Shown piece after piece: positions 1 through 64,000 of a stretch of DNA of 64,000 bases. The stretch spans positions 6,696,001-6,760,000 of the forward strand of contig NZ_CP033073.1 in NCBI RefSeq assembly GCF_003675325.1, written 5' to 3'. The DNA comes from Streptomyces dangxiongensis (GTDB taxonomy: Bacteria > Actinomycetota > Actinomycetes > Streptomycetales > Streptomycetaceae). The notes below the pieces were generated by a model. That model saw only the letters and a list, made by a program, of their open reading frames with translations, had not been told where the DNA came from and made no database searches. Both the position numbers and the translations under genes were made by a program. How positions within the stretch are numbered: the stretch's first letter is position 1; the number at the start of each line of letters is the position of its first letter.

Positions 1-351
1 CGCCGAGCTGTCATCGCCTCATGGGTGCGGACCGAGGGGGCGTCGCACCTCGCGGTCACCGTGCGGCCGGGGGCCCTGCGCACGTTCGCTGACGTGACCG
101 GCCACGTCAGCCACCACTCGGCCACGGCGGCCGAGCAGGCCGGACAGCGCCTCGCGGCAACGGCGGAGTACCTCGGCCTCAACGCCTCCTGGCTCGGTCG
201 CCGGTGCGCACAGGTGTCGGCCGTCGGCACGGAGCGGCTGGCCCGGCCGCGCAGCCGGTTGCTCGGCCTCGAAGGGCTGGAGGCCGCCTGCCGCTTTGTG
301 GCCGAGCAGTTGGTGATCGTTCCGCGTACCCGGACGGCGCCGACCCGATAG
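1..351 (+). CDS. C-terminal part of an unrecognised protein (5' end outside window)
   Basis: The frame is open from the first base of the window to a TAG at 349-351, giving at least 116 residues. Third codon positions are almost all G or C, as in the real genes nearby, so it is probably coding. The residues visible are alanine- and arginine-rich, ending in a segment with 'GLEGLEAACRFVAEQLVIV'. I recognise no motif and no family. A GTG at position 25 could be a start, but the open frame upstream favours a gene that begins outside the window. Confidence 0.6.
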   Translation, partial: RRAVIASWVRTEGASHLAVTVRPGALRTFADVTGHVSHHSATAAEQAGQRLAATAEYLGLNASWLGRRCAQVSAVGTERLARPRSRLLGLEGLEAACRFVAEQLVIVPRTRTAPTR

Positions 352-410
352 CCTGCGTGAACCACTCGCGAGGCCGCGCTCGGCGGCGTCCGGACAGGGG
401 AGCAGGGGAT

Positions 411-1412
411 ATGACGGAGTCGGTCAGGAACGTGGCGGTCTTCTCCCTCGGCGGCACGATCGCCATGACCACCGATCCCACCATCGGAGGCGTCGTACCC
501 GCGCTCTCGGCCCACGAACTCCTCGCCGCGGTGCCCGCCCTGGCCACGAGCGGAATCGGCCTCAAGGTGCGGGACTTCCGACGCCTCCCCGGTGCCTCCC
601 TGACCTTCGAGGACCTCACTGCACTGTCGGCCGCGATCGCGGTGGAGCTGGAGACCGGGGACGTCGACGGCGTCGTCATCACCCAGGGCACCGACACCAT
701 CGAGGAGACCGCCTTCCTCCTCGACCTCTACCACGGCCACGAGCAGCCGGTCGTCGTCACCGGCGCGATGCGCAACCCCACCCTGCCCGGCGCCGACGGT
801 CCGGCCAACCTGTACGCCGCTGTCCTGGCCGCGGCCGACCCTGGACTCAGGGGCGCCGGCTGCCTCGTCGTACTCGGCGACGAGATCCACTCGGCCCGGA
901 CCGTCCGCAAGTCCCACACCACCAGCCCAGCCGCCTTCACCTCACCGTCGTGCGGACCGATCGCGCGGGTCGCGGAGAACCGGGTGCGGATGGTGGGCGC
1001 CCTACCGCCCCGCGGGCCGATGGTCGGTGCCCCCGACCGTGAGGCGCGTGTCGGGCTCTACGTCGTCACCCTTGGCGACGACGGCGCACTGCTCGACCTG
1101 TGGGACGGCAACTGCGACGGGCTCGTGGTCGCGGCCTTCGGCGTCGGCCACGTCCCGGAGCGTCTGGTCGAAGGGCTCACCAAGCTCGCGTCCCGCATCC
1201 CCGTGGTCCTCGCCTCCCGCATCGGCAACGGGCCTGTCCTCTCGGACACGTACGGCTTCCCCGGTTCCGAGAAGGACCTCCTCGGACGAGGACTCATCGG
1301 CGCTGGCGACATCGGCCCGTACCACGCCCGGCTCCTGCTGCAGGCCCTGCTCGCCCAGGGCGCCGACGGGGCTGCGGTCCGAGAGACCTTCACCACCGCC
1401 TTCGCCCGCTGA
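411..1412 (+). CDS. L-asparaginase family protein
   Basis: This 333-residue protein has both signature motifs of bacterial asparaginases: the first catalytic threonine in GGTIA (Thr16) and the second Thr-Asp pair in TQGTDT (residues 91-96). The family hydrolyses L-asparagine to aspartate and ammonia. There is no signal peptide, so a cytoplasmic enzyme is likely. The ATG at 411 is chosen because AGGGGAGCAGGGG lies just upstream and the protein then begins right at the conserved N-terminal strand; the frame is open further upstream from a GTG at 204, but that extension is not family-like. The next gene follows after 26 bases and may be co-transcribed. Confidence 0.9.
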   Translation: MTESVRNVAVFSLGGTIAMTTDPTIGGVVPALSAHELLAAVPALATSGIGLKVRDFRRLPGASLTFEDLTALSAAIAVELETGDVDGVVITQGTDTIEETAFLLDLYHGHEQPVVVTGAMRNPTLPGADGPANLYAAVLAAADPGLRGAGCLVVLGDEIHSARTVRKSHTTSPAAFTSPSCGPIARVAENRVRMVGALPPRGPMVGAPDREARVGLYVVTLGDDGALLDLWDGNCDGLVVAAFGVGHVPERLVEGLTKLASRIPVVLASRIGNGPVLSDTYGFPGSEKDLLGRGLIGAGDIGPYHARLLLQALLAQGADGAAVRETFTTAFAR

Positions 1413-1438
1413 CCCACCTCTTCAGGAGACACCCGCGC

Positions 1439-1897
1439 ATGCGTGCTCACGAGCTGACTGTAGGCCGTACCTTCGGCGTCACCTTCGACCACGGGGAGGA
1501 CTTCTTCGAGGCGCTGTCCACCTGCTGCCGGGACAACGGCGTACGGCAGGGCTACATCCCCTCGTTCATCGGAGCCTTCGCAGAGGCCGAGATCGTGGGT
1601 GCCTGTGAGAAGCTCGAAGACCCGGACGCACCGGTCTGGGCGAAGACGTACGTCACCAATGTCGAGGCGTTCGGCGCCGGCACCCTCGCTCACGACCCGG
1701 CCACCGGCGGGATACTCCCGCACATCCACGTCTCCGCCGGTCTGAAGGCCCAGTCGGCCGACGGCAGGACGAGCCACCTCCTCAGCGCCAAGGTCCAGTT
1801 CCTCAGCGAGCTGCTGATCGTGGAGGTCACGTCGCCCACGATGACCCGGCCCCGAAATGCCGACCTCTACGACGTGCCGCTGCTCACGTTCGGCTGA
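1439..1897 (+). CDS. DUF296 / PPC-domain protein
   Basis: This 152-residue protein matches the small single-domain DUF296 (PPC) family: N-terminal 'GRTFGVTFDHGEDFFEAL', a central 'PSFIGAFAEAEI', and the histidine-rich 'PHIHVSAG' that lines the possible metal site of family members. In plants the domain is part of AT-hook DNA-binding proteins; in bacteria its function is unsettled. The start has AGGAG 9 bases upstream. It is downstream of the asparaginase in the same direction and its 3' end overlaps the convergent nucleotidyltransferase gene by 14 bases. Confidence 0.8.
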   Translation: MRAHELTVGRTFGVTFDHGEDFFEALSTCCRDNGVRQGYIPSFIGAFAEAEIVGACEKLEDPDAPVWAKTYVTNVEAFGAGTLAHDPATGGILPHIHVSAGLKAQSADGRTSHLLSAKVQFLSELLIVEVTSPTMTRPRNADLYDVPLLTFG

Positions 1898-2507
1898 CCG
1901 GCAGGAGCCGGCGGAGCCAGTTGTGGCCAGGCGCGATCACCTTGATCGCGTCCGCCAGCCAGGCGCGTGCCGGAGCGTCGAGCAGCGGCAGCACCGCTTC
2001 GAAGTCGGTCTCGTCCTTGTCCCGGGTCGCCTTCGCCTTGTAGAAGAGCTGGACCTCGGGCGCGAGATACGGGATGCCCGTCTCGGTCGTGCGTCCGAGC
2101 TGGTCGATCGGGAGGCGGATCGCCGGGTCACGCCGAGAGACCCACTGGGTGCCCTCGGCCTCGTCCAGTATGAGCTGCACCGACCAGGGCGCATTGGGCG
2201 TGCAGCGGCACCAGATGTCGTGGAGCGGCGGCTGAAGGACCTCTCCGGGACGCCACGGCCGAAGCTCCCCTTGGCCGGGCGGGTCCGCCACGTGCAGGTC
2301 CCAGTCGGCCAGCAGGCCACGTACGAGGGCCTGGTCGCGCCGGAGGACGAGGACGTCGAGATCGCCGTGTGCGCGCAGCTCGCGGCCGACCGCGAGTTCG
2401 ATCGCGTAGCCACCGGCGATCCACCACGGGAAGTCCGCCTTGGCGAAGACCGCGGCCACATCCTCGGGACGATCCGGCACCCAGCGTCCCAACACGTCAG
2501 CACCCAC
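1884..2507 (-). CDS. Aminoglycoside-nucleotidyltransferase-like protein
   Basis: The 207-residue product carries the nucleotidyltransferase core of the ANT(2'')/MNT superfamily: 'WWIAGGYAIELAVG' followed by 'AHGDLDVLVLRRDQ', which supplies the paired acidic residues that bind metal. C-terminal 'RDKDETDFEAVLPLL' is typical of the family. Members transfer a nucleotide to small hydroxylated substrates, but most chromosomal relatives in actinomycetes have no known substrate, so resistance should not be assumed. Start is a GTG at 2507 with GGGAG upstream. It is convergent with the DUF296 gene, overlapping it by 14 bases. Confidence 0.75.
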   Translation of the reverse strand: MGADVLGRWVPDRPEDVAAVFAKADFPWWIAGGYAIELAVGRELRAHGDLDVLVLRRDQALVRGLLADWDLHVADPPGQGELRPWRPGEVLQPPLHDIWCRCTPNAPWSVQLILDEAEGTQWVSRRDPAIRLPIDQLGRTTETGIPYLAPEVQLFYKAKATRDKDETDFEAVLPLLDAPARAWLADAIKVIAPGHNWLRRLLPVSRT

Positions 2508-2818
2508 CCGCCCATACTCCCAGAGATCAGAGGGACGGAGCGAAGGCCGGCGGCGGGTCGCCCTGTCGCCCGCTCGCAGCCCCTGCGCTCATAAACGCCC
2601 ATGAGCATCAGGGACACCGGCATCCATCGTTGGGTGCCTGACTCGCGACCTGCCTCGTGGCTGGTCCTTGAGCCACGATCCTTCCGGGGCCGCGTGCACG
2701 AAGCCAGGTGCTTCCTGCGGCGGTATGCCTCTCAGCGGCGTACTGGCCGCGCTTCCGCGACCACGTCGCAGCCCCGGGAGAAGGCCATCGTTGTCACCCA
2801 CAGGAGGTCCGTCGCCCG
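2508..2818. other. Intergenic stretch between divergent genes
   Basis: About 310 bases separate the nucleotidyltransferase gene (minus) from the ATP-binding gene (plus). Both promoters must lie here. Short frames exist on both strands but have poor third-position bias and no ribosome binding site. I see no clear operator or RNA element. Confidence 0.4.
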
Positions 2819-3505
2819 ATGATCAGCGCGCCATCCGCCGCTCTCGGCCTCGTGTACCGCTGGACCGACCGCACTCCCAACCCGACGGGCGAAGCCCGCG
2901 CGGTCCTGCGACGTGTCCTCAAGGACATGGGGCTGTCCGGGGACGTCGTCAGTGACGGCGTCCTGGCCGTCTCGGAGCTCGTGGCGAACGCGCACGAGCA
3001 CGCGTGCGGCCCGTACGAGGTGCACGTCCGCTCGGCCGCCGGGAGGTACATCTGCGAGATCCATGACGGGGACCCTCTGCTCCCCACGGGCCTCTACCGC
3101 GGTACCACGTCGTCGACGGACGCCGAACCGGCCGAGGAGGCGAGCGGGTTGCTCGTCGAGCGTGGCCGGGGTCTGCGCATCGTGAACGAGCTGGCCCAGG
3201 GGCAATGGGGGTTCCACGTCACGGAACGTGGCGCCAAGGCCGCCTGGATTGTGCTGGCCCCGGCGTTGCCAGACTCGTCCGACGGGAGTGACGCTGACGG
3301 CACTCGGGCATCCCGGTTCGGGAATGAGCCGAGGCTCTGGCAGCTTGACAGCACATCAGAATCCCACGATGGCAGCGGTCAAGCCCGCCTCCGGCAGGAA
3401 TCGGCCACAGATGCTCCACGTGCCCGGTGCGGCGGAGCTCCTCCCCTCGCCAACGTGTACGGTCCATCGAACAGCCTGGTGGCCGAAGACACGGGGGAGT
3501 TGTGA
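2819..3505 (+). CDS. Anti-sigma-like ATP-binding protein (HATPase_c)
   Basis: The first ~140 residues form a GHKL ATPase of the anti-sigma/RsbW type: N-box 'AVSELVANAHEHA', a G1-like 'CEIHDGDP', and 'RGRGLRIVNELAQGQWG' near the G2 position. The remaining ~85 residues are polar and low in predicted structure, which is an unusual tail. Streptomyces has many such stand-alone ATPases, which bind or phosphorylate anti-sigma antagonists; the partner is unknown here. The ATG at 2819 follows AGGAGG at about nine bases. The stop overlaps the GTG of the toxin gene (GTGA, 3502-3505), implying translational coupling. Confidence 0.75.
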   Translation: MISAPSAALGLVYRWTDRTPNPTGEARAVLRRVLKDMGLSGDVVSDGVLAVSELVANAHEHACGPYEVHVRSAAGRYICEIHDGDPLLPTGLYRGTTSSTDAEPAEEASGLLVERGRGLRIVNELAQGQWGFHVTERGAKAAWIVLAPALPDSSDGSDADGTRASRFGNEPRLWQLDSTSESHDGSGQARLRQESATDAPRARCGGAPPLANVYGPSNSLVAEDTGEL

Positions 3506-5043
3506 ATCTTCAGCACAAGGCGGGGAGCCACGTCAACGCTTCGTGGTCCATGGTGCGGCTGCGGGACCTGATCTACGACATGCTGGGTCTGCTGTTCACG
3601 GAGCTCAGCGCTCATGGCGGGATGGCGGGTGACGACAACGCCGGCCGGGCCTTCGCCGCCGTCTACAAGCCGGCCGTGAAGACCGTCTTCGAGGCGGCCG
3701 GCCTCGCGCACCAGGTGATGGCGAACGGAGCGGGCGCCATGCTCAAGGCCACCGAGGACTTCCTCAAGCAGGAGAGCGCGATCGCCGCGTCCCTGCTCGG
3801 CCAGAGCGTACCGCCCGACATCGGCGCCAAGCCCTCGGCCCGACTGCAACCCGCGTGGCCGCCACAACGCCGAGGAGCTGCCCGAGGTCGTCGGCGAGAC
3901 CAGTCTGGACCGACCAGTACCTGCTCAGCTCGCGCTTCCACGGCCAGCGGGACAAGCTCCGCAGGACGGCCAACGCCTGGCGTTCGGCGGCGGGCATCCT
4001 GGACGACGCCTACTGGGACTCCGAAAGCGCCTGGCGCACCGCGACCGCCCAGCAGCTCGGCGAGACCGCCGCAGCCGTCCAGACCTTCTTCACCGTGTTC
4101 GTCGGCAAGACACCACCTCCCTCCGAGGTGGGCGAGGACGAGACCCTGATGGCGAACCTGCCGTCCGCCTGCCGCATGATCGCCCACGCCTGCGACGTGT
4201 ACGCGGAGCACATCGAAACGGCGCTGCAGAGGATCCCGGACGAGGAAAGCCCCCTCTTCGGCGAGCCACTTGCCATCTGGGAACGACCGCAGTTCGGTGG
4301 CGAGGGCCACGACGGCGGCCTGCACGAACTCGTCACCGGCGACATGCGCATCGCGCGCCTGGGGAACATCCCGCCGGCGCTCGACAGCTCGCAGGCCAAG
4401 GTCCCCATGCCGCAGCCGGACGGGGGCGGGTTCCTGCCCCTTTCGTCCTTGCCGCCCTTCCTCGCCCCGCTGATCCGGGTGCCCCTCCTGGTCCCCGTGG
4501 GCTACCGGCCGCCGAACGGTCCTCGCGTACAGCCGATAAGCCCCACTGACACGTTCTGACCCGCGCTTCCCGCCCCTCAGCGCCCCTGAGCAGCAGAACT
4601 TCCAGACATGGCTGAACTCTCTGCGTGTCGGCGACGTGTCCGGCGGGAAGCCCGCCGAGGTCACCTACCAGAAGCGGGTCGCCGGATACCCCGAGTACGA
4701 GGTCCCCATCCCGCCGGGCATCAGCGCCAACAGCACGCTGATGGTCGACGGCTTCCGTGACCGCGACGGCATGGCGATCGAGGCCAAGTACGTCAACAAG
4801 CCGAACAAGCCGTGCTACCGCTCGCTCGACGAACTTCGCGCGAGCCACGAGTCCGGCAAGAAGGACCTCCTGTACGACAAGGTCCGCAAGGAACTCACGA
4901 AGTACAACGCCGCTCTCAACGACCCGCGCAACAAGGAGATGCGGGGCGTGGAGACGGTCACCAACAACGCTGATTCCGTGGCCTACTGGCGCGTGATGAT
5001 GGCCGCCTACGGCGTCAAGGGCTACGCCCGATACGTACCCTGA
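3502..5043 (+). pseudogene. Polymorphic toxin gene (Tox-REase-2 C-terminus), three frameshifts
   Basis: Read across three frames this is one gene. Frame 1 from GTG 3502 gives a helical N-terminus up to 'SVPPDIGAKPSA' near 3838. Frame 2 then reads 'NPRGRHNAEELPEVVGET' up to about 3899. Frame 3 reads 'VWTDQYLLSSRFHGQ' to a TGA at 4557-4559, and frame 1 resumes at 4558 with 'DPRFPPLSAPEQQNFQTWL', continuing to 5043. The last ~140 residues, with 'MVDGFRDRDGMAIEAKYV' and 'VAYWRVMMAAYGVKGYARY', match the restriction-endonuclease-fold toxin-2 domain at the C-terminus of secreted polymorphic toxins. Each shift is equivalent to one extra base, so it is either a decayed gene or contains assembly indels. 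The gene after it is a plausible immunity gene. Confidence 0.75.
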
Positions 5044-5075
5044 CCAATGGCAGCACACGATGAGGGAGCGAGCGC

Positions 5076-5522
5076 GTGGACGCGTCCGAACTGGCCGAAC
5101 TCCGCGCCATGTACGTCTTCGGCCCCGCCGAGGGTTCCACATGGGGCCTGACCTACCAGGGGATCGAGGCCAACCTGCGTGAGCGGGAGACGGATACGTT
5201 CGTCCGTATCGATGAGGGGGAGGAGGGTCCCGTTCGCGGGTCCGTCATGCACTTCGGCATCACGGTCGGCGAGGAGGAGCTGGAGGGCATGGCCAAGCTG
5301 TCCCCGGCAGGCATTGCCATCGAGGACTGCACGGCGCTTGCCGCGGCGGAGTTCGTCAAGTGGCTGTGGGGCAGCATCGTCCCGGACGGCAGCAGCATCA
5401 CCTTCAACACGGAGTGGGGCCTGGAAGCCGGCCTGCCCGACGCTCTCGTCCCCCAAGTACCCCGCCCCCGCCTCGTGGCCACCTTCCTCGCTCATCTCGA
5501 AGTCACCGGCGGGCTGGACTGA
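5076..5522 (+). CDS. Candidate immunity protein for the Tox-REase-2 toxin
   Basis: This 148-residue acidic, cytoplasmic-looking protein starts 32 bases after the toxin stop, at a GTG preceded by GAGGGAG. The position immediately 3' of a polymorphic toxin is where immunity genes lie, and the size and acidity fit. I do not recognise a named immunity family. It contains 'GSTWGLTYQGIEANLRER' and a hydrophobic middle. The frame is fully intact although the toxin gene is broken. Confidence 0.6.
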   Translation: MDASELAELRAMYVFGPAEGSTWGLTYQGIEANLRERETDTFVRIDEGEEGPVRGSVMHFGITVGEEELEGMAKLSPAGIAIEDCTALAAAEFVKWLWGSIVPDGSSITFNTEWGLEAGLPDALVPQVPRPRLVATFLAHLEVTGGLD

Positions 5523-5582
5523 CAGCGAGCACATCCCTGGGGATCACCGCCACGTGAGCGACATGCGAAGGGCTTGGACACC

Positions 5583-6575
5583 ATGACAGAGAAGACCTCC
5601 CGCGCCTCGGACGAAGAGGCCAGTCGCGACGTCGGCCCTATGGGTGCTCCAGCCATCCTGAGCAACGAGCCTGGCTCGTTCGCCTGGGGCGTGCTGGCCA
5701 AGCGCCACCCTGCCCTCATCCAGCAGGTACGAGACGCCTTCCCGTACGGCCGCCGACAGCGCGAGGCCCTCGACGCCCTGCTGGACGAGATCACCAACGG
5801 TGTGATCGAGCCGCTTGGCCCCTTGGAGCGCGACAACGAGCGCTGGGCGGACTGGAGGCGGGAGTACTTCGGGCGCTCGTGGTACGACGCCCCGTTCCTG
5901 TGGGCGGAGAGCTACTTCTACCGCAGGCTCCTCGGCGTGGTCGGGTACTTCGGCGCCGGGCCGTGGCAGGGAGTGGATCCGTTCGCGCCGTTCAAGCAGG
6001 CCGAACTGCGAGGCGAGGCGGTGGAGGAGGAGCTGCGGGCCCTGGACGCGCTCGCCGACGCTCCGCCCCACGAGCGGGCAACGGCGCTGCTTCACGCGTC
6101 GCTTTGGGGCAACCGCGCGGACCTCGGCTTCAGCCTCTCGGCGGGGGAGCCGGGAACGACTGACGCCGTGACCTCTGTGCTCACCCAGGCGCCCGGCGAA
6201 GCCAGCCGCATCGGCGGCCGCCTCTGGAAGGCCATGGCGGTCGGAACCCTGGAGGTCCGTACCCACCCGTTCTTCTGTGCTCCGCTGCCGTACGAGGAGA
6301 TGCCCGAGGACCTTCGCGTCGAGTTCGAGAGCGCCACGCTCACCATCCTGAAGGGCGACCTCAACTACCGCCGTCTGGTGGGCGACCAGCTGTGGCACCC
6401 CACGACACCCTTCGCCGATCGCACCCAGTACTTCCCCGGGGCCGTCGCGGTGCTCCGGACATTGAAGTCCGATGTCATCGTCGGCCTGGAGCAGGAGACC
6501 GTGGATGCTCTCGAACTGGATGGGGCCGCCTGGCGTACGAGCGGTACCCACGCGCTGATCCAAGTGCGACCGTAG
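5583..6575 (+). CDS. DUF89 / ARMT1-like damage-control phosphatase
   Basis: The 330-residue protein has the landmarks of the DUF89 family: 'WGNRADLGFSLSAG' carrying the conserved Asn/Asp, 'LTILKGDLNYRRLVGD' near the C-terminal third, and 'VGLEQETVDAL' at the end. The family includes metal-dependent phosphatases that remove damaged or surplus sugar and cofactor phosphates and, in eukaryotes, a protein carboxyl methyltransferase activity assigned to ARMT1. Substrate here is unknown. ATG 5583 is preferred over a TTG nine bases earlier because AAGGGC sits about 10 bases upstream of it. It lies 60 bases downstream of the immunity candidate in the same direction. Confidence 0.8.
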   Translation: MTEKTSRASDEEASRDVGPMGAPAILSNEPGSFAWGVLAKRHPALIQQVRDAFPYGRRQREALDALLDEITNGVIEPLGPLERDNERWADWRREYFGRSWYDAPFLWAESYFYRRLLGVVGYFGAGPWQGVDPFAPFKQAELRGEAVEEELRALDALADAPPHERATALLHASLWGNRADLGFSLSAGEPGTTDAVTSVLTQAPGEASRIGGRLWKAMAVGTLEVRTHPFFCAPLPYEEMPEDLRVEFESATLTILKGDLNYRRLVGDQLWHPTTPFADRTQYFPGAVAVLRTLKSDVIVGLEQETVDALELDGAAWRTSGTHALIQVRP

Positions 6576-6745
6576 ATCTGGGTGAGGGCTTCGGGCGGTG
6601 CGGCTGGTTCCCGTGGGAGGACGTGGAGGCGCGCCTCGGCCTGCTCATCCTCACTGCCGCCGCCGCACTGGACGACCTCACCGGCGATGCCTGGGACACG
6701 GTGGATACGCGGCTGCGTTTCCTCGTGGCGAGGGTCGCGGCCTAG
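6576..6745 (+). pseudogene. 3' remnant of an unrecognised gene
   Basis: Directly after the DUF89 stop, frame 2 reads 'EGFGRCGWFPWEDVEARLG' then a leucine/alanine helix to a TAG at 6743-6745, with strong G/C third-position bias. There is no start codon with a ribosome binding site inside this stretch, and upstream the same frame runs antiregister through the DUF89 gene. It looks like the last ~55 codons of a lost gene. I cannot name the family. Confidence 0.45.
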
Positions 6746-6786
6746 GCCGGACATGAACCCCAGCTGACCCGCTCCACCCTCTGTAC

Positions 6787-6818
6787 GGAAGGGCCCGCAC
6801 GGCAGTGCGGGCCCTTCC
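6787..6818. terminator. Strong bidirectional hairpin
   Basis: GGAAGGGCCCGCAC and its exact reverse complement GTGCGGGCCCTTCC are separated by four bases. It closes the left-hand block of plus-strand genes. Confidence 0.85.
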
Positions 6819-6876
6819 GCGTCATCCCCTACTTTGCGGACGCACACGCCCTAGTGGGGCGTATCCCGCCTCCCCG

Positions 6877-6906
6877 GTGGGAGATGAGTGGGAGACAAGT
6901 GGGAGA
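6877..6906. repeat. GTGGGAGA repeated three times at 11-bp spacing
   Basis: GTGGGAGA occurs at 6877-6884, 6888-6895 and 6899-6906, so successive copies are 11 bp apart, about one helical turn. A short inverted sequence around GCTAGGAAATGCTAG follows at about 6935. The stretch lies between two convergent genes, so it is not an obvious promoter; it may be an attachment scar or protein-binding array. Confidence 0.5.
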
Positions 6907-6974
6907 TGATCATGGCGGGGTGCTGCAATCAGGCGCTAGGAAATGCTAGATAGCGCTACCTGTGCGGCCCTGGT

Positions 6975-7850
6975 TCAGCCGCCGGATTCGCCCGCGTGCG
7001 GGCTGAGCACACCGGCTCCCACCAGCACGAACAGCAGGATGCCCAGGAGGATCCGGTAGATCACGAAGGGCATGAAGCTCTTGTTGGAGATCCACTTCAT
7101 GAACCACGCGATCACCGCGTATCCCGAAGCGAACGCGATCACCGTGGCGAACAGGGTCGGTCCCCAGGCCACCTCACCCTCGCCGAGCGAGTCCTTCACC
7201 TCGAACGCGCCGGAGGCGAGGACGGCCGGGACGGCGAGCAGGAAGGAGTAGCGGGCCGCGGCCTCGCGCCGGTAGCCCATGAACAGGCCGCCGCTGATGG
7301 TCGCGCCGGAACGGGACACGCCGGGGATCAGGGCGCAGGCCTGGCAGAGGCCGAAGACGAGGCCGTCCTTGACGCCCAGGTCGTCCAGTGTCTTGCGCTG
7401 CTTGGGGGCGCGGTGCCGGCCGCCCGTCTCGTCACGGGCCGCCAGCCGGTCGGCGACGCCGATGACCACGCCGACGACGACGAGCATGGTGGCGGTGATC
7501 CGCAGATCGCGGAACGGCCCCTCGATCTGGTCCTTCAGGGTCACGCCCAGCACGCCGATGGGTATGGAGCCCACGATCACCAGCCAGCCCATCTGCGCGT
7601 CGTGGTCGCGGCGCATGGCGCGGTCGGACAGTGACCGGAACCAGGCCGCGATGATCCGGCCGATGTCCTTGCGGAAGTAGATCAGTACCGCCGCCTCCGT
7701 GCCGATCTGCGTGATCGCCGTGAAGGCCGCCCCGGGATCCTCCCAGCCCGAGAACGCCGCGGTCAGCCGCAGATGCGCGCTGGAGGAGACGGGCAGGAAC
7801 TCGGTCAGTCCCTGGACGAGTCCGAGGACGAGGGATTCGAACCAAGACAT
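6975..7850 (-). CDS. uppP: Undecaprenyl-diphosphatase
   Basis: The 291-residue protein is a polytopic membrane enzyme of the BacA/UppP family. It has the N-terminal catalytic region 'LVQGLTEFLPVSSSAHL' (Glu17; PVSSSAH at 20-26) and the second conserved loop 'PGVSRSGATISGG' containing the arginine. It dephosphorylates undecaprenyl diphosphate, recycling the lipid carrier for peptidoglycan and other polymers; overexpression gives bacitracin tolerance. About eight hydrophobic segments are visible. Start ATG 7850. It appears to be a single-gene unit, convergent with the left-hand block. Confidence 0.95.
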   Translation of the reverse strand: MSWFESLVLGLVQGLTEFLPVSSSAHLRLTAAFSGWEDPGAAFTAITQIGTEAAVLIYFRKDIGRIIAAWFRSLSDRAMRRDHDAQMGWLVIVGSIPIGVLGVTLKDQIEGPFRDLRITATMLVVVGVVIGVADRLAARDETGGRHRAPKQRKTLDDLGVKDGLVFGLCQACALIPGVSRSGATISGGLFMGYRREAAARYSFLLAVPAVLASGAFEVKDSLGEGEVAWGPTLFATVIAFASGYAVIAWFMKWISNKSFMPFVIYRILLGILLFVLVGAGVLSPHAGESGG

Positions 7851-7952
7851 GGGGGTACGGCGTCCAAGCGCTGGGGAGAAAAGGTGATCATGTGACGACC
7901 GAAGCGTAGCGGGCCCGGATGGCAGTGCGGAAACAGGGGCCGGACGGCGCCC

Positions 7953-8423
7953 TCAGGCGGCCGTCGGCCCGGCCACGGTCCAGCCCGGGGCCTGCGGATG
8001 GGCCGTCAGGTCCTCGTGGCGCACGGGGTCGCCGCACGCCTGGCAGGTGACCACCGGCACCAGTTCGCTGCCGCAGACGTGCTCGACGGCCATCGGCAGG
8101 TCGGCGCCCTTGCGGAGGTGGCGGTCCCCCCACTCCTTGAGGGTCATCAGGACCGGCTCCAGCTCCAGTCCCGCCTGTGTGGGCCGGTACTCGAAGCGCT
8201 GGGGGCGTTCGCTGTAGAGGCGCTTGGTGAGGATGCCGGCCTCCACGAGCCGGCGCAGCCGGGTGGCCAGGATGTCGCGTGGGGCGCCGATGTTGCGCAC
8301 GAGCTGGTCGAAACGGCCGTTGCCCAGGCACACCTCCCGCAGGACGAGCAGCGAGTACTTCTCGCCGACCAGTGCGAGGGCGTCGGCGATGGAGCAGGGG
8401 CGCGGGTCCTTCGTGGCGGCCAT
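7953..8423 (-). CDS. HxlR-family transcriptional regulator
   Basis: This 156-residue protein has the HxlR winged-helix core: 'CSIADALALVGEKYSLLVLR' with an N-terminal cysteine, followed by 'RFDQLVRNIGAPRDILATRL' and wing 'YSERPQRFEYRPTQAG'. A C-terminal 'CQACGDP' pair could bind zinc. It is divergent from the thiolase gene, with an inverted repeat between them, so it probably controls that gene and itself in response to a reactive small molecule or redox state, as characterised family members do. Confidence 0.9.
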   Translation of the reverse strand: MAATKDPRPCSIADALALVGEKYSLLVLREVCLGNGRFDQLVRNIGAPRDILATRLRRLVEAGILTKRLYSERPQRFEYRPTQAGLELEPVLMTLKEWGDRHLRKGADLPMAVEHVCGSELVPVVTCQACGDPVRHEDLTAHPQAPGWTVAGPTAA

Positions 8424-8442
8424 GAGGCCAGTCTAGAGGAGG

Positions 8443-8457
8443 GTTGGAATTTCCAAC
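8443..8457. promoter_or_regulatory. Inverted repeat, likely HxlR operator
   Basis: GTTGGAA-T-TTCCAAC forms two 7-bp arms around one base, 20 bases upstream of the HxlR start and 73 bases before the thiolase start. Position and symmetry fit a winged-helix dimer site. Confidence 0.55.
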
Positions 8458-8529
8458 TTACCGAGTTAGGGTGAGTCCGGATTTCCTACTCACCGGTAGC
8501 CCGTCCGATCACCGCAGGAGGCCGGCCCC

Positions 8530-9699
8530 ATGCGCGACGCCGTCATCGTCGAAGCCGTACGCACCCCCATCGGCAAGGGCAAGCCGAACGGCTCCCTCGC
8601 CCACGTCCACCCCGTACAGCTCCTCGCCCACACCCTGCGCACCCTGGTCGAGCGCTCCGGCGTCGACCCCGCGCTGATCGACGACGTGATCGGCGGCACC
8701 GTCGACCAGGTCGGCGAACAGGCCATGAACACCACCCGGTACGCCGTTCTCGCCGCCGGCTTCCCCGAGTCCGTGCCGGCGACCACGGTGGACCGCCAGT
8801 GCGGCTCGTCCCAGCAGGCCGTGCACTTCGCCGCGCAGGGCGTCATCTCGGGCGCGTACGACCTCGTCGTCGCCTGCGGTGTGGAGTCGATGAGCCGGGT
8901 GCCGATGTGGTCCAACGTGCCCGCCGGCGCGGACCCGTTCGGGCCCGGTGTCGCCGAGCGCTACCCGGAGGGCCTCGTCCCGCAGGGCATCAGCGCCGAA
9001 CTCATCGCCGCCAAGCACTCCCTCACGCGGGCGCGGATGGACGAGTTCGCCGTCTCCTCCCACCGCAAGGCCGCCGCCGCGTGGCGGGACGGACTGTTCG
9101 ACGACGAGATCGCGCCGCTGGACGGCGTGGCCCGCGACGAGTGCGTCCGCCCGGACAGCACCCCGGAGATCCTCGCCGGCCTCAGGCCCGCCTATCACGA
9201 CCCCGGCTTCGCCGAGCGCTTCCCGCAGATCGAGTGGAACGTCACCGCGGGCAACGCCAGCCCCGTCAACGACGGCGCCTCCGCCGTCCTGATCACCTCC
9301 GGTGACACCGCCGCCCGGCTCGGCCTGCGCCCGCTCGCCCGCCTGCACAGCTTCGCCGTGACCGGCTCCGACCCACTGCTGATGCTCACCGGTGTCGTCC
9401 CGGCGACGGAGAAGGTGCTGCGCAGGGCCGGCCTGAGCATGGCCGACATCGACCTGTTCGAGGTCAACGAGGCGTTCGCCGCCGTAGTGCTGGCCTGGCA
9501 GCAGGAGACCGGTGCCGGCCTCGACAGGGTCAACGTGCACGGCGGCGCGATCGCCCTCGGCCACCCGCTCGGCGCCAGCGGCACCCGGCTGACCACCACC
9601 CTGGTGCACGCGATGCGCCGACGCGGCGCCCGGTACGGCCTCCAGACCATGTGCGAGGCGGGCGGTCTCGCCAACGCGATGATCCTGGAAGGAGTCTGA
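8530..9699 (+). CDS. Thiolase (acetyl-CoA acetyltransferase family)
   Basis: The 389-residue protein is a complete thiolase. The nucleophilic Cys91 is in 'DRQCGSSQQ', the catalytic His in 'HGGAIALGHPLGASG', and the second Cys in 'CEAGGLANAM'. Thiolases either cleave 3-ketoacyl-CoA or condense two acyl-CoAs; sequence alone does not decide. ATG 8530 has GCAGGAGG 8 bases upstream. No other fatty-acid gene is adjacent, so it may act with beta-oxidation enzymes elsewhere. Divergent HxlR regulator and shared operator suggest inducible expression. Confidence 0.92.
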   Translation: MRDAVIVEAVRTPIGKGKPNGSLAHVHPVQLLAHTLRTLVERSGVDPALIDDVIGGTVDQVGEQAMNTTRYAVLAAGFPESVPATTVDRQCGSSQQAVHFAAQGVISGAYDLVVACGVESMSRVPMWSNVPAGADPFGPGVAERYPEGLVPQGISAELIAAKHSLTRARMDEFAVSSHRKAAAAWRDGLFDDEIAPLDGVARDECVRPDSTPEILAGLRPAYHDPGFAERFPQIEWNVTAGNASPVNDGASAVLITSGDTAARLGLRPLARLHSFAVTGSDPLLMLTGVVPATEKVLRRAGLSMADIDLFEVNEAFAAVVLAWQQETGAGLDRVNVHGGAIALGHPLGASGTRLTTTLVHAMRRRGARYGLQTMCEAGGLANAMILEGV

Positions 9700-9767
9700 G
9701 CCGGGAATCCCCCCGCAACGTCGGCGCCTCCCGCAGCGCCGGTGCCGCCCGCAGCGCCGTCCGGCCG

Positions 9768-10148
9768 TCAGGCCAGGGCACGACCCGCGGCGGCGACCAG
9801 GTCGTCGGTCGCCGCGATGGCGGCCTCACGGCGGGCGGCCAGCAGGGTGTGGTCGGTCACGTCGCGGATGCCGAACGCCGCCAGCGCGGCCCTGCGGGCG
9901 GGTTCGGCCAGGGACGGTTCCAGCACCGAGACCGAGACGAGGGGAGCGGTGACGGCGGACCGGGTGGCGTGGGACGCGGCCCGGGCCGCCGCGACGGTCT
10001 CCGCGCTCGCGCCGCTCAGCCGCAGGTCCTCACGGTGCCACATGGCCCGCCGGTGGTCGCCCAGCGCGGCCACCAGCTCGCCCAGCGCCGACCGCAGCGC
10101 ATCCGCCCTGCGGTCGGCGCGGGCGGCCCGCTCGTGCCTGGACTGCAT
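9768..10148 (-). CDS. Hypothetical helical protein, start doubtful
   Basis: A 126-residue alanine/arginine-rich protein with heptad-like helices ('RRADALRSALGELVAALGDH') and no recognised domain. Upstream of ATG 10148 the same frame continues as 'IIAVVGTLLGGALTGL', a hydrophobic N-terminal anchor of the sort seen in such small Streptomyces proteins, but it runs into a TGA without a start codon. The natural start is therefore probably lost or displaced by a small indel. The product would be a single-pass membrane protein if the longer form were made. Confidence 0.5.
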   Translation of the reverse strand: MQSRHERAARADRRADALRSALGELVAALGDHRRAMWHREDLRLSGASAETVAAARAASHATRSAVTAPLVSVSVLEPSLAEPARRAALAAFGIRDVTDHTLLAARREAAIAATDDLVAAAGRALA

Positions 10149-10290
10149 CAGCCCGGTGAGCGCGCCACCGAGCAGCGTGCCGACGACGGCGATGATGCTG
10201 GGTCACATCGGGACATCCTCCTCGGCTGGGTCGTCCTCCCCGGCCGGCCGCGGCGATCGGCTGAGCCGACTCCCCGGCCGCCGGTACGGC

Positions 10291-11112
10291 TCACCGGCCG
10301 CGGAGCTGGTGGCGCTTGCGCCAGGCCACCACCGACCCGGCCAGCGCCGGTAGGGCGATGCAGCCCATCGCGATCAGGAAGGCGGGGGACGTGGGCGTCG
10401 AGGCGCGGGCGCCGGCGACGGCGTAGGCGGCCGTGTTCGGGACCGAGCCCAGGGCCGTCGCCAGCAGGAAGGGCAGCCAGCGCATGCGGGAGACGGCCGC
10501 GCAGTAGTTCGCGGCCCAGAACGGCACCCCCGGGAACAGCCGGGCGATCAGCATGGACCGGAACCCGTGCCGGCTCAGTTGCCCGTCGGCCGCCTTCAGC
10601 CAGCGGCCCCGCAGCAGCGGGCGCAGTGCGTCCTGCCCGAGCAGCCGGCCCAGCCCGAACGCCACCCCGGCACCCAGCACGGTGCCGGCGAGCGCCGTCG
10701 ACAGCCCGAGCTGCGAGCCGAACAGCGCGCCCGCGGCCAGGTTCAGCAGGGGGCGCGGGACGAACGCCACGGTGCACAGCCCGTACGCCGCCGAGAAGAC
10801 GACGGCTGCCGCGACCCCGCCGAGCTGCGGCGGCCAGCCGTGCGTCAGCAGCCGCTGCGGCTCGAACAGCACCACGGCCACCACGCCGCCCGCGAGCAGG
10901 GCGAACAGCAGCGAGAGCCGGGCGTGGGGGGACCGCAGCACACGGGCGCAGCGGGCGGCGAATCTCGAACGGGGCAGCGGTGGGACGGGCGTGGCCATGG
11001 GGGCACCCGCGGTGACGGCCGCGGCCGTGGGGGCGGTCAGGGGGACGGCGAGCTCCGTGCCGGCGGCCCGGGGAGAGGCCGCGGCGGTGCCAGAGCGGTT
11101 GGCATCGAGCAT
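10291..11112 (-). CDS. TVP38/TMEM64 family membrane protein
   Basis: Up to 273 residues. After a proline/alanine-rich N-terminus there are about five to six membrane segments with the SNARE-associated/DedA-like core: 'FVPRPLLNLAAGALFGSQLG', a G-x-x-x-G-rich loop 'AGTVLGAGVAFGLGRLLG', and 'LIARLFPGVPFWAANYCAAV' with the conserved Arg and Pro. Members are inner-membrane proteins linked to lipid scrambling or transport. The ATG at 11112 gives a 38-residue leader; an internal ATG at 10998 is the likelier family start. Confidence 0.8.
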   Translation of the reverse strand: MLDANRSGTAAASPRAAGTELAVPLTAPTAAAVTAGAPMATPVPPLPRSRFAARCARVLRSPHARLSLLFALLAGGVVAVVLFEPQRLLTHGWPPQLGGVAAAVVFSAAYGLCTVAFVPRPLLNLAAGALFGSQLGLSTALAGTVLGAGVAFGLGRLLGQDALRPLLRGRWLKAADGQLSRHGFRSMLIARLFPGVPFWAANYCAAVSRMRWLPFLLATALGSVPNTAAYAVAGARASTPTSPAFLIAMGCIALPALAGSVVAWRKRHQLRGR

Positions 11113-11205
11113 CTGGTGACACTAACCGACGGGCGTGTGTGATCGCTGTATGGTCCGAACTCGCCCACCGTGGAAAAGGGTTCGACGCCGGACAAACCGT
11201 CGGTG

Positions 11206-11319
11206 ATGATGGACGGCATGTCCCGGTTCGCCTTCCTCCTCGCAGCATCCGCCGTCGCGGACGCACCGAAGGCTGCCGTCGCGCTCCTCGTGGCCGCTCC
11301 CGGCGGCGCCCGAAGCTGA
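11206..11319 (+). CDS. Possible 37-residue leader peptide upstream of EF-Tu
   Basis: Between the divergent TVP38 gene and the EF-Tu start there is a short frame beginning ATGATG at 11206 and ending TGA at 11317. It reads 'MMDGMSRFAFLLAASAV' and is alanine-rich, with consistent G/C at third positions, but no clear ribosome binding site. It could be a small protein or chance. Nothing else is evident in the 306 bases of this gap. Confidence 0.25.
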   Translation: MMDGMSRFAFLLAASAVADAPKAAVALLVAAPGGARS

Positions 11320-11418
11320 CCCTCTCCGGACAGTCCGGCGGACCCCGCAGGGGGAGGGTCGGCGGGTCCCAGGGGTCCCCGCGTTGTCATCCCGGCTGAG
11401 AGGCTCCGAGGTACAGCC

Positions 11419-11684
11419 ATGTCCAGAACGGCCTACGTGCGCACCAAACCGCACCTGAACATCGGCACCATGGGTCACGTCGACCACGGCAAGACCACCC
11501 TGACCGCCGCCATCACCAAGGTCCTCGCCGAGCGCGGCACCGGCACCTTCGTGCCGTTCGACCGCATCGACCGCGCGCCCGAGGAGGCCGCCCGCGGCAT
11601 CGCCATCAACCTCACGCACGTCGAGTACGAGACCGACACCCGGCACTACGCCCATGTCGACATGCCCGGGCACGCCGACTACGT
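11419..11684 (+). pseudogene. tuf3: EF-Tu (tuf3-type), 5' part, interrupted by integrated element
   Basis: Codons 1-89 of an elongation factor Tu paralogue: the P-loop '[15 protein letters not shown]', the switch I region (shortened and divergent, '[18 protein letters not shown]') and the G3 motif 'DMPGHADYV'. The gene is cut after the Asp-Tyr-Val codons by a site-specific integration. Read-through would add about 53 element-encoded residues and stop at 11847. The remaining 300 codons are at 23,049-23,956. Divergence from canonical EF-Tu suggests the second, stress-related Streptomyces EF-Tu rather than the housekeeping one. Confidence 0.88.
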
Positions 11685-11703
11685 GGTTTGCGCACCCTGT
11701 CAT
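11672..11703. other. attL of the integrated element
   Basis: The left junction. EF-Tu sequence GCCGACTACGT runs to 11684 and then element sequence GGTTTGCGCACCCTGTCAT begins. TACGT (11680-11684) is the 5-base stretch common to attL, attR and the rebuilt attB. ACGTGGTTTGCGCACCCTGTCAT (23 bases: from 11681 to 11703) is the exact reverse complement of 23026-23048 at the other end. Confidence 0.88.
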
Positions 11704-11734
11704 ATTGGTAGCTCGGTAGCAGAGGGGCGGGACC

Positions 11735-13225
11735 GTGGACGAGATCGACTTGTATCTACGTCGAAGCAAGATCACACGGGAAGGCGTGGAGGCTCTGACC
11801 TTCACGACACAGGAGGAACGCGGGCGAGCGTGGGCAGACCAGCATAATTACCGAGTACGCAAGGTGTGGAAGGACAACCTCAGCGCATGGACGGACGTCA
11901 AGCGTCCCGATTTCACGAAGGCACTGGGAGCGCTCAGGCGTAAAGAAGTGCCCGCACTGTGGTGTTACGCGGTGGACCGGTTCGACCGCCAGGGGGCCGG
12001 CTCTGTCATTCAGCTACTCGACGCGGGCGCCCGGATCATCTTCGACTACGAGCGGCTCGACAGCGCAGTCCCACGTGACCGAGAGCGCATCATCAACGAC
12101 GCCGAACGCGCCAAGACCGTGTCAGATCTCCTGTCGCACCGTGTGCGCGACACGAAGCAGGGACAGCGACGGCGGGGTGAGTGGTTGGGAGCCGCCCCAT
12201 TTGGGCTGAGCAAGGACAAGAAAGGGAAGCTGCACCATGGCGCGCACTGGGACACAGTCCTCCGCGTCATCACGGACGTTGCCGACGGGTACGCGCCCCG
12301 CGTCGTCGCCCGGCGGCTGACGAGTGACCGCAAAGCCTCCCCGAAGGGCGGACCCTGGAACGCGTCGACGGTCCGGCGCATTGTCTACAACCCTGTGTAC
12401 GAGGGATGGCAAGTCGTTGCGCTGTCCCGCAAGCACACGTGGCCCGTGGCGTATCGCAACGAGGCTGGAGAGCGGGTCCGTGTGTTTGCTGACGGTGTCG
12501 ACCCGGTCCCTGCGGATCTCGTCGCGAAGGCAAGGCGAGTGCACGCCGGCCACCAGCGCGGAGCACTAGGACCGCGCGTCGGCAAGGCGACGCATCTCCT
12601 GACGGACCTACTCCGGTGCGCTGGCTGTGGGGCGAAGATGCCGACGAGCGGGCGCTCCTACGTCTGCAACGGTCACGCCATGGGCAAGCCGTGCCCGGCG
12701 CCTGCGTCGGCCATGCGCGCTCGCGTCGAGGAGTACGTCTACCGGGCGTGGGTCGGGGCCGTCAGCGCTGCCGACGTAGACGCAGGCGACCCGCTGATGA
12801 TCGCTGTTGCGGAGCGGTGGGCGGCTCTCGTAGCTCCAGAGGAGACAGAGGAAGCGCAGGAAGCGCTAGGCGCCGTCAAGGCTGCGGAGGCGGCCGTCGA
12901 GCGACTCGCCAACGACCGTGCGAAGGGGCTGTATGACGGCGCCATGGGCAAGTACTTCCCCCGCCTCGTCGCGGAGGCAGAGGAGACACTGAAGGAAGCA
13001 CAGGCACGCGCTAACGGGCTAACTGGCGGGAACGTCGACCTGACGATGTTCGATGACGCCGAACTCCTCGAAGAGGCGTGGGAGGCGGCCGACTTGCCTA
13101 TGCGCCGTGACCTCCTCCGCGTCGCTATCGAGAAGATCACCGTGACGCAGGCGGCGCGACGGGGCGCCCCGTTCGACGGTGACGCCCGATGCATCATCGA
13201 GTGGGCCACACCCGCGGAAGAGTAG
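11735..13225 (+). CDS. int: Large serine recombinase (integrase)
   Basis: The 496-residue protein has the three parts of phage serine integrases. The resolvase-like catalytic domain (about 1-150) has the nucleophile Ser11 in 'DLYLRRSKI' and '[10 protein letters not shown]'. The recombinase domain (about 160-260) includes '[11 protein letters not shown]' and '[14 protein letters not shown]'. A zinc ribbon follows with '[11 protein letters not shown]' and 'SYVCNG', then a coiled coil (about 375-440) of the kind that governs directionality. GTG 11735 has AGAGGGGCGGG upstream. It lies next to attL, pointing inward, and ends in a terminator hairpin. It almost certainly made the insertion in tuf3. 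No excisionase-like recombination directionality factor is recognisable. Confidence 0.95.
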
Positions 13226-13239
13226 CCGCACACAAAGGA

Positions 13240-13264
13240 GCCCCCGTCGTGTACCGACGGGGGC
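13240..13264. terminator. Terminator of the integrase gene
   Basis: GCCCCCGTCG and CGACGGGGGC are separated by TGTAC, with AAGG/CCTT extending the stem and CTTCGT following. It starts 15 bases after the integrase stop. Confidence 0.88.
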
Positions 13265-13393
13265 CTTCGTCATTCCGTGGGCGGCGCGCTCCACGGTCCG
13301 GCCGGCGGACGCTCTGGGAGTTCGTCTGTTCGGTGCAGGAAGTAATCCATCCATGCGCGCACGGACCACCTGTCGACCCTGTGCCACTATCGA

Positions 13394-13407
13394 GGTGGTT
13401 AACCACC
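13394..13407. promoter_or_regulatory. Perfect 14-bp palindrome, candidate operator
   Basis: GGTGGTTAACCACC lies 84 bases upstream of the start of the next gene, in its presumed promoter. The symmetry and position suggest a dimeric repressor site; the XRE protein of the same element is one candidate binder. Confidence 0.45.
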
Positions 13408-13423
13408 CCCCGACGCAACTGGC

Positions 13424-13469
13424 GTGGGAGGCTCGCCCAAATGTCTTTGGCGGACGACGAGCCTCCCAC
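13424..13469 (+). promoter_or_regulatory. Stem-loop in the leader of the 13,491 gene
   Basis: GTGGGAGGCTCG and CGAGCCTCCCAC form a perfect 12-bp stem around 22 bases, which themselves can pair CCAAA with TTTGG. It ends just before the ribosome binding site AAGAGGAGAAG, so it may terminate upstream transcription or control translation of the following gene. Confidence 0.55.
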
Positions 13470-13490
13470 CTCTCCAAGAGGAGAAGCACA

Positions 13491-13907
13491 ATGCTCGCAC
13501 ACCGTCCAACCCTCGTCGTCGGAAATACCACCACCCCCGACAGCTACGCCGACGTCCGTGCCTTCGCCTGTGACGTGGCTGACCGCCTTCGCCTCCCCGC
13601 CGTCGTCGCCGTCGGCCGTGACCATGACCTGACACAGTACGAAGGCGTCGTCCTGGCCGACGGCTGGGAGACGTCCTTCGAGTCGGCCGCACTGGGGTGC
13701 GAGGCGCTGTGCGAGGACATGTGCGTCATGCTGGCGAGCGACGTCTACGAGCACCCGATCACCATCCGCTGCGGACACTGCGGCGACGTCGACCCGGAGG
13801 CGGCCCCGGTGTGGCTCGACGGACGTTGGACGACGTCGGTCTGCCCCTCCTGCGTCGAGGCGCACGCCTGCGGGGGTCTCGTCGGCGTCCTCCCCGTCGC
13901 CGTCTGA
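13491..13907 (+). CDS. Hypothetical prophage protein with cysteine pairs
   Basis: The 138-residue protein starts at ATG 13491, chosen because AAGAGGAGAAG ends four bases before it. The N-terminal part is a mixed alpha/beta segment ('ADVRAFACDVADRLRL'). The C-terminal half has a treble-clef-like arrangement, 'IRCGHCGDVDPEAAP' and 'VCPSCVEAHACGG', likely to bind zinc. No family is recognised. It is flanked by hairpins and is monocistronic. Confidence 0.7.
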   Translation: MLAHRPTLVVGNTTTPDSYADVRAFACDVADRLRLPAVVAVGRDHDLTQYEGVVLADGWETSFESAALGCEALCEDMCVMLASDVYEHPITIRCGHCGDVDPEAAPVWLDGRWTTSVCPSCVEAHACGGLVGVLPVAV

Positions 13908-13936
13908 CGCCTCCGACAGTCAGTCACTCCTCGTAA

Positions 13937-13976
13937 CGAAAGCCCGTCTCTGGCTCTAGCCGGCGACGGGCTTTCG
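13937..13976. terminator. Terminator hairpin
   Basis: CGAAAGCCCGTC and GACGGGCTTTCG form a 12-bp perfect stem with a 16-base loop, 29 bases after the 13,491 gene. Confidence 0.88.
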
Positions 13977-14566
13977 TGCGTCGGAGGGGGAAGATCGACC
14001 AGCAACCGGAGAGTGCCATTCCGGGAAGGTAAGCACCAAGAGGGTGTGTGCTCCTTACATCGACCGGCCTCCACCCTCGTCCGGTGTCAAAGTTGGCCAG
14101 ACTTGGGTCAAACCGTGATCCTGCTCGTTCGCCGCAAAGTAGCAGGTCAACTGGCCATTACTACTTCTTCTTAGGTCAGATTGGTCAAATTAGAGGTATG
14201 TTCCAGGTTCCCCTTAACACGTCTTAGGGGCTCTTGAGAACACCGTTCAGTTTGACACTTTGGACACCAGTCCGCCCCGGAGGACGCCGAGCCGGCCCCG
14301 ACGGAGGCTGACGAGGCGGAGGATGCCCGAGAGGGCCCCTGTGCGACCTTCTAAGCGCCTACAGGTGCGGCAGGCGGTAGAGTGCCAACCGGGCCCCGTT
14401 CGCGTCTTAAAGCCATACGGGGCCGTCCCAGCCATTGTTACACAGGGTGTTGGCGTCTTGGAAGATCTTCGATCCCGGACCAAACATCCGGCTCCATTTC
14501 CCCCATTACGTGTGTAGTAAGGCGCACACCTCGCGTGTGGCGCCGCCTACGACGGAGGGGAAAGCC
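13977..14566. other. AT-richer non-coding region of the element
   Basis: About 590 bases without a supportable gene. From 14,080 to 14,275 the sequence is the least G+C-rich in the window and contains five GGTCAAA-like motifs (separate entry). From about 14,330 onward short frames exist but lack third-position bias and ribosome binding sites. A GGCCCCGT/ACGGGGCC stem occurs near 14,393-14,426. It may be a phage control region or a deletion scar. Confidence 0.5.
14085..14189. repeat. Five GGTCAAA-like direct repeats
   Basis: TGTCAAA (14085), GGTCAAA (14106), GGTCAAC (14145), GGTCAGA (14174) and GGTCAAA (14183) all lie on the plus strand within 105 bases of AT-richer DNA. Clusters of short direct repeats of this kind are common in phage operators and replication origins, but which applies here cannot be told. 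Confidence 0.45.
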
Positions 14567-15151
14567 ATGTACGAGGACGAGTACGGGACTTCGGCACGCC
14601 GGCGCACTCGATACACGGGGGAGCTGGAGGAGCTTCGCTATCTCGGGATGGAGCTGGAGGAATGCGGGGCGTACGTCTCGCCGACGCGGACGCACTGGCT
14701 TGGATTTTCGGGCAGTGATCCGCTCGACGTCGAGACGGACGAGGAGTTCAACGAGCGCCTGTGGCATACCTGGCATGACGCCGGGGAGGTCGACGAGGAG
14801 CGCCCGATCCGACGCCGGCCGTCGGGCCGCACGGTAGACATAGTGCCGCCGGTCACGTCCGCAGTGACGGTCCGCGTAGACCCGGAGATAGCAGCCGCCT
14901 ATGCGGCCCGCCAGGCGGAGGCAGTGCTCACGCTCACGTACGAATCCGCGGGGGGCGTCGTGACGGTGGAGGGTCCAGAGAAGACCTGGCGGGGCTCTTG
15001 CGCTCAGTGCTCGAAGCCCTTCGAGCAGCGTCGCCCTGCCTCGCAGCGTCGACGTTGGCGGACCCTCTGTGGCGACGTGTGCTCTGCGGAATGGGCACGG
15101 GCCCGACTGCGGGACCGTATGCGACGACTGAGGGGCTCCGACGGCGCGTGA
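14567..15151 (+). CDS. Hypothetical prophage protein with C-terminal zinc-finger-like motif
   Basis: A 194-residue, strongly charged protein. ATG 14567 follows GGAGGGG by seven bases; an upstream in-frame ATG at 14435 is in non-coding-like sequence. The N-terminal half is acidic ('YTGELEELRYLGMELEECG'). The C-terminal ~45 residues have 'GSCAQCSKPFEQRRPA' followed by 'TLCGDVCSAEWARARLRDR', a Cys-x2-Cys / Cys-x3-Cys finger followed by a basic helix, resembling small phage DNA-binding or packaging-associated proteins. Function unknown. Confidence 0.7.
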   Translation: MYEDEYGTSARRRTRYTGELEELRYLGMELEECGAYVSPTRTHWLGFSGSDPLDVETDEEFNERLWHTWHDAGEVDEERPIRRRPSGRTVDIVPPVTSAVTVRVDPEIAAAYAARQAEAVLTLTYESAGGVVTVEGPEKTWRGSCAQCSKPFEQRRPASQRRRWRTLCGDVCSAEWARARLRDRMRRLRGSDGA

Positions 15152-15175
15152 TGTGTGCGCCTTTGTATTAACTAT

Positions 15176-15211
15176 GGAGAGGGGCGTATCCGCGACGAGT
15201 CGCCCCTCTCC
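15176..15211. terminator. Terminator hairpin
   Basis: GGAGAGGGGCG and CGCCCCTCTCC form an 11-bp stem with a 14-base loop, 24 bases after the preceding gene. Confidence 0.82.
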
Positions 15212-15424
15212 TACTGCCCTTCGTGGAGACTCCGGCACCGCAATGGCCGTTGAAGCCTCCCGAACCGCGTGCCGTTGCCCTCTCCTCCGGCGGCACGCTT
15301 GAAGGCTCCCCGCCCGGCTCCGCAAGGGGCGCGTAGAGCACCGGCTCCCCCTCTGTGGGCCGTTGATGTTCCGCGTTCGCTACTCCCGGGCGGGGAGCCA
15401 TTTTTCTGCTCAGAAATCGACCTA
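15212..15424. other. Structured non-coding stretch before the IS630 element
   Basis: No gene is supportable. GGCTCCCCGCCCGG at 15304-15317 is the exact reverse complement of CCGGGCGGGGAGCC at 15386-15399, which would form a long-range 14-bp stem. The frame of the tape-measure gene is open leftward from the IS through this stretch, but no start codon with a ribosome binding site is apparent. Confidence 0.5.
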
Positions 15425-15447
15425 CTGACCTTCAATGCGTGATGTCG

Positions 15448-16158
15448 TCATGGTGGCTGGCGCCGGAGGCCGGTGCCGGTGAGGCAGCCGTCCAGGACGT
15501 CGGGGCGGTACTGGAGCTGGCGGAGGCCGCGTCGGACGGCGGTGATCAGGTCGTCGGGGTCGGCGAAGGCGCGGTTGGCTGTGGTGGTGCGTCGCAGGAC
15601 AGACCAGATGCCTTCGACCGGGTTGAGGTCGGGTGAGTAGGGCGGCAGTTGGAAGACGGTGAGCCAGTCGCGGTCGGCGATGTAGCGGCGCATGCCGGCG
15701 GTGAGGTGGGTGTTGAGGTTGTCCCAGACCAGCACGATGGGGCCGCCGAGCTGTTGGTGGGCGGTCTGGATCAGGTCGCGGTAGTCCTTCCAGGAGAAGC
15801 TTTTGCGCCCGTCGGGCCGGGCGTCCGGGCAGGGCCGGTAGATCAGTCGTGAGGGTTCGCCGGTTTTGTAGCAGGCCAGGGCGGCCACCGATAAGCGGCG
15901 GCGGGAGCGGCCCCGCACGCGGATCACGGGGGTGTGGCCGCGGCGGGACCAGGTGCGGGTGGTCGGCGGCGTCATCGAGAAGCCGGCTTCGTCCTCGAAG
16001 ACGAGCCAGGCGTCGAGCGCCGCCACGGTCCTTCCACGCTCGGCCAGGTCTCCTTCACCCAGCCGGCCACCGCGGTCTCGTCCCGCTCGATCGCCCGCCG
16101 GGCGGGGACCTGGCAGCTCCAGCCGTGCCGCTTGAGCAGGGCGGCCACCCCCTGCCAC
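15448..16158 (-). CDS. IS630 transposase, downstream frame (catalytic domain)
   Basis: The frame encodes the DDE catalytic half: 'VFEDEAGFSM' with the first aspartate/glutamate region, 'IVLVWDNLNTH' with the second aspartate, and 'LPPYSPDLNPVEGIWS' with the final acidic residue. The homologous part begins around 'RTVAALDAWL' near 16,030; residues before that are out-of-frame translation. It is expressed only by a -1 shift from the upstream frame, or not at all. No A-rich slippery heptamer is visible at the overlap (GTGGAAGGACCGTGG on the minus strand), so this may be an inactivating mutation instead of programmed frameshifting. Confidence 0.8.
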   Translation of the reverse strand: MAGGGRPAQAARLELPGPRPAGDRAGRDRGGRLGEGDLAERGRTVAALDAWLVFEDEAGFSMTPPTTRTWSRRGHTPVIRVRGRSRRRLSVAALACYKTGEPSRLIYRPCPDARPDGRKSFSWKDYRDLIQTAHQQLGGPIVLVWDNLNTHLTAGMRRYIADRDWLTVFQLPPYSPDLNPVEGIWSVLRRTTTANRAFADPDDLITAVRRGLRQLQYRPDVLDGCLTGTGLRRQPP

Positions 16159-16511
16159 GTGTAGCTCTTGTGGAAGCGGCGCCCGATCAGCGTCCTAATC
16201 CGCGACAGGGTCCAGGTCTGGTCCGGCCAGCCGTGTGCCACCGGCCCTTTGGCCAGTTCCCTCTCCAGCACGGCGAACAGTTCGTCGCTGAGCAGCGGCA
16301 GCGATGCCGGGCCCCTCGAGGTCAGGGCTCTCGGACCGTCCTGCGACCAGGCCCTGCGCCACCGCTGTACCGACCGGACGCTGACCCGCAGGTCGTGAGC
16401 GATGATCGGGTTCTCGTCGCCCTGCCGGAACCGCTCGGCCGCCTCCATCCTCAACTTCTCGCGGAAGAACCGCCGTTCGTCGGTCAGTCCGCCCCCTTGT
16501 GCATACCTCAT
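15972..16511 (-). CDS. IS630 transposase, upstream frame (helix-turn-helix domain)
   Basis: The first ~150 residues of the 179-residue frame are the DNA-binding half: 'MEAAERFRQGDENPIIAH' and 'RVSVRSVQRWRRAWSQDG', a helix-turn-helix, then a second winged-helix 'WTLSRIRTLIGRRFHKSY'. The frame leaves homology after 'KETWPSVE' near 16,035, where the other frame continues with the catalytic domain. ATG 16511 is 64 bases from the right inverted repeat. Confidence 0.8.
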   Translation of the reverse strand: MRYAQGGGLTDERRFFREKLRMEAAERFRQGDENPIIAHDLRVSVRSVQRWRRAWSQDGPRALTSRGPASLPLLSDELFAVLERELAKGPVAHGWPDQTWTLSRIRTLIGRRFHKSYTWQGVAALLKRHGWSCQVPARRAIERDETAVAGWVKETWPSVEGPWRRSTPGSSSRTKPASR

Positions 16512-16586
16512 GCAGTCGGCATACCGCAGGGATCATGAGACGTCAGCCCTGACGACACCACGCTTTGAAGGTCAGTAACCATCCGA

Positions 16587-19500
16587 GTGAAGGCGGATAC
16601 GGCCGGCGCGCTGTCCGCGCTGAGGTCGCTCGGTGGCGCAATCGGTGCCGTCGCAGCCCTGCCGCTCGTCCCGATCGCAGCCGCCGGCATCGGCGCTATC
16701 GCATCGGCGGCCGTAACTGCCGGCGCAGGAGTCGGGGCCCTGGCCCTCGTGGCCATTCCGGCCATCAAGGGCGTCACGAGCGTCATTCAGGCGAAGACAG
16801 CAGCGGAGAAGGAAGCCGCTTCCTCGACGGACAACAGCGCTGCCGCCAACGTCCGCGCCGCACAGAACGCCCTTCAGATGGCCGGTGCACAACAGGCACT
16901 CACGGCCGCCCATCGCAACGCCGCGCAGTCCATCGCTCAGGCCAACCGACAGGTGGAGGACGCTGAGCGTGCCGTCGCGCAAGCCGCGCAGCGTGCCGCT
17001 GATCAGCGGGTGCAGTCCGCGCAGAACGTCGAGCGGGCAGAGCGCTCCCTCGCCGACGCCAAGCGTCAGTCGACTGACGCTGAAGAGGCCCTCACCCGGG
17101 CTCGGAAGGACGCTGCCGACCAACTCGCCGCCCTCGACGACAAGCTCGCGGACGGCAAGCTCAACCAGCGTGACTCCGTCCTCAGGGTCGCGGAGGCGCA
17201 GGACGAATTGAACCGCGTCCTGGCCGACCCGAAAGCCACCGATCTCCAGCGCGAGCGTGCGCAGCTTGCCTACGACCAGGCCCTCCAGGCTCAGAAGGAG
17301 CAGGACAAGTCTTACCGTCAGACGCAGGAGGAGGCCCGGAAGGCGAAGAAGGAGGGCGTCAACGGTAACGAGCAGGTCAAAAAGGCCACTCAGGATGTCG
17401 CCGACGCTCAGCGCAACGTCCGTGACCAGGTCGAGGCTCTGGCGCAGGCTCACAGTGACGCCGCGAAGGCGGAGGTTCAGGCCGCGCAGCAGGTGGCTGA
17501 CGCACAGCGCTCCCTAACCGACGCCGTCAAGAACGCTGCTACCACTCAGGTAACGGCTGCGGAGTCCATCGAGTCCGCGGAGCGCGGCGTCGAGTCGGCT
17601 CGCCTGTCGAGCATCGACACCACGACGACCGCCACCACGAAGGCGGACACGTACCGCGAGGCACTGGCGAAGCTGACGCCTGAACAACGGGATCTCTACG
17701 ATTCCCTCGCCGGCCCGAAGGGGCTGACGAAGGCGTTCAAGGACTGGTCGACGTCGCTTCAGCCGGACGTCCTGCCGCTATTCACGCGAGGCGTGAACTC
17801 GGCGAAGAACTCACTGCCCGCGTTCACGCCACTGGTAAGGAATTCCGCGTCTGCCGTCAAAGAATTGATGGACCGGGCGTCGAAGCAACTGAAGACGCCT
17901 TTCTGGCAAGGCTTCAAAAAGGATATCCAGGACAACGCGAAGCCGGCGATTGTCGGTCTGGGTGTCGCATTCGGTAACGTCCTAAAGGGCATGGCGGGCA
18001 TTGTCGACGCCTTCCTGCCGCACATGGATGGTATATCGAGCCGAATGCAGAAGGACACCGAACGGTTCGCCGATTGGGGGACGAAGCTCAAGGGCAGTCC
18101 CGCCTTCGAGAAGTTCTTGTCCTACGCCGGGAAGCATGGCCCAATTGTCGCCCAAACCGTGAGCGACATAGCCAGCGCTGTGCTGTCAATAGGATCGGCC
18201 CTCTCGCCGATATCCGGCCCCCTGCTGAAAGTTATCAGCGGAGTCGCGGTCGGAATAGCTTCTGTGGCTGACACCCTGCCGTGGCTGATTCGGCTCATCT
18301 ACGGCGTATGGGTTGCTACCCGACTGTGGACGATTGCCGTAGCAGCATTCAACCTCGTCATGGCAGCGAACCCGATTGTCCTGGTAATCGTAGGACTCGT
18401 TGCCCTCGCAGCAGCGGTAATCTACGCGTACAAGCATTTCGGGTGGTTCCGCGACGTCGTAGACGCCACCTGGCATGGCATTGCGACGGCCGCGGAGTGG
18501 GCCTGGCGGAGCGCTCTACAGCCTGTCTTCGCCCTGATCTGGGGCGCAATCCAGAGCGTCGGGGGCGCGGCTGTATGGCTCTGGAGAAACGTTTTTGCCC
18601 CTGCCTGGACCGGCATGGTGACGGTGGCGAAGTACGCCGCAGCGATCATCGTCACTCTCGTCGTCGCTCCGATCATCGTCGCAGTTCACGCACTTGGATT
18701 GCTGTTCGGCTGGCTCTGGACGGACTGCGCTGAGCCGACGTGGAACGCTATAGCGGGGCTGGCACTGTGGCTCTGGAACAAGGCACTGTACCCCGCCCTG
18801 TCGGCCATAAAGGGCGAAGTCGTGGGCGTCGGTGACGCGTTCCTTTGGCTCTACAATCACGCCGTAAAGCCTTCCGCAGATTGGATCTCTGACAAGGCCG
18901 ATTGGCTCTGGAACAAGGCACTGGCTCCGACGTTCAAGTCCATCCGCGGCGGGCTGAGTTCAGTCGGTGGCGCATTCCACGGACTCTACAACGACTACGT
19001 GGAGCCGGTGGTAAGCGATGTGGCGAACGCCGGAGATTGGCTGTACTACAAAGGCCTGAAGCCGGCATTCGACGGCATCAAGTCCGCAGTCGGCCTCGTG
19101 GCGGACGCCTTCGATGGTGCGCGGAAGGCGATCAAGTCGGCGTGGGATAAGGTCGCCGGCATTGTGGCGAAGCCTGTCAATTTCGTCATTGACTTCGTGT
19201 ACACCCATGGAATCAAGGCGGTGTGGGACAAGGTCGCTGGATTCGTCGGACTGGACAAACTCCCGAAAGCCCCGAAGCTTCTGCCTGAGAACCCTAAGCT
19301 CCTCGAAGCCGGCGGAACGATCGGCGAAGGATGGGGCATTGCTCGTCCGATGAAGACGAATCGTCCGACGGCAATCGTCGGCGAGGGAGACCCGCGTTAC
19401 CCCGAATACGTCATCCCGACGGATCCGAAATACCGGGGCCGCGCGAAGGCGCTTCACGCCTCCGCAGGGACTCAGCTCCTTGAATCCGGTGGCGTTATCG

Positions 19501-20726
19501 GCGGAGCGTGGGACTGGACGAAGGACGTGTTCAGCACCGTCGGCGACTGGGCGAAGACGACCGGCGACCTGATGATCCACCCGGGCAAGGTCTGGGACCG
19601 ACTCATCAGGCCGACGATGGATCACGTCAAGGACGGCGTCGGCGACGGCCCCATGGGCAAGGTCATCACCGGCATCCCGAAGCGGATGGTCGGCGGGCTG
19701 AAAGACATGCTGGTCAACGCTGTCACGAACATGTTCAGCGGCGGAGGCGGAGTCGGCCAGTGGGTCAAGCCCATCAACGTCCCCTACGGGACCAGGTTCG
19801 GCGTCCCCGGTCGCATGTGGTCCTCCGGCCACCACACGGGCCTAGACTTCCCGGCACCCGTTGGAACTCAGGTCCACGCGGTCGACGGTGGCACGATCGT
19901 TGGCGTCGGTACTGCCGGCCCGTACGGCAACCACCTGGAGATTGACCACGGTGGGAAGCTCGTCTCCCTGTACGCCCACATGTCCGAGATCCTCGCGGGT
20001 CTGGGTCAGGTGGTGGGCCAGGGCGACGTCGTCGGCCTGTCGGGCGCGACCGGCAACGTCACCGGCCCTCACCTCCACCTGGAGGCGCGGGTGGGAGGAC
20101 GAGCCGTCGATCCCATGCCGTACCTGGAAAGCATCCGCACCGGGGGCAAGGTCTCCCAGTCCATCGCGGCAGCGAAGAACTTCGCCAAGTCCCAGTTGCA
20201 CTACTTCGGCTGGGGCCCCGGCGAATGGCCGTCGCTGGACCGTCTCTGGACGGGCGAGTCCGGATGGAGGTGGAACGCTGAGAACCCCAGCTCCGGTGCC
20301 TTCGGTATTCCGCAGGCTCTGCCCGGCTCAAAGATGGCGTCGGCCGGTCCGGACTGGCGGACGAACCCAGCGACACAGATCCAGTGGGGCATGGGTTACA
20401 TCAAGAATCGGGCCGACTACGGATCTCCGTCCGCGGCCTACGGGAGATGGCTGAACCGTCATCCCCACTGGTACGACGACGGCGGGTACCTCCCGCCCGG
20501 TCTCTCCCTCGTCGCCAACGGAACTGGCAGCCCAGAACCTGTGTTCACGTCGACGCAGTGGGATGACATCAGGGCTGCCCGCGGAGCCGGCCGACCCGTG
20601 ACCATCAACGTGGAGTCGACCACGGTCCTTGACGGCCAGGAACTGAGCGGCATGGTCGACAAGCGCATTGAGTTCTACGACGGCGAGGTTGCTACCAGCC
20701 TGAACAACGGGCGCATCGTCATCTGA
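16587..20726 (+). CDS. Phage tape-measure protein with M23 peptidase and lysozyme-like domains
   Basis: This 1,379-residue protein is a siphophage tape measure. Residues ~10-65 are hydrophobic; ~75-340 are a long coiled coil; ~545-625 contain membrane-like helices including 'ANPIVLVIVGLVALAAAVI', diagnostic of such proteins; ~625-900 contain tryptophan-rich repeats of the 'WLWNKALxP' type. At ~1070-1180 is an M23 metallopeptidase with zinc ligands in 'HHTGLDF' (His ~1082) and 'PHLHLE' (~1162). At ~1195-1300 is a lysozyme/transglycosylase-like domain with the glutamate of 'GESGW'. These set tail length and open peptidoglycan during DNA entry. The IS630 copy sits at its 5' end, so GTG 16587 is only the first available start; the native start is lost or unrecognised. 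Confidence 0.92.
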   Translation: MKADTAGALSALRSLGGAIGAVAALPLVPIAAAGIGAIASAAVTAGAGVGALALVAIPAIKGVTSVIQAKTAAEKEAASSTDNSAAANVRAAQNALQMAGAQQALTAAHRNAAQSIAQANRQVEDAERAVAQAAQRAADQRVQSAQNVERAERSLADAKRQSTDAEEALTRARKDAADQLAALDDKLADGKLNQRDSVLRVAEAQDELNRVLADPKATDLQRERAQLAYDQALQAQKEQDKSYRQTQEEARKAKKEGVNGNEQVKKATQDVADAQRNVRDQVEALAQAHSDAAKAEVQAAQQVADAQRSLTDAVKNAATTQVTAAESIESAERGVESARLSSIDTTTTATTKADTYREALAKLTPEQRDLYDSLAGPKGLTKAFKDWSTSLQPDVLPLFTRGVNSAKNSLPAFTPLVRNSASAVKELMDRASKQLKTPFWQGFKKDIQDNAKPAIVGLGVAFGNVLKGMAGIVDAFLPHMDGISSRMQKDTERFADWGTKLKGSPAFEKFLSYAGKHGPIVAQTVSDIASAVLSIGSALSPISGPLLKVISGVAVGIASVADTLPWLIRLIYGVWVATRLWTIAVAAFNLVMAANPIVLVIVGLVALAAAVIYAYKHFGWFRDVVDATWHGIATAAEWAWRSALQPVFALIWGAIQSVGGAAVWLWRNVFAPAWTGMVTVAKYAAAIIVTLVVAPIIVAVHALGLLFGWLWTDCAEPTWNAIAGLALWLWNKALYPALSAIKGEVVGVGDAFLWLYNHAVKPSADWISDKADWLWNKALAPTFKSIRGGLSSVGGAFHGLYNDYVEPVVSDVANAGDWLYYKGLKPAFDGIKSAVGLVADAFDGARKAIKSAWDKVAGIVAKPVNFVIDFVYTHGIKAVWDKVAGFVGLDKLPKAPKLLPENPKLLEAGGTIGEGWGIARPMKTNRPTAIVGEGDPRYPEYVIPTDPKYRGRAKALHASAGTQLLESGGVIGGAWDWTKDVFSTVGDWAKTTGDLMIHPGKVWDRLIRPTMDHVKDGVGDGPMGKVITGIPKRMVGGLKDMLVNAVTNMFSGGGGVGQWVKPINVPYGTRFGVPGRMWSSGHHTGLDFPAPVGTQVHAVDGGTIVGVGTAGPYGNHLEIDHGGKLVSLYAHMSEILAGLGQVVGQGDVVGLSGATGNVTGPHLHLEARVGGRAVDPMPYLESIRTGGKVSQSIAAAKNFAKSQLHYFGWGPGEWPSLDRLWTGESGWRWNAENPSSGAFGIPQALPGSKMASAGPDWRTNPATQIQWGMGYIKNRADYGSPSAAYGRWLNRHPHWYDDGGYLPPGLSLVANGTGSPEPVFTSTQWDDIRAARGAGRPVTINVESTTVLDGQELSGMVDKRIEFYDGEVATSLNNGRIVI

Positions 20727-20735
20727 CACACACCC

Positions 20736-20767
20736 GGCCGCCCTCTCCGACAGGGACGAGGGCGGCC
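20736..20767. terminator. Terminator hairpin after the tape-measure gene
   Basis: GGCCGCCCTC and GAGGGCGGCC form a 10-bp perfect stem, starting 10 bases after the stop codon. Confidence 0.82.
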
Positions 20768-20784
20768 CGCACACCAACATCCCC

Positions 20785-20817
20785 CGCCCCGCGGATCCCG
20801 ACATGGGCCGCGGGGCG
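20785..20817. terminator. Second hairpin before the small zinc-finger gene
   Basis: CGCCCCGCGG and CCGCGGGGCG form a 10-bp perfect stem with a 13-base loop. It follows the first hairpin at once and ends 25 bases before the next start codon. Confidence 0.7.
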
Positions 20818-20842
20818 TTCCCATTACCTCAGGAGGAGCACG

Positions 20843-21001
20843 ATGGACTACACCAAGGGCGCCAAGGGCCAGGCCGTCCAGTGCCTGCACTGCGGCACTG
20901 AAATCCCGCAGGTTCCTGGCGTCGGACGTGTGCGCCGCTACTGCCGGCCGTCGCACGGCCTGGCCTGGCGGACGCGCATGCGTAGCGCCGGGTGGCTCTA
21001 G
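20843..21001 (+). CDS. 52-residue zinc-finger-like protein
   Basis: ATG 20843 is preceded by AGGAGGAG, an excellent ribosome binding site. The product has a Cys-x2-Cys pair in 'QCLHCGTEIP' and a later 'RRYCRPSHG', enough for one zinc site, followed by a basic tail. Small proteins of this kind are common in Streptomyces phages and plasmids. The stop overlaps the convergent XRE gene by four bases. Confidence 0.7.
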   Translation: MDYTKGAKGQAVQCLHCGTEIPQVPGVGRVRRYCRPSHGLAWRTRMRSAGWL

Positions 21002-21765
21002 GCCGACGAGACGGGACGCCCTTCCTCCCACAGTGCCGCTACGTGGCTGGCAAACCGGTCGTAGAGGCCGTTCTCTCCCAGCCGGCGCAGATGGAGCATT
21101 GGTGACTCGTGCCCCAGCAAACTGGAGAGGTGAGGCGTCACGAGCATTTCGTCATCGAAGGTGAACACAGACAGAGCAATGTGTCCGTCAGAGTAACGGG
21201 CCTCCACACCCCTGCCCTCGATCTTGCTCAGAGCGTCGAGTGTGATTCGGATACGCGTGCTGACGGTGAGCGGGACGCCTTCGATCTCTTCCCGACGCCG
21301 TGTGATCTCCGAATCAGGGTCACCCACGAGGAATCGAACGACGCAGCCGGATGCGGCCTTGGCCGCTAGCCGATCCGCTAGTCGCGGATGCTCCTGCCAA
21401 ACGAAGTAGTTCGTGTACCCCGCAAAGGTGATGGACGTTGACGCACCGTCGATCAGACGAGCCCACACCGACGTAGAGCATGCGTTGCGGTACGGGTAGG
21501 CTGCGATGATCTCCCGGTCTGGCCCCGTCTTCAGGGTGCTACGGATCGACTTAGGCCACAGCACGGCTGCACTCACTCCCAACGCCCTCGCGACGTCCTC
21601 CCGCGTGCGCGGATGCGGCGCACGGTTCGGATCCGCCACCCATCGTTCGACCGTCTTACTGGTCACTCCGACTGTACGGGCGAGGCGACTGCGCGAAATC
21701 TGCGCCTCGTCCATAGCGCGCTGTAGGTCCGTGTTCAAGGCATCCCCCGAGGACGTTTGGGCCAC
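20998..21765 (-). CDS. XRE-family regulator with PLD-like C-terminal domain
   Basis: The 255-residue protein begins with a helix-turn-helix, 'QISRSRLARTVGVTSKTVER' with 'ALGVSAAVLWPKS'. The rest resembles the phospholipase-D-like sensory domain seen in many actinomycete XRE proteins (annotated, from memory, as DUF5919): 'ASTSITFAGYTNYFVWQEHP', 'VRFLVGDPDSEITRRREE' and 'HIALSVFTFDDEMLVTPHLS'. No HKD catalytic motif is evident, so a binding role is likelier than catalysis. GTG 21765 is the proposed start. It is divergent from the three-gene operon that follows and may repress it. Confidence 0.8.
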   Translation of the reverse strand: MAQTSSGDALNTDLQRAMDEAQISRSRLARTVGVTSKTVERWVADPNRAPHPRTREDVARALGVSAAVLWPKSIRSTLKTGPDREIIAAYPYRNACSTSVWARLIDGASTSITFAGYTNYFVWQEHPRLADRLAAKAASGCVVRFLVGDPDSEITRRREEIEGVPLTVSTRIRITLDALSKIEGRGVEARYSDGHIALSVFTFDDEMLVTPHLSSLLGHESPMLHLRRLGENGLYDRFASHVAALWEEGRPVSSA

Positions 21766-21826
21766 TTAGGACGATAGCGCGCAGGCGGCCCGGGTGTCCG
21801 TGAGTTGGTGGTTCAAACGTCTCGTG

Positions 21827-21851
21827 TGACGGATGACCATCTGTGTCGTCA
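21827..21851. promoter_or_regulatory. Weak inverted repeat in the divergent XRE/operon promoter
   Basis: TGACG and CGTCA flank 15 bases, with GATGAC partly echoed on both sides. It is centred about 40 bases before the operon start. The match is short, so this is only a candidate operator. Confidence 0.25.
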
Positions 21852-21879
21852 TCACGCCAACGCATAGAGGTGACGAGGG

Positions 21880-22071
21880 ATGGCGTTACGGATGTTGGAT
21901 CTGGTCACGTACCAGCCTCCCCGGCCCAAGCCGGGTTGCAAGGTATGCGACACCTTCATGCAGAAGATCAAGCGAGCCGATGATCCTCACGGTTCGGGGT
22001 ACGACCCGTCGAGGGCAACTGATCTCCGTGTCGAGATGGCCAGGCACCGGGAGCAGGAGAACCGGTCATGA
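21880..22071 (+). CDS. 63-residue hypothetical protein (operon gene 1)
   Basis: ATG 21880 follows GAGGTGACGAGGG. The product has one Cys-x2-Cys pair in 'PGCKVCDTFMQKIKRA' and a basic, polar C-terminus. No family recognised. Its stop overlaps the next start in ATGA (22068-22071), so translation is coupled. Similar tiny cysteine-containing genes often accompany XRE regulators in Streptomyces. Confidence 0.65.
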   Translation: MALRMLDLVTYQPPRPKPGCKVCDTFMQKIKRADDPHGSGYDPSRATDLRVEMARHREQENRS

Positions 22072-22484
22072 CGGAACGCCGGCCGTACCCGGAGATCTCG
22101 TCGGAGGAAGAACTCGACGAACTCCCGTATCTCGCCTACCTGGAGATCGCCGGTCACCTGCGTCAGATAGCCCTCGAAGAGGACGACGACCCCGTGGCCG
22201 TGGCCCGGCAGCTCTTGGAGCGCGCGCCGGCAAACAACCGGTTCCGCATCGTCACGATCCAGCGGTTCAGCCTGCGCCCTGGTCCCCCGGTACCGGAGCC
22301 GTTCGTAGGACCGCAGTGCCGCGCCATGGACGCGCTGGAGAGCGGCGTCGTGCGCTGCGAGCTGGAGGCGCACAGCGACGGCTTGGACCACGCCGGCAGG
22401 GTCCTGCGCGACGGCAGGGCGGCTGAGGTGCACTACTGGCGCGCAACGTCCGGGGCGGAGGTGCGTCATGAGCGCGCTACGTGA
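22068..22484 (+). CDS. 138-residue hypothetical protein (operon gene 2)
   Basis: An acidic N-terminus 'SSEEELDELPYLAYLEIAGHL' is followed by 'DPVAVARQLLERAPANNRF' and a C-terminal half with 'CRAMDALESGVVRCELEAH' and 'HYWRA'. The pattern of a cysteine, then 'C.LE.HSD..DHAG' resembles the short C-terminal motif of the next gene ('VTCDSEPHSC'), suggesting the two share a small domain. Function unknown. Overlaps both neighbours in the operon. Confidence 0.65.
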   Translation: MTERRPYPEISSEEELDELPYLAYLEIAGHLRQIALEEDDDPVAVARQLLERAPANNRFRIVTIQRFSLRPGPPVPEPFVGPQCRAMDALESGVVRCELEAHSDGLDHAGRVLRDGRAAEVHYWRATSGAEVRHERAT

Positions 22485-22695
22485 GATCTGCGGCGCCACC
22501 TGGACGTACCCCAGCGATCCGACGGTGCTTCGTCGACAGGGATTTACGGAGACATTCGCCGGCGTCGAAGTCACCTGCGATTCGGAGCCGCACTCCTGCA
22601 ACCCGCACGACGTCGTGCACTCCGCGCCGATCTTCGTCGGGGAGAAGTTGCGCGGCATCAAGTACTGGGGACCTGGCTACGTGCCTGTGTTCTAG
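22468..22695 (+). CDS. 75-residue hypothetical protein (operon gene 3)
   Basis: The ATG at 22468 overlaps the end of gene 2 by 17 bases in another frame and has GGCGGAGG just upstream. It contains 'GVEVTCDSEPHSCNPHDVVH' and ends 'KYWGPGYVPVF'. A cysteine-histidine cluster and the recurring 'YW' motif are the only features. It is the last gene before attR. Confidence 0.6.
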   Translation: MSALREICGATWTYPSDPTVLRRQGFTETFAGVEVTCDSEPHSCNPHDVVHSAPIFVGEKLRGIKYWGPGYVPVF

Positions 22696-22812
22696 CCCCC
22701 TAGACCCGCGTGCTGGGCGCCCGTGCGTCCGGCCCGCGGAGGGCGCGACGGGGGTGGTTGGGTTGAGGCTCGATGTGAGGTCGGCCCCTCCCCAGCCCCC
22801 GTCAGCGTCCTA

Positions 22813-22858
22813 AGCCTCACCCATGGGTTTGCCCGCCTGCCGGCCCATGGGTGAGGCT
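22813..22858. terminator. 15-bp perfect hairpin
   Basis: AGCCTCACCCATGGG and CCCATGGGTGAGGCT pair perfectly around 16 bases. It would end the three-gene operon in either direction. Confidence 0.78.
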
Positions 22859-22951
22859 CTGAACCCTCGTCCCCCTGTTACAGCCCTTTCTTGGGGGACG
22901 AGACTGCCACCCTCGGCCGGACGTCTCGCCAGACGTCCGGGGTGGCGGACG

Positions 22952-22991
22952 GCCCCGCTCACCGACGCCCCCCGTCGAAGGTGAGCGGGGC
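22952..22991 (+). terminator. Terminator hairpin at the element's right edge
   Basis: GCCCCGCTCAC and GTGAGCGGGGC form an 11-bp stem followed by TTTCTT. It would stop element transcription before the EF-Tu 3' fragment. Confidence 0.85.
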
Positions 22992-23025
22992 TTTCTTGCG
23001 TGCTCCTACCTGCGACGATAAAGTC

Positions 23026-23062
23026 ATGACAGGGTGCGCAAACCACGTACGTCAAGAACATG
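23026..23062. other. attR of the integrated element
   Basis: The right junction. The palindrome arm ATGACAGGGTGCGCAAACCACGT (23026-23048, 23 bases) meets EF-Tu sequence TACGTCAAGAACATG at the shared TACGT (23048-23052). The rebuilt attP would be perfectly symmetrical over 46 bp, centred on TA; its middle reads CAAACCACGTACGTGGTTTG. Confidence 0.88.
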
Positions 23063-23956
23063 GTCACCGGCGCCGCGCAGCTCGACGGGGCGATCCTCGT
23101 CGTCTCGGCGCTCGACGGGATCATGCCGCAGACCACCGAACACGTGCTGCTCGCCCGGCAAGTGGGCGTCGACCACATCGTCGTCGCGCTCAACAAGGCC
23201 GACGCGGGGGACGCGGAGCTGACCGACCTGGTCGAGCTGGAGGTCCGCGACCTGCTGACCGCCCAGGGGTACCCGGGCGACGCCGTCCCCGTCGTCCGCG
23301 TCTCCGGACTGCGCGCGCTGGAGGGTGACCCGCGCTGGACGGCGTCCGTCGAGGCACTGCTCGACGCGGTGGACACCTATGTGCCGACGCCGGAACGGTA
23401 TCTGGACGCGCCGTTCCTGCTGCCCGTCGAGAACGTGCTGACCATCACCGGGCGGGGGACCGTCGTGACCGGTGCCGTCGAACGGGGCGTGGTGCGGGTC
23501 GGTGACCGCGTCGACGTGCTCGGCGCGGACGTCCGGACGGTCGTGACCGGGCTGGAGACCTTCGGCAGGCCGATGACCGGCGCGCAGGCCGGGGACAGCG
23601 TCGCGTTGCTGCTGCGGGGCGTTCCCCGGGACGCCGTCCGCCGGGGGTACGTGGTGACGGCGCCGGGAAGCGTGGTGCCGGCGCGGCGGTTCTCGGCGCG
23701 GGTGTACGTGCTGCAGGGGAGCGCAGGGGGCCGTACGACCCCGGTCACCACCGGCTACCGGCCGCAGTTCTACATCCGTACGGCGGACGTGGTGGGGCGC
23801 GTCGACCTGGGCGGGGCGGGTGTCGCCCGGCCCGGGGAGACGGTGGAGATGGGCGTGGAGCTGGGACGGGAGGTGCCGTTGGAGCCGGGGCTCGGGTTCG
23901 CCGTCCGCGAGGGCGGACGGACCGTGGGCGCGGGGACCGTCATCGCCGTGGGATGA
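23049..23956 (+). pseudogene. tuf3: EF-Tu (tuf3-type), 3' part
   Basis: Continues the frame interrupted at 11,684, from '[20 protein letters not shown]' through the guanine-specificity motif 'ALNKAD', domain 2 ('[19 protein letters not shown]') and domain 3 ('[13 protein letters not shown]'). Joined to the 5' part it would encode about 390 residues, normal for EF-Tu. In the present state the first usable start is ATG 23060 without a ribosome binding site, and the product would lack the P-loop, so it cannot act as a GTPase. Confidence 0.88.
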
Positions 23957-23982
23957 ACGGTGCCGTCCGGTGCCGCTGACGG

Positions 23983-24012
23983 CCGCGGGGCCGTACCGGT
24001 ACGGTCCCGCGG
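23983..24012. terminator. Near-perfect palindrome after EF-Tu
   Basis: CCGCGGG-CCGTACC and GGTACGG-CCCGCGG pair with one mismatch, 27 bases after the EF-Tu stop. Confidence 0.6.
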
Positions 24013-24039
24013 TGCTCCGGGGCACGTCACAATGAACGG

Positions 24040-24885
24040 GTGACCGACCAGATACCCGTGTCCCGCACCACCGATCACGGCACCGCCAAGCTGATGCCCG
24101 ACGTCGACAGGGAGCGGGCCTGGCTGCTCACGGTCGACGGGGCGCCGCAGTCGTACGTCGATCTGGACGACCCGGCGTATCTGGAGTTCGAGTACGCCCG
24201 CCGGCTGGGGTTCGCGCTGGACGCCGTCGCCGCTGAGGGTGTGCCGCTGGACGTGGTGCACCTCGGCGGGGGCGCCCTCACGCTGCCCCGGTACGTGGCG
24301 GCGACCCGGCCCGGCTCGCGGCAGGACGTCGTCGAGGCGGACCGGGGGCTGCTGGAGCTGGTCGCCGAGCACCTGCCGCTGCCGCGGGGCTCGGGTGTCG
24401 TGACCCACGCCGACGACGCCCGGGCCTGGCTGGAGGGGGCTCCGGACGACCATGCCGACGTACTGGTCGCCGACGTGTTCGGCGGGTCCCGGATTCCCGC
24501 CCAGACGTCCACGCTCGCCTACGCCCGTGCGGCCGAGCGGGTGCTGCGTCCCGGCGGGGTCTATCTGGCCAACCTCGCCGACGCGGCGCCGTTCGGCTTC
24601 CTGCGGGCCCAACTCGCCAACCTGGCGGCCGTGTTCGAGGAACTCGCGCTGATCGCCGAGCCGGCGGTGCTGCGTGGCCGGCGGTTCGGCAACGCGGTGG
24701 TCGTGGCCTCGCACCGGCCGCTGGACATCGCCACGATGGCCCGGCGCAGCGCGGCGGACGCCTTTCCGGCGCGGGTCGAACACGGCGCTTCGGTGAGGGA
24801 GTTCATCGGTTCGGCCCGGCCGGTCGAGGACGCCGGCGCCGTACCGTCACCCGAGCCCCCCGCCGGCGCCTTCGGTATCGGCTGA
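24040..24885 (+). CDS. Spermidine-synthase-like methyltransferase-fold protein
   Basis: The 281-residue protein has a Rossmann methyltransferase fold of the polyamine aminopropyltransferase type: 'VPLDVVHLGGGALTLPRYVA' (glycine-rich loop), 'RQDVVEADRGLLELVAEHL' (acidic residue after strand 2), 'DDARAWLEGAPDDHADVLVADVFGG' and 'RVLRPGGVYLANLAD'. There are no membrane segments. Actinomycete relatives are usually annotated spermidine synthase, but most lack demonstrated activity; the substrate is unknown. GTG 24040 lies 83 bases after the EF-Tu fragment; both S. coelicolor-like order and spacing suggest a separate unit. Confidence 0.75.
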   Translation: MTDQIPVSRTTDHGTAKLMPDVDRERAWLLTVDGAPQSYVDLDDPAYLEFEYARRLGFALDAVAAEGVPLDVVHLGGGALTLPRYVAATRPGSRQDVVEADRGLLELVAEHLPLPRGSGVVTHADDARAWLEGAPDDHADVLVADVFGGSRIPAQTSTLAYARAAERVLRPGGVYLANLADAAPFGFLRAQLANLAAVFEELALIAEPAVLRGRRFGNAVVVASHRPLDIATMARRSAADAFPARVEHGASVREFIGSARPVEDAGAVPSPEPPAGAFGIG

Positions 24886-24924
24886 CGCGGCGGGGGCGGC
24901 CGGGGGCCGGGCCGGCGCTCGCGG

Positions 24925-25938
24925 TCACTCCACGATCGGGTCGCCGTGCAGCCGTACGGTGGCGAGGATCTTGTCGACGGTGGCGTCGGGGATCTCGTCC
25001 TTGACGCCCTTGGCGCCGTAGAGGGTCCACCCCACGAAGCTGCCCTTGGAATTCTTGAAGGCGAACGTCGTGGCCTTCCCGTCGGTGTCGCACTTGTCCT
25101 TCTTCGGCACGCCGACGACGTACGACGTCGCCACACTGCCCTTGACGCCCGACGCCGTCGTGTACTTCCTGGCCTTGCCGATCCGCAGGTACTTCTTGGC
25201 GGCGTCCGACTGGTCGGTGTAGCCGCCGAACACGAACGCGGCCGAGTCGCCGCGGGCTATCCCGGCGGTGTCCTTCGCGCCGTTCTCGCCCTTCGTGCCG
25301 CTGGCCACGAGCGCGTGCGACTCCTTGGTGCCGCCCTTCTCGGAGGTGCAGTGGTCCGGCTTCAGGTACGTGGAACCGGAGAAGCCGATGTACGGGGAGC
25401 CGTCGCCCTTCTGCTGGTCCTCGAAGAAGGAGAAGCTGCCGGGCCGCTCCACCTCCCAGCCCGCCGGCACGTCGAACGCGGTGCCGTACTTCGGATTCAC
25501 CACGAGCTTCCAGCCCGCGACGGTCGGCTTCTCGGTCCCGCTCGTCCGCGGGTTGTCGGTCGCGGACGAGGCCGGTGGGTCCAAGGGGACGGCCGGCGGT
25601 GACGAGGCCGTGCTGTGTCCGCCCTTGCCGTTGTCCGCCTCGTCGTCCTTCGAGCCGCCGCCCAGTACGAGGTAGCCGGTCACGGCGGCGGTGACCACCA
25701 CGGCCGTGGCCGCGACGATCGCGACCAGCTTCGTACTGCGGCCCCCGCCCTGCGGCGGTTGCGGCGAGGGCGCCGCGGGCAACTGTCCCCACGGCGGCTG
25801 CTGCTCGTACGGGCCGGCCTGCGGGTGCTGCTGGTACCCGGGCTGCTGGTACGGGTTCGGCTGCTGGTAACCCGGCTGCTGGTACGGGTTGTGCTGCGGG
25901 TTCTGCGCGCCCCCTGGCGGCTGCTGATCTGGCCACAT
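24925..25938 (-). CDS. Single-pass membrane protein with Gln/Pro-rich N-terminus
   Basis: ATG 25938 gives 337 residues (an upstream ATG at 25968 adds ten non-conserved residues). Residues ~10-60 are a low-complexity cytoplasmic tail with repeats of NPYQQPGYQQ. A hydrophobic segment 'AIVAATAVVVTAAVTGYLVL' anchors it. The extracellular ~240 residues form a beta-rich domain with 'YGTAFDVPAGWEVERPGSF' and two cysteines in 'KPDHCTS' and 'KKDKCDTD' that may pair. The architecture is common in Streptomyces surface proteins; role unknown. Confidence 0.7.
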   Translation of the reverse strand: MWPDQQPPGGAQNPQHNPYQQPGYQQPNPYQQPGYQQHPQAGPYEQQPPWGQLPAAPSPQPPQGGGRSTKLVAIVAATAVVVTAAVTGYLVLGGGSKDDEADNGKGGHSTASSPPAVPLDPPASSATDNPRTSGTEKPTVAGWKLVVNPKYGTAFDVPAGWEVERPGSFSFFEDQQKGDGSPYIGFSGSTYLKPDHCTSEKGGTKESHALVASGTKGENGAKDTAGIARGDSAAFVFGGYTDQSDAAKKYLRIGKARKYTTASGVKGSVATSYVVGVPKKDKCDTDGKATTFAFKNSKGSFVGWTLYGAKGVKDEIPDATVDKILATVRLHGDPIVE

Positions 25939-26066
25939 GGCCAGTAACCCTAGTGCGGAACGGGACACGGTTCGGTCACCGGTGTTCGTCAGGATCGTGG
26001 CGAAAGCGCGGTGACGGCGGACACCATCTCTGGCCAGCCTCTGCTACTCGTGAGTAACATGACGGC

Positions 26067-26519
26067 ATGAGCGCAGACCAGATGTCGATCGGCGAGATGC
26101 TCGCCGCCACCGTGCCCATGGCCCGGACGCTGAACCTGGAGTTCCAGGAGACCACCGCCGACAAGGCCGTGGTGTCCCTGCCGGACCAGGGCGCGTACCA
26201 CAATCACGTGGGCGGACCGCACGCCGGCGCGATGTTCACCCTCGGGGAGTCGGCCAGCGGCGCCATCGTCCTGGCCGCCTTCGGGGACCAGCTCTCGCGC
26301 GCCGTGCCGCTCGCCGTGCGCGCCGAGATCGCCTACCGGAAGCTGGCGATGGGCGCCGTCACCGCGACGGCGACGCTGGGCCGCCCGGCCGCCGACGTCG
26401 TCGCCGAGCTGGACGCCGGACAGCGCCCCGAGTTCCCGGTGGCGATCGAGATCCGCCGCGCGGACGGCGCCGTGACCGGCGAGATGACCGTCGTCTGGAC
26501 GCTGCGGCCCAACGGCTGA
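26067..26519 (+). CDS. Hot-dog thioesterase-like protein (DUF4442/PaaI type)
   Basis: The 150-residue product has the hot-dog fold hallmarks: 'NHVGGPHAGAMFTLGESASG' (the helix that follows the catalytic loop), then strands 'AEIAYRKLAMGAVTATATLG' and 'GEMTVVWTLRP'. Members hydrolyse acyl-CoA thioesters, often with phenylacetyl or fatty acyl groups; specificity cannot be read here. ATG 26067. A strong hairpin follows the stop. Confidence 0.8.
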   Translation: MSADQMSIGEMLAATVPMARTLNLEFQETTADKAVVSLPDQGAYHNHVGGPHAGAMFTLGESASGAIVLAAFGDQLSRAVPLAVRAEIAYRKLAMGAVTATATLGRPAADVVAELDAGQRPEFPVAIEIRRADGAVTGEMTVVWTLRPNG

Positions 26520-26541
26520 CGGGACGATCCGCGACCGCGAC

Positions 26542-26579
26542 CCCCTCCCCGGCGCACCGACGGCGGCGCCGGGGAGGGG
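26542..26579. terminator. Terminator hairpin
   Basis: CCCCTCCCCGGCGC and GCGCCGGGGAGGGG form a 14-bp perfect stem with a 10-base loop, 23 bases after the thioesterase stop. Confidence 0.88.
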
Positions 26580-26941
26580 TGGGGTCCGGCGGCCGGCTCC
26601 GGGGTGCCGGCCGACCGCGAGGCAGATGCCGGAAGTTGGAAATTTCGTGCGCCATACGCTTTTTATGTCAGCCGAGTTGGCCGTTGCCACAAGACCCGTC
26701 CTGGGGATACCGGTGGTAACCACTGTGCAATAAAACGACGTCGGCGTCGGGGGTATTCGCACTTCTTGTTTCCCGTGTGCCGCGTGTGCGAAGGTGAGCC
26801 TCCCCGCGGGAGGGCAAAGGCAGACGCCGATGTCAGGGCCGGCTCTCAGGTACGTACCTATCAGGTACGTACCTATCAGGTACTGCTTTCCGACAGGATG
26901 CGCTGCGCCTGCGTTCCTGCGGCTGGAAAGGAAATGGTTCC
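26580..26941. other. Long upstream region of the sigma/lectin fusion gene
   Basis: About 360 bases, locally AT-rich for this genome between 26,640 and 26,770 (for example TACGCTTTTTATG and GCAATAAAAC), so promoters are likely here. A TGGTAACCA palindrome is at about 26,712. The 15-bp tandem palindromes are listed separately. No gene is supportable. Confidence 0.45.
26848..26883. promoter_or_regulatory. Tandem palindromes AGGTACGTACCT with 15-bp period
   Basis: The 12-bp palindrome AGGTACGTACCT occurs at 26848-26859 and 26863-26874, and half of it (AGGTAC) at 26878-26883, each step separated by TATC or ATC to keep a 15-bp period. It ends 58 bases before the start of the sigma-like gene, a typical place for cooperative binding of a dimeric regulator. 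Confidence 0.6.
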
Positions 26942-28957
26942 GTGCCGTCCCCTCACCCCCCACGCCCGCCGTTCCCGCCCCCACCCGCTCCGTCCGGCGA
27001 GTCCGACCGTGCTCTCGTCGCCCGGCTGACCGGCCCCGGTGACGCCCGCCATCACGCCGTCGCCCTGCTGCTGGCCCGGCACTGGCGGCCCACCCGCGAC
27101 CATGCCGTGATCTGCCTGGCCTCCGCCGGATACGCCGCCCAACTGGTGGCCACCGCTGCTTTCCATCAGGTGCTCGGCCGCATGGCGGGAGGCGTGCTCG
27201 GCGGCGCCCTCCGGCCGCAGTTGCTCGTCGCCGTACGGGACACCGTCCGCTCCTGGGCCGCCGACGAGGCGGCGCGTATCGCCCTGCCGGAATTGCGCAA
27301 ACCCACCGGCGGCCGGGGCCTTCGCGCGACGAACCCCGAAACGCCGGAAAGCCGGCAGCTCGCCGCACGCGCATTCCAGGCTCTTCCCGGCGCCTCGCAA
27401 TGCCTTCTCTGGCACACCGAGGTCGAAGCCGAACCCATAAACATACCGGCAGGTCTGCTGGGGATCGACCCGGCCACCGCGATCGCCGCCCTGGAACAGG
27501 CACGCGAGCAATTCCGCGCCGCCTGCGTACGGGCCCACCGGGAACTCGCGCCCTCCAGCGAATGCCGTCTCCACAACCGCCTCCTCGACGTCACGATCCG
27601 CCGCGGCGGCACCCTGCCGCCCGACGTCCGCCGGCATCTGACGGCCTGTGATCACTGCCGGTACGCCGCCGAACAGCTCGGTCACTTCGACGGCGGTCTG
27701 CACCTCCTGCTCGCCGAGACCGTGCTCGGCTGGGGCGCCCGCCGCTACCTCGACTCCCGTCCGGGCCGCGCCGCCCCCGGCGAATGGCCACCCCCGCCGG
27801 CCGCGCGGCCCGCGCCGCCGGTGACCGGCGGCCGGCACCGCACCGGGCCGGAGAACCACCGCCGCACGGCCGTGGCCGTCGGGGTCGGACTGACGTCCCT
27901 CGCACTGCTCGCCACCGTCCTCGCGGCCAGGAGCTGGTCCGATGACAACGGTGTCCCCGCCTCCGGCGCCACCTGGGGCGCCCCAGGCGGCGACGCCGCA
28001 CGGCCGGGCGGCACCGGCACCCGCTCCGCGGCACCGCCCTCCACCGCCTCCGCCGCGTCCGCCGGTGAATCCGCGGAGATCGCCCAGGGCGCCCTGCGCG
28101 GCCTCGGCTCCCGGCTCTGCCTGGACGTGCGCGGCAACCGGGTCGCCGCGGGCGCGGGCGTCCGGCTCGCGCCGTGCTCCTCGGCCGCCTCGCAACAGTG
28201 GTCGTACCGGGACGACGGACTCCTGCGCAGCGCCGCGGCCCCCTCCCTCTGCCTGACCGCCGACCCCGGAACGCGGCGCGTCGAGCTGGCCGGCTGTCAC
28301 GCTCCCACCGGCGAGGTGTCGTACGACGTCACGGTCCGCGGCGAGATCCTGCTCCGCCGGCGCAAGGGCCTGGCGCTCACGCCGGGTTCCGGTCGTTCCA
28401 CCACGCGGGTGGCGGTGGCGGAACGCGACGGCTCACCGGAGCAGCGGTGGGTGCTGGAACCGGGGACCGCCGAGATGCCCCGGTCGCGCTCCGGTGCGGA
28501 CGCGGAGGGCGAGGGTGCGTCCGAGGCGTCCGGGGTGCCCGGCGCGCCGGACGGGCAGGGGCCGTCCGACGGTACCGCCCGGGCGGGATCGGAGGCGTCG
28601 TCGCCGGCCGGCGCCGGACCGGACTCCGGACGACGTGGGGACGGCGACGCGCCACGCGGGGAACCGGACCGCGGCGGAGCGGTGGCCGGGCAGGGGACCG
28701 AGCCGCGGATCGCCCAGGTGCACGCCGAGGAGGGCCCGCGCCGGGGCGGTGCCGGCCGCGCGGGCCGCACGGCGGATGCGGTGCTGGCGGACACGGTTCT
28801 GGTGGACGTGGTGCTCGGGGACGTGGTGCGGACACCGGGGACCGCCGCCGGACCGTTCGCGGGCACGCCCACCCCACCGGCCGGCTCCCGGACGACCTCG
28901 CTGCTCACCGGCACCGCCGACGCGGGATCACAGGCCGTACGGGCGCTGGTCGGCTGA
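26942..28957 (+). CDS. Sigma-like / zinc-finger / membrane / ricin-lectin fusion protein
   Basis: 671 residues. Residues ~20-215 are helical and laid out like an ECF sigma factor, with a region-2-like 'AVALLLARHWRPTRDHAVIC' and region-4-like 'QALPGASQCLLWHTEVEAEP' then 'GLLGIDPATAIAALEQAREQ'. Residues ~229-240, 'RRHLTACDHCRYAAEQL', are an anti-sigma-type zinc motif (His-x3-Cys-x2-Cys). A membrane segment lies at ~309-330. A ricin-type beta-trefoil follows at ~380-513, with 'LGSRLCLDVRGNRV', 'SSAASQQWSYRDDG' and 'GSPEQRWVLEP'. The last ~155 residues are low-complexity. GTG 26942 has GGAAAGGAAA upstream. A sensor that binds cell-wall glycans outside and acts on transcription inside is an inference. 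Confidence 0.75.
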   Translation: MPSPHPPRPPFPPPPAPSGESDRALVARLTGPGDARHHAVALLLARHWRPTRDHAVICLASAGYAAQLVATAAFHQVLGRMAGGVLGGALRPQLLVAVRDTVRSWAADEAARIALPELRKPTGGRGLRATNPETPESRQLAARAFQALPGASQCLLWHTEVEAEPINIPAGLLGIDPATAIAALEQAREQFRAACVRAHRELAPSSECRLHNRLLDVTIRRGGTLPPDVRRHLTACDHCRYAAEQLGHFDGGLHLLLAETVLGWGARRYLDSRPGRAAPGEWPPPPAARPAPPVTGGRHRTGPENHRRTAVAVGVGLTSLALLATVLAARSWSDDNGVPASGATWGAPGGDAARPGGTGTRSAAPPSTASAASAGESAEIAQGALRGLGSRLCLDVRGNRVAAGAGVRLAPCSSAASQQWSYRDDGLLRSAAAPSLCLTADPGTRRVELAGCHAPTGEVSYDVTVRGEILLRRRKGLALTPGSGRSTTRVAVAERDGSPEQRWVLEPGTAEMPRSRSGADAEGEGASEASGVPGAPDGQGPSDGTARAGSEASSPAGAGPDSGRRGDGDAPRGEPDRGGAVAGQGTEPRIAQVHAEEGPRRGGAGRAGRTADAVLADTVLVDVVLGDVVRTPGTAAGPFAGTPTPPAGSRTTSLLTGTADAGSQAVRALVG

Positions 28958-29036
28958 TCGGCGGCGGGGCCACCCGGCGGGTCGTCCCCGCCGGGCCCCC
29001 GTGAGCACCGCCCCGGCCGCGGCCACATTCCGGGAC

Positions 29037-29190
29037 GCCCCTGCGCCGGGCCGCCCCGGCCCCTGCTGTGCGGAGCGGCATCGGGCTCTGCTGTGCCGGG
29101 CGGCATCCGGATCCCCCTGCGCCGGGCCGCATCGGGGTCTGCTGTGCCGGGCCGCACAGCAATCCCCCGCGCCCGGCCGCACCTACCGGC
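29037..29190. repeat. Imperfect GC-rich tandem repeats
   Basis: Variants of CTGCTGTGCCGGGCCGCATC and CCTGCGCCGGGCCGC recur about six times in 150 bases at intervals of roughly 24-28 bases. They lie between two convergent genes and have no open frame with coding bias. The rest of the 28,958-29,252 gap holds nothing else I can recognise. Confidence 0.6.
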
Positions 29191-29252
29191 CGGCGGCACC
29201 GCTGCCACGGTCGCCGCTCGCGATCACGACCGTCGTTCCCGGCCGCCGTCCC

Positions 29253-30281
29253 TCACAGCACGCCGGCGCGGATCAGCGCCGACAACGTCAGGGCGCCCGG
29301 CAGCAGCGGCAGCCAGTCGGTCAGCAGGCGGTAGCCGACGACCGTCGCCGTGGCCGGCGCGGGCGGGGCGCCGAAGGCGACCAGTGTCCACACCTGGGCC
29401 GCGTCGACCGCGAGCCCGCCCGGCGCGGGTACCGCCCCGACGGCCGTGCCCGCCGCCAGACAGGCCAGCACCACCTGCTCCCACGGCAGTCCCAGCCCGA
29501 GCGAGGCCCCGACACAGGCCAGAGTGCCCGCCTGTACCAGGGGCATCGCGACCGCCCCGCCCCACAGGGCGAGCACCCGGCTCGGCCGCGCGTGCACGAC
29601 CCGTACGTCGGTCAGGGCGGAGCGCAGCAGTAGGGCCACCGGCCGCCGCACCGGCCGTACGACCGTCACCAGCACCCCGGCCAGTGCGACCGCCCCGCCC
29701 GCCGCGAGGGCGAGCGGCACCAGGACCCGTCCCGGCGGGGCCAGGGCACCCAGGCGCCGCCAGGCCGGTGATACGGCCAGGAAGACCAGCAGTACGAGTG
29801 TCTTCGCGGTGGACCTCACCAGCGAGTACAGGCCGATCGAGGCGGTCGCCCGCTCCAGCGGGACGCCCCGGCCGCGCAGGAAGCGCAGGGTGACGGCGTG
29901 GGCGCCGAGCCCGCAGGGAAGGGCGTGGTTGGCGGCGCCGGCGGCGAACTGGGAGGCCAGCAGCGGCCCCGGCGGCAGCCGCTCGGGCAGTGCGCCCTGT
30001 CGTACGCAGGACGCGGCCACCCAGCTCAGACAGGTGAGGCCGGCGCCGGCCAGCAGCCAGCGGGGGTCGGCCGCGACCAGCCGCCGGGCTCCCTCGTACA
30101 GCACGGACCGGTGGGCCGTGGCCCAGCCGGCGGCGAGGAGCAGGGGAGCCAGGGACAGCGCGAGCCGCAGTGGCCGGGGCGGTGTGCGCGAGGCCGGGCG
30201 GGCCGTGGCCGCGGGGCACGGGGGCTGCGCGCGGGGTGGGCGGGCGGCGGACAGCGGGGTGGGAGGAGCCGGTGAGGACAC
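29253..30281 (-). CDS. Lysylphosphatidylglycerol-synthase-like membrane protein
   Basis: 342 residues from GTG 30281, which has GGAAGG about 10 bases upstream on its strand. About seven to eight membrane segments resemble the integral-membrane flippase domain of the MprF/UPF0104 family: 'LYSLVRSTAKTLVLLVFLAV', 'GAVPAPGGLAVDAAQVWTLV' with the conserved Pro-Gly-Gly loop, and 'TATVVGYRLLTDWLPLLPG'. There is no catalytic synthase domain. The role is presumably in lipid or glycolipid movement across the membrane. Confidence 0.75.
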   Translation of the reverse strand: MSSPAPPTPLSAARPPRAQPPCPAATARPASRTPPRPLRLALSLAPLLLAAGWATAHRSVLYEGARRLVAADPRWLLAGAGLTCLSWVAASCVRQGALPERLPPGPLLASQFAAGAANHALPCGLGAHAVTLRFLRGRGVPLERATASIGLYSLVRSTAKTLVLLVFLAVSPAWRRLGALAPPGRVLVPLALAAGGAVALAGVLVTVVRPVRRPVALLLRSALTDVRVVHARPSRVLALWGGAVAMPLVQAGTLACVGASLGLGLPWEQVVLACLAAGTAVGAVPAPGGLAVDAAQVWTLVAFGAPPAPATATVVGYRLLTDWLPLLPGALTLSALIRAGVL

Positions 30282-30533
30282 GGGGACGTCGTCCTTCCGC
30301 AGTGGGCCCCGCGGCGGGGACCCGGGGGAGGAGGGCCGGGCGGGACCGCGGGAAGTCTTCCCCCGCCGTGGGACATCGCGGTGTCCGGAAACGTAAGGGG
30401 CGGGGACGGGGGCCGTGCGGCCGGGCGGCGCGATCAGGCAGCCGTTCACCGCCGACCAGGTAGCCTTCCCTCGGGGCCTGCTGTGCATGCGGCGACCCGG
30501 AGGGCAAGGACAGCGACAGGGGAGGTACCGGCG

Positions 30534-31178
30534 GTGCACGTCCAGGAATGGCTCGACTCGGTGCCGGCGGCCGCCGTCTACGCCGTGGTGGCCCTGGTGA
30601 TCGGTCTGGAGAGCCTGGGCATACCGCTGCCCGGCGAGATCATCCTGGTCTCCGCGGCCCTGATGTCCTCCCAGCACTCGGGTGTCAACCCGGTCGTCCT
30701 CGGTGTGTGCGCGACCGCCGGTGCCGTGATCGGCGACTCCATCGGCTACGCGATCGGCCGCAGGGGCGGGCGCCCGCTGCTGGCCTGGCTCGGCGCCAGG
30801 TTCCCGAGGCACTTCGGCGCGGGCCATGTGGCCACCGCCGAGCGGTCCTTCCAGAAGTGGGGCATGTGGGCGGTCTTCTTCGGCCGCTTCGTCGCCCTTC
30901 TGCGCATCTTCGCCGGCCCGCTCGCCGGCGTCCTGCACATGCCGTACTGGAAGTTCCTGATCGCCAACGTCCTCGGCGGCATCTGCTGGGCCGGCGGCAC
31001 CACGGCCGTCATCTACTACGTCGGCCTCGTCGCCGAGGACTGGCTGAAGCGGTTCTCCTACCTGGGCCTGGTGGTGGCCCTGCTGATCGGTCTGGTGTCG
31101 GTGCTGGTGCTGAAGCGCAAGGCGAAGAAGGCGCAGCACGCCGAGCCGGAGCCGGAACCCGTGACCGCCGGGGAGTGA
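30534..31178 (+). CDS. DedA-family membrane protein
   Basis: The 214-residue protein is a typical DedA: N-terminal 'VIGLESLGIPLPGEIILVSA' with the conserved acidic residue and proline, then 'FGRFVALLRIFAGPLAGVLH' with the two conserved arginines, and 'NVLGGICWAGGTTAVIYYVG'. The family is required for membrane homeostasis and recycling of undecaprenyl phosphate in other bacteria. GTG 30534 has GGGGAGG upstream. The C-terminus is a charged tail rich in Glu and Lys. Confidence 0.9.
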   Translation: MHVQEWLDSVPAAAVYAVVALVIGLESLGIPLPGEIILVSAALMSSQHSGVNPVVLGVCATAGAVIGDSIGYAIGRRGGRPLLAWLGARFPRHFGAGHVATAERSFQKWGMWAVFFGRFVALLRIFAGPLAGVLHMPYWKFLIANVLGGICWAGGTTAVIYYVGLVAEDWLKRFSYLGLVVALLIGLVSVLVLKRKAKKAQHAEPEPEPVTAGE

Positions 31179-31234
31179 GCGCTCCCGCGCACCCGCCCCC
31201 GGAACCCGCCCCCGCACAAGGACCGCACCCGGTC

Positions 31235-31762
31235 CTACCGGTGCACGTCCTGGTGGGCCTTGCCCAGTTCCGCGTACAGGGTGCCGTTGAGGGTGACCCC
31301 TTCCCGCTCCTCCGCGGTCAGCTCCCGCTTCACCTTCGCCGGCACCCCCGCCACCAGCGACCCGGCCGGCACCACCATCCCCTGCGGCACCAGCGCCTGC
31401 GCGGCGACCAGCGACCCGGCCCCGATCACCGCCCCGTTGAGCACGGTCGCGCCCATCCCGATCAGGCAGTCGTCCTCCACGGTCGCCCCGTGCACCACCG
31501 CGTTGTGCCCGATCGACACCCGTTCCCCGACGGTGACCGGGAAGCCGGGGTCGGCGTGCAGCGTGACGTTGTCCTGCACGTTCGCCCGCGCGCCCACGGA
31601 GATGCTCTCGACGTCCCCCCGCAGGACCGCCCCGTACCAGACGCTCGCCCCCGCGTGCAGCGTCACATCCCCGATGACGGAGGCCGTGGGCGCCACGAAC
31701 GCCCCTGGATCCACCCGGGGTTCCTTGCCCCCGATACCCACGATCAGCGCCTTGTGCGTCAT
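31235..31762 (-). CDS. Gamma-carbonic-anhydrase-like hexapeptide protein
   Basis: The 175-residue protein is a left-handed beta-helix of hexapeptide repeats: 'FVAPTASVIGDVTLHAGASV', 'VQDNVTLHADPG' and 'SIGHNAVVHGATVEDDCLIG', which place three histidines at the zinc positions of the gamma-carbonic-anhydrase/PaaY/YrdA group. It probably forms a trimer. Carbonic anhydrase activity is not guaranteed. ATG 31762. It is divergent from the acyltransferase-like hexapeptide gene on its right. Confidence 0.88.
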   Translation of the reverse strand: MTHKALIVGIGGKEPRVDPGAFVAPTASVIGDVTLHAGASVWYGAVLRGDVESISVGARANVQDNVTLHADPGFPVTVGERVSIGHNAVVHGATVEDDCLIGMGATVLNGAVIGAGSLVAAQALVPQGMVVPAGSLVAGVPAKVKRELTAEEREGVTLNGTLYAELGKAHQDVHR

Positions 31763-31871
31763 CACCCGTCTCCTCGTGTCGGCAGTGCACCGCACGGTAC
31801 GACACCGGGTGGGGCGAAGATCACAGCGGCCCGCACGCTGCCCCCGGGCGACCGGTGAGTACCGTGAGCCC

Positions 31872-32636
31872 GTGTCGAAGCGCAAGAACACGTTCTCATC
31901 CTGGCGGCGCCGGCTGGCGCAGCGCGCCGTGCACGCGGGCTGGTCGTGGGTGCGCAGCGCGGGTTCGGTGACGGCCGAGCACCCCGGCGGCTACCGTTTC
32001 GGCTCGATCGGCGAAGCCACCCGGCTGGCCTTCCCGCTCGGCACGGTCTTCGGTGAGCCCTGGATCCGGCTCGGCTCCCACTGCATCATCGCCGAACAGG
32101 TCACGCTCACGGCCGGTCTGATGCCGGACCTGGACCTCGGCCCGGACCCCATTCTGCGCATCGGCGACGGCGTGGTCCTCGGCCGCGGCAGCCATGTCAT
32201 CGCGGACACCACGGTCAGCATCGGCAGCGACTGCTACTTCGGCCCGTACGTCTACGTCACCTCCACCAACCACTCCTACGACGACCCGCACCAGCCCATC
32301 GGCCGGCAGTGGCCGCGGATGGAGCCCGTCGAGATCGGGCCGGGCTGCTGGATCGGCACCGGCGCGGTGATCCTGCCGGGCGCCCGGATCGGCCGGAACG
32401 TGGTCGTGGCGGCCGGCGCGGTGGTCCGGGGCACGGTGCCCGACCACGCGGTGGTGGCGGGGGCGCCCGCCCGGGTCGTACGGCGCTGGACGCCCGGCGA
32501 CGGCTGGCAGCCGCCCCTGCGGACCCCGGCCCCGGTGCCGATCCCGGACGGGACGACGCCGGAGCAGTTGCGGGCGCTGGGGGAGCTGGACGAGGACGTG
32601 GTCGCCCGGCTCGCCGCACTCGAACCGGAGGCCTGA
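31872..32636 (+). CDS. Hexapeptide-repeat acyltransferase
   Basis: The 254-residue protein starts with a basic segment 'KRKNTFSSWRRRLAQRAV', then hexapeptide coils ('GDGVVLGRGSHVIADTTVSI', 'VEIGPGCWIGTGAVILPGAR') with the maltose/galactoside-acetyltransferase-type insertion 'STNHSYDDPHQPI' carrying a histidine. It probably O- or N-acetylates a sugar or cell-surface glycan; the acceptor is unknown. GTG 31872. Two hexapeptide genes back to back are noteworthy but belong to different subfamilies. Confidence 0.85.
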   Translation: MSKRKNTFSSWRRRLAQRAVHAGWSWVRSAGSVTAEHPGGYRFGSIGEATRLAFPLGTVFGEPWIRLGSHCIIAEQVTLTAGLMPDLDLGPDPILRIGDGVVLGRGSHVIADTTVSIGSDCYFGPYVYVTSTNHSYDDPHQPIGRQWPRMEPVEIGPGCWIGTGAVILPGARIGRNVVVAAGAVVRGTVPDHAVVAGAPARVVRRWTPGDGWQPPLRTPAPVPIPDGTTPEQLRALGELDEDVVARLAALEPEA

Positions 32637-32767
32637 CGCGACCGGCCGGCCACCGGCACGGCCGGCCTCGCAGTACAGTGCGGTGAACGCTCGGGTGCAC
32701 CGCACCGTAGTGCGGTGTCGGCACCGCGCTATGCGTCACCTCGGACTTCCCGGATATTGGACACCAC

Positions 32768-33340
32768 GTGTCGGACCTCGAACTCCTGACCCAGTCACTG
32801 GCGCGCAACGTCAGGCACTGGCGTGCCGTGCGCGGCTTCACGCTGGACGTGCTCGCCGCCCGGGCCGGTGTCAGCCGCGGCATGCTCATCCAGATCGAGC
32901 AGGCCCGCACCAACCCCAGCATCGGCACGGTCGTCAAGATCGGCGACGCGCTCGGTGTCAGCGTCACCACGCTCCTCGACTACGAACAGGGCCCCACGGT
33001 CCGGATCGTCCCCGCCGAACGGGCCGTACGGCTGTGGCACACGGAAGCCGGCAGTTACAACCGGCTGCTCGCCGGCACGGAGGCGCCGGGACCGCTGGAG
33101 ATGTGGGACTGGCGGCTGATGCCCGGCGAGAGCAGCCCCTCCGAGCCGCACCCCGGCGGCACCGTCGAGCTGGTGCACGTCATCGCGGGCGAGCTGACGC
33201 TTGTCGTGGACGGGACGGAGTACCGCGTTCCGGCGGGCGCGAGCGCCTCCTTCGAGGCCGCCGTCCCGCACCGGTACGCCAACCGGGGCGACCTGCCGAT
33301 GGAAATGGTGATGGCGGTGTCCGTGCCGCCCGTGCCCTGA
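32768..33340 (+). CDS. XRE-family regulator with C-terminal cupin
   Basis: The 190-residue protein has an N-terminal helix-turn-helix ('LDVLAARAGVSRGMLIQIEQ') followed by a cupin barrel ('HPGGTVELVHVIAGELTLVV' and 'EYRVPAGASASFEAAVPHRY'), the common one-component sensor layout of the SutR/PuuR type. The ligand is usually a small metabolite of the adjacent pathway. A YbaK gene lies just downstream, which could be its target. GTG 32768 is used; no strong ribosome binding site is seen. Confidence 0.88.
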   Translation: MSDLELLTQSLARNVRHWRAVRGFTLDVLAARAGVSRGMLIQIEQARTNPSIGTVVKIGDALGVSVTTLLDYEQGPTVRIVPAERAVRLWHTEAGSYNRLLAGTEAPGPLEMWDWRLMPGESSPSEPHPGGTVELVHVIAGELTLVVDGTEYRVPAGASASFEAAVPHRYANRGDLPMEMVMAVSVPPVP

Positions 33341-33402
33341 GACGCCGCCCGTCCGCTGAGACGCCGGTACGGCGCGCGGGCGGGTCTTGCTAGCGTGCGG
33401 CC

Positions 33403-33960
33403 ATGCGCCCACCCATCGGAGACTTCGACACCGCCACCCCCGCCCGGGACTGCCTGGACGAGCTGACCGCGCCCGTCGCCGATGCCGTACGCGACTGGCA
33501 GGGCGCCGTCCCGGCCGACCGGATCCTCTACGTCGACACCGACCCGCGGTGGGCCGACACGGCCGTCTTCGTGGAGCACTACGGCCGTGACCTGCTGGAG
33601 TGTTCGGCGAACTGCGTCGTCGTCGCGGGCAAGCGGGCCGGCATGACCACGCTGGCCGCCTGCGTGGTGCTCTCCACCACCCGGGTCGACGTCAACGGCG
33701 CCGTACGCCGTCAACTGGGCGCGCGGAAGGCATCGTTCGCCCCCATGGAGACCGCGACCGGCGAGACCGGCATGGAGTACGGCGGCATCACCCCGGTCGG
33801 ACTGCCCACCGGCTGGCCCGTGCTGGTGGACGCGGCCGTCGTCGACCTGCCCTACGTCCTGCTCGGCAGTGGCCGGCGGCGCGGCAAACTGCTGGTGCCG
33901 GGCAAGGCCCTGGCCGAACTGCCGGGCGCGGTCGTACGGGAGGGCCTGGGCGTCGCCTGA
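33403..33960 (+). CDS. YbaK/aminoacyl-tRNA deacylase-like protein
   Basis: A 185-residue protein of the YbaK/EbsC fold. Diagnostic segments are 'VDVNGAVRRQLGARKASFAP' (the lysine-containing helix) and 'TGMEYGGITPVGLPTG' (the GGxxP active-site loop). Relatives clear mischarged aminoacyl-tRNAs in trans. Starts at ATG 33403, 62 bases after the XRE-cupin gene on the same strand. Confidence 0.85.
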   Translation: MRPPIGDFDTATPARDCLDELTAPVADAVRDWQGAVPADRILYVDTDPRWADTAVFVEHYGRDLLECSANCVVVAGKRAGMTTLAACVVLSTTRVDVNGAVRRQLGARKASFAPMETATGETGMEYGGITPVGLPTGWPVLVDAAVVDLPYVLLGSGRRRGKLLVPGKALAELPGAVVREGLGVA

Positions 33961-33985
33961 CCGGTGAGCGGCGGCCCGTCGTCGC

Positions 33986-35206
33986 TCAGTACGCGCCCGC
34001 CGTGCCGAGGTACTGCTCGGCGAAGGCCGCCGCCGCTGCCGGTGAGGTGAACAGCCGGCGCAGGCGGGCCCGGGCGGTGCCGGCCCGGAAGGGGTCGCCG
34101 TGGGACAGGCCGTGGTAGATCTCGGACAGCCACTGCGAGAACTCCTGGTAGTCCCACACCCGGCGCAGACAGGCCTCCGCGTAGCCGTCCAGGCCCGTGT
34201 CGTCGCCCTCGGTCAGGTGGGCGACGAGGCCGTCGCCGAGCAGGAACGCGTCGTTGAGGGCCAGGTTCATGCCCTTCGCGGCGATCGGCGCGACGAGGTG
34301 CGCGGCATCACCGGCCAGGAGGAGCCGGCCGTACACCATGGGCTCCACCACGTAGTTGTGCATGTCCAGCACGCGCTTCTCCAGCAGCGGCCCCCGCGTC
34401 AGCGGCGGGCGGTCCGCGGCGTGCAGGCGTCGCTGGAGTTCGTCCCAGACCCGCTCGTCCGGCCAGTCGTCCGGGTCGTCGCCCGGCGGGCACTGGAGGT
34501 AGTACCGGGTCAGCCCCGGGCCGCGGGCCATGTGCCCGGCGAACCCGTCGGGGTGCATGCCGAAGAGCACACAGTCGGAGGACGGCGGGGCCTCGGCGAG
34601 CAGCGCCAGCCAGCCGATGCCGTAGTCGTGCCGCGAGATCCGCGCGCGCTCGGGCAGCGCCGCCCGGCTCGCCCCGCGGGCGCCGTCGCAGCCCGCCACG
34701 AAGTCGCAGCGCACCAGTTGTCGTTCGCCGCTGTCCGGGTCGGTGTACGAGACCGAGGGCCGGTCGGAGTCCAGGTCGTGCAGGCGGACGTCGCGCACGC
34801 CGAAGCGGATGGCGCCGCCGCGCACGTCGGCGTACTCGTGCACGAGATCAGTGACCAGCCACGGCTGGGGGTATACCCAGTGGTGACGTCCCGTCAGTCC
34901 GCCGTAGTCGAAGCGGTGTCCGCGGCCGTCGAAGCGGAACTCGCACTCGGTGTGCCGCTGGGCGCGCGCCGTCAGGTTGCCCCCCAGGCCGCGCTGTTCG
35001 AGGCCCCGTACCGCCCATTCCTCGATGACCCCGGCGCGTGGCCGCTGTTCGATGAAGGCGCGGGTGCCGGCCTCCAGGACCAGGCAGTCGACGCCGGCGG
35101 CCCGCAGGATGTTCCCGACGGTCAGCCCGGCCGGGCCGGCGCCCACGATGACGACCGGACGGCGGGACACGGCAGGGGAGTCGGAGTGGGGGGAGGGAGA
35201 CGTCAC
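33986..35206 (-). CDS. pobA: 4-Hydroxybenzoate 3-monooxygenase
   Basis: The 406-residue flavoprotein has the FAD-binding 'VIVGAGPAGLTVGNIL', the class A hydroxylase motif 'DFVAGCDGARGASR', and 'LLLAGDAAHLVAPIAAKGMN', all characteristic of PobA, together with the substrate-pocket motif 'RPRAGVIEEWAVR'. It converts 4-hydroxybenzoate to protocatechuate with NAD(P)H and O2, feeding the beta-ketoadipate pathway. Length is close to the usual 390-400. No IclR/PobR regulator or pca gene is adjacent. Confidence 0.92.
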   Translation of the reverse strand: MTSPSPHSDSPAVSRRPVVIVGAGPAGLTVGNILRAAGVDCLVLEAGTRAFIEQRPRAGVIEEWAVRGLEQRGLGGNLTARAQRHTECEFRFDGRGHRFDYGGLTGRHHWVYPQPWLVTDLVHEYADVRGGAIRFGVRDVRLHDLDSDRPSVSYTDPDSGERQLVRCDFVAGCDGARGASRAALPERARISRHDYGIGWLALLAEAPPSSDCVLFGMHPDGFAGHMARGPGLTRYYLQCPPGDDPDDWPDERVWDELQRRLHAADRPPLTRGPLLEKRVLDMHNYVVEPMVYGRLLLAGDAAHLVAPIAAKGMNLALNDAFLLGDGLVAHLTEGDDTGLDGYAEACLRRVWDYQEFSQWLSEIYHGLSHGDPFRAGTARARLRRLFTSPAAAAAFAEQYLGTAGAY

Positions 35207-35273
35207 CCGAGCATTATGACGGTGTCCCGTCAGACAAGCCGACGGGACACCGCACGGGGACGCGCGAGGACGC

Positions 35274-36911
35274 TCAGTGCGCGGGCGCGTCCGTGACCAC
35301 GACCTCCTCGATGCTGCGCTCGATCGCCTCGGGGCTGGACGCGGTGGCCCTGGCCCAGTGGTAGACGCCCAGCGAGAAGGCGGCGACGACCAGGATGTCC
35401 CACCACAGCGGGATGACGCCCCGGCCGCCGAAGCCGCCCAGCCAGGAGATCAGGCCCAGGCCGAGCAGGTAGCCGGGCAGCCACTGCGCGGCCCTGAAGT
35501 CCAGCCGGGGAGCGTCGGGCAGGCGCTTGCTGGTGGCGTACCAGGCGTAGGAGCCCAGCAGCACGTAGCCCAGCAGGATCGCGAAGCCCAGCCGCCACAG
35601 GGTGTCCCAGCCGGCCCAGTAGATGATGAGGTTGGCGACCGCGAACGACAGCGGCGAGATGATCTTTCCGCCGGGCAGCCGGTAGGGGCGCTCGTGGTGC
35701 GGCAGCCGGTCGGCGAAGACGCCGTAGGCCAGCGGCGCGCCCGCGTACATCAGCACGCTCGCCGACGTGATGAACCCGACCAGCTCCTGCCAGCTCGGGA
35801 ACGGCAGGAAGCAGATCACACCGGTGACGAACGACATCAGGAGACCGAACCACGGCACGCCGCGCTTGTCGGTCCTGGCGAAGGCCTTCGGCGCGTAGCC
35901 GTTCTTGGCCAGACCGTAGGAGACGCGCGAGGTGGCGGTGGTGTAGATCAGGCCGGTGCCACCGGGGGAGATGATCGCGTCGATGTAGAGCACCCAGCCC
36001 AGCCAGCCCAGGCCCACGACGGTCGCCAGGCCCGCCCAGGGGCCGCTGATGCCGGGGAAGTCCAGCTTGGCCCAGCCGTGCGCGAAGGAGGCGTGCGGCA
36101 GTGCGGCGATGAACACGACCTGGAGCAGGATGTAGATCACGGCGCCGATCGCGACCGAGCCGAGGGTCGCCCGGGGCAGGTCACGCTTGGGGTTGCGGCT
36201 CTCGCCCGCCAACTGGATCGCCTGCTCGAAACCGAGCAGCGCGAAGATGATGCCGCTGGAGCTGATGGCGCCGAGCATGCCCTTGGCGCCGAACGGCGCG
36301 AAGCCCTCCGAGGTGAAGTTGCTCGCGTGGAAGTTGCCCGCGGCGATGATGAAGATCGCCCCGAGCGGGACGGCGATCTTCCACCACGTGGCGGCGCTGT
36401 TGGTGTGCGCCAGGGCCCGGACGCCGAAGAAGTTGACCCCGACGAAGACCGCCATCAGCAGGACGGCCGTGAGGAGACCGACGGGCGTCAGCGTCCCGTC
36501 GGCGTGCTGGAGGCCCTGCGCCCACTCCCAGTGACCGGCGTAGCCGATCATGGCCTCGACCTCGATCGGGGCCACGGTGGCCGCCTGGAGCCAGGAGAAC
36601 CAGCCGAAGGACATGCCGGCCAGGCCGCCGAACGCGTAGTGCGGGTAGCGGGCCGTGCCGCCCGCCACCGGGAACATGCCGCCGAGTTCGGCGTGCACGA
36701 GCGCCAGCAGCACGATCGCGACCGCGCCGATCACCCACGAGATGATCGCCGCGGGGCCGGCCACGACGACCGCCTTCTCGGCGCCGTACAGCCAGCCGGA
36801 GCCGATGATGGAGCCGACGGAGGCCCACATCAGACCGATCAGTCCGACATCGCGGCGCAGGCCGCCGGACTCCGTCGTGGCCTGTGGCACGGCATGGTCG
36901 ACTTTCACCAT
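35274..36911 (-). CDS. APC-family amino-acid permease
   Basis: A 545-residue membrane protein with about 12 or more hydrophobic segments. The N-terminal helix 'GLIGLMWASVGSIIGSGWLY' contains the conserved GSGW substrate loop of APC transporters, and 'AIQLAGESRNPKRDLPRAT' is the signature cytoplasmic loop. It likely imports an amino acid or an aromatic acid; a link to pobA downstream, separated by 67 bases on the same strand, is possible (hydroxybenzoate uptake) but unproven. ATG 36911. Confidence 0.88.
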   Translation of the reverse strand: MVKVDHAVPQATTESGGLRRDVGLIGLMWASVGSIIGSGWLYGAEKAVVVAGPAAIISWVIGAVAIVLLALVHAELGGMFPVAGGTARYPHYAFGGLAGMSFGWFSWLQAATVAPIEVEAMIGYAGHWEWAQGLQHADGTLTPVGLLTAVLLMAVFVGVNFFGVRALAHTNSAATWWKIAVPLGAIFIIAAGNFHASNFTSEGFAPFGAKGMLGAISSSGIIFALLGFEQAIQLAGESRNPKRDLPRATLGSVAIGAVIYILLQVVFIAALPHASFAHGWAKLDFPGISGPWAGLATVVGLGWLGWVLYIDAIISPGGTGLIYTTATSRVSYGLAKNGYAPKAFARTDKRGVPWFGLLMSFVTGVICFLPFPSWQELVGFITSASVLMYAGAPLAYGVFADRLPHHERPYRLPGGKIISPLSFAVANLIIYWAGWDTLWRLGFAILLGYVLLGSYAWYATSKRLPDAPRLDFRAAQWLPGYLLGLGLISWLGGFGGRGVIPLWWDILVVAAFSLGVYHWARATASSPEAIERSIEEVVVTDAPAH

Positions 36912-36927
36912 GTCAGGTGGCCTCTCA

Positions 36928-36937
36928 GTTCATGAAC
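36928..36937. promoter_or_regulatory. Short palindrome upstream of the permease
   Basis: GTTCATGAAC is a 10-bp palindrome 16 bases upstream of the permease start, in an AT-richer stretch (36,912-37,126). It could be an operator or just chance. The remainder of that gap shows no gene. Confidence 0.25.
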
Positions 36938-37126
36938 ACGAAACAAACAAGCAAGGACGCCACAGGCTAGAAACACTTTCCGCATCTACAGAAGACTGTT
37001 TCCCAAAACTTGACCCAGGATCTTGTCGGTCTTGGGAACAGCGTTCACACAGGTCAGAGATCAACTCCGAATGTCAATATTCACTGTCGAATTGTGAGAA
37101 GAAAGTGAGACAGGAGAGGAGGCGGG

Positions 37127-37534
37127 CTAGTTCAGGCGTGGAATTTCGATCGCCGGGCACCGGTCCATGACCATCTCGACACCCGCCGCCCCCGTCCGCT
37201 CGTACGCGTCAGCGTCGACGACCCCCAACTGGAACCACACCGCCTTCGCGCCCCGCGCCACGGCCTCGTCGGCCACCGCGCCGGCCAGCGCGCTGTTGAC
37301 GAAGACGTCGACCACGTCCACGTCGAAGGGGATGTCCGCCAGGGAGGCGTACCCTCGCTCGCCGTGCACCGTCTCCGCCTTGGGGTGCACCGGCACGATC
37401 CGCTTGCCGAACCGCTGGAGCACCCGCGCCACCCCGTACGCGGCCCGGTTCCGGTTCGCGGACAGGCCGACCACGGCCCAGGTGTCGCCCAGCTCGGTCA
37501 GGATCCTGCGGATCGTCGCGTCGTCGCCGTACAT
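37127..37534 (-). CDS. CoA-binding domain protein (YccU type)
   Basis: The 135-residue protein is a free-standing succinyl-CoA-synthetase-type Rossmann domain: 'DTWAVVGLSANRNRAAYGVA', 'GKRIVPVHPKAETVHGERGY' and 'AKAVWFQLGVVDADAYE', with 'VEMVMDRCPAIE' at the end. Such proteins bind CoA or acyl-CoA; physiological role unclear. ATG 37534. A frame further upstream lacks bias. Confidence 0.88.
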   Translation of the reverse strand: MYGDDATIRRILTELGDTWAVVGLSANRNRAAYGVARVLQRFGKRIVPVHPKAETVHGERGYASLADIPFDVDVVDVFVNSALAGAVADEAVARGAKAVWFQLGVVDADAYERTGAAGVEMVMDRCPAIEIPRLN

Positions 37535-37676
37535 CGGCCGCCTCCTCGGGCTGCGGGAACAGAACGTGGGGGCAACAGCGTCCCCACGGGTGCGGATTCC
37601 CGCCGTACCCCGCCACGATGACCGGAATCGGCGCAAGCTGCCCGCATCCGGCCGCGCGTCCGCCTACGCTCGCCCC

Positions 37677-38417
37677 GTGCTGCGCATCCTCGATGTCCGA
37701 ACCGGTGAGCCCGTCGCCGCCGCGCCCGCCCGCCGCGGCCTGACCCGCGTCGAGGCCCACGCCTCGGGCCTCGACCCGACGGCCCTGCGGGTGCTGCTCA
37801 CCGCCGACCTGCTCGTCCGCGCCCTGGAGCTGGGCGGCACCCCGGTCTGGACGATCCTCACCGCCCCCCGGGAACAGCCCGAGCTCCGCACGGCCGCCAC
37901 CCACCTCGCCATCCGCCCCTTCGAGGACGACCGGGACCTCGCCTCCGGGCTGGGCGAGGCCCAAGTGATCCACGTCACCGGGCCCCACGCCGCGACCGTC
38001 CGCGCCGAGGGACCGGTGGCGGCCGTGGCACCGGTCGCCTGGACCGGCCCCGAGCCGCCCCTGCCCGTCCTCCTCGCCGACCCCGCCGCCCTGCGGCTCG
38101 CGCTGCTCTCCGTGCCCCGGCGCGAAACCGCACGGCTGGACGCCACCGCCCTGGACCGGGCCGCCGGACAGCTCGCCCACTGGCGGCGGGCCGTGGCCGG
38201 ATGGGCCCGGCGGCCCTCCCGGCCGGTGCCCGAGGAGATCCGGACGCGGCTGCGGGCCGCCTGGGACGACGACCTCGACCTGCCCGGGTCGCTCGCCGTG
38301 CTGCGGGACGTGGAGCACGCCCCGGACCTGCCCGACGGCGCCCGCTTCGAGACCTACGCCCACGCCGACCGGCTGCTCGCCCTCGATCTCCTGCGCGACC
38401 TCGGGAACCCGGCGTGA
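37677..38417 (+). CDS. Cysteinyl-tRNA-synthetase-like protein lacking catalytic motifs
   Basis: The 246-residue protein looks like a stripped CysRS/MshC relative. N-terminal 'LRILDVRTGEPVAAAPARRG' and 'ALRVLLTADLLVRALELGG' parallel the start of the synthetase, and the C-terminal 'LRAAWDDDLDLPGSLAVLRD' plus 'DRLLALDLLRDLG' match the helical region after the catalytic core, but there is no HIGH or KMSKS motif and no zinc cysteines. It cannot be an active synthetase. GTG 37677; its stop overlaps the next GTG (GTGA at 38414-38417), indicating coupling to the SixA-like phosphatase. Confidence 0.7.
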   Translation: MLRILDVRTGEPVAAAPARRGLTRVEAHASGLDPTALRVLLTADLLVRALELGGTPVWTILTAPREQPELRTAATHLAIRPFEDDRDLASGLGEAQVIHVTGPHAATVRAEGPVAAVAPVAWTGPEPPLPVLLADPAALRLALLSVPRRETARLDATALDRAAGQLAHWRRAVAGWARRPSRPVPEEIRTRLRAAWDDDLDLPGSLAVLRDVEHAPDLPDGARFETYAHADRLLALDLLRDLGNPA

Positions 38418-38989
38418 TCGAACGGGCGGGCGCGGGCCCGCTGCGCCGGCTCGTGGTGCTGCGGCACGCCAAGTCCGCCTGGCCCGAGGGCGTCGAGGAC
38501 CACCGCAGGCCACTCGCGCCGCGCGGGCTGCGGGACGCCCCGGCCGCCGGACGCGCCCTCGCCGACTCCGGCTCCCTGCCCGGGCTCGCCCTGTGCTCCA
38601 CCGCCGTCCGCGCCCGCCGCACCTGGGAGCTGGCCTCCGCCGAGTGGGGCACCCCGCCGCCGGTGCGCCTGGACGGGCGGCTGTACGCGGCCGGCGTGCC
38701 GGAGCTGCTGGAGGTCGTGCACGAGGTGCCGCCGGAGGTGGAGACGCTGCTGCTGGTCGGGCACAACCCGGGCCTGGCCGACCTGGTGCGGGCGCTCGCC
38801 GCGGACGGCCTCGACGACACCCTGGACCGGGTGCGGGTGAAGTTTCCGACGGCCGCGATCGCCGTCCTCGCCTGGCGCGGCACCGGCTGGCCGGCGCTGG
38901 CCCCGGGCACGGCCCTGCTGACCTCGTTCACGGTGGCGCGCGGCGCGAAGGGGGAGAGGGGCCGCGCTGACGCGAGGGCGGGCCGGTGA
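38414..38989 (+). CDS. SixA-like histidine phosphatase
   Basis: The 191-residue protein has the histidine-phosphatase motif 'RRLVVLRHAKSAWPE' with the nucleophilic histidine, 'STAVRARRTWELA' with the second arginine, and 'LLLVGHNPGLADLVRALA' with the second catalytic histidine. SixA enzymes dephosphorylate phosphohistidine in phosphorelays; substrate here unknown. Start is GTG 38414, overlapping the previous gene's stop. Confidence 0.9.
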   Translation: MIERAGAGPLRRLVVLRHAKSAWPEGVEDHRRPLAPRGLRDAPAAGRALADSGSLPGLALCSTAVRARRTWELASAEWGTPPPVRLDGRLYAAGVPELLEVVHEVPPEVETLLLVGHNPGLADLVRALAADGLDDTLDRVRVKFPTAAIAVLAWRGTGWPALAPGTALLTSFTVARGAKGERGRADARAGR

Positions 38990-39012
38990 CGTGCTGCGCA
39001 TAGGCTGACGGG

Positions 39013-39639
39013 ATGCAGGACGAGTACCGCACCGTCGCCCGCGCGGGTGTGCACGAGACCGAGATCAACCGCTCCCGCTTCCTGTGCGCGCTCGCCCCGG
39101 CCGCCACCGAGCGGGAGGCGCAGGACTTCGTCGCGGCCGTCCGCAGGGAGCACGCGGCCGCCACCCACAACTGCTGGGCGTACGTCATCGGCGCGGATGC
39201 CTCCGTGCAGCGGGCCAGCGACGACGGCGAACCGGGCGGCACCGCCGGCGTCCCCATGCTCCAGATGCTGCTGCGCCGTGACATGCGCTACGTCGTCGCC
39301 GTCGTCACCCGCTACTACGGCGGGGTCAAGCTCGGTGCCGGCGGACTCATCCGCGCGTACGGCGGTGCCGTCGGCGAGGCCCTGGACACGCTCGGCACCC
39401 GCACCCGGCGCCGCTTCCGGCTGGCCACGGTGACCGTCGACCACCAGCGCGCGGGCAAGGTCCAGAACGACCTGCGGGCCACCGGACGCGAGGTGCGGGA
39501 CGTCCGCTACGGCGAGGCAGTCACCCTCGAGATCGGCCTCCCGGACGCCGACGTGGACGCCTTCCGCGCGTGGCTCGCCGATGTGACGGCGGGCACGGCC
39601 GGCTTCGAACTGGGCGGTGAAGCCTACGGAGATGCCTGA
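39013..39639 (+). CDS. YigZ/IMPACT-family protein
   Basis: The 208-residue product has the UPF0029 N-terminal domain with 'EINRSRFLCALAPAATERE', 'ATHNCWAYVIG', 'RASDDGEPGGTAGVPMLQML' and 'VVTRYYGGVKLGAGGLIRAY', diagnostic of YigZ/IMPACT, followed by the DUF1949-type ferredoxin-like domain. Eukaryotic homologues regulate Gcn2; the bacterial role is probably linked to translation. ATG 39013, 23 bases after the SixA-like gene. Confidence 0.92.
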   Translation: MQDEYRTVARAGVHETEINRSRFLCALAPAATEREAQDFVAAVRREHAAATHNCWAYVIGADASVQRASDDGEPGGTAGVPMLQMLLRRDMRYVVAVVTRYYGGVKLGAGGLIRAYGGAVGEALDTLGTRTRRRFRLATVTVDHQRAGKVQNDLRATGREVRDVRYGEAVTLEIGLPDADVDAFRAWLADVTAGTAGFELGGEAYGDA

Positions 39640-39746
39640 CCAATGCGGCGAAACGGGCATAGCGCCCCTGGCGGGGGCGGGTCATGACGGGTGGGTACAG
39701 GAGTGACCGCCCGTGATGTCGGACCCGGCCGATAGTCTCGGGGCCC

Positions 39747-40910
39747 ATGAGATTGCTGCACACGTCCGACTGGCATCTCGGCCGGGCCCTCCACCGGGCG
39801 AACCTGCTCGTGGCCCAGGCCGAGTTCATCGGCCACCTCGTCACCACCGTGCGTGAGCACGCCGTGGACGCGGTGGTCGTGTCGGGCGACGTGTACGACC
39901 GGGCGGTCCCCCCGCTCGCCGCCGTGGAGCTGTTCGACACCGCCCTGCACCGCCTCGCGGACCTCGGCGTGCCCACGGTGATGATCTCCGGCAACCACGA
40001 CTCCGCCCGCCGCCTCGGCGTCGGCGCCGGACTGATCGGCCGCGCGGGCATCCACCTGCGCACCGAACCGGCCGCCGCCGGCACCCCCGTCGTGCTCCAC
40101 GACACCCACGGCGACGTCGCGTTCTACGGCCTGCCCTATCTCGAACCCGCCCTCGTCAAGGACGAGTTCGCCGTCGACAAGGCCGGACACGAGGCCGTGC
40201 TCGGCGCCGCCATGGACCGCGTCCGCGCCGACCTCGCCACCCGCTCGCCCGGCACCCGCTCCGTCGTCCTCGCCCACGCCTTCGTCACCGGCGGCCAGGC
40301 CAGCGACAGCGAGCGGGACATCACCGTCGGCGGGGTGGCCGCCGTACCGGCCGGCGTCTTCGACGGCGTCGACTACGTGGCCCTCGGGCATCTGCACGGC
40401 TGCCAGACCATCACCGAGCGCGTGCGCTACTCGGGCTCCCCGCTCGCCTACTCCTTCTCCGAGGCCGGCCACCGCAAGAGCATGTGGCTGGTCGACCTGG
40501 ACGCGGACGGCTCGCTCACCGCCGATCGCGTCGACTGCCCGGTGCCGCGCCCGCTCGCCCGCATCCGCGGCACCCTGGACGCGCTCCTCGCCGACCCGGA
40601 GCTGACCCGCCACGAGGAAGCCTGGATCGAGGCCACCCTCACCGACCCGGCCCGCCCGGCCGACCCCATGGCCCGCCTCACCGCACGCTTCCCGCACACC
40701 CTCAGCCTCGTCTTCGACCCCGAGCGGGCCCCCGACGACCCCCACGTGTCGTACGCCCGGCGCCTCGCCGGCCGCAGCGACCACCAGATCGCCCAGGACT
40801 TCGTCGCCCACGTCCGCGGCACCGGACCCGACGAGCACGAGACGGCCGTGCTGCGCGACGCGTTCGACGCCGTCCGCGCCGACGACGCCGTACGAGAGGT
40901 CGCACGATGA
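39747..40910 (+). CDS. sbcD: Exonuclease SbcD subunit
   Basis: A 387-residue Mre11-type calcineurin-like phosphoesterase. Metal-binding motifs are in order: 'HTSDWHLGR', 'VVVSGDVYDRAVPP', 'VMISGNHDSARRLG', 'SVVLAHAFVTGG' and 'VALGHLHGCQ'. With SbcC it forms the ATP-dependent double-strand nuclease that opens hairpins and processes blocked DNA ends. ATG 39747. Its TGA overlaps the sbcC ATG (ATGA), so the two are translationally coupled. Confidence 0.95.
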   Translation: MRLLHTSDWHLGRALHRANLLVAQAEFIGHLVTTVREHAVDAVVVSGDVYDRAVPPLAAVELFDTALHRLADLGVPTVMISGNHDSARRLGVGAGLIGRAGIHLRTEPAAAGTPVVLHDTHGDVAFYGLPYLEPALVKDEFAVDKAGHEAVLGAAMDRVRADLATRSPGTRSVVLAHAFVTGGQASDSERDITVGGVAAVPAGVFDGVDYVALGHLHGCQTITERVRYSGSPLAYSFSEAGHRKSMWLVDLDADGSLTADRVDCPVPRPLARIRGTLDALLADPELTRHEEAWIEATLTDPARPADPMARLTARFPHTLSLVFDPERAPDDPHVSYARRLAGRSDHQIAQDFVAHVRGTGPDEHETAVLRDAFDAVRADDAVREVAR

Positions 40911-43900
40911 GGCTGCACCGGCTCGACATCACCGCCTTCGGCCCCTTCGGCGGCGCCCGCACCATAGACTTCGACGCCCTGTCCGCCGCCGGCCTCTTCC
41001 TGCTCCACGGACCCACCGGTGCGGGCAAGACCTCCGTCCTGGACGCCGTCTGCTACGCCCTCTACGGCTCCGTCCCCGGTGCCCGGCAGAGCGGCCAGGG
41101 CGCGCACCTGCGCAGCGACCACGCCCCGCCGGGCACCCGCACCGAGGTCCGCCTCGACCTGACCGTCGCCGGACGCCGGCTGGAGATCACCCGGCAGCCC
41201 CCCTGGGAGCGGCCCAAGCTGCGCGGCAAGGGCACCACCGTCGACAAGGCCCAGACCTGGCTTCGCGAGTACGACAGCACGGCCGGTGTCTGGCAGGACC
41301 GCAGCCGCTCCCACCAGGAGACGGGCGAGGAGATCACCCACCTGCTGGGGATGAGCCGCGACCAGTTCTGCCAGGTCGTCCTGCTGCCCCAGGGCGACTT
41401 CGCCCGCTTCCTGCGCGCCGACGCCGAGGCCCGCAGCAAGCTGCTCGGCCGCCTCTTCGACACCCGGCGCTTCGCCGACGTCGAGAAGCGCCTCGCCGAA
41501 CGCCGCAAGGCCACCGAGGCGCGCGTGCGCGACGGCGACGCGGCACTCCTCGCCGACGCCCACCGCATGCAGCAGGCGGCCGGCGACGCCATGGACCTGC
41601 CCGGCCTGGCCCCCGGCGACCCGGACCTGGCCGAGGCCGTCCTCGGTGCCGCCGCCGCCGCCCGCAGCACCGCCCGCGAACGCCTCACCGTCGCCCACTG
41701 CCGTCTCGCCGCCGCCGAGTCCGCCCACGCCGCGGCCCGCCGCGCCCTGGACGACATACGCGAACGCGCGCGCCTCCAGACCAGGTTCGCCGAGGCCCGA
41801 CAGCGTGCCGAACGCCTCCAGGAGAGCGCCGGCGCCCGCCGGGAGGCACGCGAACGCATGGAACGGGCCCGCAAGGCCGAGGCCGTCGCGCCCGCGCTGG
41901 AGCTGCGCGACGCCGCCGGGGCGGACCACCGACGGGCCGCCGCGGCCGAGGCCCAAGCGCGCGGGCAGCTCACCGGCGCGCACGCGGGCGCCGACGCGAG
42001 CGGGCTCGCCGCCGCCGCCCGCCGGACCGCCGAGGAACTCGGCGGCCTCGACGCGGCCCGGCGCGCCGAACGGCGGCTCGTCGAACTCACCGAGGAGCGC
42101 GCCGGACTCGACCGGCAGGAGAGCGCCGACGAGGACGTCCTGCGCGAGGCCGACGCCTGGCTCGCCGACTGGGACGGCACCCGCGCGGCACTCCAGGCCC
42201 GCGTCGACGCCGCCCAGGAAGCCGCCACCCGCGCCGAACAGCTCGCCGTCCAGCGCACCCCGATGCAGCGGCGGCTCGACGCGGCCCGCACCCGCGACCG
42301 GCTCACCACCGACGTGGCCCAGGCCCGGCAGCGCACGGAGGCCTCGGCGCGGCGCGCCCTCGACGCCCGTACCCACTGGCTCGACCTCAAGGAGCAGCGG
42401 CTGAACGGCATCGCCGCCGAACTCGCCGCGCACCTCACCGACGGCCGGCCCTGCGCGGTCTGCGGAGCCACCGCGCACCCCGCCCCCGCCCGCAAGGCCG
42501 TCGGACACGTCGACCGGGACACCGAGGACCGGGCCCTCGCCGCGTACCAGCGGGCCGAGGAGCAGCACACCGAGGACGAGCGGCGCCTCGGCGAGGTCCG
42601 CGAGGCGCTGGCCGCCGCCACCGCCGAGGCCGGCGAGACGCCCACCGACCGGCTCGCCGCCGAGGCCGGTGAACTGGAGGAGGAGTACGCCCGCACCCGC
42701 CGCGCGGCCTCCGCCCTGCACGCCGCCCAGGAGGAGCTGCGGCGCGCCGGACAGGAACGCGAGCAGCGCCTCGCCGACCGCCAGCAGGCCGCCCTGCGGG
42801 CCGCCTCCCGGCTCACCCGGCGAGACACCCTGGAAAGTGAACAGACCTCCCTGGAAGCCGAGTTGACGCAGGCGCGCGGCACCTCGGACAGCGTGGCCGC
42901 GCGCGCCGCGCAGCTTGAGCGGCTCGCGGCACGGCTCACCGGCGCCGCCGACGCCGTACGCATCGCCGAGGACACCGCCCAGCGGCTGAAGGACGCAGAC
43001 GCACGCCTCGCCGACGCCGCCTACCGGGCCGGCTTCGACACCCCGCAGGGCGCGGCGGCGGCCCTGCTGGACGCCGCCGCCCACCGGGAGCTGCAACACC
43101 GCCTGGACGCCTGGCAGCAGGAGGAGGCCGCCGTCCGCGCGGTCCTCGACGAGCCCGGCGCCGCGGCGGCAGCCGAAGAGCCGCCCGCCGACCCGGTAAC
43201 CGCCGAGCGGACGGCGGCCGGCGCCGAACGGCGGCTGCGCGAGGCCGCCTCAGCCCGCGACGCCGCCGCCCGCTGCTGCACCGAGCTGGACCGCCTCTCC
43301 GCGCGCGCCACCGAGGCCGTACGCCGCCTCGCCCCGCTGCGCGAGGAGTACGGCCGGGTGGCCCGGCTCGCCGCGCTCACCGCCGGCAACTCCGCCGACA
43401 ACGAACGCAGGATGCGCCTGGAGTCGTACGTCCTGGCGGCCCGGCTGGAGCAGGTCGCCGCCGCCGCGACCGTCCGCCTCCAGCGGATGTCGTCCGGCCG
43501 CTACACCCTCGTCCACTCCGACGACCGCGCCGGACGCGGGCGCAGCGGGCTCGGGCTGCACGTGGTCGACGCCTGGACCGGGCGGGCCCGCGACACCGCG
43601 ACCCTGTCCGGCGGCGAGACCTTCTTCGCCTCCCTCGCCCTCGCCCTCGGCCTCGCCGACGTCGTCACCGACGAGGCGGGCGGCGTCCGCCTGGACACCC
43701 TCTTCATCGACGAGGGCTTCGGCAGCCTGGACGACCAGACCCTGGACGAGGTCCTGGACGTCCTCGACTCGCTGCGCGAACGCGACCGCAGCGTCGGCAT
43801 CGTCAGCCACGTCGCCGACCTGCGCCGCCGCATCCACGCCCAACTGGAGGTCGTCAAGGGCAGATCGGGCTCCACCCTGCGCCTGCACGGAGTGGACTAA
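40907..43900 (+). CDS. sbcC: Exonuclease SbcC subunit (SMC-like ATPase)
   Basis: The 997-residue protein has Walker A 'LHGPTGAGKTSVLDAVCYAL' (~33-52), a Q-loop region, long coiled coils (~190-860) interrupted by a zinc hook 'CAVCGATAHP' near residue 515, the ABC signature 'TLSGGETFFASLALALG' and Walker B 'LDTLFIDEGFGSLDDQ'. It dimerises through the hook and drives the SbcD nuclease. It is high in Ala, Arg and Glu like other actinomycete homologues. Stop overlaps the convergent Lrp gene by four bases. Confidence 0.95.
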   Translation: MRLHRLDITAFGPFGGARTIDFDALSAAGLFLLHGPTGAGKTSVLDAVCYALYGSVPGARQSGQGAHLRSDHAPPGTRTEVRLDLTVAGRRLEITRQPPWERPKLRGKGTTVDKAQTWLREYDSTAGVWQDRSRSHQETGEEITHLLGMSRDQFCQVVLLPQGDFARFLRADAEARSKLLGRLFDTRRFADVEKRLAERRKATEARVRDGDAALLADAHRMQQAAGDAMDLPGLAPGDPDLAEAVLGAAAAARSTARERLTVAHCRLAAAESAHAAARRALDDIRERARLQTRFAEARQRAERLQESAGARREARERMERARKAEAVAPALELRDAAGADHRRAAAAEAQARGQLTGAHAGADASGLAAAARRTAEELGGLDAARRAERRLVELTEERAGLDRQESADEDVLREADAWLADWDGTRAALQARVDAAQEAATRAEQLAVQRTPMQRRLDAARTRDRLTTDVAQARQRTEASARRALDARTHWLDLKEQRLNGIAAELAAHLTDGRPCAVCGATAHPAPARKAVGHVDRDTEDRALAAYQRAEEQHTEDERRLGEVREALAAATAEAGETPTDRLAAEAGELEEEYARTRRAASALHAAQEELRRAGQEREQRLADRQQAALRAASRLTRRDTLESEQTSLEAELTQARGTSDSVAARAAQLERLAARLTGAADAVRIAEDTAQRLKDADARLADAAYRAGFDTPQGAAAALLDAAAHRELQHRLDAWQQEEAAVRAVLDEPGAAAAAEEPPADPVTAERTAAGAERRLREAASARDAAARCCTELDRLSARATEAVRRLAPLREEYGRVARLAALTAGNSADNERRMRLESYVLAARLEQVAAAATVRLQRMSSGRYTLVHSDDRAGRGRSGLGLHVVDAWTGRARDTATLSGGETFFASLALALGLADVVTDEAGGVRLDTLFIDEGFGSLDDQTLDEVLDVLDSLRERDRSVGIVSHVADLRRRIHAQLEVVKGRSGSTLRLHGVD

Positions 43901-44343
43901 CGGCCCAGCGGGCGTCGGGGGAGGGGGGACGAGTAGACGACGCTGGTGGTGACCGAGCCCAGGGAGCCGATTCTGCCCGAGACCTCCTCCAGGTGGGACA
44001 TGGAGCGCGCGGCGACCTTGATGACGAAGCAGTCGTCGCCCGTCACGTGGTGCGCCTCCAGGATCTCGGGCGTGGCGGCCACCAGGTCGTGGAACGGCCG
44101 GTAGTTGCCGTTGGGGTAGCGCAGCCGGACGAACGCCAGGATCGGCAGGCCCAGCCGCTCGGGGTCGACCACCGCCGCGTAGCCCTGTATGACGCCCGCC
44201 TCCTCCAGGCGCCGCACCCGTTCGGTGACGGCACTCGGCGACATCGACACGGCGCGCGCCAGCTCGGCGTAGCTGGCCCGTCCGTCGCGCTGGAGGACCT
44301 CGAGAATGCGCCAGTCGGTGGCGTCCGGGGAATACACGGTCAT
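43897..44343 (-). CDS. Lrp/AsnC-family regulator
   Basis: The 148-residue protein has the N-terminal helix-turn-helix 'ATDWRILEVLQRDGRASYAE' with 'VSMSPSAVTERVRRLEEAGV' and the RAM ligand-binding domain ending 'SLGSVTTSVVYSSPLP'. It is divergent from the rhodanese gene, which is the likeliest local target (95 bases between starts). Ligand unknown. Confidence 0.92.
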   Translation of the reverse strand: MTVYSPDATDWRILEVLQRDGRASYAELARAVSMSPSAVTERVRRLEEAGVIQGYAAVVDPERLGLPILAFVRLRYPNGNYRPFHDLVAATPEILEAHHVTGDDCFVIKVAARSMSHLEEVSGRIGSLGSVTTSVVYSSPLPRRPLGR

Positions 44344-44437
44344 CAGGGATGGATAGCAGGGGAAGCCCCGGCCGGGCAAGGGCGGGCCCGTGGATCGTCC
44401 CTTCAGGCAGCGGCTCACGGACCGTAGATTGCCCGTC

Positions 44438-44914
44438 ATGATCCACACCGCTTCCGAGAACCCCGTCCTGCGCGTCCCGCCCGCCGCCCCCGCCGAGGCC
44501 GCCGCCCACTTCCGGGCGAGCCTCGCCCACCACGCCGACGTCGCCGACGTGGCTGAGGCGCTCGCGGCCGGCGGCGACCCCGGTTTCGTCGTGGTCGACT
44601 CCCGTTCCACCGAGTCCTGGGACCAGGGTCACATCCCCGGCGCGGTCCACCTGCCGACCGCGCTCGTCCCCGAGCGGGCCGGACAGCTCCTCGACAGGTC
44701 CGTGCCGGTGGTGACGTACTGCTGGGGCCCCGGCTGCAACGGCGCCACCCGGGCCGCCCTCGCCCTCGCGGAACTCGGCTACCGGGTCAAGGAGATGCTC
44801 GGCGGTTTCGAGTACTGGGCGCGTGAGGGCCTCGCCTACGAGACCCGGCAGGGGCCGGCCCGCCGCGACCCCGACCCGCTGACGGCACCCGTGGCGGGCG
44901 AGTGCGGCTGCTGA
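44438..44914 (+). CDS. Rhodanese-like sulfurtransferase
   Basis: The 158-residue single-domain protein has 'VVVDSRSTESWDQGHIPGAV' (the CH2A motif) and the active-site loop with the cysteine in 'VVTYCWGPGCNGATRAA'. The persulfide-forming residue is the first cysteine of 'CWGPGC'. The C-terminus ends 'GECGC'. Substrate and partner unknown. ATG 44438 lies opposite the divergent Lrp gene, which may regulate it. Confidence 0.88.
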   Translation: MIHTASENPVLRVPPAAPAEAAAHFRASLAHHADVADVAEALAAGGDPGFVVVDSRSTESWDQGHIPGAVHLPTALVPERAGQLLDRSVPVVTYCWGPGCNGATRAALALAELGYRVKEMLGGFEYWAREGLAYETRQGPARRDPDPLTAPVAGECGC

Positions 44915-44930
44915 CGCCCGCCGTCGAGGG

Positions 44931-46166
44931 TCAACGCCAGGCGTCGAAGGTGATGTTCAGATGCCGGGGGCCGCGCAGCACGGCGTTCTGCCGGTAGGGC
45001 GGCGGATCCTCGGCCAGGCGGGGATTCTCCAGCCGCCGGGCCAGCTCGGTCAGGGCGATCTGGGTCTCCAGCCGGGCCAGCGGGGCACCGAAACAGCTAT
45101 GGATGCCGCTGCCGAAACCGAGGTGCTGGATGTCCTCGCGGTCCGGGTCGAAGCGCCCGGGTTCCTTGAAACGCTCGGGGTCACGGTTGCCCGCGGCCAG
45201 GACCAGCCAGAGCCGTGAGCCCTTGGGGATGGTCACCCCGCGCACCTCGATGTCGGCGATGCAGGTGCGCTGCGGCACGATCTGCACCGGCGGCTCGTAC
45301 CGCAGCAGTTCCTCCACGATCCTCACCGACAGGCCCGGCTCCGTGCGCAGCCGCTGGAGGACGTCCGGGTGGCGCAGCAGCGTGAGCATGCCGTTCGTGA
45401 TCAGGTTGACCGTCGTCTCGTGGCCGGCGATCAGCAGCAGCACCGCGGTGCTGAGCACCTCCATCATCGTCATGGAGCCGTCCGGGCCCTGGCTGTGCAC
45501 CAGGTCGGACAGCAGATCGTCCCGTGGTTCCTTGGTGCGCTCCTCGACCAGACCGGCCAGGTACATGCCGAGCTGCATCCGCGCTTCCTGGGCCGCCTTC
45601 ACGAACTCGGCGTCCGCCGTCTTGCGCGTCTCGGGGTCGAGGGTGGCGACCAGTGGATCGACCCAGGAGCGGAACCGCGGCTCGTCGTCCCGGGGCACGC
45701 CGAGCAGCCGGCAGATCACCGTCACCGGGAAGGGGTAGGCGAACTGGTCGACCAGGTCGATCTGCCGGGTGTCCGCGAGACCGTCGATCAGCTCGGTGAC
45801 GATGCCCGCCATCTCACCCCGCATGTTCTCCACCCGGCGCGGCCGGTGCGGCGGCCCGAAGGCGCTGTTGGCGATGCGCCGGAGCCGGTCGTGCTCGGGC
45901 GGGTCGAGCCGCAGGAAGGACGGCGGCAGCCCGGTGTTCTCCGCCTGCGAGATGTCGTCCTCCCCCGCCGCGGCGAGGTTGGCGGCGTCGGAGCTGATCC
46001 GGGGATCGTGGAGCAGGCCCTCGATGTCGTAGTACGAGCTGATGACGTAGGGGCCGCCCTCCTCCTCGTGCAGGACCGGCGTCCTGCGCAGCTCCTCGTA
46101 CAGCGGATACGGGTCGGCGCGGTTGGCGAAGTCGGTGATCTGGCGCACCAGCGAGGCTTGCGTCAT
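44931..46166 (-). CDS. Cytochrome P450
   Basis: The 411-residue soluble bacterial P450 has the I-helix oxygen-binding motif 'LLIAGHETTVN', the K-helix ExxR in 'VEELLRYEPP', 'RFDPDREDIQHLGFGSG', and the heme loop 'GSGIHSCFGAPLAR' with Cys358 as ligand. It is the third gene of a minus-strand operon after ferredoxin and ferredoxin reductase, 33 bases downstream of the reductase, so its redox partners are encoded with it. Substrate unknown. Confidence 0.95.
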   Translation of the reverse strand: MTQASLVRQITDFANRADPYPLYEELRRTPVLHEEEGGPYVISSYYDIEGLLHDPRISSDAANLAAAGEDDISQAENTGLPPSFLRLDPPEHDRLRRIANSAFGPPHRPRRVENMRGEMAGIVTELIDGLADTRQIDLVDQFAYPFPVTVICRLLGVPRDDEPRFRSWVDPLVATLDPETRKTADAEFVKAAQEARMQLGMYLAGLVEERTKEPRDDLLSDLVHSQGPDGSMTMMEVLSTAVLLLIAGHETTVNLITNGMLTLLRHPDVLQRLRTEPGLSVRIVEELLRYEPPVQIVPQRTCIADIEVRGVTIPKGSRLWLVLAAGNRDPERFKEPGRFDPDREDIQHLGFGSGIHSCFGAPLARLETQIALTELARRLENPRLAEDPPPYRQNAVLRGPRHLNITFDAWR

Positions 46167-46199
46167 GACAGGTCCTTGGAGCGTCGGGGCCGGTGGCGG

Positions 46200-47591
46200 T
46201 CAGTGCCGGGCGGGGTGGAAGACAAGCTGCTGGTCGGCCGGTGAGTAGCCGCTGAGGGTCACCGTGGGGCCGTGGGTCGGAAGGGACGGGTCGGGGAAGT
46301 CGGCCGCCACCGGCCGCAGGCCCTCGGGACGCCGGTCCATCGTCGGGAACTCCACCGGGAACGGCGCGCCCCGCTCGATCTGCCGCTGGTAGAACTCCAG
46401 CCACCGGGTGTTGTCGAAGCTCACGGCGGCGATCATGCGGCCCTGGTGGCCGTAGACCCCGACGAACCGGCGCTCGGCCAGCGAACCCTGCGTGATCATG
46501 AGCTGCTCGCCCATGGGCGGCACCCCGACCGACTTGATGTTCACTCCGAACATCGAGGACCAGAAGGCGGGCATCCACAGGTGCGGGCGCCGCTCGGCGC
46601 CGTGGCAGATCATGTTGTGCGCGGCCGTCTCCGCCTGGGCGACGGCGTTGCCCCAGTGCTCCAGCGAGAGGAACTGGTAGCCGAACAGCGCGTGCGGGGA
46701 CCGCGCCACGTCACCCGCCACGAAGACGTCGTCCGTGACGATGCCCCGGAAGTCGAAGGCACGGCACCCCGCGTCACAGGCGATGCCCCGCGGCCCGGCA
46801 CCGAGCCCCGACCCGGCCAGCCACTCCGTGTTCCGCAGCGACCCCAGCGAGACCACGACCACGTCCGCCTCGACGACACTCTCGTCCGACAGGTGGACGG
46901 CCCGCACCCTGCCGACCGGGTCACCCTCCAGCGAGGTCACCGTGACATGAGTGCGCAGATCGACGCCGTTCTCGGTCTGGAGGCCGGCGGCGACCGCACC
47001 GATCACCCCGCCGAGCGCGCCCACCAGCGGCGCGCCCGCACGCTCCGCCACGGTGACGGCAATGCCCATCTCCCGGCACGCCGAGGCGACCTCCGAACCG
47101 GCGAACCCCGCACCGATGACGAACACCCGGCGCGGCCCCGCCCTCAGCCGCCGGTAGAGGTCGGCCGCGTCCTCCCGCGTACGCAGCAGACAGACGCCGT
47201 CCAGCCGGGCCTCCTCCTCCTTCGGCCACGGCCGGGCGCGGACGCCGGTCGCGATGAGAAGCCGGTCGTACTCCACCTCGTCGCCGTCGGCCAGCCGGAC
47301 CCGCCCGGCCGTCAGATCCAGTCCGGCCGCCGCCACGCCCAGGCGCCACTTGGCGTCGACCTCCCAGCGGTGCGGCAGCTCGGTGTGGAGCGGGGACGCC
47401 TTGCCCAGCAGCACCGACTTGGACAGCGGCGGCCGGTCGTACGGCTCGTACGGCTCGTCCCCGATCAGGGTCAGCTCCCCGGCGAAGCCCTCGGCGCGCA
47501 GCGTCTCGGCGGCCCGCAGGCCGGCCAGCGAGGCGCCCACGATCACGATCCGGCCCTCGCGCCTGAGCCGTTCCACATGGTCAGCGGGCAT
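46200..47591 (-). CDS. FAD-dependent ferredoxin reductase
   Basis: The 463-residue flavoprotein has two dinucleotide-binding motifs, 'IVIVGASLAGLRAAETLRAE' for FAD and 'VFVIGAGFAGSEVASACREM' for NAD(P)H, plus 'FVAGDVARSPHALFGYQF' and a C-terminal reductase domain. It transfers electrons from NAD(P)H to the small ferredoxin encoded just upstream, which supplies the P450. The ATG at 47591 overlaps the ferredoxin gene's end by 11 bases in another frame. Confidence 0.93.
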   Translation of the reverse strand: MPADHVERLRREGRIVIVGASLAGLRAAETLRAEGFAGELTLIGDEPYEPYDRPPLSKSVLLGKASPLHTELPHRWEVDAKWRLGVAAAGLDLTAGRVRLADGDEVEYDRLLIATGVRARPWPKEEEARLDGVCLLRTREDAADLYRRLRAGPRRVFVIGAGFAGSEVASACREMGIAVTVAERAGAPLVGALGGVIGAVAAGLQTENGVDLRTHVTVTSLEGDPVGRVRAVHLSDESVVEADVVVVSLGSLRNTEWLAGSGLGAGPRGIACDAGCRAFDFRGIVTDDVFVAGDVARSPHALFGYQFLSLEHWGNAVAQAETAAHNMICHGAERRPHLWMPAFWSSMFGVNIKSVGVPPMGEQLMITQGSLAERRFVGVYGHQGRMIAAVSFDNTRWLEFYQRQIERGAPFPVEFPTMDRRPEGLRPVAADFPDPSLPTHGPTVTLSGYSPADQQLVFHPARH

Positions 47592-47829
47592 CGGAGGCCT
47601 CCCCGGCGGAACCGGTCACCGGCTCACCCACGGAGCCGTCCAGGCCGTCCGCCGTGATCGCCTGCACCGGGCACGCGGCGACGGCACGCGCCAGTCGTTC
47701 CCGCTGCTCCTCGTCCGCGCGCGGGTTGTAGATCAGCGACTCCTCGCCGTGCATGGCGAAGACGTCGGGCGCGAGGAACGCGCACTGCGCGTACCCCTGA
47801 CACTTGTTGAGATCGACGACGAGCCTCAT
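47581..47829 (-). CDS. Small iron-sulfur ferredoxin of the P450 operon
   Basis: The 82-residue protein has cysteines in 'NKCQGYAQCAFLAPDVF' (Cys9 and Cys15) and 'AAVAACPVQAIT'-like sequence near residue 53: three usable cysteines, as in the [3Fe-4S] ferredoxins that serve actinomycete P450s. It is the first gene of the ferredoxin / reductase / P450 operon. ATG 47829 has GGGCGGAG upstream on its strand. Confidence 0.88.
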   Translation of the reverse strand: MRLVVDLNKCQGYAQCAFLAPDVFAMHGEESLIYNPRADEEQRERLARAVAACPVQAITADGLDGSVGEPVTGSAGEASDAR

Positions 47830-47988
47830 CGACGCTCCGCCCTTCCCGGTGGCCAGGTCCGGTGCGCACCACGCGGCTCGCGCGGACGGCTCCGGACGGC
47901 GGTCGTCCCCCGAGCCAGCATGGGAGCGGGGCCGGGGTACCCGCGCGCCGGGCACGCCGATCGAGTGAGTGTCGCCCGGGGGCGGAGG

Positions 47989-48699
47989 TCACCGGGCCGC
48001 CGCGGGCCGGGGCCGGTCACGGCGGCCGGCCACGAGGATGTACACGCTGATCAGCAGTGACCACGCGGGAAAGACGAGTTCCGCCCAGGGCACGTTCGAC
48101 GACAGGGAGAGCAGCGCCAGCGCGGTGAGGACGCCCAGGACCGTGAGCCAGCGCGGCAGGACGCCGAGGCGGTGGCCGATCACCGACAGGGAGGACACGA
48201 AGACGGCCGCCATCCGCATGGCGTACCCCGTCATCAGCGTGTACGCGAAGTGGCGGCCGAAGTCCCAGGTGGCCGGCGCCGGCGCCGTGCCGGAGGGGTG
48301 GGCGACCGCGAGCACCGCCCCCGCCGCCGCGGCGGCGCCGAACATCATGGCGGTGAAGACCAGTCCACTGCCGAGGAAGACGGTGGCGAGGAACCTGTCC
48401 TCGGCGTCGCCGACGTGCGCGCGCACCGCGCCGATGAACCACAGGAAGAAGATGCCGGCGAACGGCACCAGCGCCAGGGCCGTGCGCAGCGCGTCGCGCC
48501 GCCCGGGGTCGGTGAACCCCGGCGCGGCGACCGCGTCGGCCCCACCGGGGATGCTGAGCCGGACCAGGACGATCGCCGCCGCCAGAAGCAGCGCGAAGGC
48601 GACTCCGGCCAGCGCCGCCGCCCGCGGTGTCTCCAGCGCCCGCTGCCCCGGCCCTTTCTCGCGCATGCCCGGCCCGCCTTCCGCATCGGCCCCCGGCAT
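47989..48699 (-). CDS. Hypothetical polytopic membrane protein
   Basis: Up to 236 residues (ATG 48699), or 225 from ATG 48666, which starts closer to the first helix. Six hydrophobic segments are visible, including 'ALAGVAFALLLAAAIVLVRL', 'LVPFAGIFFLWFIGAVRAHV' and a tryptophan-containing C-terminal pair. The sequence 'GDAEDRFLATVFLGSGLVF' is conserved-looking. No transporter motif recognised. It is on the same strand as, but separate from, the P450 operon. Confidence 0.7.
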   Translation of the reverse strand: MPGADAEGGPGMREKGPGQRALETPRAAALAGVAFALLLAAAIVLVRLSIPGGADAVAAPGFTDPGRRDALRTALALVPFAGIFFLWFIGAVRAHVGDAEDRFLATVFLGSGLVFTAMMFGAAAAAGAVLAVAHPSGTAPAPATWDFGRHFAYTLMTGYAMRMAAVFVSSLSVIGHRLGVLPRWLTVLGVLTALALLSLSSNVPWAELVFPAWSLLISVYILVAGRRDRPRPAAAR

Positions 48700-48852
48700 C
48701 AGCTAGCCGCGTCCAACCCGCCCGCGCCACCGCAGGACGTCCGTACGGCCGAGCCGGGCGGAGGTGAGCCGAGCTGGGCCGGGCTGGGCCGGGCCGGGTT
48801 CGCGTTCCGGACGCGGGCCGGACGCGGACCCGGCTCTCGGCCCTCCCGGGCG

Positions 48853-50544
48853 TCAGAGCCGGGACAGCTCGTCCACCAGGTCGTCAAGGCCCAGCGAACC
48901 CTGTGACAGCGCCGCCATGTGCCACGCCTTCGGGTCGAACGCGTCGCCGTGCCGCTCGCGCGCCTTCTCCCGGCCCAGCAGCCACGCCCGCTCGCCCAGC
49001 TTGTAGCCGATCGCCTGGCCCGGGATCGTCAGGTACCGGGTCAGCTCGCTCTCGATGAAGTCCGCCGGCCGGCTGCTGTGCGCGCCGAAGAACTCCTGCG
49101 CGAGCTCCGGCGTCCACCGCTCACCGGGGTGGAAGGGCGAGTCCGCGGGGATCTCCAGCTCCAGGTGCATGCCGATGTCCATGATCACCCGGATCGCCCG
49201 CATCATCTGCGCGTCCAGGTATCCGAGCCGCTCCTCCGGGTCCGTGAGGTAGCCCAGTTCGTCCATCAGCCGTTCCGCGTACAGCGCCCAGCCCTCGAGG
49301 TTGGCGCTGACCCCGCCGACGGTCGCCTGGTAGCGGGAGAGGTTCTCCGCGACGTGCGCCCACTGCGCGAGCTGGAGATGGTGCCCCGGCACGCCCTCGT
49401 GGTACCAGGTCGAGACCAGGTCGTAGACCGGGAACCGGGTCTGGCCCATCGTGGGCAGCCAGGTGCGGCCGGGCCGGGAGAAGTCCTCCGACGGTCCCGT
49501 GTAGTAGGGAGCCGCCGCGCCGCCGGGCGGGGCGATGCGCGACTCCACCTTCCGCACCCGCTCGGCGAGGTCGAAGTGCGTGCCGTCCAGGTCCTCGATG
49601 GCCTTGTCCATCAGGCCCTGTAGCCAGGCACGGACCTCCTCGACGCCGTCGATGTGCCGGCCGTGCTCGTCGAGGTGGGCGAGGGCCACCCACGGCGTCT
49701 CGGCGCCGGGCAGGATCTTCTCGGCTTCCTTCCGCATCTCGGCGAGGAGCCGGTGGAACTCGGCCCAGCCGTACGCGTACGCCTCGTCCAGGTCCAGGTC
49801 GGTGCCGTTGTAGTAGCGGGCCCAGCGCGCGTACCGCTCCCGGCCGACCACGTTCGGGGCGTCCGCGACCGCCGGCGCGTACACGTCCCGCATCCAGTCC
49901 CGCAGCTCCCGCAGGGCGCCGGTCGCCGCCCGCGCCGCCTCGTCCAGTTCCGCGCGCAGCGCCTCGGGACCGGCGGCGGCGAAGTCCTCGTACCAGCCGC
50001 GGCCCGAGCCGTCGGTGTCCACCCACTCGGTCAACTGCTGGATGTAGGTCGCGGTCGGCCGGGGCGCCCCGAAGAGCCGGCGCTCCAGACCCAGTTCCAG
50101 CGACGCGCGGTAGCCCGCGAGTGCTTCCGGCACGGCACGCAGCCGTTCGGCGATCGCCGACCAGTCCTCGTCCGTCGTCACCGGCATGACGGTGAACACG
50201 TCCCGCACCGAGTGGCCGGCCGTGCCCATGTTGCCTACCGCGCGCAGTTGCTCGTCCGCCTCCAGCACGGCGAGTTCGGCGGTCAGCCGCTCCCGCAGCA
50301 GCCGCCCGCAGCGCCGCTCCGCGTCACTGTCCGCGCCGGGCTGCCGCTCCGCCTCGTCCAGCCGGGCGAGCGTGGTGCGGATCAGCGCCGCCAGGGCTTG
50401 CTGACCGGCGGGTGAGTAGTCGGGCAGCCGCCGCGAACTCTCGGGCACGCCGAGATACGTACCGGTGACCGGGTCGAGGGCGATGAGGTCGTCCACGTAC
50501 GCGTCGGCGACCTGACGGGGCAGCAGGCTCTTGGTCTCAGACAT
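48853..50544 (-). CDS. DUF885-family metallopeptidase-like protein
   Basis: The 563-residue protein is a soluble DUF885 member with the zincin-like motif 'STWYHEGVPGHHLQLAQW' (HExxxGHH) and the downstream glutamate-containing 'SANLEGWALYAERLMDELG'. The C-terminal 'PGQAIGYKLGERAWLLGRE' is also typical. Family members are putative carboxypeptidase-like enzymes. ATG 50544 is preferred over one 9 bases earlier because GAGGATGG precedes it. No signal peptide. Confidence 0.9.
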   Translation of the reverse strand: MSETKSLLPRQVADAYVDDLIALDPVTGTYLGVPESSRRLPDYSPAGQQALAALIRTTLARLDEAERQPGADSDAERRCGRLLRERLTAELAVLEADEQLRAVGNMGTAGHSVRDVFTVMPVTTDEDWSAIAERLRAVPEALAGYRASLELGLERRLFGAPRPTATYIQQLTEWVDTDGSGRGWYEDFAAAGPEALRAELDEAARAATGALRELRDWMRDVYAPAVADAPNVVGRERYARWARYYNGTDLDLDEAYAYGWAEFHRLLAEMRKEAEKILPGAETPWVALAHLDEHGRHIDGVEEVRAWLQGLMDKAIEDLDGTHFDLAERVRKVESRIAPPGGAAAPYYTGPSEDFSRPGRTWLPTMGQTRFPVYDLVSTWYHEGVPGHHLQLAQWAHVAENLSRYQATVGGVSANLEGWALYAERLMDELGYLTDPEERLGYLDAQMMRAIRVIMDIGMHLELEIPADSPFHPGERWTPELAQEFFGAHSSRPADFIESELTRYLTIPGQAIGYKLGERAWLLGREKARERHGDAFDPKAWHMAALSQGSLGLDDLVDELSRL

Positions 50545-50595
50545 GCGGTCCATCCTCGTACGAGGATGATCCCCACGTCACCACGTACGGGGGAT

Positions 50596-51081
50596 TCAGC
50601 TCTGGGCGTGGCCGGGAGGCAGCAGTGGCCCGCACTCCCACTGCTGGAAGATGAGCCGGGTCTCCACCCGCGCCACCTCGCGCCGCGCCGTGAACTCGTC
50701 CAGCACCAGCCGCTGGAGGTCGGCCATGTCCGCGACGGCCACATGCACCAGATAGTCGTCCGGCCCGGTCAGATGGAACACCGACCGGGCCTCGGGCAGC
50801 GCCCGTACGCGTTCCACGAACGGCCCCACCAGTTCCCGCCGGTGCGGACGCACCTGCACCGACAGCAGGGCCTGGAGCCCGCGCCCGAGCTTGGCCGGAT
50901 CGAGTCGCAGCCGATGCCCCAGGATCACGCCCGAGCGGCGCAGCCGGGTCACCCGGTCCAGGCAGGTCGACGGCGCCACGCCCACCTGCGCGGCGAGGTC
51001 GCGATAGGTGGTCCGGGCGTCGTTCTGCAACAGCCGCAGCAGATGCAGGTCCACCGGATCCAGTACGACTGAATCGGCCAT
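50596..51081 (-). CDS. Lrp/AsnC-family regulator
   Basis: The 161-residue protein has a helix-turn-helix 'VDLHLLRLLQNDARTTYRDL' with 'VGVAPSTCLDRVTRLRRSGV' and a RAM domain with 'HLTGPDDYLVHVAVADMADL'. It is divergent from a methionine/cystathionine-type lyase, only 30 bases between start codons, so it almost surely controls that gene, in line with Lrp proteins that sense sulfur or branched-chain amino acids. Confidence 0.92.
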   Translation of the reverse strand: MADSVVLDPVDLHLLRLLQNDARTTYRDLAAQVGVAPSTCLDRVTRLRRSGVILGHRLRLDPAKLGRGLQALLSVQVRPHRRELVGPFVERVRALPEARSVFHLTGPDDYLVHVAVADMADLQRLVLDEFTARREVARVETRLIFQQWECGPLLPPGHAQS

Positions 51082-51111
51082 GGGCCGAACGTAACACGGT
51101 GACTGCGCCCG

Positions 51112-52401
51112 ATGAACCGTTCACTGTTCACCCTTCCGGCCATGGACACAGCGAGCACCGGCGCCTACGACGACGTACGCGCCGCATCGAGAGCCCTGGC
51201 CACGGAGGCCGTGCACGCCGGCCGCGACGATCTCGCCCGCCAGGGCCTGCACGCCCCGCCGATCGACCTGTCGACCACCTACCCCTCGTACGACAGCCGC
51301 GCCGAGGCCGCCCGGATCGACGCCTTCGCCACCGACGGCGCCGATCCGGTCGGACCGCCGGTCTACGGCCGCCTCGGCAACCCGACCGTCGCCCGCTTCG
51401 AGACCGCCCTCGCCCGCCTGGAGGGCACCGAGTCCGCGGTCGCCTTCGCCAGCGGCATGGCCGCGCTCAGCGCCGTCCTCCTCGCCCTCCCCGGCACGGG
51501 CCTGCGGCACGTGGTCGCGGTACGGCCCCTGTACGGCTGTAGCGACCACCTGCTGACCGCCGGACTGCTCGGTACGGAGGTCACCTGGACCGACCCGGCC
51601 GGCATCGGCGACGCGCTGCGCCCGGACACCGGCCTGGTGCTGGTCGAGTCCCCGGCCAACCCGACCCTCGCCGAACTCGACCTGCGGGCCGTCGCGGACG
51701 CCTGCGGCCCGGTGCCGCTGCTCGTCGACAACACCTTCGCCACGCCCGTGCTGCAGCGCCCGGCCGAGCAGGGCGCGCGGCTGGTGCTGCACAGCGCCAC
51801 CAAGTACCTCGGCGGCCATGGCGACGTGCTCGCCGGGGTCGTCGCCTGTGACGAGGAGTTCGCGGGCCGGCTGCGGCAGATACGGTTCGCCACCGGGGGA
51901 GTCCTCCATCCGCTGGCCGGATATCTGCTGCTGCGGGGGCTGTCCACCCTTCCGGTGCGGGTCCGGGCCGCCTCCGCGAACGCCGCCGAGCTGGTCCGCC
52001 GGCTCGCCGCCGATCCCCGCGTGGCCCGCGTCCACTATCCGCGGCTCGGCGGCGCGATGATCGCCTTCGAGGTGTACGGCGACCCGCACGAGGTGATCTC
52101 CCGGGTCCGGCTCGTCACCCCCGCGGTGAGTCTCGGCAGCGTCGACACGCTGATCCAGCATCCCGCGTCCATCAGCCACCGCATCGTCGACGCCGACGAC
52201 CGGCGCGGGGCGGGGGTGAGCGACCGGCTGCTGCGGCTGTCGGTGGGCCTGGAGGACGTGGACGATCTGTGGGCCGACCTGAACCAGGCCCTGGGCGGCC
52301 CCGTCGGCGGACCGGGCCCCTCGCGGGAGACGACGCGGAAGCCGGTACACGACACGGTGCCGGGGGTGTTGCGGGAGGCGGTACCGGAGGCGGTGCGCTG
52401 A
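51112..52401 (+). CDS. Transsulfuration-type PLP enzyme
   Basis: A 429-residue Cys/Met-metabolism PLP-dependent enzyme: 'YGRLGNPTVARFETALARLE', 'AFASGMAALSAVLLA', the phosphate/PLP region 'LLVDNTFATPVLQRP' with the aspartate, and the lysine in 'LHSATKYLGGHGDV'. 'SLGSVDTLIQHPASISH' is the family C-terminal signature. The usual ~20-residue segment after 'ARVHYP' is shorter than in gamma-synthases. It could be methionine gamma-lyase or cystathionine gamma-lyase; not resolvable here. The start may be ATG 51112 or 51142; neither has a ribosome binding site. Confidence 0.88.
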   Translation: MNRSLFTLPAMDTASTGAYDDVRAASRALATEAVHAGRDDLARQGLHAPPIDLSTTYPSYDSRAEAARIDAFATDGADPVGPPVYGRLGNPTVARFETALARLEGTESAVAFASGMAALSAVLLALPGTGLRHVVAVRPLYGCSDHLLTAGLLGTEVTWTDPAGIGDALRPDTGLVLVESPANPTLAELDLRAVADACGPVPLLVDNTFATPVLQRPAEQGARLVLHSATKYLGGHGDVLAGVVACDEEFAGRLRQIRFATGGVLHPLAGYLLLRGLSTLPVRVRAASANAAELVRRLAADPRVARVHYPRLGGAMIAFEVYGDPHEVISRVRLVTPAVSLGSVDTLIQHPASISHRIVDADDRRGAGVSDRLLRLSVGLEDVDDLWADLNQALGGPVGGPGPSRETTRKPVHDTVPGVLREAVPEAVR

Positions 52402-52659
52402 CGGCACCGGCGGCCCACGGCCCCCGTACACCGACACGGTCCGGCGGGGCGCCCCCGGGAGACGCGTGGCGCGGGGGCCGCTCGCCCTCGGACCCGCGCG
52501 TGGTGGAACGGCCCGCGCCTGGCGTATCGGCCCCCGCCCGTACTTGGGGATCCCCGGTCACCGCCGCGATGACTGGCCACGACGAACGCGGTCACGGCGA
52601 CTCCGGCCGGGGGTGGTGGCTCCCGTCGGGGCGGGGCGGCCCTGCCGTCCGCCCCGCTC

Positions 52660-54084
52660 TCAGCCGAGGTGCGGTGGGTGGGTTCGGGGGGTCGTGGTCA
52701 GTGCCGTGGTGTCCAGGCGGGCCGTGATGACCAGGGTGCCTTCCTCGATCTGGTAGTCGAGGGGCAGGCCGAGGCCGCGCATGGCGGCGACCATGCCGGT
52801 GTTGGAGGCCTGCGTCACGGCGTACACGCTCTCGCAGCCGGCCTCCACCGCCAGCGCGACCAGCCGGCCGAGCAGCTCCCCGCCGATGCCCCGCTGCTGC
52901 CAGTCGTCCTCGATCAGCAGCGCGACCTCGGTCTCGTCGCCGTCCCACAGCAGGTGCCCGAGGCCGACGATCCGGCCGGACGCGGTCTGCGCGGCCAGCG
53001 TACGGCCGAAGCGGGGGCTGAGCAGGTGGGTCAGATAGCGGTTCGCGTCCCCGACCGGGCCGTGGTAGCGCATGCCGAGGGTGCGGGGCGAGCACCGCTC
53101 GTGCATCGCCCGGGCCGCGGCCAGGTCACCGGTGTCGACCCGGCGCACGGTGATGTCGTTGCCCTCCGGCAGGGTCAGCACGTCCTGACCGCGCGGGATC
53201 CGCGGCCCGAGCCGGCTGTCCAGCTCCACCAGCGCCCGTGCCCGCGCGAACTCGGTCGGGGTGAACGGCAGATACGGCCGTTCCACGGTGAGCACACCGC
53301 CCTCCGGTGCCCGCAGCCGCATCACGGTGTCTTCCAGGACGCCCCCGACCGGCACCGGTTCCGGGCCGCGGCCCCCGCCGACCGGCGTGCCGGGCAGTGA
53401 CCGGATCGTGCAGCGGCCCAGCAACTGGCGTAGCGCCAACGGCAGTTCGGCGGCGTCCAGGGCGGTGCGGGCGGCCAGTCCGAGCACCCGGGTGGGCGCG
53501 TCGACCAGGTCGTGGGCGTCGGCCCGCTCGATCCAGGTGGCCCTGCCCCCGGCCAGCGCGACCGCCCGGGTGATCTCCGCCGCGGCCAGCGTGCCCGGGG
53601 ACCGCAGGAGGAACTCGTCCACGGTGCCGTCGGCCAGCGGGTGCGTCTGGAGGCTCAGGATGTCCACCCGCCGTTCGGCCAGCGCCGTGCACAGCACGGC
53701 CAGCGAACCGGGCTCGTCCTGCACCGTCGTACGCATCCGCCACAGCGTGCCGGGGGCGGCGACCTCGTCGGCCGTGGTGCCGGGCTGTGTCGAGTGCCCG
53801 GCCGGCCGCGCGGCGGCGGCCGGCCGGGCGCCGGTATCACTGACGGGCGGCGCGTGTCCGTGGCGGCGTGACCACCACACGTGGAAGCCCGCCGTCGCGG
53901 CCAGCACGACGGCCGACAAGACCAGCAGGGCCGGTCCGTCCGGTCCGTGTCCGATCAGGTTCGCCGTGGCGTCCGCGACGGCGACGGCGGTGAAGAGCGC
54001 GGCGAGTTCGACGACGTCCCGCCGCCAGTGGTGCACGGGCCGTCCGTGCTTCGCCCGGGTCACGTCAGGCATGTCTGGAGTCAT
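52660..54084 (-). CDS. Membrane-anchored ACT-GNAT fusion protein
   Basis: The 474-residue protein has two membrane helices at ~25-70 ('VVELAALFTAVAVADATANL' and 'LLVLSAVVLAATAGFHVWW'), a low-complexity linker, an ACT-like domain at ~113-180 ('VQDEPGSLAVLCTALAERRV', 'DILSLQTHP'), and a C-terminal GNAT acetyltransferase (~310-455) with the acetyl-CoA loop in 'DDWQQRGIGGELLGRLVALA'. ACT domains bind amino acids, so an amino-acid-sensing acetyltransferase is a reasonable inference; the acceptor is unknown. Confidence 0.8.
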   Translation of the reverse strand: MTPDMPDVTRAKHGRPVHHWRRDVVELAALFTAVAVADATANLIGHGPDGPALLVLSAVVLAATAGFHVWWSRRHGHAPPVSDTGARPAAAARPAGHSTQPGTTADEVAAPGTLWRMRTTVQDEPGSLAVLCTALAERRVDILSLQTHPLADGTVDEFLLRSPGTLAAAEITRAVALAGGRATWIERADAHDLVDAPTRVLGLAARTALDAAELPLALRQLLGRCTIRSLPGTPVGGGRGPEPVPVGGVLEDTVMRLRAPEGGVLTVERPYLPFTPTEFARARALVELDSRLGPRIPRGQDVLTLPEGNDITVRRVDTGDLAAARAMHERCSPRTLGMRYHGPVGDANRYLTHLLSPRFGRTLAAQTASGRIVGLGHLLWDGDETEVALLIEDDWQQRGIGGELLGRLVALAVEAGCESVYAVTQASNTGMVAAMRGLGLPLDYQIEEGTLVITARLDTTALTTTPRTHPPHLG

Positions 54085-54231
54085 GCAGCCACTGTGAAGG
54101 AACGGTGTTGCGTGATCACGAACTGATTGTGACCGATGGGTAAAGCATGCTCCGTCCTATTTGCTGCCGTTTCTACAGTCGGCCGGCCACCGCCGACCGG
54201 CCCGTCGTTCGTGCGGCCTGCCCGTGCGCCG

Positions 54232-55818
54232 CTACTGGCCGACCCGGCCCGGCCGCAACGTGCGGGTGAACAGCACCGCGCCGTCCTGCTCGCGCAGCCG
54301 CACCGTCAGCTCGCCGCTGCCCCCGTCGATGTCGACCTCGCCGAAGAACTGGTAGCCGCCCGCGGGTGAGACGTTCGACGCCGTCGGTGCCTTCACGAAG
54401 ACCCGCTCCGGGCCGAAGGTGCCGTCCAGCGCGCTCGCCGGGAACGCGCCGGCGTTCAGCGGTCCGGAGACGAACTCCCAGAACGGCTCGAAATCGGTGA
54501 ACGCGGCCCGCGACGGCTGGTAGTGCTGGGCGGAGGTGTGGTGCACGTCAGCCGTCAGCCACACCGTGCCGGTGATCCGCCGGTGCTTCACGAACCGCAG
54601 CAGCTCGGCGATCTGGAGTTCCCGGCCGAGGGGGGCGCCCGGGTCGCCCTGGGCCACCGCCTCGAAATCGGGACGGTTCTCCGTCGTGTCGGGCACCACC
54701 AGCCCGATCGGCATGTCGGCGGCGATCACCTTCCACACCGCGCGCGACCGGGCGAGTTCCCGCTTGAGCCACTCCAGTTGCTCGCGGCCCAGGATGCCCT
54801 GCGGGTCGACGGTCTGGTCGTCGGGCGAGTTGGCGTTGCGGTAGGTGCGCATGTCGAGTACGAACACGTCCAGCAGCGGGCCCTGACGCAGTACCCGGTG
54901 GACGCGGCCCTCACGGGCACCCGGACGCAGCGTGGAGACCGGGGCGTACTCGCTGAACGCCCGCCGGGCCCGCGCCGCGAGGACGTCGATGCTCTTCTCG
55001 GTGTACCGGGTGTCGGAGGAGGCGATCATCTCGCCCGGGTACCAGTTGTTGCGGACCTCGTGGTCGTCCCACTGGACGATCGAGGGTACCTGGGCGTTGA
55101 AACGGCGGAGGCTGGCGTCGAGCAGGTTGTAGCGGAAGTTGCCCCGGTACTCGTCGAGGGTCTCGGCGACCTTCGACTTCTCCTCGGTGGTGACGTTCCG
55201 CCAGGTGCTGCCGTCGGGCAGGGCCTGGGTGGCGGCGATCGGCCCGTCGGCGTAGATGGCGTCGCCGCTGCACAGGAAGAAGTCGGGGTCCAGCTTCGCC
55301 ATCGCGTCGTAGATGCGGTAGCCGCCGCGGTCGGGGTTGATGCCCCAGCCCTGGCCTGCCAGGTCGCCCGACCACAGGAAGCGCACGCCGTCCCGGCGGC
55401 GCCGGGAGACCGTGCGGAACGTGCCGGTCACGGGTTCGCCGGTGCGGCGCGGGTCGTCGGGGTCGGCGAGCAGCACCCGGTAGTGGATCTGCTCGCCGGA
55501 CGGCAGGCCGTGCAGCCGGGTGGTGCCGGTGAAGTCCGTGCCGGCGTCCAGCAGCGGACCGTGCCATCTGCGCGGGTCGCGGAACGACTCGGTGGCCGAG
55601 GTCTCCACGACCATCCGGGCCGGCCGGTCCGAACGCACCCATACCAGACCGGAGTCGGCGGTCACGTCACCCGTCTGCACGCCCCAGCCCGCCCCGGGGC
55701 GTCCGGAGCGGGCGAACGCCGGTGCCACGCCGAGGCCGACGGGCAGGGTCAGGGCCGCCGACGTGACGAGCGAGCCGCGCAGAACACTGCGGCGGCCGGG
55801 GAGCGGGCGGTGGGACAT
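54232..55818 (-). CDS. phoD: PhoD-like alkaline phosphatase, Tat-exported
   Basis: The 528-residue protein starts with a twin-arginine signal, 'GRRSVLRGSLVTSAALTLPV', and has the PhoD N-terminal beta domain followed by the calcineurin-type core: 'RFLWSGDLAGQGWGINPDRG', 'DFFLCSGDAIYADGP', 'QWDDHEVRNNWYPGE' and 'VWLTADVHHTSAQHY'. PhoD enzymes hydrolyse phosphate esters outside the cell with iron and calcium. No PHO box was searched for by computation. Confidence 0.93.
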   Translation of the reverse strand: MSHRPLPGRRSVLRGSLVTSAALTLPVGLGVAPAFARSGRPGAGWGVQTGDVTADSGLVWVRSDRPARMVVETSATESFRDPRRWHGPLLDAGTDFTGTTRLHGLPSGEQIHYRVLLADPDDPRRTGEPVTGTFRTVSRRRRDGVRFLWSGDLAGQGWGINPDRGGYRIYDAMAKLDPDFFLCSGDAIYADGPIAATQALPDGSTWRNVTTEEKSKVAETLDEYRGNFRYNLLDASLRRFNAQVPSIVQWDDHEVRNNWYPGEMIASSDTRYTEKSIDVLAARARRAFSEYAPVSTLRPGAREGRVHRVLRQGPLLDVFVLDMRTYRNANSPDDQTVDPQGILGREQLEWLKRELARSRAVWKVIAADMPIGLVVPDTTENRPDFEAVAQGDPGAPLGRELQIAELLRFVKHRRITGTVWLTADVHHTSAQHYQPSRAAFTDFEPFWEFVSGPLNAGAFPASALDGTFGPERVFVKAPTASNVSPAGGYQFFGEVDIDGGSGELTVRLREQDGAVLFTRTLRPGRVGQ

Positions 55819-55948
55819 GGCTGCGCCTCCAGGGACGGGATCCGGCCGGTGTGCAGAGCCACACCTACTGGGGCGCCGCGGCGCGCGCGCGAACGCCGGG
55901 TGAACAACGGCCCGCGCCGGCCGGCCGTCGCTCGTCCGGTCCGGTGGC

Positions 55949-56779
55949 TCAGCGGCTGCCGTCCAGGATGACCCGGGCGATCAGCGCCGGGTCGTCGTTC
56001 ATCGGGCAGTGCCCGCAGCCGGGCAGCCGGACCAGCCGGGCGTGCGGGATGAGCTGCTTGGCCCGGACGCCCTGGCGGCGCACGAGAATACGGTCCCGGG
56101 TCCCCCAGGCCACCGTGACCGGCAGGCCCGGCAGAGCGTCGGCGAACCGGACGGTGGAGCCCGCCCGCAGGGTCGCCTCGAAGCCGGCGGCCCCCACGAG
56201 CGCGAGCGTCTCGGCGACCACCGCCTCCGGGGAACGGCGGCCGGGGCGGGCGTAGATGGTGCTGGTCAGTGCCGTCCGGCCGGCCGCCGTACGCGCCAGC
56301 CGCTCCACCAGGGGCAGCGGGAGCCGCTGGGCGATGCCGCGCATCGTGAGCAGCACCGTGAACGCGTACCGCCGCTCGGCCTCCGTCCAGAACCCGGCCG
56401 GCGACAGGGCGGTGACGGAGCGTACGAGCTTCTCCCGGCCCAGCTCCAGCGCGAGCAGGCCGCCCAGCGAGTTGCCGGCGACGTGGGGCCGGTCCAGCTC
56501 CAGCGCCTCGAACAGGGAGCCGAGCACGGTGTGGGTGGTGGGCAGGTCGTAGGCCAGCCCGTCGGGCAGGGCCGGGGACGCGCCGAAGCCCGGCAGGTCG
56601 ACGGCGATCACGTCGCGCTCGGTGGCGAGGATGTCCACGACCGGGTCCCAGGCCTGCCGGTGGTGGCCGATGCCGTGCAGCAGGACCAGCGGCTCGCCGC
56701 GGCCCACGCGCGCGTAGGACACGGTCACGTCCCGCGGGCCGTGCGGCGTGGGGACCGGGAAGGAGACGGTGGCGGACAT
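55949..56779 (-). CDS. Alpha/beta-hydrolase
   Basis: The 276-residue protein has 'EPLVLLHGIGHHRQAWDPVV' (oxyanion hole), the nucleophile elbow 'HVAGNSLGGLLALELG', the acid in 'WGTRDRILVRRQG' and the histidine in 'LPGCGHCPMNDDP'. All catalytic residues are present. Substrate unknown. ATG 56779 has GAGGAGCACC upstream on its strand. Confidence 0.92.
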   Translation of the reverse strand: MSATVSFPVPTPHGPRDVTVSYARVGRGEPLVLLHGIGHHRQAWDPVVDILATERDVIAVDLPGFGASPALPDGLAYDLPTTHTVLGSLFEALELDRPHVAGNSLGGLLALELGREKLVRSVTALSPAGFWTEAERRYAFTVLLTMRGIAQRLPLPLVERLARTAAGRTALTSTIYARPGRRSPEAVVAETLALVGAAGFEATLRAGSTVRFADALPGLPVTVAWGTRDRILVRRQGVRAKQLIPHARLVRLPGCGHCPMNDDPALIARVILDGSR

Positions 56780-56959
56780 GGGGGTGCTCCTCGTCTGGGC
56801 TGCTGACGGATCCGTAGACAGCTTGTCAGCAATTACTACCGGCGGGTAGCCCCTGGTGTCCCTCCCGCCCGGCACCCGGGAGCCCGCCCGCACCCGCCCC
56901 ACTCCCGGAGCAGATCATTCCGGGTGGACACCGGCAGATGTGTCGGATGAGATGGGGCC

Positions 56960-57844
56960 GTGACCGCAGACCTCGCCACCGACGTCTTCGAAGAACACCG
57001 GCCCTTCCTCATGGGCGTCGCCTACCGCATGCTCGGTCGCGTCGCCGACGCCGAGGACGTGGTCCAGGACGCCTGGCTGCGCTGGTACCGGGCCGACCGC
57101 ACGGACGTCCGCGAACCGCGTGCCTACCTGGTGCGCATCACCACCCGCCTGGCCATCGACCGGCTGCGGCAGGTGCAGTCGCGCGGCGAGGCGTACGTCG
57201 GGCCGTGGCTGCCGGAGCCGTACCTCACCGAATTCGGCGACACCGCACCTGACTCCGCCGACCGTGCAGTGCTCGCCGACACCGTGTCCCTGGCCGTCCT
57301 CGTCGTCCTGGAATCGCTCTCACCGCTGGAGCGGGCGGTCTTCGTGCTCCGGGAGGCGTTCGGCTATCCGTACGCCGAGATCGCCACGCTGCTCGACCGC
57401 GGCGAGGCGGCGGTACGGCAGCTCGCCGGGCGCGCCCGCCGGCACGTCGCGGAACGGCGCCCGCGCTACGACGTCGACCCCGCCCGGCGCCGGGACCTGA
57501 CCGAACGCTTCATCGCCGCCGCGGTCGAGGGCGACCTGGAGGGGCTGATGTCCCTGCTCGCCCCGGACGTCCAGTTGGTCGGCGACAGCGGCGGAAAGGC
57601 CAAGGCGCCGCTGCGGATCCTGCACACCGCCGACAAGGTCGGCCGCTTCCTCGTCGGCGTCTCGCGGTCCGGCCCGCCGGGACTCGCCTTCCGGCTGGTG
57701 GAGACCAACGGAGGCCCCGCCGTGCTCATCATCAGCGACGACCGGCCCGACAGCCTGTTCCAACTGGACATAGCCGACGACCGGGTCACGGCCGTGTACG
57801 TCGTCCGCAACCCGGACAAGCTGCGCTCCCTCGCCGCCCGCTGA
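56960..57844 (+). CDS. SigJ-type ECF RNA polymerase sigma factor
   Basis: The 294-residue protein has sigma region 2 ('FLMGVAYRMLGRVADAEDVV', 'QDAWLRWYR'), region 4 ('LSPLERAVFVLREAFGYPYA' and 'LLDRGEAAVRQLAGRARRHV') and a C-terminal SnoaL-like domain (~175-290, 'LTERFIAAAVEGDLEGLMSL'), the ECF41/SigJ layout in which the C-terminal domain, not a separate anti-sigma factor, adjusts activity. The conserved DGGGK-type segment appears here as 'DSGGKAKA'. GTG 56960. Targets unknown; ECF41 factors often act on adjacent carboxymuconolactone decarboxylase or oxidoreductase genes, none of which is here. Confidence 0.9.
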   Translation: MTADLATDVFEEHRPFLMGVAYRMLGRVADAEDVVQDAWLRWYRADRTDVREPRAYLVRITTRLAIDRLRQVQSRGEAYVGPWLPEPYLTEFGDTAPDSADRAVLADTVSLAVLVVLESLSPLERAVFVLREAFGYPYAEIATLLDRGEAAVRQLAGRARRHVAERRPRYDVDPARRRDLTERFIAAAVEGDLEGLMSLLAPDVQLVGDSGGKAKAPLRILHTADKVGRFLVGVSRSGPPGLAFRLVETNGGPAVLIISDDRPDSLFQLDIADDRVTAVYVVRNPDKLRSLAAR

Positions 57845-57875
57845 ACCGGCCCCTCCACGAGCCCCCGTCGCAGGC

Positions 57876-59238
57876 GGATTCAACAAATCGACGCAACACG
57901 TGAGTGGTTGTGATCGGTGTTCAGTGCCTCGTTCAGGCGCTCGGCTGGGGTCTCCCAGTCGAGCGCCTTCCTGGGCCGGTTGTTGAGTTCGGTGGCCACG
58001 GCCTCCAGGTCCTCACGGGTGTGCCTGGAAAGGTCGGTGCCTTTCGGGAAGTACTGTCTGAGCAGTCCGTTGGTGTTCTCGTTGGAGCCGCGCTGCCACG
58101 GGCTTCGCGGCTCGCAGAAGTACACGGGCACTCCGGATGCTTCTGAGAAGGCGTAGTGGTGGGCCATCTCGGCTCCTTGGTCCCAGGTCAGCGAGCGTTT
58201 GAGGCTGGCTGGGAGTGCCTTGACGGTATCCAGCAGGGCGTCGCGCATGCGGCCGGGCATGTAGCCGTCCGGGAGGTGGACGAGCAAGGTGTAGCGGGTG
58301 CTGCGCTCCACGAGCGTGCCGATCGCTGAGCGGCCCTTCGCACCGATGATCAGGTCGCCTTCCCAGTGACCCGGGACGGTGCGATCATCGGCTTCGGCGG
58401 GCCGCTGGCTGATCATGGTCATCGGGTGAAGGAATCGCGGCTGCCGCTGATCGGGCTGCCTGCGCCGCTTGCGCATGCAGCGGCCAGTGCGCAGGCGCCG
58501 GGAGATCTCACGCCACACACCGTCTCTGGCCTGTGCGTATAAAGCTCGGTAGATCGTCTCGTGGGAGACATGCATGTCGGGCCGGCCTGGGAACTGGCGC
58601 CGTAGCACGTGTGCGATCTGCTCGGGGCTCCACCGTTTGTCCAGGTGTTTCTGGATGAAGTCCCGCAGCTCCGGGGTGCCGTGGATCCGACGCGGCTTGG
58701 GGCGTCGGCGGCGTGTCTCAGCCCGCTTGTGAGCGGCGAAGGGGCGGTAGTAGGCGGGGTGGCGCGGGCTGACGTCGGGGTTGCAGTTGCGCCGGATCTC
58801 ACGGCTGATGGTCGAAGGGCTGCGGCCCAGTTCAGCGGCGATCTTCCGGATCGAGAGCTTCTCCCTGCGCAGGTCGGCGATGCGGCTCCGCTCGTCCTCG
58901 GACAGGTAGCGGCCAGAGACCGCGGGCCGCCGCACCCTCTCCCCGTTGAGAGGGTGCGGGACGAACATGCGCGTCTCGCCCGTGAGGGGCTGGACCGCCG
59001 GCCTGGTCCTCTTACCCGGCCGTGAGGTGCCCCTCGAACGCTCACTGCGTCCGTTACGCCACTCACGCCCGGTTCTGGGGTTAATGCCGACAATGCGACA
59101 AGCTTCCTCGTTGCTCACGCCCTGGCAAACGAGGTCGAAGTACTTCTGTCGCGCTTCGATCCGTGGTCGCCCTCGCCAGGCACCGCCGTTGGTCATCGCG
59201 TTCCCGTGCCTCGGGTGTTGCGACGATCAGTAGAACCC
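57876..59238 (-). mobile_element. IS30-family insertion sequence (~1.36 kb)
   Basis: Imperfect 24-bp inverted repeats bound the element: GGATTCAACAAATCGACGCAACAC at the left and the reverse complement of GGGTTCTACTGATCGTCGCAACAC at the right (59,215-59,238), differing at 5 positions. A single full-length transposase fills it. A clear target duplication is not resolvable: AGGC at 57872-57875 and AAGGC just after 59239 are suggestive. It lies between the sigma factor and the GntR gene. Confidence 0.85.
57880..59196 (-). CDS. IS30-family transposase
   Basis: The 438-residue protein is complete. The N-terminal helix-turn-helix part includes 'FDLVCQGVSNEEACRIVGI' and the IS30 signature 'LREKLSIRKIAAELGRSPST'-like region ('SPSTISREIRRN'). 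The DDE domain has 'VPGHWEGDLIIGAKGRSAIG' (first Asp), 'LTWDQGAEMAHH' (second Asp) and 'PWQRGSNENTNGLLRQYFPK' (Glu). No frameshift or stop, so the element may be active. Confidence 0.93.
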   Translation of the reverse strand: MTNGGAWRGRPRIEARQKYFDLVCQGVSNEEACRIVGINPRTGREWRNGRSERSRGTSRPGKRTRPAVQPLTGETRMFVPHPLNGERVRRPAVSGRYLSEDERSRIADLRREKLSIRKIAAELGRSPSTISREIRRNCNPDVSPRHPAYYRPFAAHKRAETRRRRPKPRRIHGTPELRDFIQKHLDKRWSPEQIAHVLRRQFPGRPDMHVSHETIYRALYAQARDGVWREISRRLRTGRCMRKRRRQPDQRQPRFLHPMTMISQRPAEADDRTVPGHWEGDLIIGAKGRSAIGTLVERSTRYTLLVHLPDGYMPGRMRDALLDTVKALPASLKRSLTWDQGAEMAHHYAFSEASGVPVYFCEPRSPWQRGSNENTNGLLRQYFPKGTDLSRHTREDLEAVATELNNRPRKALDWETPAERLNEALNTDHNHSRVASIC

Positions 59239-59381
59239 AAGGCACGGCGGGGGCTCTGCCGTGCCGTGGTGACTCCGCTGTACGACAGGGGTTTTGCCGC
59301 GATGTCACACACACCGCCGCGCGCGAACGGCTCGTGAACGCTCCGCGGCGGGTCCGTCACGGGTTGCCCACCGGACCGAGG

Positions 59382-59397
59382 ATTGGTCTTGACCAAG
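59382..59397. promoter_or_regulatory. dre-like palindrome (DasR-type operator)
   Basis: ATTGGTCTTGACCAAG is a 16-base near-palindrome that matches the known Streptomyces dre consensus (ACTGGTCTAGACCAGT) at 12 of 16 positions. It lies 96 bases upstream of a DasR-like GntR gene. The rest of 59,240-59,492 holds no gene; CTTTAATAAACAAG near 59,436 is AT-rich and may be promoter. Confidence 0.65.
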
Positions 59398-59492
59398 GGT
59401 GGCGGCAGCCCTATGGTCGCAGAGAAGTGCAACAACCTTTAATAAACAAGGGCGCTAAAAGCCGCCGGACCACGGCTCTTGCGGAGGACAGG

Positions 59493-60254
59493 GTGGGGAC
59501 CACTCAGCTCGAATCGGTGCCGGAACCGAAGTACTGGCATCTCAAGACCGTGCTCACCGAGGCACTGGACTCGGAGTTCTCGGTCGGCGAGATCCTGCCC
59601 AACGAGCGTGACCTCGCGGCCCGCTTCGGCGTGGCGCGCGCGACGCTCCGCCAGGCGTTGGAGCAGTTGGAGCTGGAGGGCCGGCTGCAACGCCGCCGCG
59701 GGGTGGGCACGACCGTCGCGCCCCCGCGCGTCGGCGTGGCCGTCGGTACCGAACAGCACACCTGGCCCGGCGCCGCCGCGGACGACTGGCAGCCCCTGGA
59801 CAGCGTCCAGGCGCCGCCGCCCGCCGCCGTCGCCGCGGCCCTGGAGACAGGCCCGGACGAGACCGTCCACATCGTGCGCCGCTCCCGCATGTCCCACGGC
59901 CAGCAGGTCGGCACCGAGCTGCTCTACATCCCGGCGGCCTCCCTGCCCGACCTGACCGCGATCGACGCCCCGTCCGGCACGGCACGCGCGCGTGCGGTGC
60001 TGCGCGAGTTGCAGCACCTGCCGCTGGAGGGGGAGGACCGCGCCGTCGAGCTGGGCTCCGCGCGGGCGGAGGACGCCCGGGAACTCGACCGGCTCCCCGG
60101 CTCGCCCGTCCTGGTCGTCACCACCCGCTTCTTCGCCCAGGGCCGTACGGCGGCCCTGTCGGTCGCGACCTACCGCGCCGACACCTGCCGGCTGACCTTC
60201 GGCGAGTCGACGGGCGTGGAGATACACCACGACCCGGAACGCCAGGCGTCCTGA
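59493..60254 (+). CDS. GntR/UTRA regulator (DasR-like)
   Basis: The 253-residue protein has an N-terminal GntR winged helix ('LPNERDLAARFGVARATLRQ', 'GRLQRRRGVGTTVAPPR') and a C-terminal UTRA domain ('TVHIVRRSRMSHGQQVGTEL' and 'PVLVVTTRFFAQGRTAALSV'). DasR, the close Streptomyces relative, senses amino-sugar phosphates and binds dre. GTG 59493 follows GCGGAGGACA. A dre-like site sits upstream and a ROK gene follows on the other strand, so a role in amino-sugar control is a fair inference. Confidence 0.88.
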   Translation: MGTTQLESVPEPKYWHLKTVLTEALDSEFSVGEILPNERDLAARFGVARATLRQALEQLELEGRLQRRRGVGTTVAPPRVGVAVGTEQHTWPGAAADDWQPLDSVQAPPPAAVAAALETGPDETVHIVRRSRMSHGQQVGTELLYIPAASLPDLTAIDAPSGTARARAVLRELQHLPLEGEDRAVELGSARAEDARELDRLPGSPVLVVTTRFFAQGRTAALSVATYRADTCRLTFGESTGVEIHHDPERQAS

Positions 60255-60259
60255 CACAC

Positions 60260-60545
60260 CATCCGCCCCGGGCGCTCGAAGGTACGCAGCCCGGGGCAGC
60301 GTCCCCGCGGGGCTGCGCGTAGCCAGCGGACAGCGCCCCCGCCGGGCGCCCCCAACCGGCACGCTCGCCCCGCAGCGCCCGTGCGGCCGAGCACGCCGGC
60401 GGCCCCAGCGGCCCGGCGGCCCCGGCGGTCCGAGCACTCACCGTCCCGGCGGCCCGAGGATCCCGGCGGCCCGACTACCGCGCCCGGCGCCACGGCGGCC
60501 CGAGGACCCCCGCAGCCCGCGCCGCGCCCCGCGCCCGCGCCCCCG
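60260..60545. repeat. GC-rich low-complexity spacer with CCCGGCGGCCCGAG repeats
   Basis: The gap between the GntR and ROK genes (convergent) is almost pure G+C. Variants of CGGCGGCCCGAG recur at about 60,432-60,535 (at least four copies). A weak hairpin CCCGGGGC/GCCCCGGG-like sequence is near 60,272-60,300. No gene. Confidence 0.5.
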
Positions 60546-60551
60546 CGCCGC

Positions 60552-61711
60552 TCAGCGGCGGGCCGTTACCGTGGCGTCCACCGCGAACAGTTGCTCCTCG
60601 ACGTGGTCCATGGCCAGGCGCAGTGCCCCGGTGGCGACGGCCGCCTCGCCCAGGAGCGACAGGGCCACCTGCGGCGGACGCAGGCAGTAGCGGGCCAGTT
60701 CGCGGCGGAGCGGCTCAAGGACACCGTCCAGGCCGGCCGCCCAGCCGCCGATCACGACGAGTTCGGGATCGAGCGCCAGCACCAGCGCGGCGACGTCGTG
60801 CACGAGCCGCTGGATGAACCGTTCGACGGCCGCCCGCGCCCGCTGGTCGCCCTCGCGGGCCAGCGCGAACACCTCGGCGACGGCCTGCTCGTCCAACGGG
60901 TGCAGCGGTTCGTCGGTGGTGGACAGCAGCGTCTCCGGCGTCGCCTCCCGGCCCAGCAGATGCAGTGCCCCGATCTCCCCGGCCGCCCCGCCGTACCCCC
61001 GGTGCAGCCGCCCGCCGATCAGCGCACCCGCCCCCGGGCTCAGCCCGGCCAGCACGAACACCACGTCGTCCGACTCGCTCGCCGCGCCCTTCCAGTGCTC
61101 GGCGACGGCCGCCGCGTTGGCGTCGTTCTCCACCAGCACCCGGGCACTTGAAGGACCGGCTCAGCCGCTCGCCGAGCTTCAGGCCGGTCCACTGCGGCAG
61201 GGCCGTGCTCAGCCGTACCGTGCCGTCCGCGTCCACGATGCCCGGCGTGCCCACGCCCACCGCCCGCAGCGAACCGCGCGCGACGCCGGCCCGGCGCAGC
61301 AGTTCCGCGACCGCCCCGCGCAGCCGGTCCAGCCGCTCGTCCGCCGGGGCCGTTTCGTCGACGTCCTTGGCCTGCGCGCCCAGCACCCGGCCGTCCAGCG
61401 CGGACAGCACCGCGGCGACCCGGTGCGGCCCGATCTCCAGGCCCAGCAGATGCCCCGCCTCGGCCCGGAACCGGAACCGGCGGGCGGGCCGGCCCTGCCG
61501 GCGCGCGCCCACCCTCGTCGGCCGCCGCCTCGACGACGAGACCACCCTCGATGAGCCCCTCCACGACACCCTCGACGGTCGGCCGGGACAGCCCGGTGAC
61601 GCGGGTGATCTCGGTGAGCGTCGCGCAGTCCGTCGCGCGCAGCGCGTGCAGCACCACCGCGGAATTGATCCTCCGCAGCAGCGAGGGATCGCCGCCGGTC
61701 AACTGCCCCAC
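60552..61711 (-). pseudogene. ROK-family regulator/sugar kinase, two frameshifts
   Basis: Frame a starts at GTG 61711 (GGGAGGA upstream) with a winged helix, 'RRINSAVVLHALRATDCATL', 'TRVTGLSRPTVEGVVEGL'. Near 61,510 the reading moves to frame b, 'RQGRPARRFRFRAEAGHLLG', the ROK beginning. Near 61,148 it moves to frame c, 'VLVENDANAAAVAEHWKGAA', with the ROK ATP/sugar site, to a stop at 60552. Each shift equals one extra base; at the second, GGG for GG in CCGGGTGCTG explains it, and at the first a (GC)n expansion would. Intact, it would have ~385 residues, normal for a ROK repressor. Confidence 0.8.
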
Positions 61712-61809
61712 CGTCCGTCCTCCCAGCTCGCGGCCGTGTTGGCCGGATCGTACTCGGCCCGGTCCGCCCCGGCGAGTGCCCGCTTCCGCCCGCGGCAGGC
61801 GCCACTCGC

Positions 61810-62466
61810 TCACCCCGGCTCCACGAAGCCCGACTCGTAGGCCGCGATCACAGCCTGGGTGCGGTCGCGCGCCCCCAGCTTGGCCAGGACGGCACTCACG
61901 TGGGACTTCACCGTCTCGGTGCCCAGGAACAGCCGGGCGGCGATCTCCGCGTTCGACAGCCCCCGCGCCATCAGCCGCCGCACCTCCGCCTCCCGCTCGG
62001 TCAGCCGGGCCCGCTCCAGCGCGGCCCGTGCCGGACGGCGGCCGTCGCCGTACCGGGTGGCGAGGCGCCGTACGGAGGCCGGGAACAGCAGCGACCCGCC
62101 CTTCGCCACGAGCCGTACCGCGTGCACGATCTCGGCCGGCCGGGCCCGCTTCAGCAGGAACCCGTCGGCGCCCGCGCGTAACGCCTCGTACACGTACTCG
62201 TCGTCCTCGAACGTGGTCACCACGAGAATCCTCGGCGGCTCGGCCACCGTGCGCAGCACCGCGCGCGTGGCCTCGATCCCGTCCAGCAGAGGCATCCGCA
62301 CATCCATGGCGACCACGTCCGGCCGCAGTCGCCGGACCAGCGGGACGACCGCCGCGCCGTCGGCCGCCTCGCCCACCACCTCGATGTCGGGCTGCGCCGT
62401 CAGCACGGCCCGCAGACCCGCGCGGACCAGGGGTTCGTCGTCGACGAGGAGAACGGTGACCGGCAT
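61810..62466 (-). CDS. NarL/LuxR-family response regulator
   Basis: The 218-residue protein has an intact receiver domain (Asp9-Asp10 acidic pair, phosphoacceptor Asp55 in 'VVAMDVRMPLLDG', conserved Lys in 'FLLKRARP') and a LuxR helix-turn-helix ('ERARLTEREAEVRRLMARGL', 'TETVKSHVSAVLAKLGARDR'). Its cognate histidine kinase is directly upstream but reduced to its last codons, so it is an orphan unless phosphorylated by another kinase. ATG 62466. Confidence 0.93.
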   Translation of the reverse strand: MPVTVLLVDDEPLVRAGLRAVLTAQPDIEVVGEAADGAAVVPLVRRLRPDVVAMDVRMPLLDGIEATRAVLRTVAEPPRILVVTTFEDDEYVYEALRAGADGFLLKRARPAEIVHAVRLVAKGGSLLFPASVRRLATRYGDGRRPARAALERARLTEREAEVRRLMARGLSNAEIAARLFLGTETVKSHVSAVLAKLGARDRTQAVIAAYESGFVEPG

Positions 62467-62480
62467 CCGGCCAGCGTAGA

Positions 62481-62662
62481 TCAGCCGAGGGGCAGCTCCG
62501 CGCGCACCTGCCGGTGGCCCTCGTCCGGACCGCTCCGGGCGGTGCCGCCGAGCAGCGCGTCCCGTTCCCGTGTCCCGCGCAGACCGCTGCCCCGCCCGGA
62601 GCCGGACATCGGCCGGGGCAGCGGGTTGCGGCCCTCCAGCGCGAGCGTGCCGCCGGCGACCG
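62481..62662 (-). pseudogene. 3' remnant of a histidine kinase
   Basis: On the minus strand the frame ending at 62481 reads 'GGTLALEGRNPLPRPMSGSG' then 'RGSGLRGTRERDALLGG' and a charged C-terminus to the stop, matching the G2-box end of a NarX/DesK-type sensor kinase's HATPase domain. Everything upstream of this (membrane and HisKA_3 domains) is missing; at about 62,665 the sequence turns into an ABC transporter gene on the opposite strand. It lies 14 bases upstream of the response regulator. Confidence 0.72.
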
Positions 62663-62664
62663 AA

Positions 62665-63178
62665 CGGCCTCGACCGGTCCACCGCCGGTACCGCCACGAT
62701 CGGCGGCGAGGCCTGCGCCCGGCTGCGCGATCCCCTGCACCGGGTGGGAACCCTGCTCGACGCCCGCGCCGCGCACGGTTCCCGCACCGCCCGCGACCAT
62801 CTGCGGGCCCTCGCCGTCAGTAACCGCATCCCGGCCGGCCGTGTCGTGTCGACACCGTCCTGGAGGAGACCGGACCGGCCCCGGTGGCGCGGCGCCGGGT
62901 ACGGACGTACTCCCTCGGCATGCGCCAGCGGCTGGGCATCGCCGCCGCCCTGCTCGGGGAGCCCGAGGTCGTCCTGCTCGACGAACCCGCCAACGGCCTC
63001 GACCCGGAAGGCATCGTCTGGATCCGGACGCTGCTGCGCCGGCTGGCCGCGGAGGGCCGCACGGTCCTTGTCTCCAGCCGTCTGATGGGCGAGACCGCCG
63101 CGTTCGCCGACCACCTGCTGATCCTCGGCCGGGGCCGCCTGCACAGCACCTGGAACGGCACCCTCGGTCCGTGGAGGG
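62665..63178 (+). pseudogene. Truncated ABC-transporter ATPase with internal frameshift
   Basis: Frame 2 begins abruptly at 'GLDRSTAGTATIGGEACARL', which in complete ATPases follows the Walker A region, so about 55 N-terminal codons including Walker A are lost. After 'RIPAGRV' near 62,850 a tandem GTGTC duplication moves the frame, and frame 1 continues 'VDTVLEETG'-like sequence through the signature '[20 protein letters not shown]' and Walker B '[17 protein letters not shown]' to 'LILGRGRL'. It cannot bind ATP in this form. Confidence 0.8.
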
Positions 63179-63255
63179 GACTCGCGGTGACCGCGCTGTG
63201 GACGGCGACCGCCCTGGTGGCGGGCGGGTGGAGCCAGCGGCGCCGGGACGCCTGA
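63170..63255 (+). pseudogene. Permease 3' end fused to the ATPase remnant
   Basis: In the same frame as the ATPase, '[20 protein letters not shown]' and 'GWSQRRRDA' end at 63255. This is the last transmembrane helix and C-terminus of an ABC-2 type permease; the ~220 preceding codons are gone. It records an in-frame deletion that joined two neighbouring genes. Confidence 0.68.
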
Positions 63256-63316
63256 CGGTCGGCGGGGCCGCCTGACGGGCCGCCAATTGTCAGTGGTGCC
63301 CGCTTTACTGGACGGC

Positions 63317-63778
63317 ATGGACATCGCGACGTGTCTGGACCTCATCGACCTGCTGTGCGCCCGGGAGTTCCCGGCCGCGCGCGGCCGGACGGAGCACGGC
63401 GAGAGCGGGCCCGGCTATCACATAGCCGCCTTACGGACGGGCGGGGACCTCCTCGGCGGAGCGGACGGCGGCGACGGCGACGGCAGCGAGCGGGACGAGA
63501 CGGAGGCGCAGTACGAGGCCGACCGGGACGGCCTCGCCGAGCGGCTCGGCGAGCGCTGGGGACAGCCGCATCACCTCAGCCTGTACAGCGTGTTCGACCG
63601 GACGGTGGCGGGCGAGGACATCGCCGAGCCATGGGCCGGGCTCAGCGGTCACGTCCCCGACGTCAAGCTGTGGCGGGCCCCGGGGGCGGACCGCTGGGTC
63701 GCCCTCGGGGTGTCCCGTTGGGACAAGGAGCTGCCCTGTCAGCTACTCGGGATAGTGACGGAGGCCGACCCGCCGTGA
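63317..63778 (+). CDS. Hypothetical protein
   Basis: The 153-residue protein, ATG 63317, has an acidic, glycine/aspartate-rich middle ('LLGGADGGDGDGSERDETEA') and conserved-looking aromatic segments 'HHLSLYSVFDRTVAGEDIAE' and 'DRWVALGVSRWDKELPCQLL'. It resembles many small uncharacterised Streptomyces proteins; no function can be given. Its end overlaps the convergent Mug-like gene by 40 bases. Confidence 0.68.
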   Translation: MDIATCLDLIDLLCAREFPAARGRTEHGESGPGYHIAALRTGGDLLGGADGGDGDGSERDETEAQYEADRDGLAERLGERWGQPHHLSLYSVFDRTVAGEDIAEPWAGLSGHVPDVKLWRAPGADRWVALGVSRWDKELPCQLLGIVTEADPP

Positions 63779-64000
63779 CCGGCCGTGTCCGCCGCCTCCC
63801 GCAGCCGGGCGAACTCCTCCGCCATCGTGGCCGCCGTCCAGTGCGCGTTGAGCCCGCTGGGGTTGGGCAGCACCCACACCCGGGTGCCGCCGATCGTCCG
63901 TTCCTGCGGACCCACCCGGGCCGTGCGGTCACCGAAGGCGGCGCGGTAAGCGGTCACTCCGACGACGGCCAGCCACCTCGGCCGCAGCCGCGTCACCTTC
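63739..64000 (-). CDS. mug: G/U mismatch-specific DNA glycosylase, C-terminal part
   Basis: The frame is open to the window edge and ends at 63739. The visible ~86 residues, 'RPRWLAVVGVTAYRAAFGD', 'GGTRVWVLPNPSGLNAHWT', contain the 'NPSG' loop diagnostic of Mug/TDG glycosylases, which remove uracil or thymine mispaired with guanine. The catalytic N-terminal loop is outside the window. Confidence 0.82.
   Translation of the reverse strand, partial: KVTRLRPRWLAVVGVTAYRAAFGDRTARVGPQERTIGGTRVWVLPNPSGLNAHWTAATMAEEFARLREAADTAGHGGSASVTIPSS

Follow-up and report, generated by a model that had tools for sequence, protein, structure and literature searches.

Serine integrases are held to read the orientation of integration from two asymmetric letters at the core of their attachment sites. 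Bxb1 and phiC31 integrases reportedly also work on att sites with a symmetric core, a result attributed to Ghosh in 2003 and Smith in 2004. For A118 integrase, whose own core is the asymmetric GG, the engineered sites G1C and G2C carry a symmetric dinucleotide and recombine in both alignments, and engineered symmetric cores yielded deletion and inversion in ratios of 64.5:35.5 and 52.5:47.5 (PMC3556126). Synapsis and cleavage are said to be equally good in the parallel and antiparallel alignments (PMC3783163). phiJoe has an inverted-repeat attP of about 45-50 bp beside its integrase gene and a predicted GG core (PMC5311408), and cores of TT and AA are described for one multi-targeting integrase and for Cp36, respectively (PMC10083194).

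The element described here lies in the tuf3 gene of Streptomyces dangxiongensis, within a stretch of 64,000 nucleotides that was analysed as a whole (the window). Its integrase has the same domain order as those of A118, phiJoe, phiC31, Bxb1 and other large serine integrases, and its inverted-repeat attP beside int is like that of phiJoe. Its apparent core is TA, unlike the GG of A118 and phiJoe, the TT of the multi-targeting integrase and the AA of Cp36, and insertions occur in both orientations. The engineered symmetric cores were made in the laboratory, whereas the tuf3 core is natural and both orientations are found in genomes. Neither a natural serine integrase with a palindromic core nor a tuf3 element was found among the matches listed from the open-access PMC literature, as judged by title, opening of the abstract and selected passages. 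Two candidate precedents were rejected: in the SV1 paper, 'both orientations' refers to the direction of cloning (PMC4068962), and in PMC5001619 the same phrase concerns an insertion sequence.

The element and its attachment site

The element occupies positions 11680-23049 of the window. The sequence-only reading had located it correctly but set its bounds at 11672-23062, which takes in a small number of flanking host bases at either end. The features of its ends and target are as follows.

11419..11684, + strand: tuf3 (EF-Tu gene), 5' part up to the interruption; its last five bases are the shared TACGT (11680-11684)
11680..11681: putative crossover dinucleotide TA at the int-side junction, the symmetry centre of attP; its position matches the AA, AA and TC of three sister systems
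11682..11703, + strand: attP arm on the int side, CGTGGTTTGCGCACCCTGTCAT, an exact inverted copy of 23026-23047, with similar arms in relatives
11735..13225, + strand: int, large serine integrase of 496 aa (Pfam Resolvase 2.3e-10, Recombinase 1.9e-09, Zn_ribbon_recom 1.6e-05; PHROG 95 integrase 3.4e-49)
23026..23047, + strand: far-end attP arm, ATGACAGGGTGCGCAAACCACG, an exact inverted copy of 11682-11703
23048..23049: putative crossover dinucleotide TA at the far junction, placed on the same basis and by the junctions of relatives
23048..23956, + strand: 3' part of tuf3, beginning with the shared TACGT, in the joined EF-Tu frame
Left junction: GCCGAC-TA(11680-11681)-CGTGGTTTGCGCACCCTGTCAT(11682-11703)
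Right junction: ATGACAGGGTGCGCAAACCACG(23026-23047)-TA(23048-23049)-CGTCAAG

When the two ends are joined, they form a 46-bp perfect palindrome with TA at its centre, as had been proposed for the circular form and as both junction sequences bear out; 23 consecutive pairs, the central T-A included, make up an unbroken run, and the following five positions are unpaired. Chance was rejected as the source of this palindrome, given that the arms pair at 22 of 22 positions against a maximum of 17 of 22 among 1,000,000 pairs of 22-mers drawn at random from the element (at least 16 of 22 in 28 pairs). An assembly error was likewise rejected, as the arms lie 11 kb apart and the layout is repeated in five relatives from other assemblies. 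Contiguous perfect palindromes were found in the 64-kb window up to a length of 20 bp; the attP palindrome is non-contiguous when the element is integrated.

Removal of the element with one TACGT kept (the 5' part followed by 23053-23956) restores an open EF-Tu frame of 389 aa, which clears the equivalog cut-off of TIGR00485 (547.5 bits vs 522.4). The joined tuf3 site is uninterrupted, at an identity of at least 88%, in 12 of the 18 same-genus genomes examined. tuf3 is a spare copy of the elongation-factor gene, and the element has entered it cleanly.

The integrase

All three Pfam domains of int (Resolvase, Recombinase and Zn_ribbon_recom) exceed their cut-offs, giving the domain content of a large serine integrase, and the att sites are of the corresponding kind, with an inverted-repeat attP beside int and a host site that shares a short core. 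An asymmetric core that fixes polarity, which is usual for large serine integrases and not defining, is absent here, with TA in its place. Ser-11, presumably the catalytic serine, is invariant in all nine aligned integrases. Large serine integrases integrate without a directionality factor and excise with one; no gene for such a factor was identified in the family scans.

The best phage integrase match is 38% identical to int, and the plasmid records held no integrase match at E 1e-60. Searches of IMG/VR returned no relative with a single integrase as the query and three relatives, at 42-50% identity, with an integrase alignment as the query; the far end of the IMG/VR relative L067 was scanned for and not found.

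Related elements and their orientation

Seven related elements from other Streptomyces, with integrases 73-90% identical, lie at the identical tuf3 TA. The eight distinct elements, that of the window included, comprise six in the forward and two in the inverted orientation (G364 and Streptomyces sp. CB01580); both junctions were read in six of them (four forward, two inverted), and one junction in the other two forward elements. The int-side junction is TA in all eight, and both junctions are TA in all six fully read elements. At the inverted loci, the two parts of tuf3 keep the order of the gene on a single strand, and int is on the opposite strand. The genome set held one genome per species. 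Further genome draws overlapped heavily with earlier ones, and their counts were not summed; a family-level draw yielded no tuf3-clade integrases beyond the known ones at E 1e-140 and added the sister integrases G715 and G533. For G154, G413 and G175, no far end was found within the approximately 20 kb examined in each case.

In the integrase tree, G364 (inverted) pairs as sister with the window element (100/98), and the second inverted element, G393, with the forward G005 (96/96). As each inverted element has a forward sister, orientation has changed at least twice.

The sequence-only reading had offered three alternatives: an offset crossover, polarity set in some other way, and insertion in both orientations. 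This comparison of junctions upheld the third and found TA to be constant, but the arms are imperfect in relatives. In the five other fully read tuf3 elements, the arms pair at 18, 16, 19, 19 and 17 of 22 positions with the TA core retained, and the arms of a sister whose core is TC pair at 20 of 22, which argues against perfect arm symmetry as the special feature. Homologues with an asymmetric attP, named beforehand as the evidence that would count against the sequence-only reading, thus exist as regards perfect arms and were not seen as regards the symmetric core. On these alignments, the palindromic core, rather than perfect arms, is what matters.

Promoter-like and terminator-like motifs at the far end

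Two motifs precede the far junction.

22951..22991, + strand: G+C-rich strong hairpin followed by TTTCTT, terminator-like by its fold; recurs at five of six right ends, as judged by eye
22996..23024, + strand: promoter-like TTGCGT-N17-TAAAGT, directed outward from the right end; a relaxed motif, in the equivalent place in six of six right ends

A strict sigma-70 promoter scan gave no match, and a consensus terminator scan found nothing and did not call the hairpin at 22951-22991. In the circle, the far-end promoter-like motif would point through attP, and int would be read from it. The arrangement suggests, with lower confidence than the points above, that integration may part int from its promoter-like motif.

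Proposed mechanism of insertion

As read from the assembled genomes, the site is centred on TA, insertion is at the identical TA in eight genomes, and both orientations are present. In all likelihood, the element is inserted at one tuf3 TA by its own large serine integrase, with a symmetric core that allows entry in either orientation. The int protein would cut attP and attB at TA. Since the reverse complement of TA is again TA, the ends exchanged would match equally well whichever way attP and attB are aligned, and the circle would therefore enter the single tuf3 site either way round. Three points are inferred from the comparison: cutting at TA by the integrase, a symmetric core as the cause of the lack of polarity, and an origin of the inverted copies upon entry and not by subsequent flipping in place.

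A broader proposal is rather doubtful. It holds that the tuf3 clade, having moved to a palindromic TA core, has abandoned polarity altogether, inserting either way and also flipping in place by attL x attR recombination; a flip would switch the outward promoter between the 3' part of tuf3 and antisense through its 5' part, and would also bring int into, or take it out of, a position downstream of tuf3 transcription. It is unlikely that entry was effectively polar and was followed by inversion in place, with the integrase acting on antiparallel attL and attR across the symmetric core. Given the TA cores and the close likeness of the arms, such an inversion would produce precisely the junctions observed, and the data fit either course; however, it likewise needs a symmetric core, which should render entry unpolar too. 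The domain arrangement of antiparallel attL x attR is unlike the productive parallel one (PMC3783163), and attL x attR recombination by serine integrases mostly needs a directionality factor (PMC4111918).

Position of the crossover

Cutting at TA, as proposed for entry in either orientation, is indicated by three sister integrases that are 54-59% identical to int (G177 and G715 from the same genus, G533 from the same family). Their cores are asymmetric (AA, AA and TC, respectively), their arms pair at 18, 16 and 20 of 22 positions, and the spacing from the core to an ACCC motif is 12 nt in the sisters and in the tuf3 clade alike. Because the same arm geometry surrounds asymmetric cores in the sisters, the crossover is placed at TA. 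The sister attB sequences differ from the tuf3 site; G177 and G715 have a common target and equal orientation, sister polarity being read from these two insertions only.

In three scanned attB sites, which are homologous and hence not independent, the best match to the outer attP motif lies 4 bp closer to the centre on both arms, at equal distances from TA. An inward shift of the outer motif in attB relative to attP is also described for LI integrase, where it measures 5 bp (PMC3783163). The match of the right attB arm to the outer motif is weak, with scores of -5.6 to -9.9 in five sites, and 3.2% of the background reaches -5.6.

It is very unlikely that the crossover lies off centre, at AC or GT, with normal polarity and the inverted copies as rare errors. 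An offset crossover had been raised in the sequence-only reading; the stretch common to attP and attB in the window, TACGT, contains AC and GT, and attP could formally be cut off centre, since both dinucleotides occur in ACGTACGT. This placement is disfavoured by the switch region, which is limited to TAC in G005 and to GTA in CB01580, by sister cores exactly at the TA position, by the evenness of the attB outer motif around TA and by two separate inversions among eight elements.

Cargo and phage kinship

Three features were annotated in the interior of the element.

15425..16575, - strand: nested IS630-like insertion sequence, a presumed passenger, with a DDE_3 transposase ORF at 15448-16158 (DDE_3 1.9e-24); bounds by eye
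16587..20726, + strand: tape-measure-like protein of 1379 aa (PHROG 4197 tape measure 4.3e-128; 54% identity with its counterpart in phage Samy)
20998..21765, - strand: repressor-like HTH regulator of 255 aa (weak HTH, repressor and DUF5919 matches)

The nested insertion sequence, which we take to belong to the IS630 family, has its own inverted ends, CTGACCTTCAA and TTGAAGGTCAG, with TA flanking each side. The 22-bp inverted ends with flanking TA and the internal DDE_3 gene might suggest that the whole element is a transposon of the IS630/mariner type, with terminal inverted repeats and TA duplication, moved by the DDE_3 transposase. This reading can be set aside almost entirely, since that gene is enclosed by a separate TA pair and by inverted ends unrelated to those of the element (15425-16575), all eight elements lie at a single tuf3 TA beside a serine integrase gene and not at many TA sites, and the sister integrases show equal arm geometry with AA or TC in place of TA.

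The 1379-aa protein matches residues 251-1566 of the tape measure of Streptomyces phage Samy (OR263580), so that about 250 N-terminal residues are missing. The truncated N-terminal side of this ORF adjoins the nested insertion sequence. The HTH regulator has a homologue, 73% identical, in the G393 element.

A tape measure 44-54% identical to that of Samy (best segment) is present in six of six elements, and a major head protein 56% identical in two of six. The remaining 24 of 26 tested Samy proteins matched no element at E 1e-3 (the Samy record holds 104 features). The elements measure 11.4-15.8 kb, unlike the 61 kb of Samy. Being small and carrying only part of the phage structural genes, they look like phage satellites, although reduced prophages would look alike.

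Implications for serine integrase polarity

Laboratory mutants with a symmetric core lose polarity, and the tuf3 elements look like a natural counterpart of that engineered case. If the proposed mechanism is correct, polarity is not essential to a mobile element that targets the spare copy of a gene; joined by the sisters whose cores are AA and TC, the tuf3 elements would then provide a natural series on the joint change of core and target.

Element ends and related integrases

The element carried by the window (G000:C2:6696001-6760000) interrupts an EF-Tu gene, labelled tuf3 as in the sequence-only reading, with tuf1 as the label of the other copy. Its ends are exact inverted copies of each other:

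window 11680-11703, left end, TA-CGTGGTTTGCGCACCCTGTCAT
window 23026-23049, right end, ATGACAGGGTGCGCAAACCACG-TA

When joined, they form a 46-bp perfect palindrome with TA at its centre and the next five positions unpaired, which bears out the attP proposed in the sequence-only reading. One million random 22-mer pairs drawn from the element paired at no more than 17 of 22 positions. Removal of the element reopens a 389-aa frame scoring above the EF-Tu equivalog cut-off.

The gene adjoining the left arm (int) encodes a large serine integrase of 496 aa, with matches at E 1e-40 in 36 of 392 genomes of the genus. Identity is at least 74% in four of these (the window's own, G364, G005 and G046), and scanning named genomes brought in S. 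hilarionis, CB01580, NRRL B-1140, ISL-66 and Tue 6430. ISL-66 (G395) and G046 have identical junction sequences and were counted as one element. The seven tuf3 integrases form a single clade (support 100/99) in a tree of 11 sequences, from which the frameshifted Tue 6430 integrase was excluded. Tue 6430 (L035) reads as a decayed tuf3 element, as does ISL-66 (L034/L039), in which tuf3 picks up again at residue 124, and a search for the far end of these two elements found none in either.

Gene content and layout of the far end

The six elements with both ends (window, G364, G005, G392, CB01580 (G393) and G394) measure 11.4-15.8 kb. A tape-measure-like gene akin to the one in Streptomyces phage Samy is present in all six and a Samy-like major head protein in two, whereas the other 24 of 26 Samy proteins tested had no match in the six elements at E 1e-3. 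By gene content the elements look like phage satellites, or much reduced prophages, and as satellites they would appear to carry their own length- and size-setting proteins.

window 16587-20726, Samy-like gene
L033:15020-16048, Samy-like gene

The window tape measure lacks its first ~250 residues, and its truncated start adjoins an IS630-like insertion. This insertion sequence is nested in the window element at 15425-16575 and is flanked by its own TA pair.

At the far end lies a further feature:

window 22951-23024, hairpin followed by a promoter-like motif facing outward, immediately internal to the far attP arm

All six right ends have an outward-pointing match to a relaxed motif (TTG-N3, 16-17, TANNNT), which stops 25-26 nt short of the last base of the TA; the frequency of this motif in the elements is 0.005-0.010 per 70 bases per strand, the match itself included. 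Upstream of the motif, five of the six (all but CB01580) show by eye a strong hairpin ending in a T-rich tail. In the circular form, terminator, promoter, attP and int would follow one another in this order, such that the promoter would drive int through attP; integration would then separate int from this promoter and switch it off. Such a split promoter is only suggestive, because the end of the window element gave no match when scanned under strict sigma-70 and terminator criteria.

Orientation in tuf3

Reading of the sequence upstream of int placed all eight distinct elements at one and the same TA of tuf3. In six (window, S. hilarionis, NRRL B-1140, G005, ISL-66 and Tue 6430) int lies behind the 5' half of tuf3, and in two (G364 and CB01580) behind the reverse complement of the 3' half. 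The six elements whose far junction was read comprise four forward ones and both inverted ones. This comparison of junctions had been proposed with the sequence-only reading, and the insertion in both orientations envisaged there is what the two inverted elements display. The two tuf3 halves of G364 and CB01580 keep their gene order on the minus strand, with int on the plus strand; thus, the element has turned and not the gene. The integrase tree pairs inverted G364 with the forward window element (support 100/98), and inverted CB01580 with forward G005 (96/96), as sisters. Counted by hand on this tree, the pattern points to at least two orientation changes, i.e., not a single old inversion.

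Crossover position and target choice

Three sister integrases outside tuf3 (G177, G715 and G533) have asymmetric cores; on each arm an ACCC motif lies 12 nt out from the core, and the core dinucleotide is identical at both ends (AA, AA and TC, respectively). The tuf3 clade has TA at this position (int-side junction, 8/8; both junctions, 6/6 read). In G005 the host has TACAT against TACGT in attP, reducing the switch region to TAC, and in inverted CB01580 it is reduced to GTA. A profile of the outer motif, built from 12 attP half-sites, found its best match at position 8, not 12, in each of the three scanned attB sites, on the left and the right arm alike; therefore, attB is also centred on TA. 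An equivalent attP-attB motif shift of 5 bp is described for LI integrase in the source text (PMC3783163). The attB left arm matches well (1.8 to 6.0; 0.2% of background reaching 1.8) and the right arm weakly (-5.6 to -9.9 at five sites; 3.2% of background reaching -5.6).

A separate full-length EF-Tu match (60-61% identical) occurs in all six relatives' genomes searched. These six copies (L046-L051) have TA at the same codon as tuf3, and score -12.9 on the left arm versus 1.8 to 6.0 in the five tuf3 sites; right-arm scores overlap (-6.2 to -9.7 versus -5.6 to -9.9). The left-arm difference falls at one codon, Met in tuf3 and Cys in the other copy. The missing left-arm outer motif may be why the integrase hits only the spare gene and leaves the main EF-Tu copy alone. 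Using the joined tuf3 site as a probe in 29 relatives, 18 of the same genus, an uninterrupted site of at least 88% was recovered in 12 of the 18; two (G000 and G005) gave a match broken precisely at the shared TACGT, and four only a weaker 83-84% match.

Core symmetry and a probable loss of polarity

Loss of polarity is predicted by the palindromic core, not by perfect arms. The arms pair at 22/22 in the window element, and at 16/22 (G392), 19/22 (G394), 18/22 (G005), 19/22 (G364) and 17/22 (G393) in the other two-ended elements; the asymmetric-core sisters G177, G715 and G533 pair at 18, 16 and 20 of 22, and two of them, G177 and G715, are inserted at a common target in one orientation. One int-side arm is common to G392 and G364 and is one base off that of the window. 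Given this near match and the imperfect arms of the relatives, the perfect arms look like an extreme case of the usual imperfect palindrome.

The source text on A118 integrase gives deletion:inversion ratios of 64.5:35.5 and 52.5:47.5 for cores made symmetric, with the same mutant name printed for both (PMC3556126). That a symmetric core leads to polarity loss was already known from mutants. Among the matches listed in the open-access literature, no natural symmetric-core case with both orientations was found. The A118 sites are laboratory-made, whereas the tuf3 elements carry a natural symmetric TA core, and we file them as a variant of large serine integrase systems.
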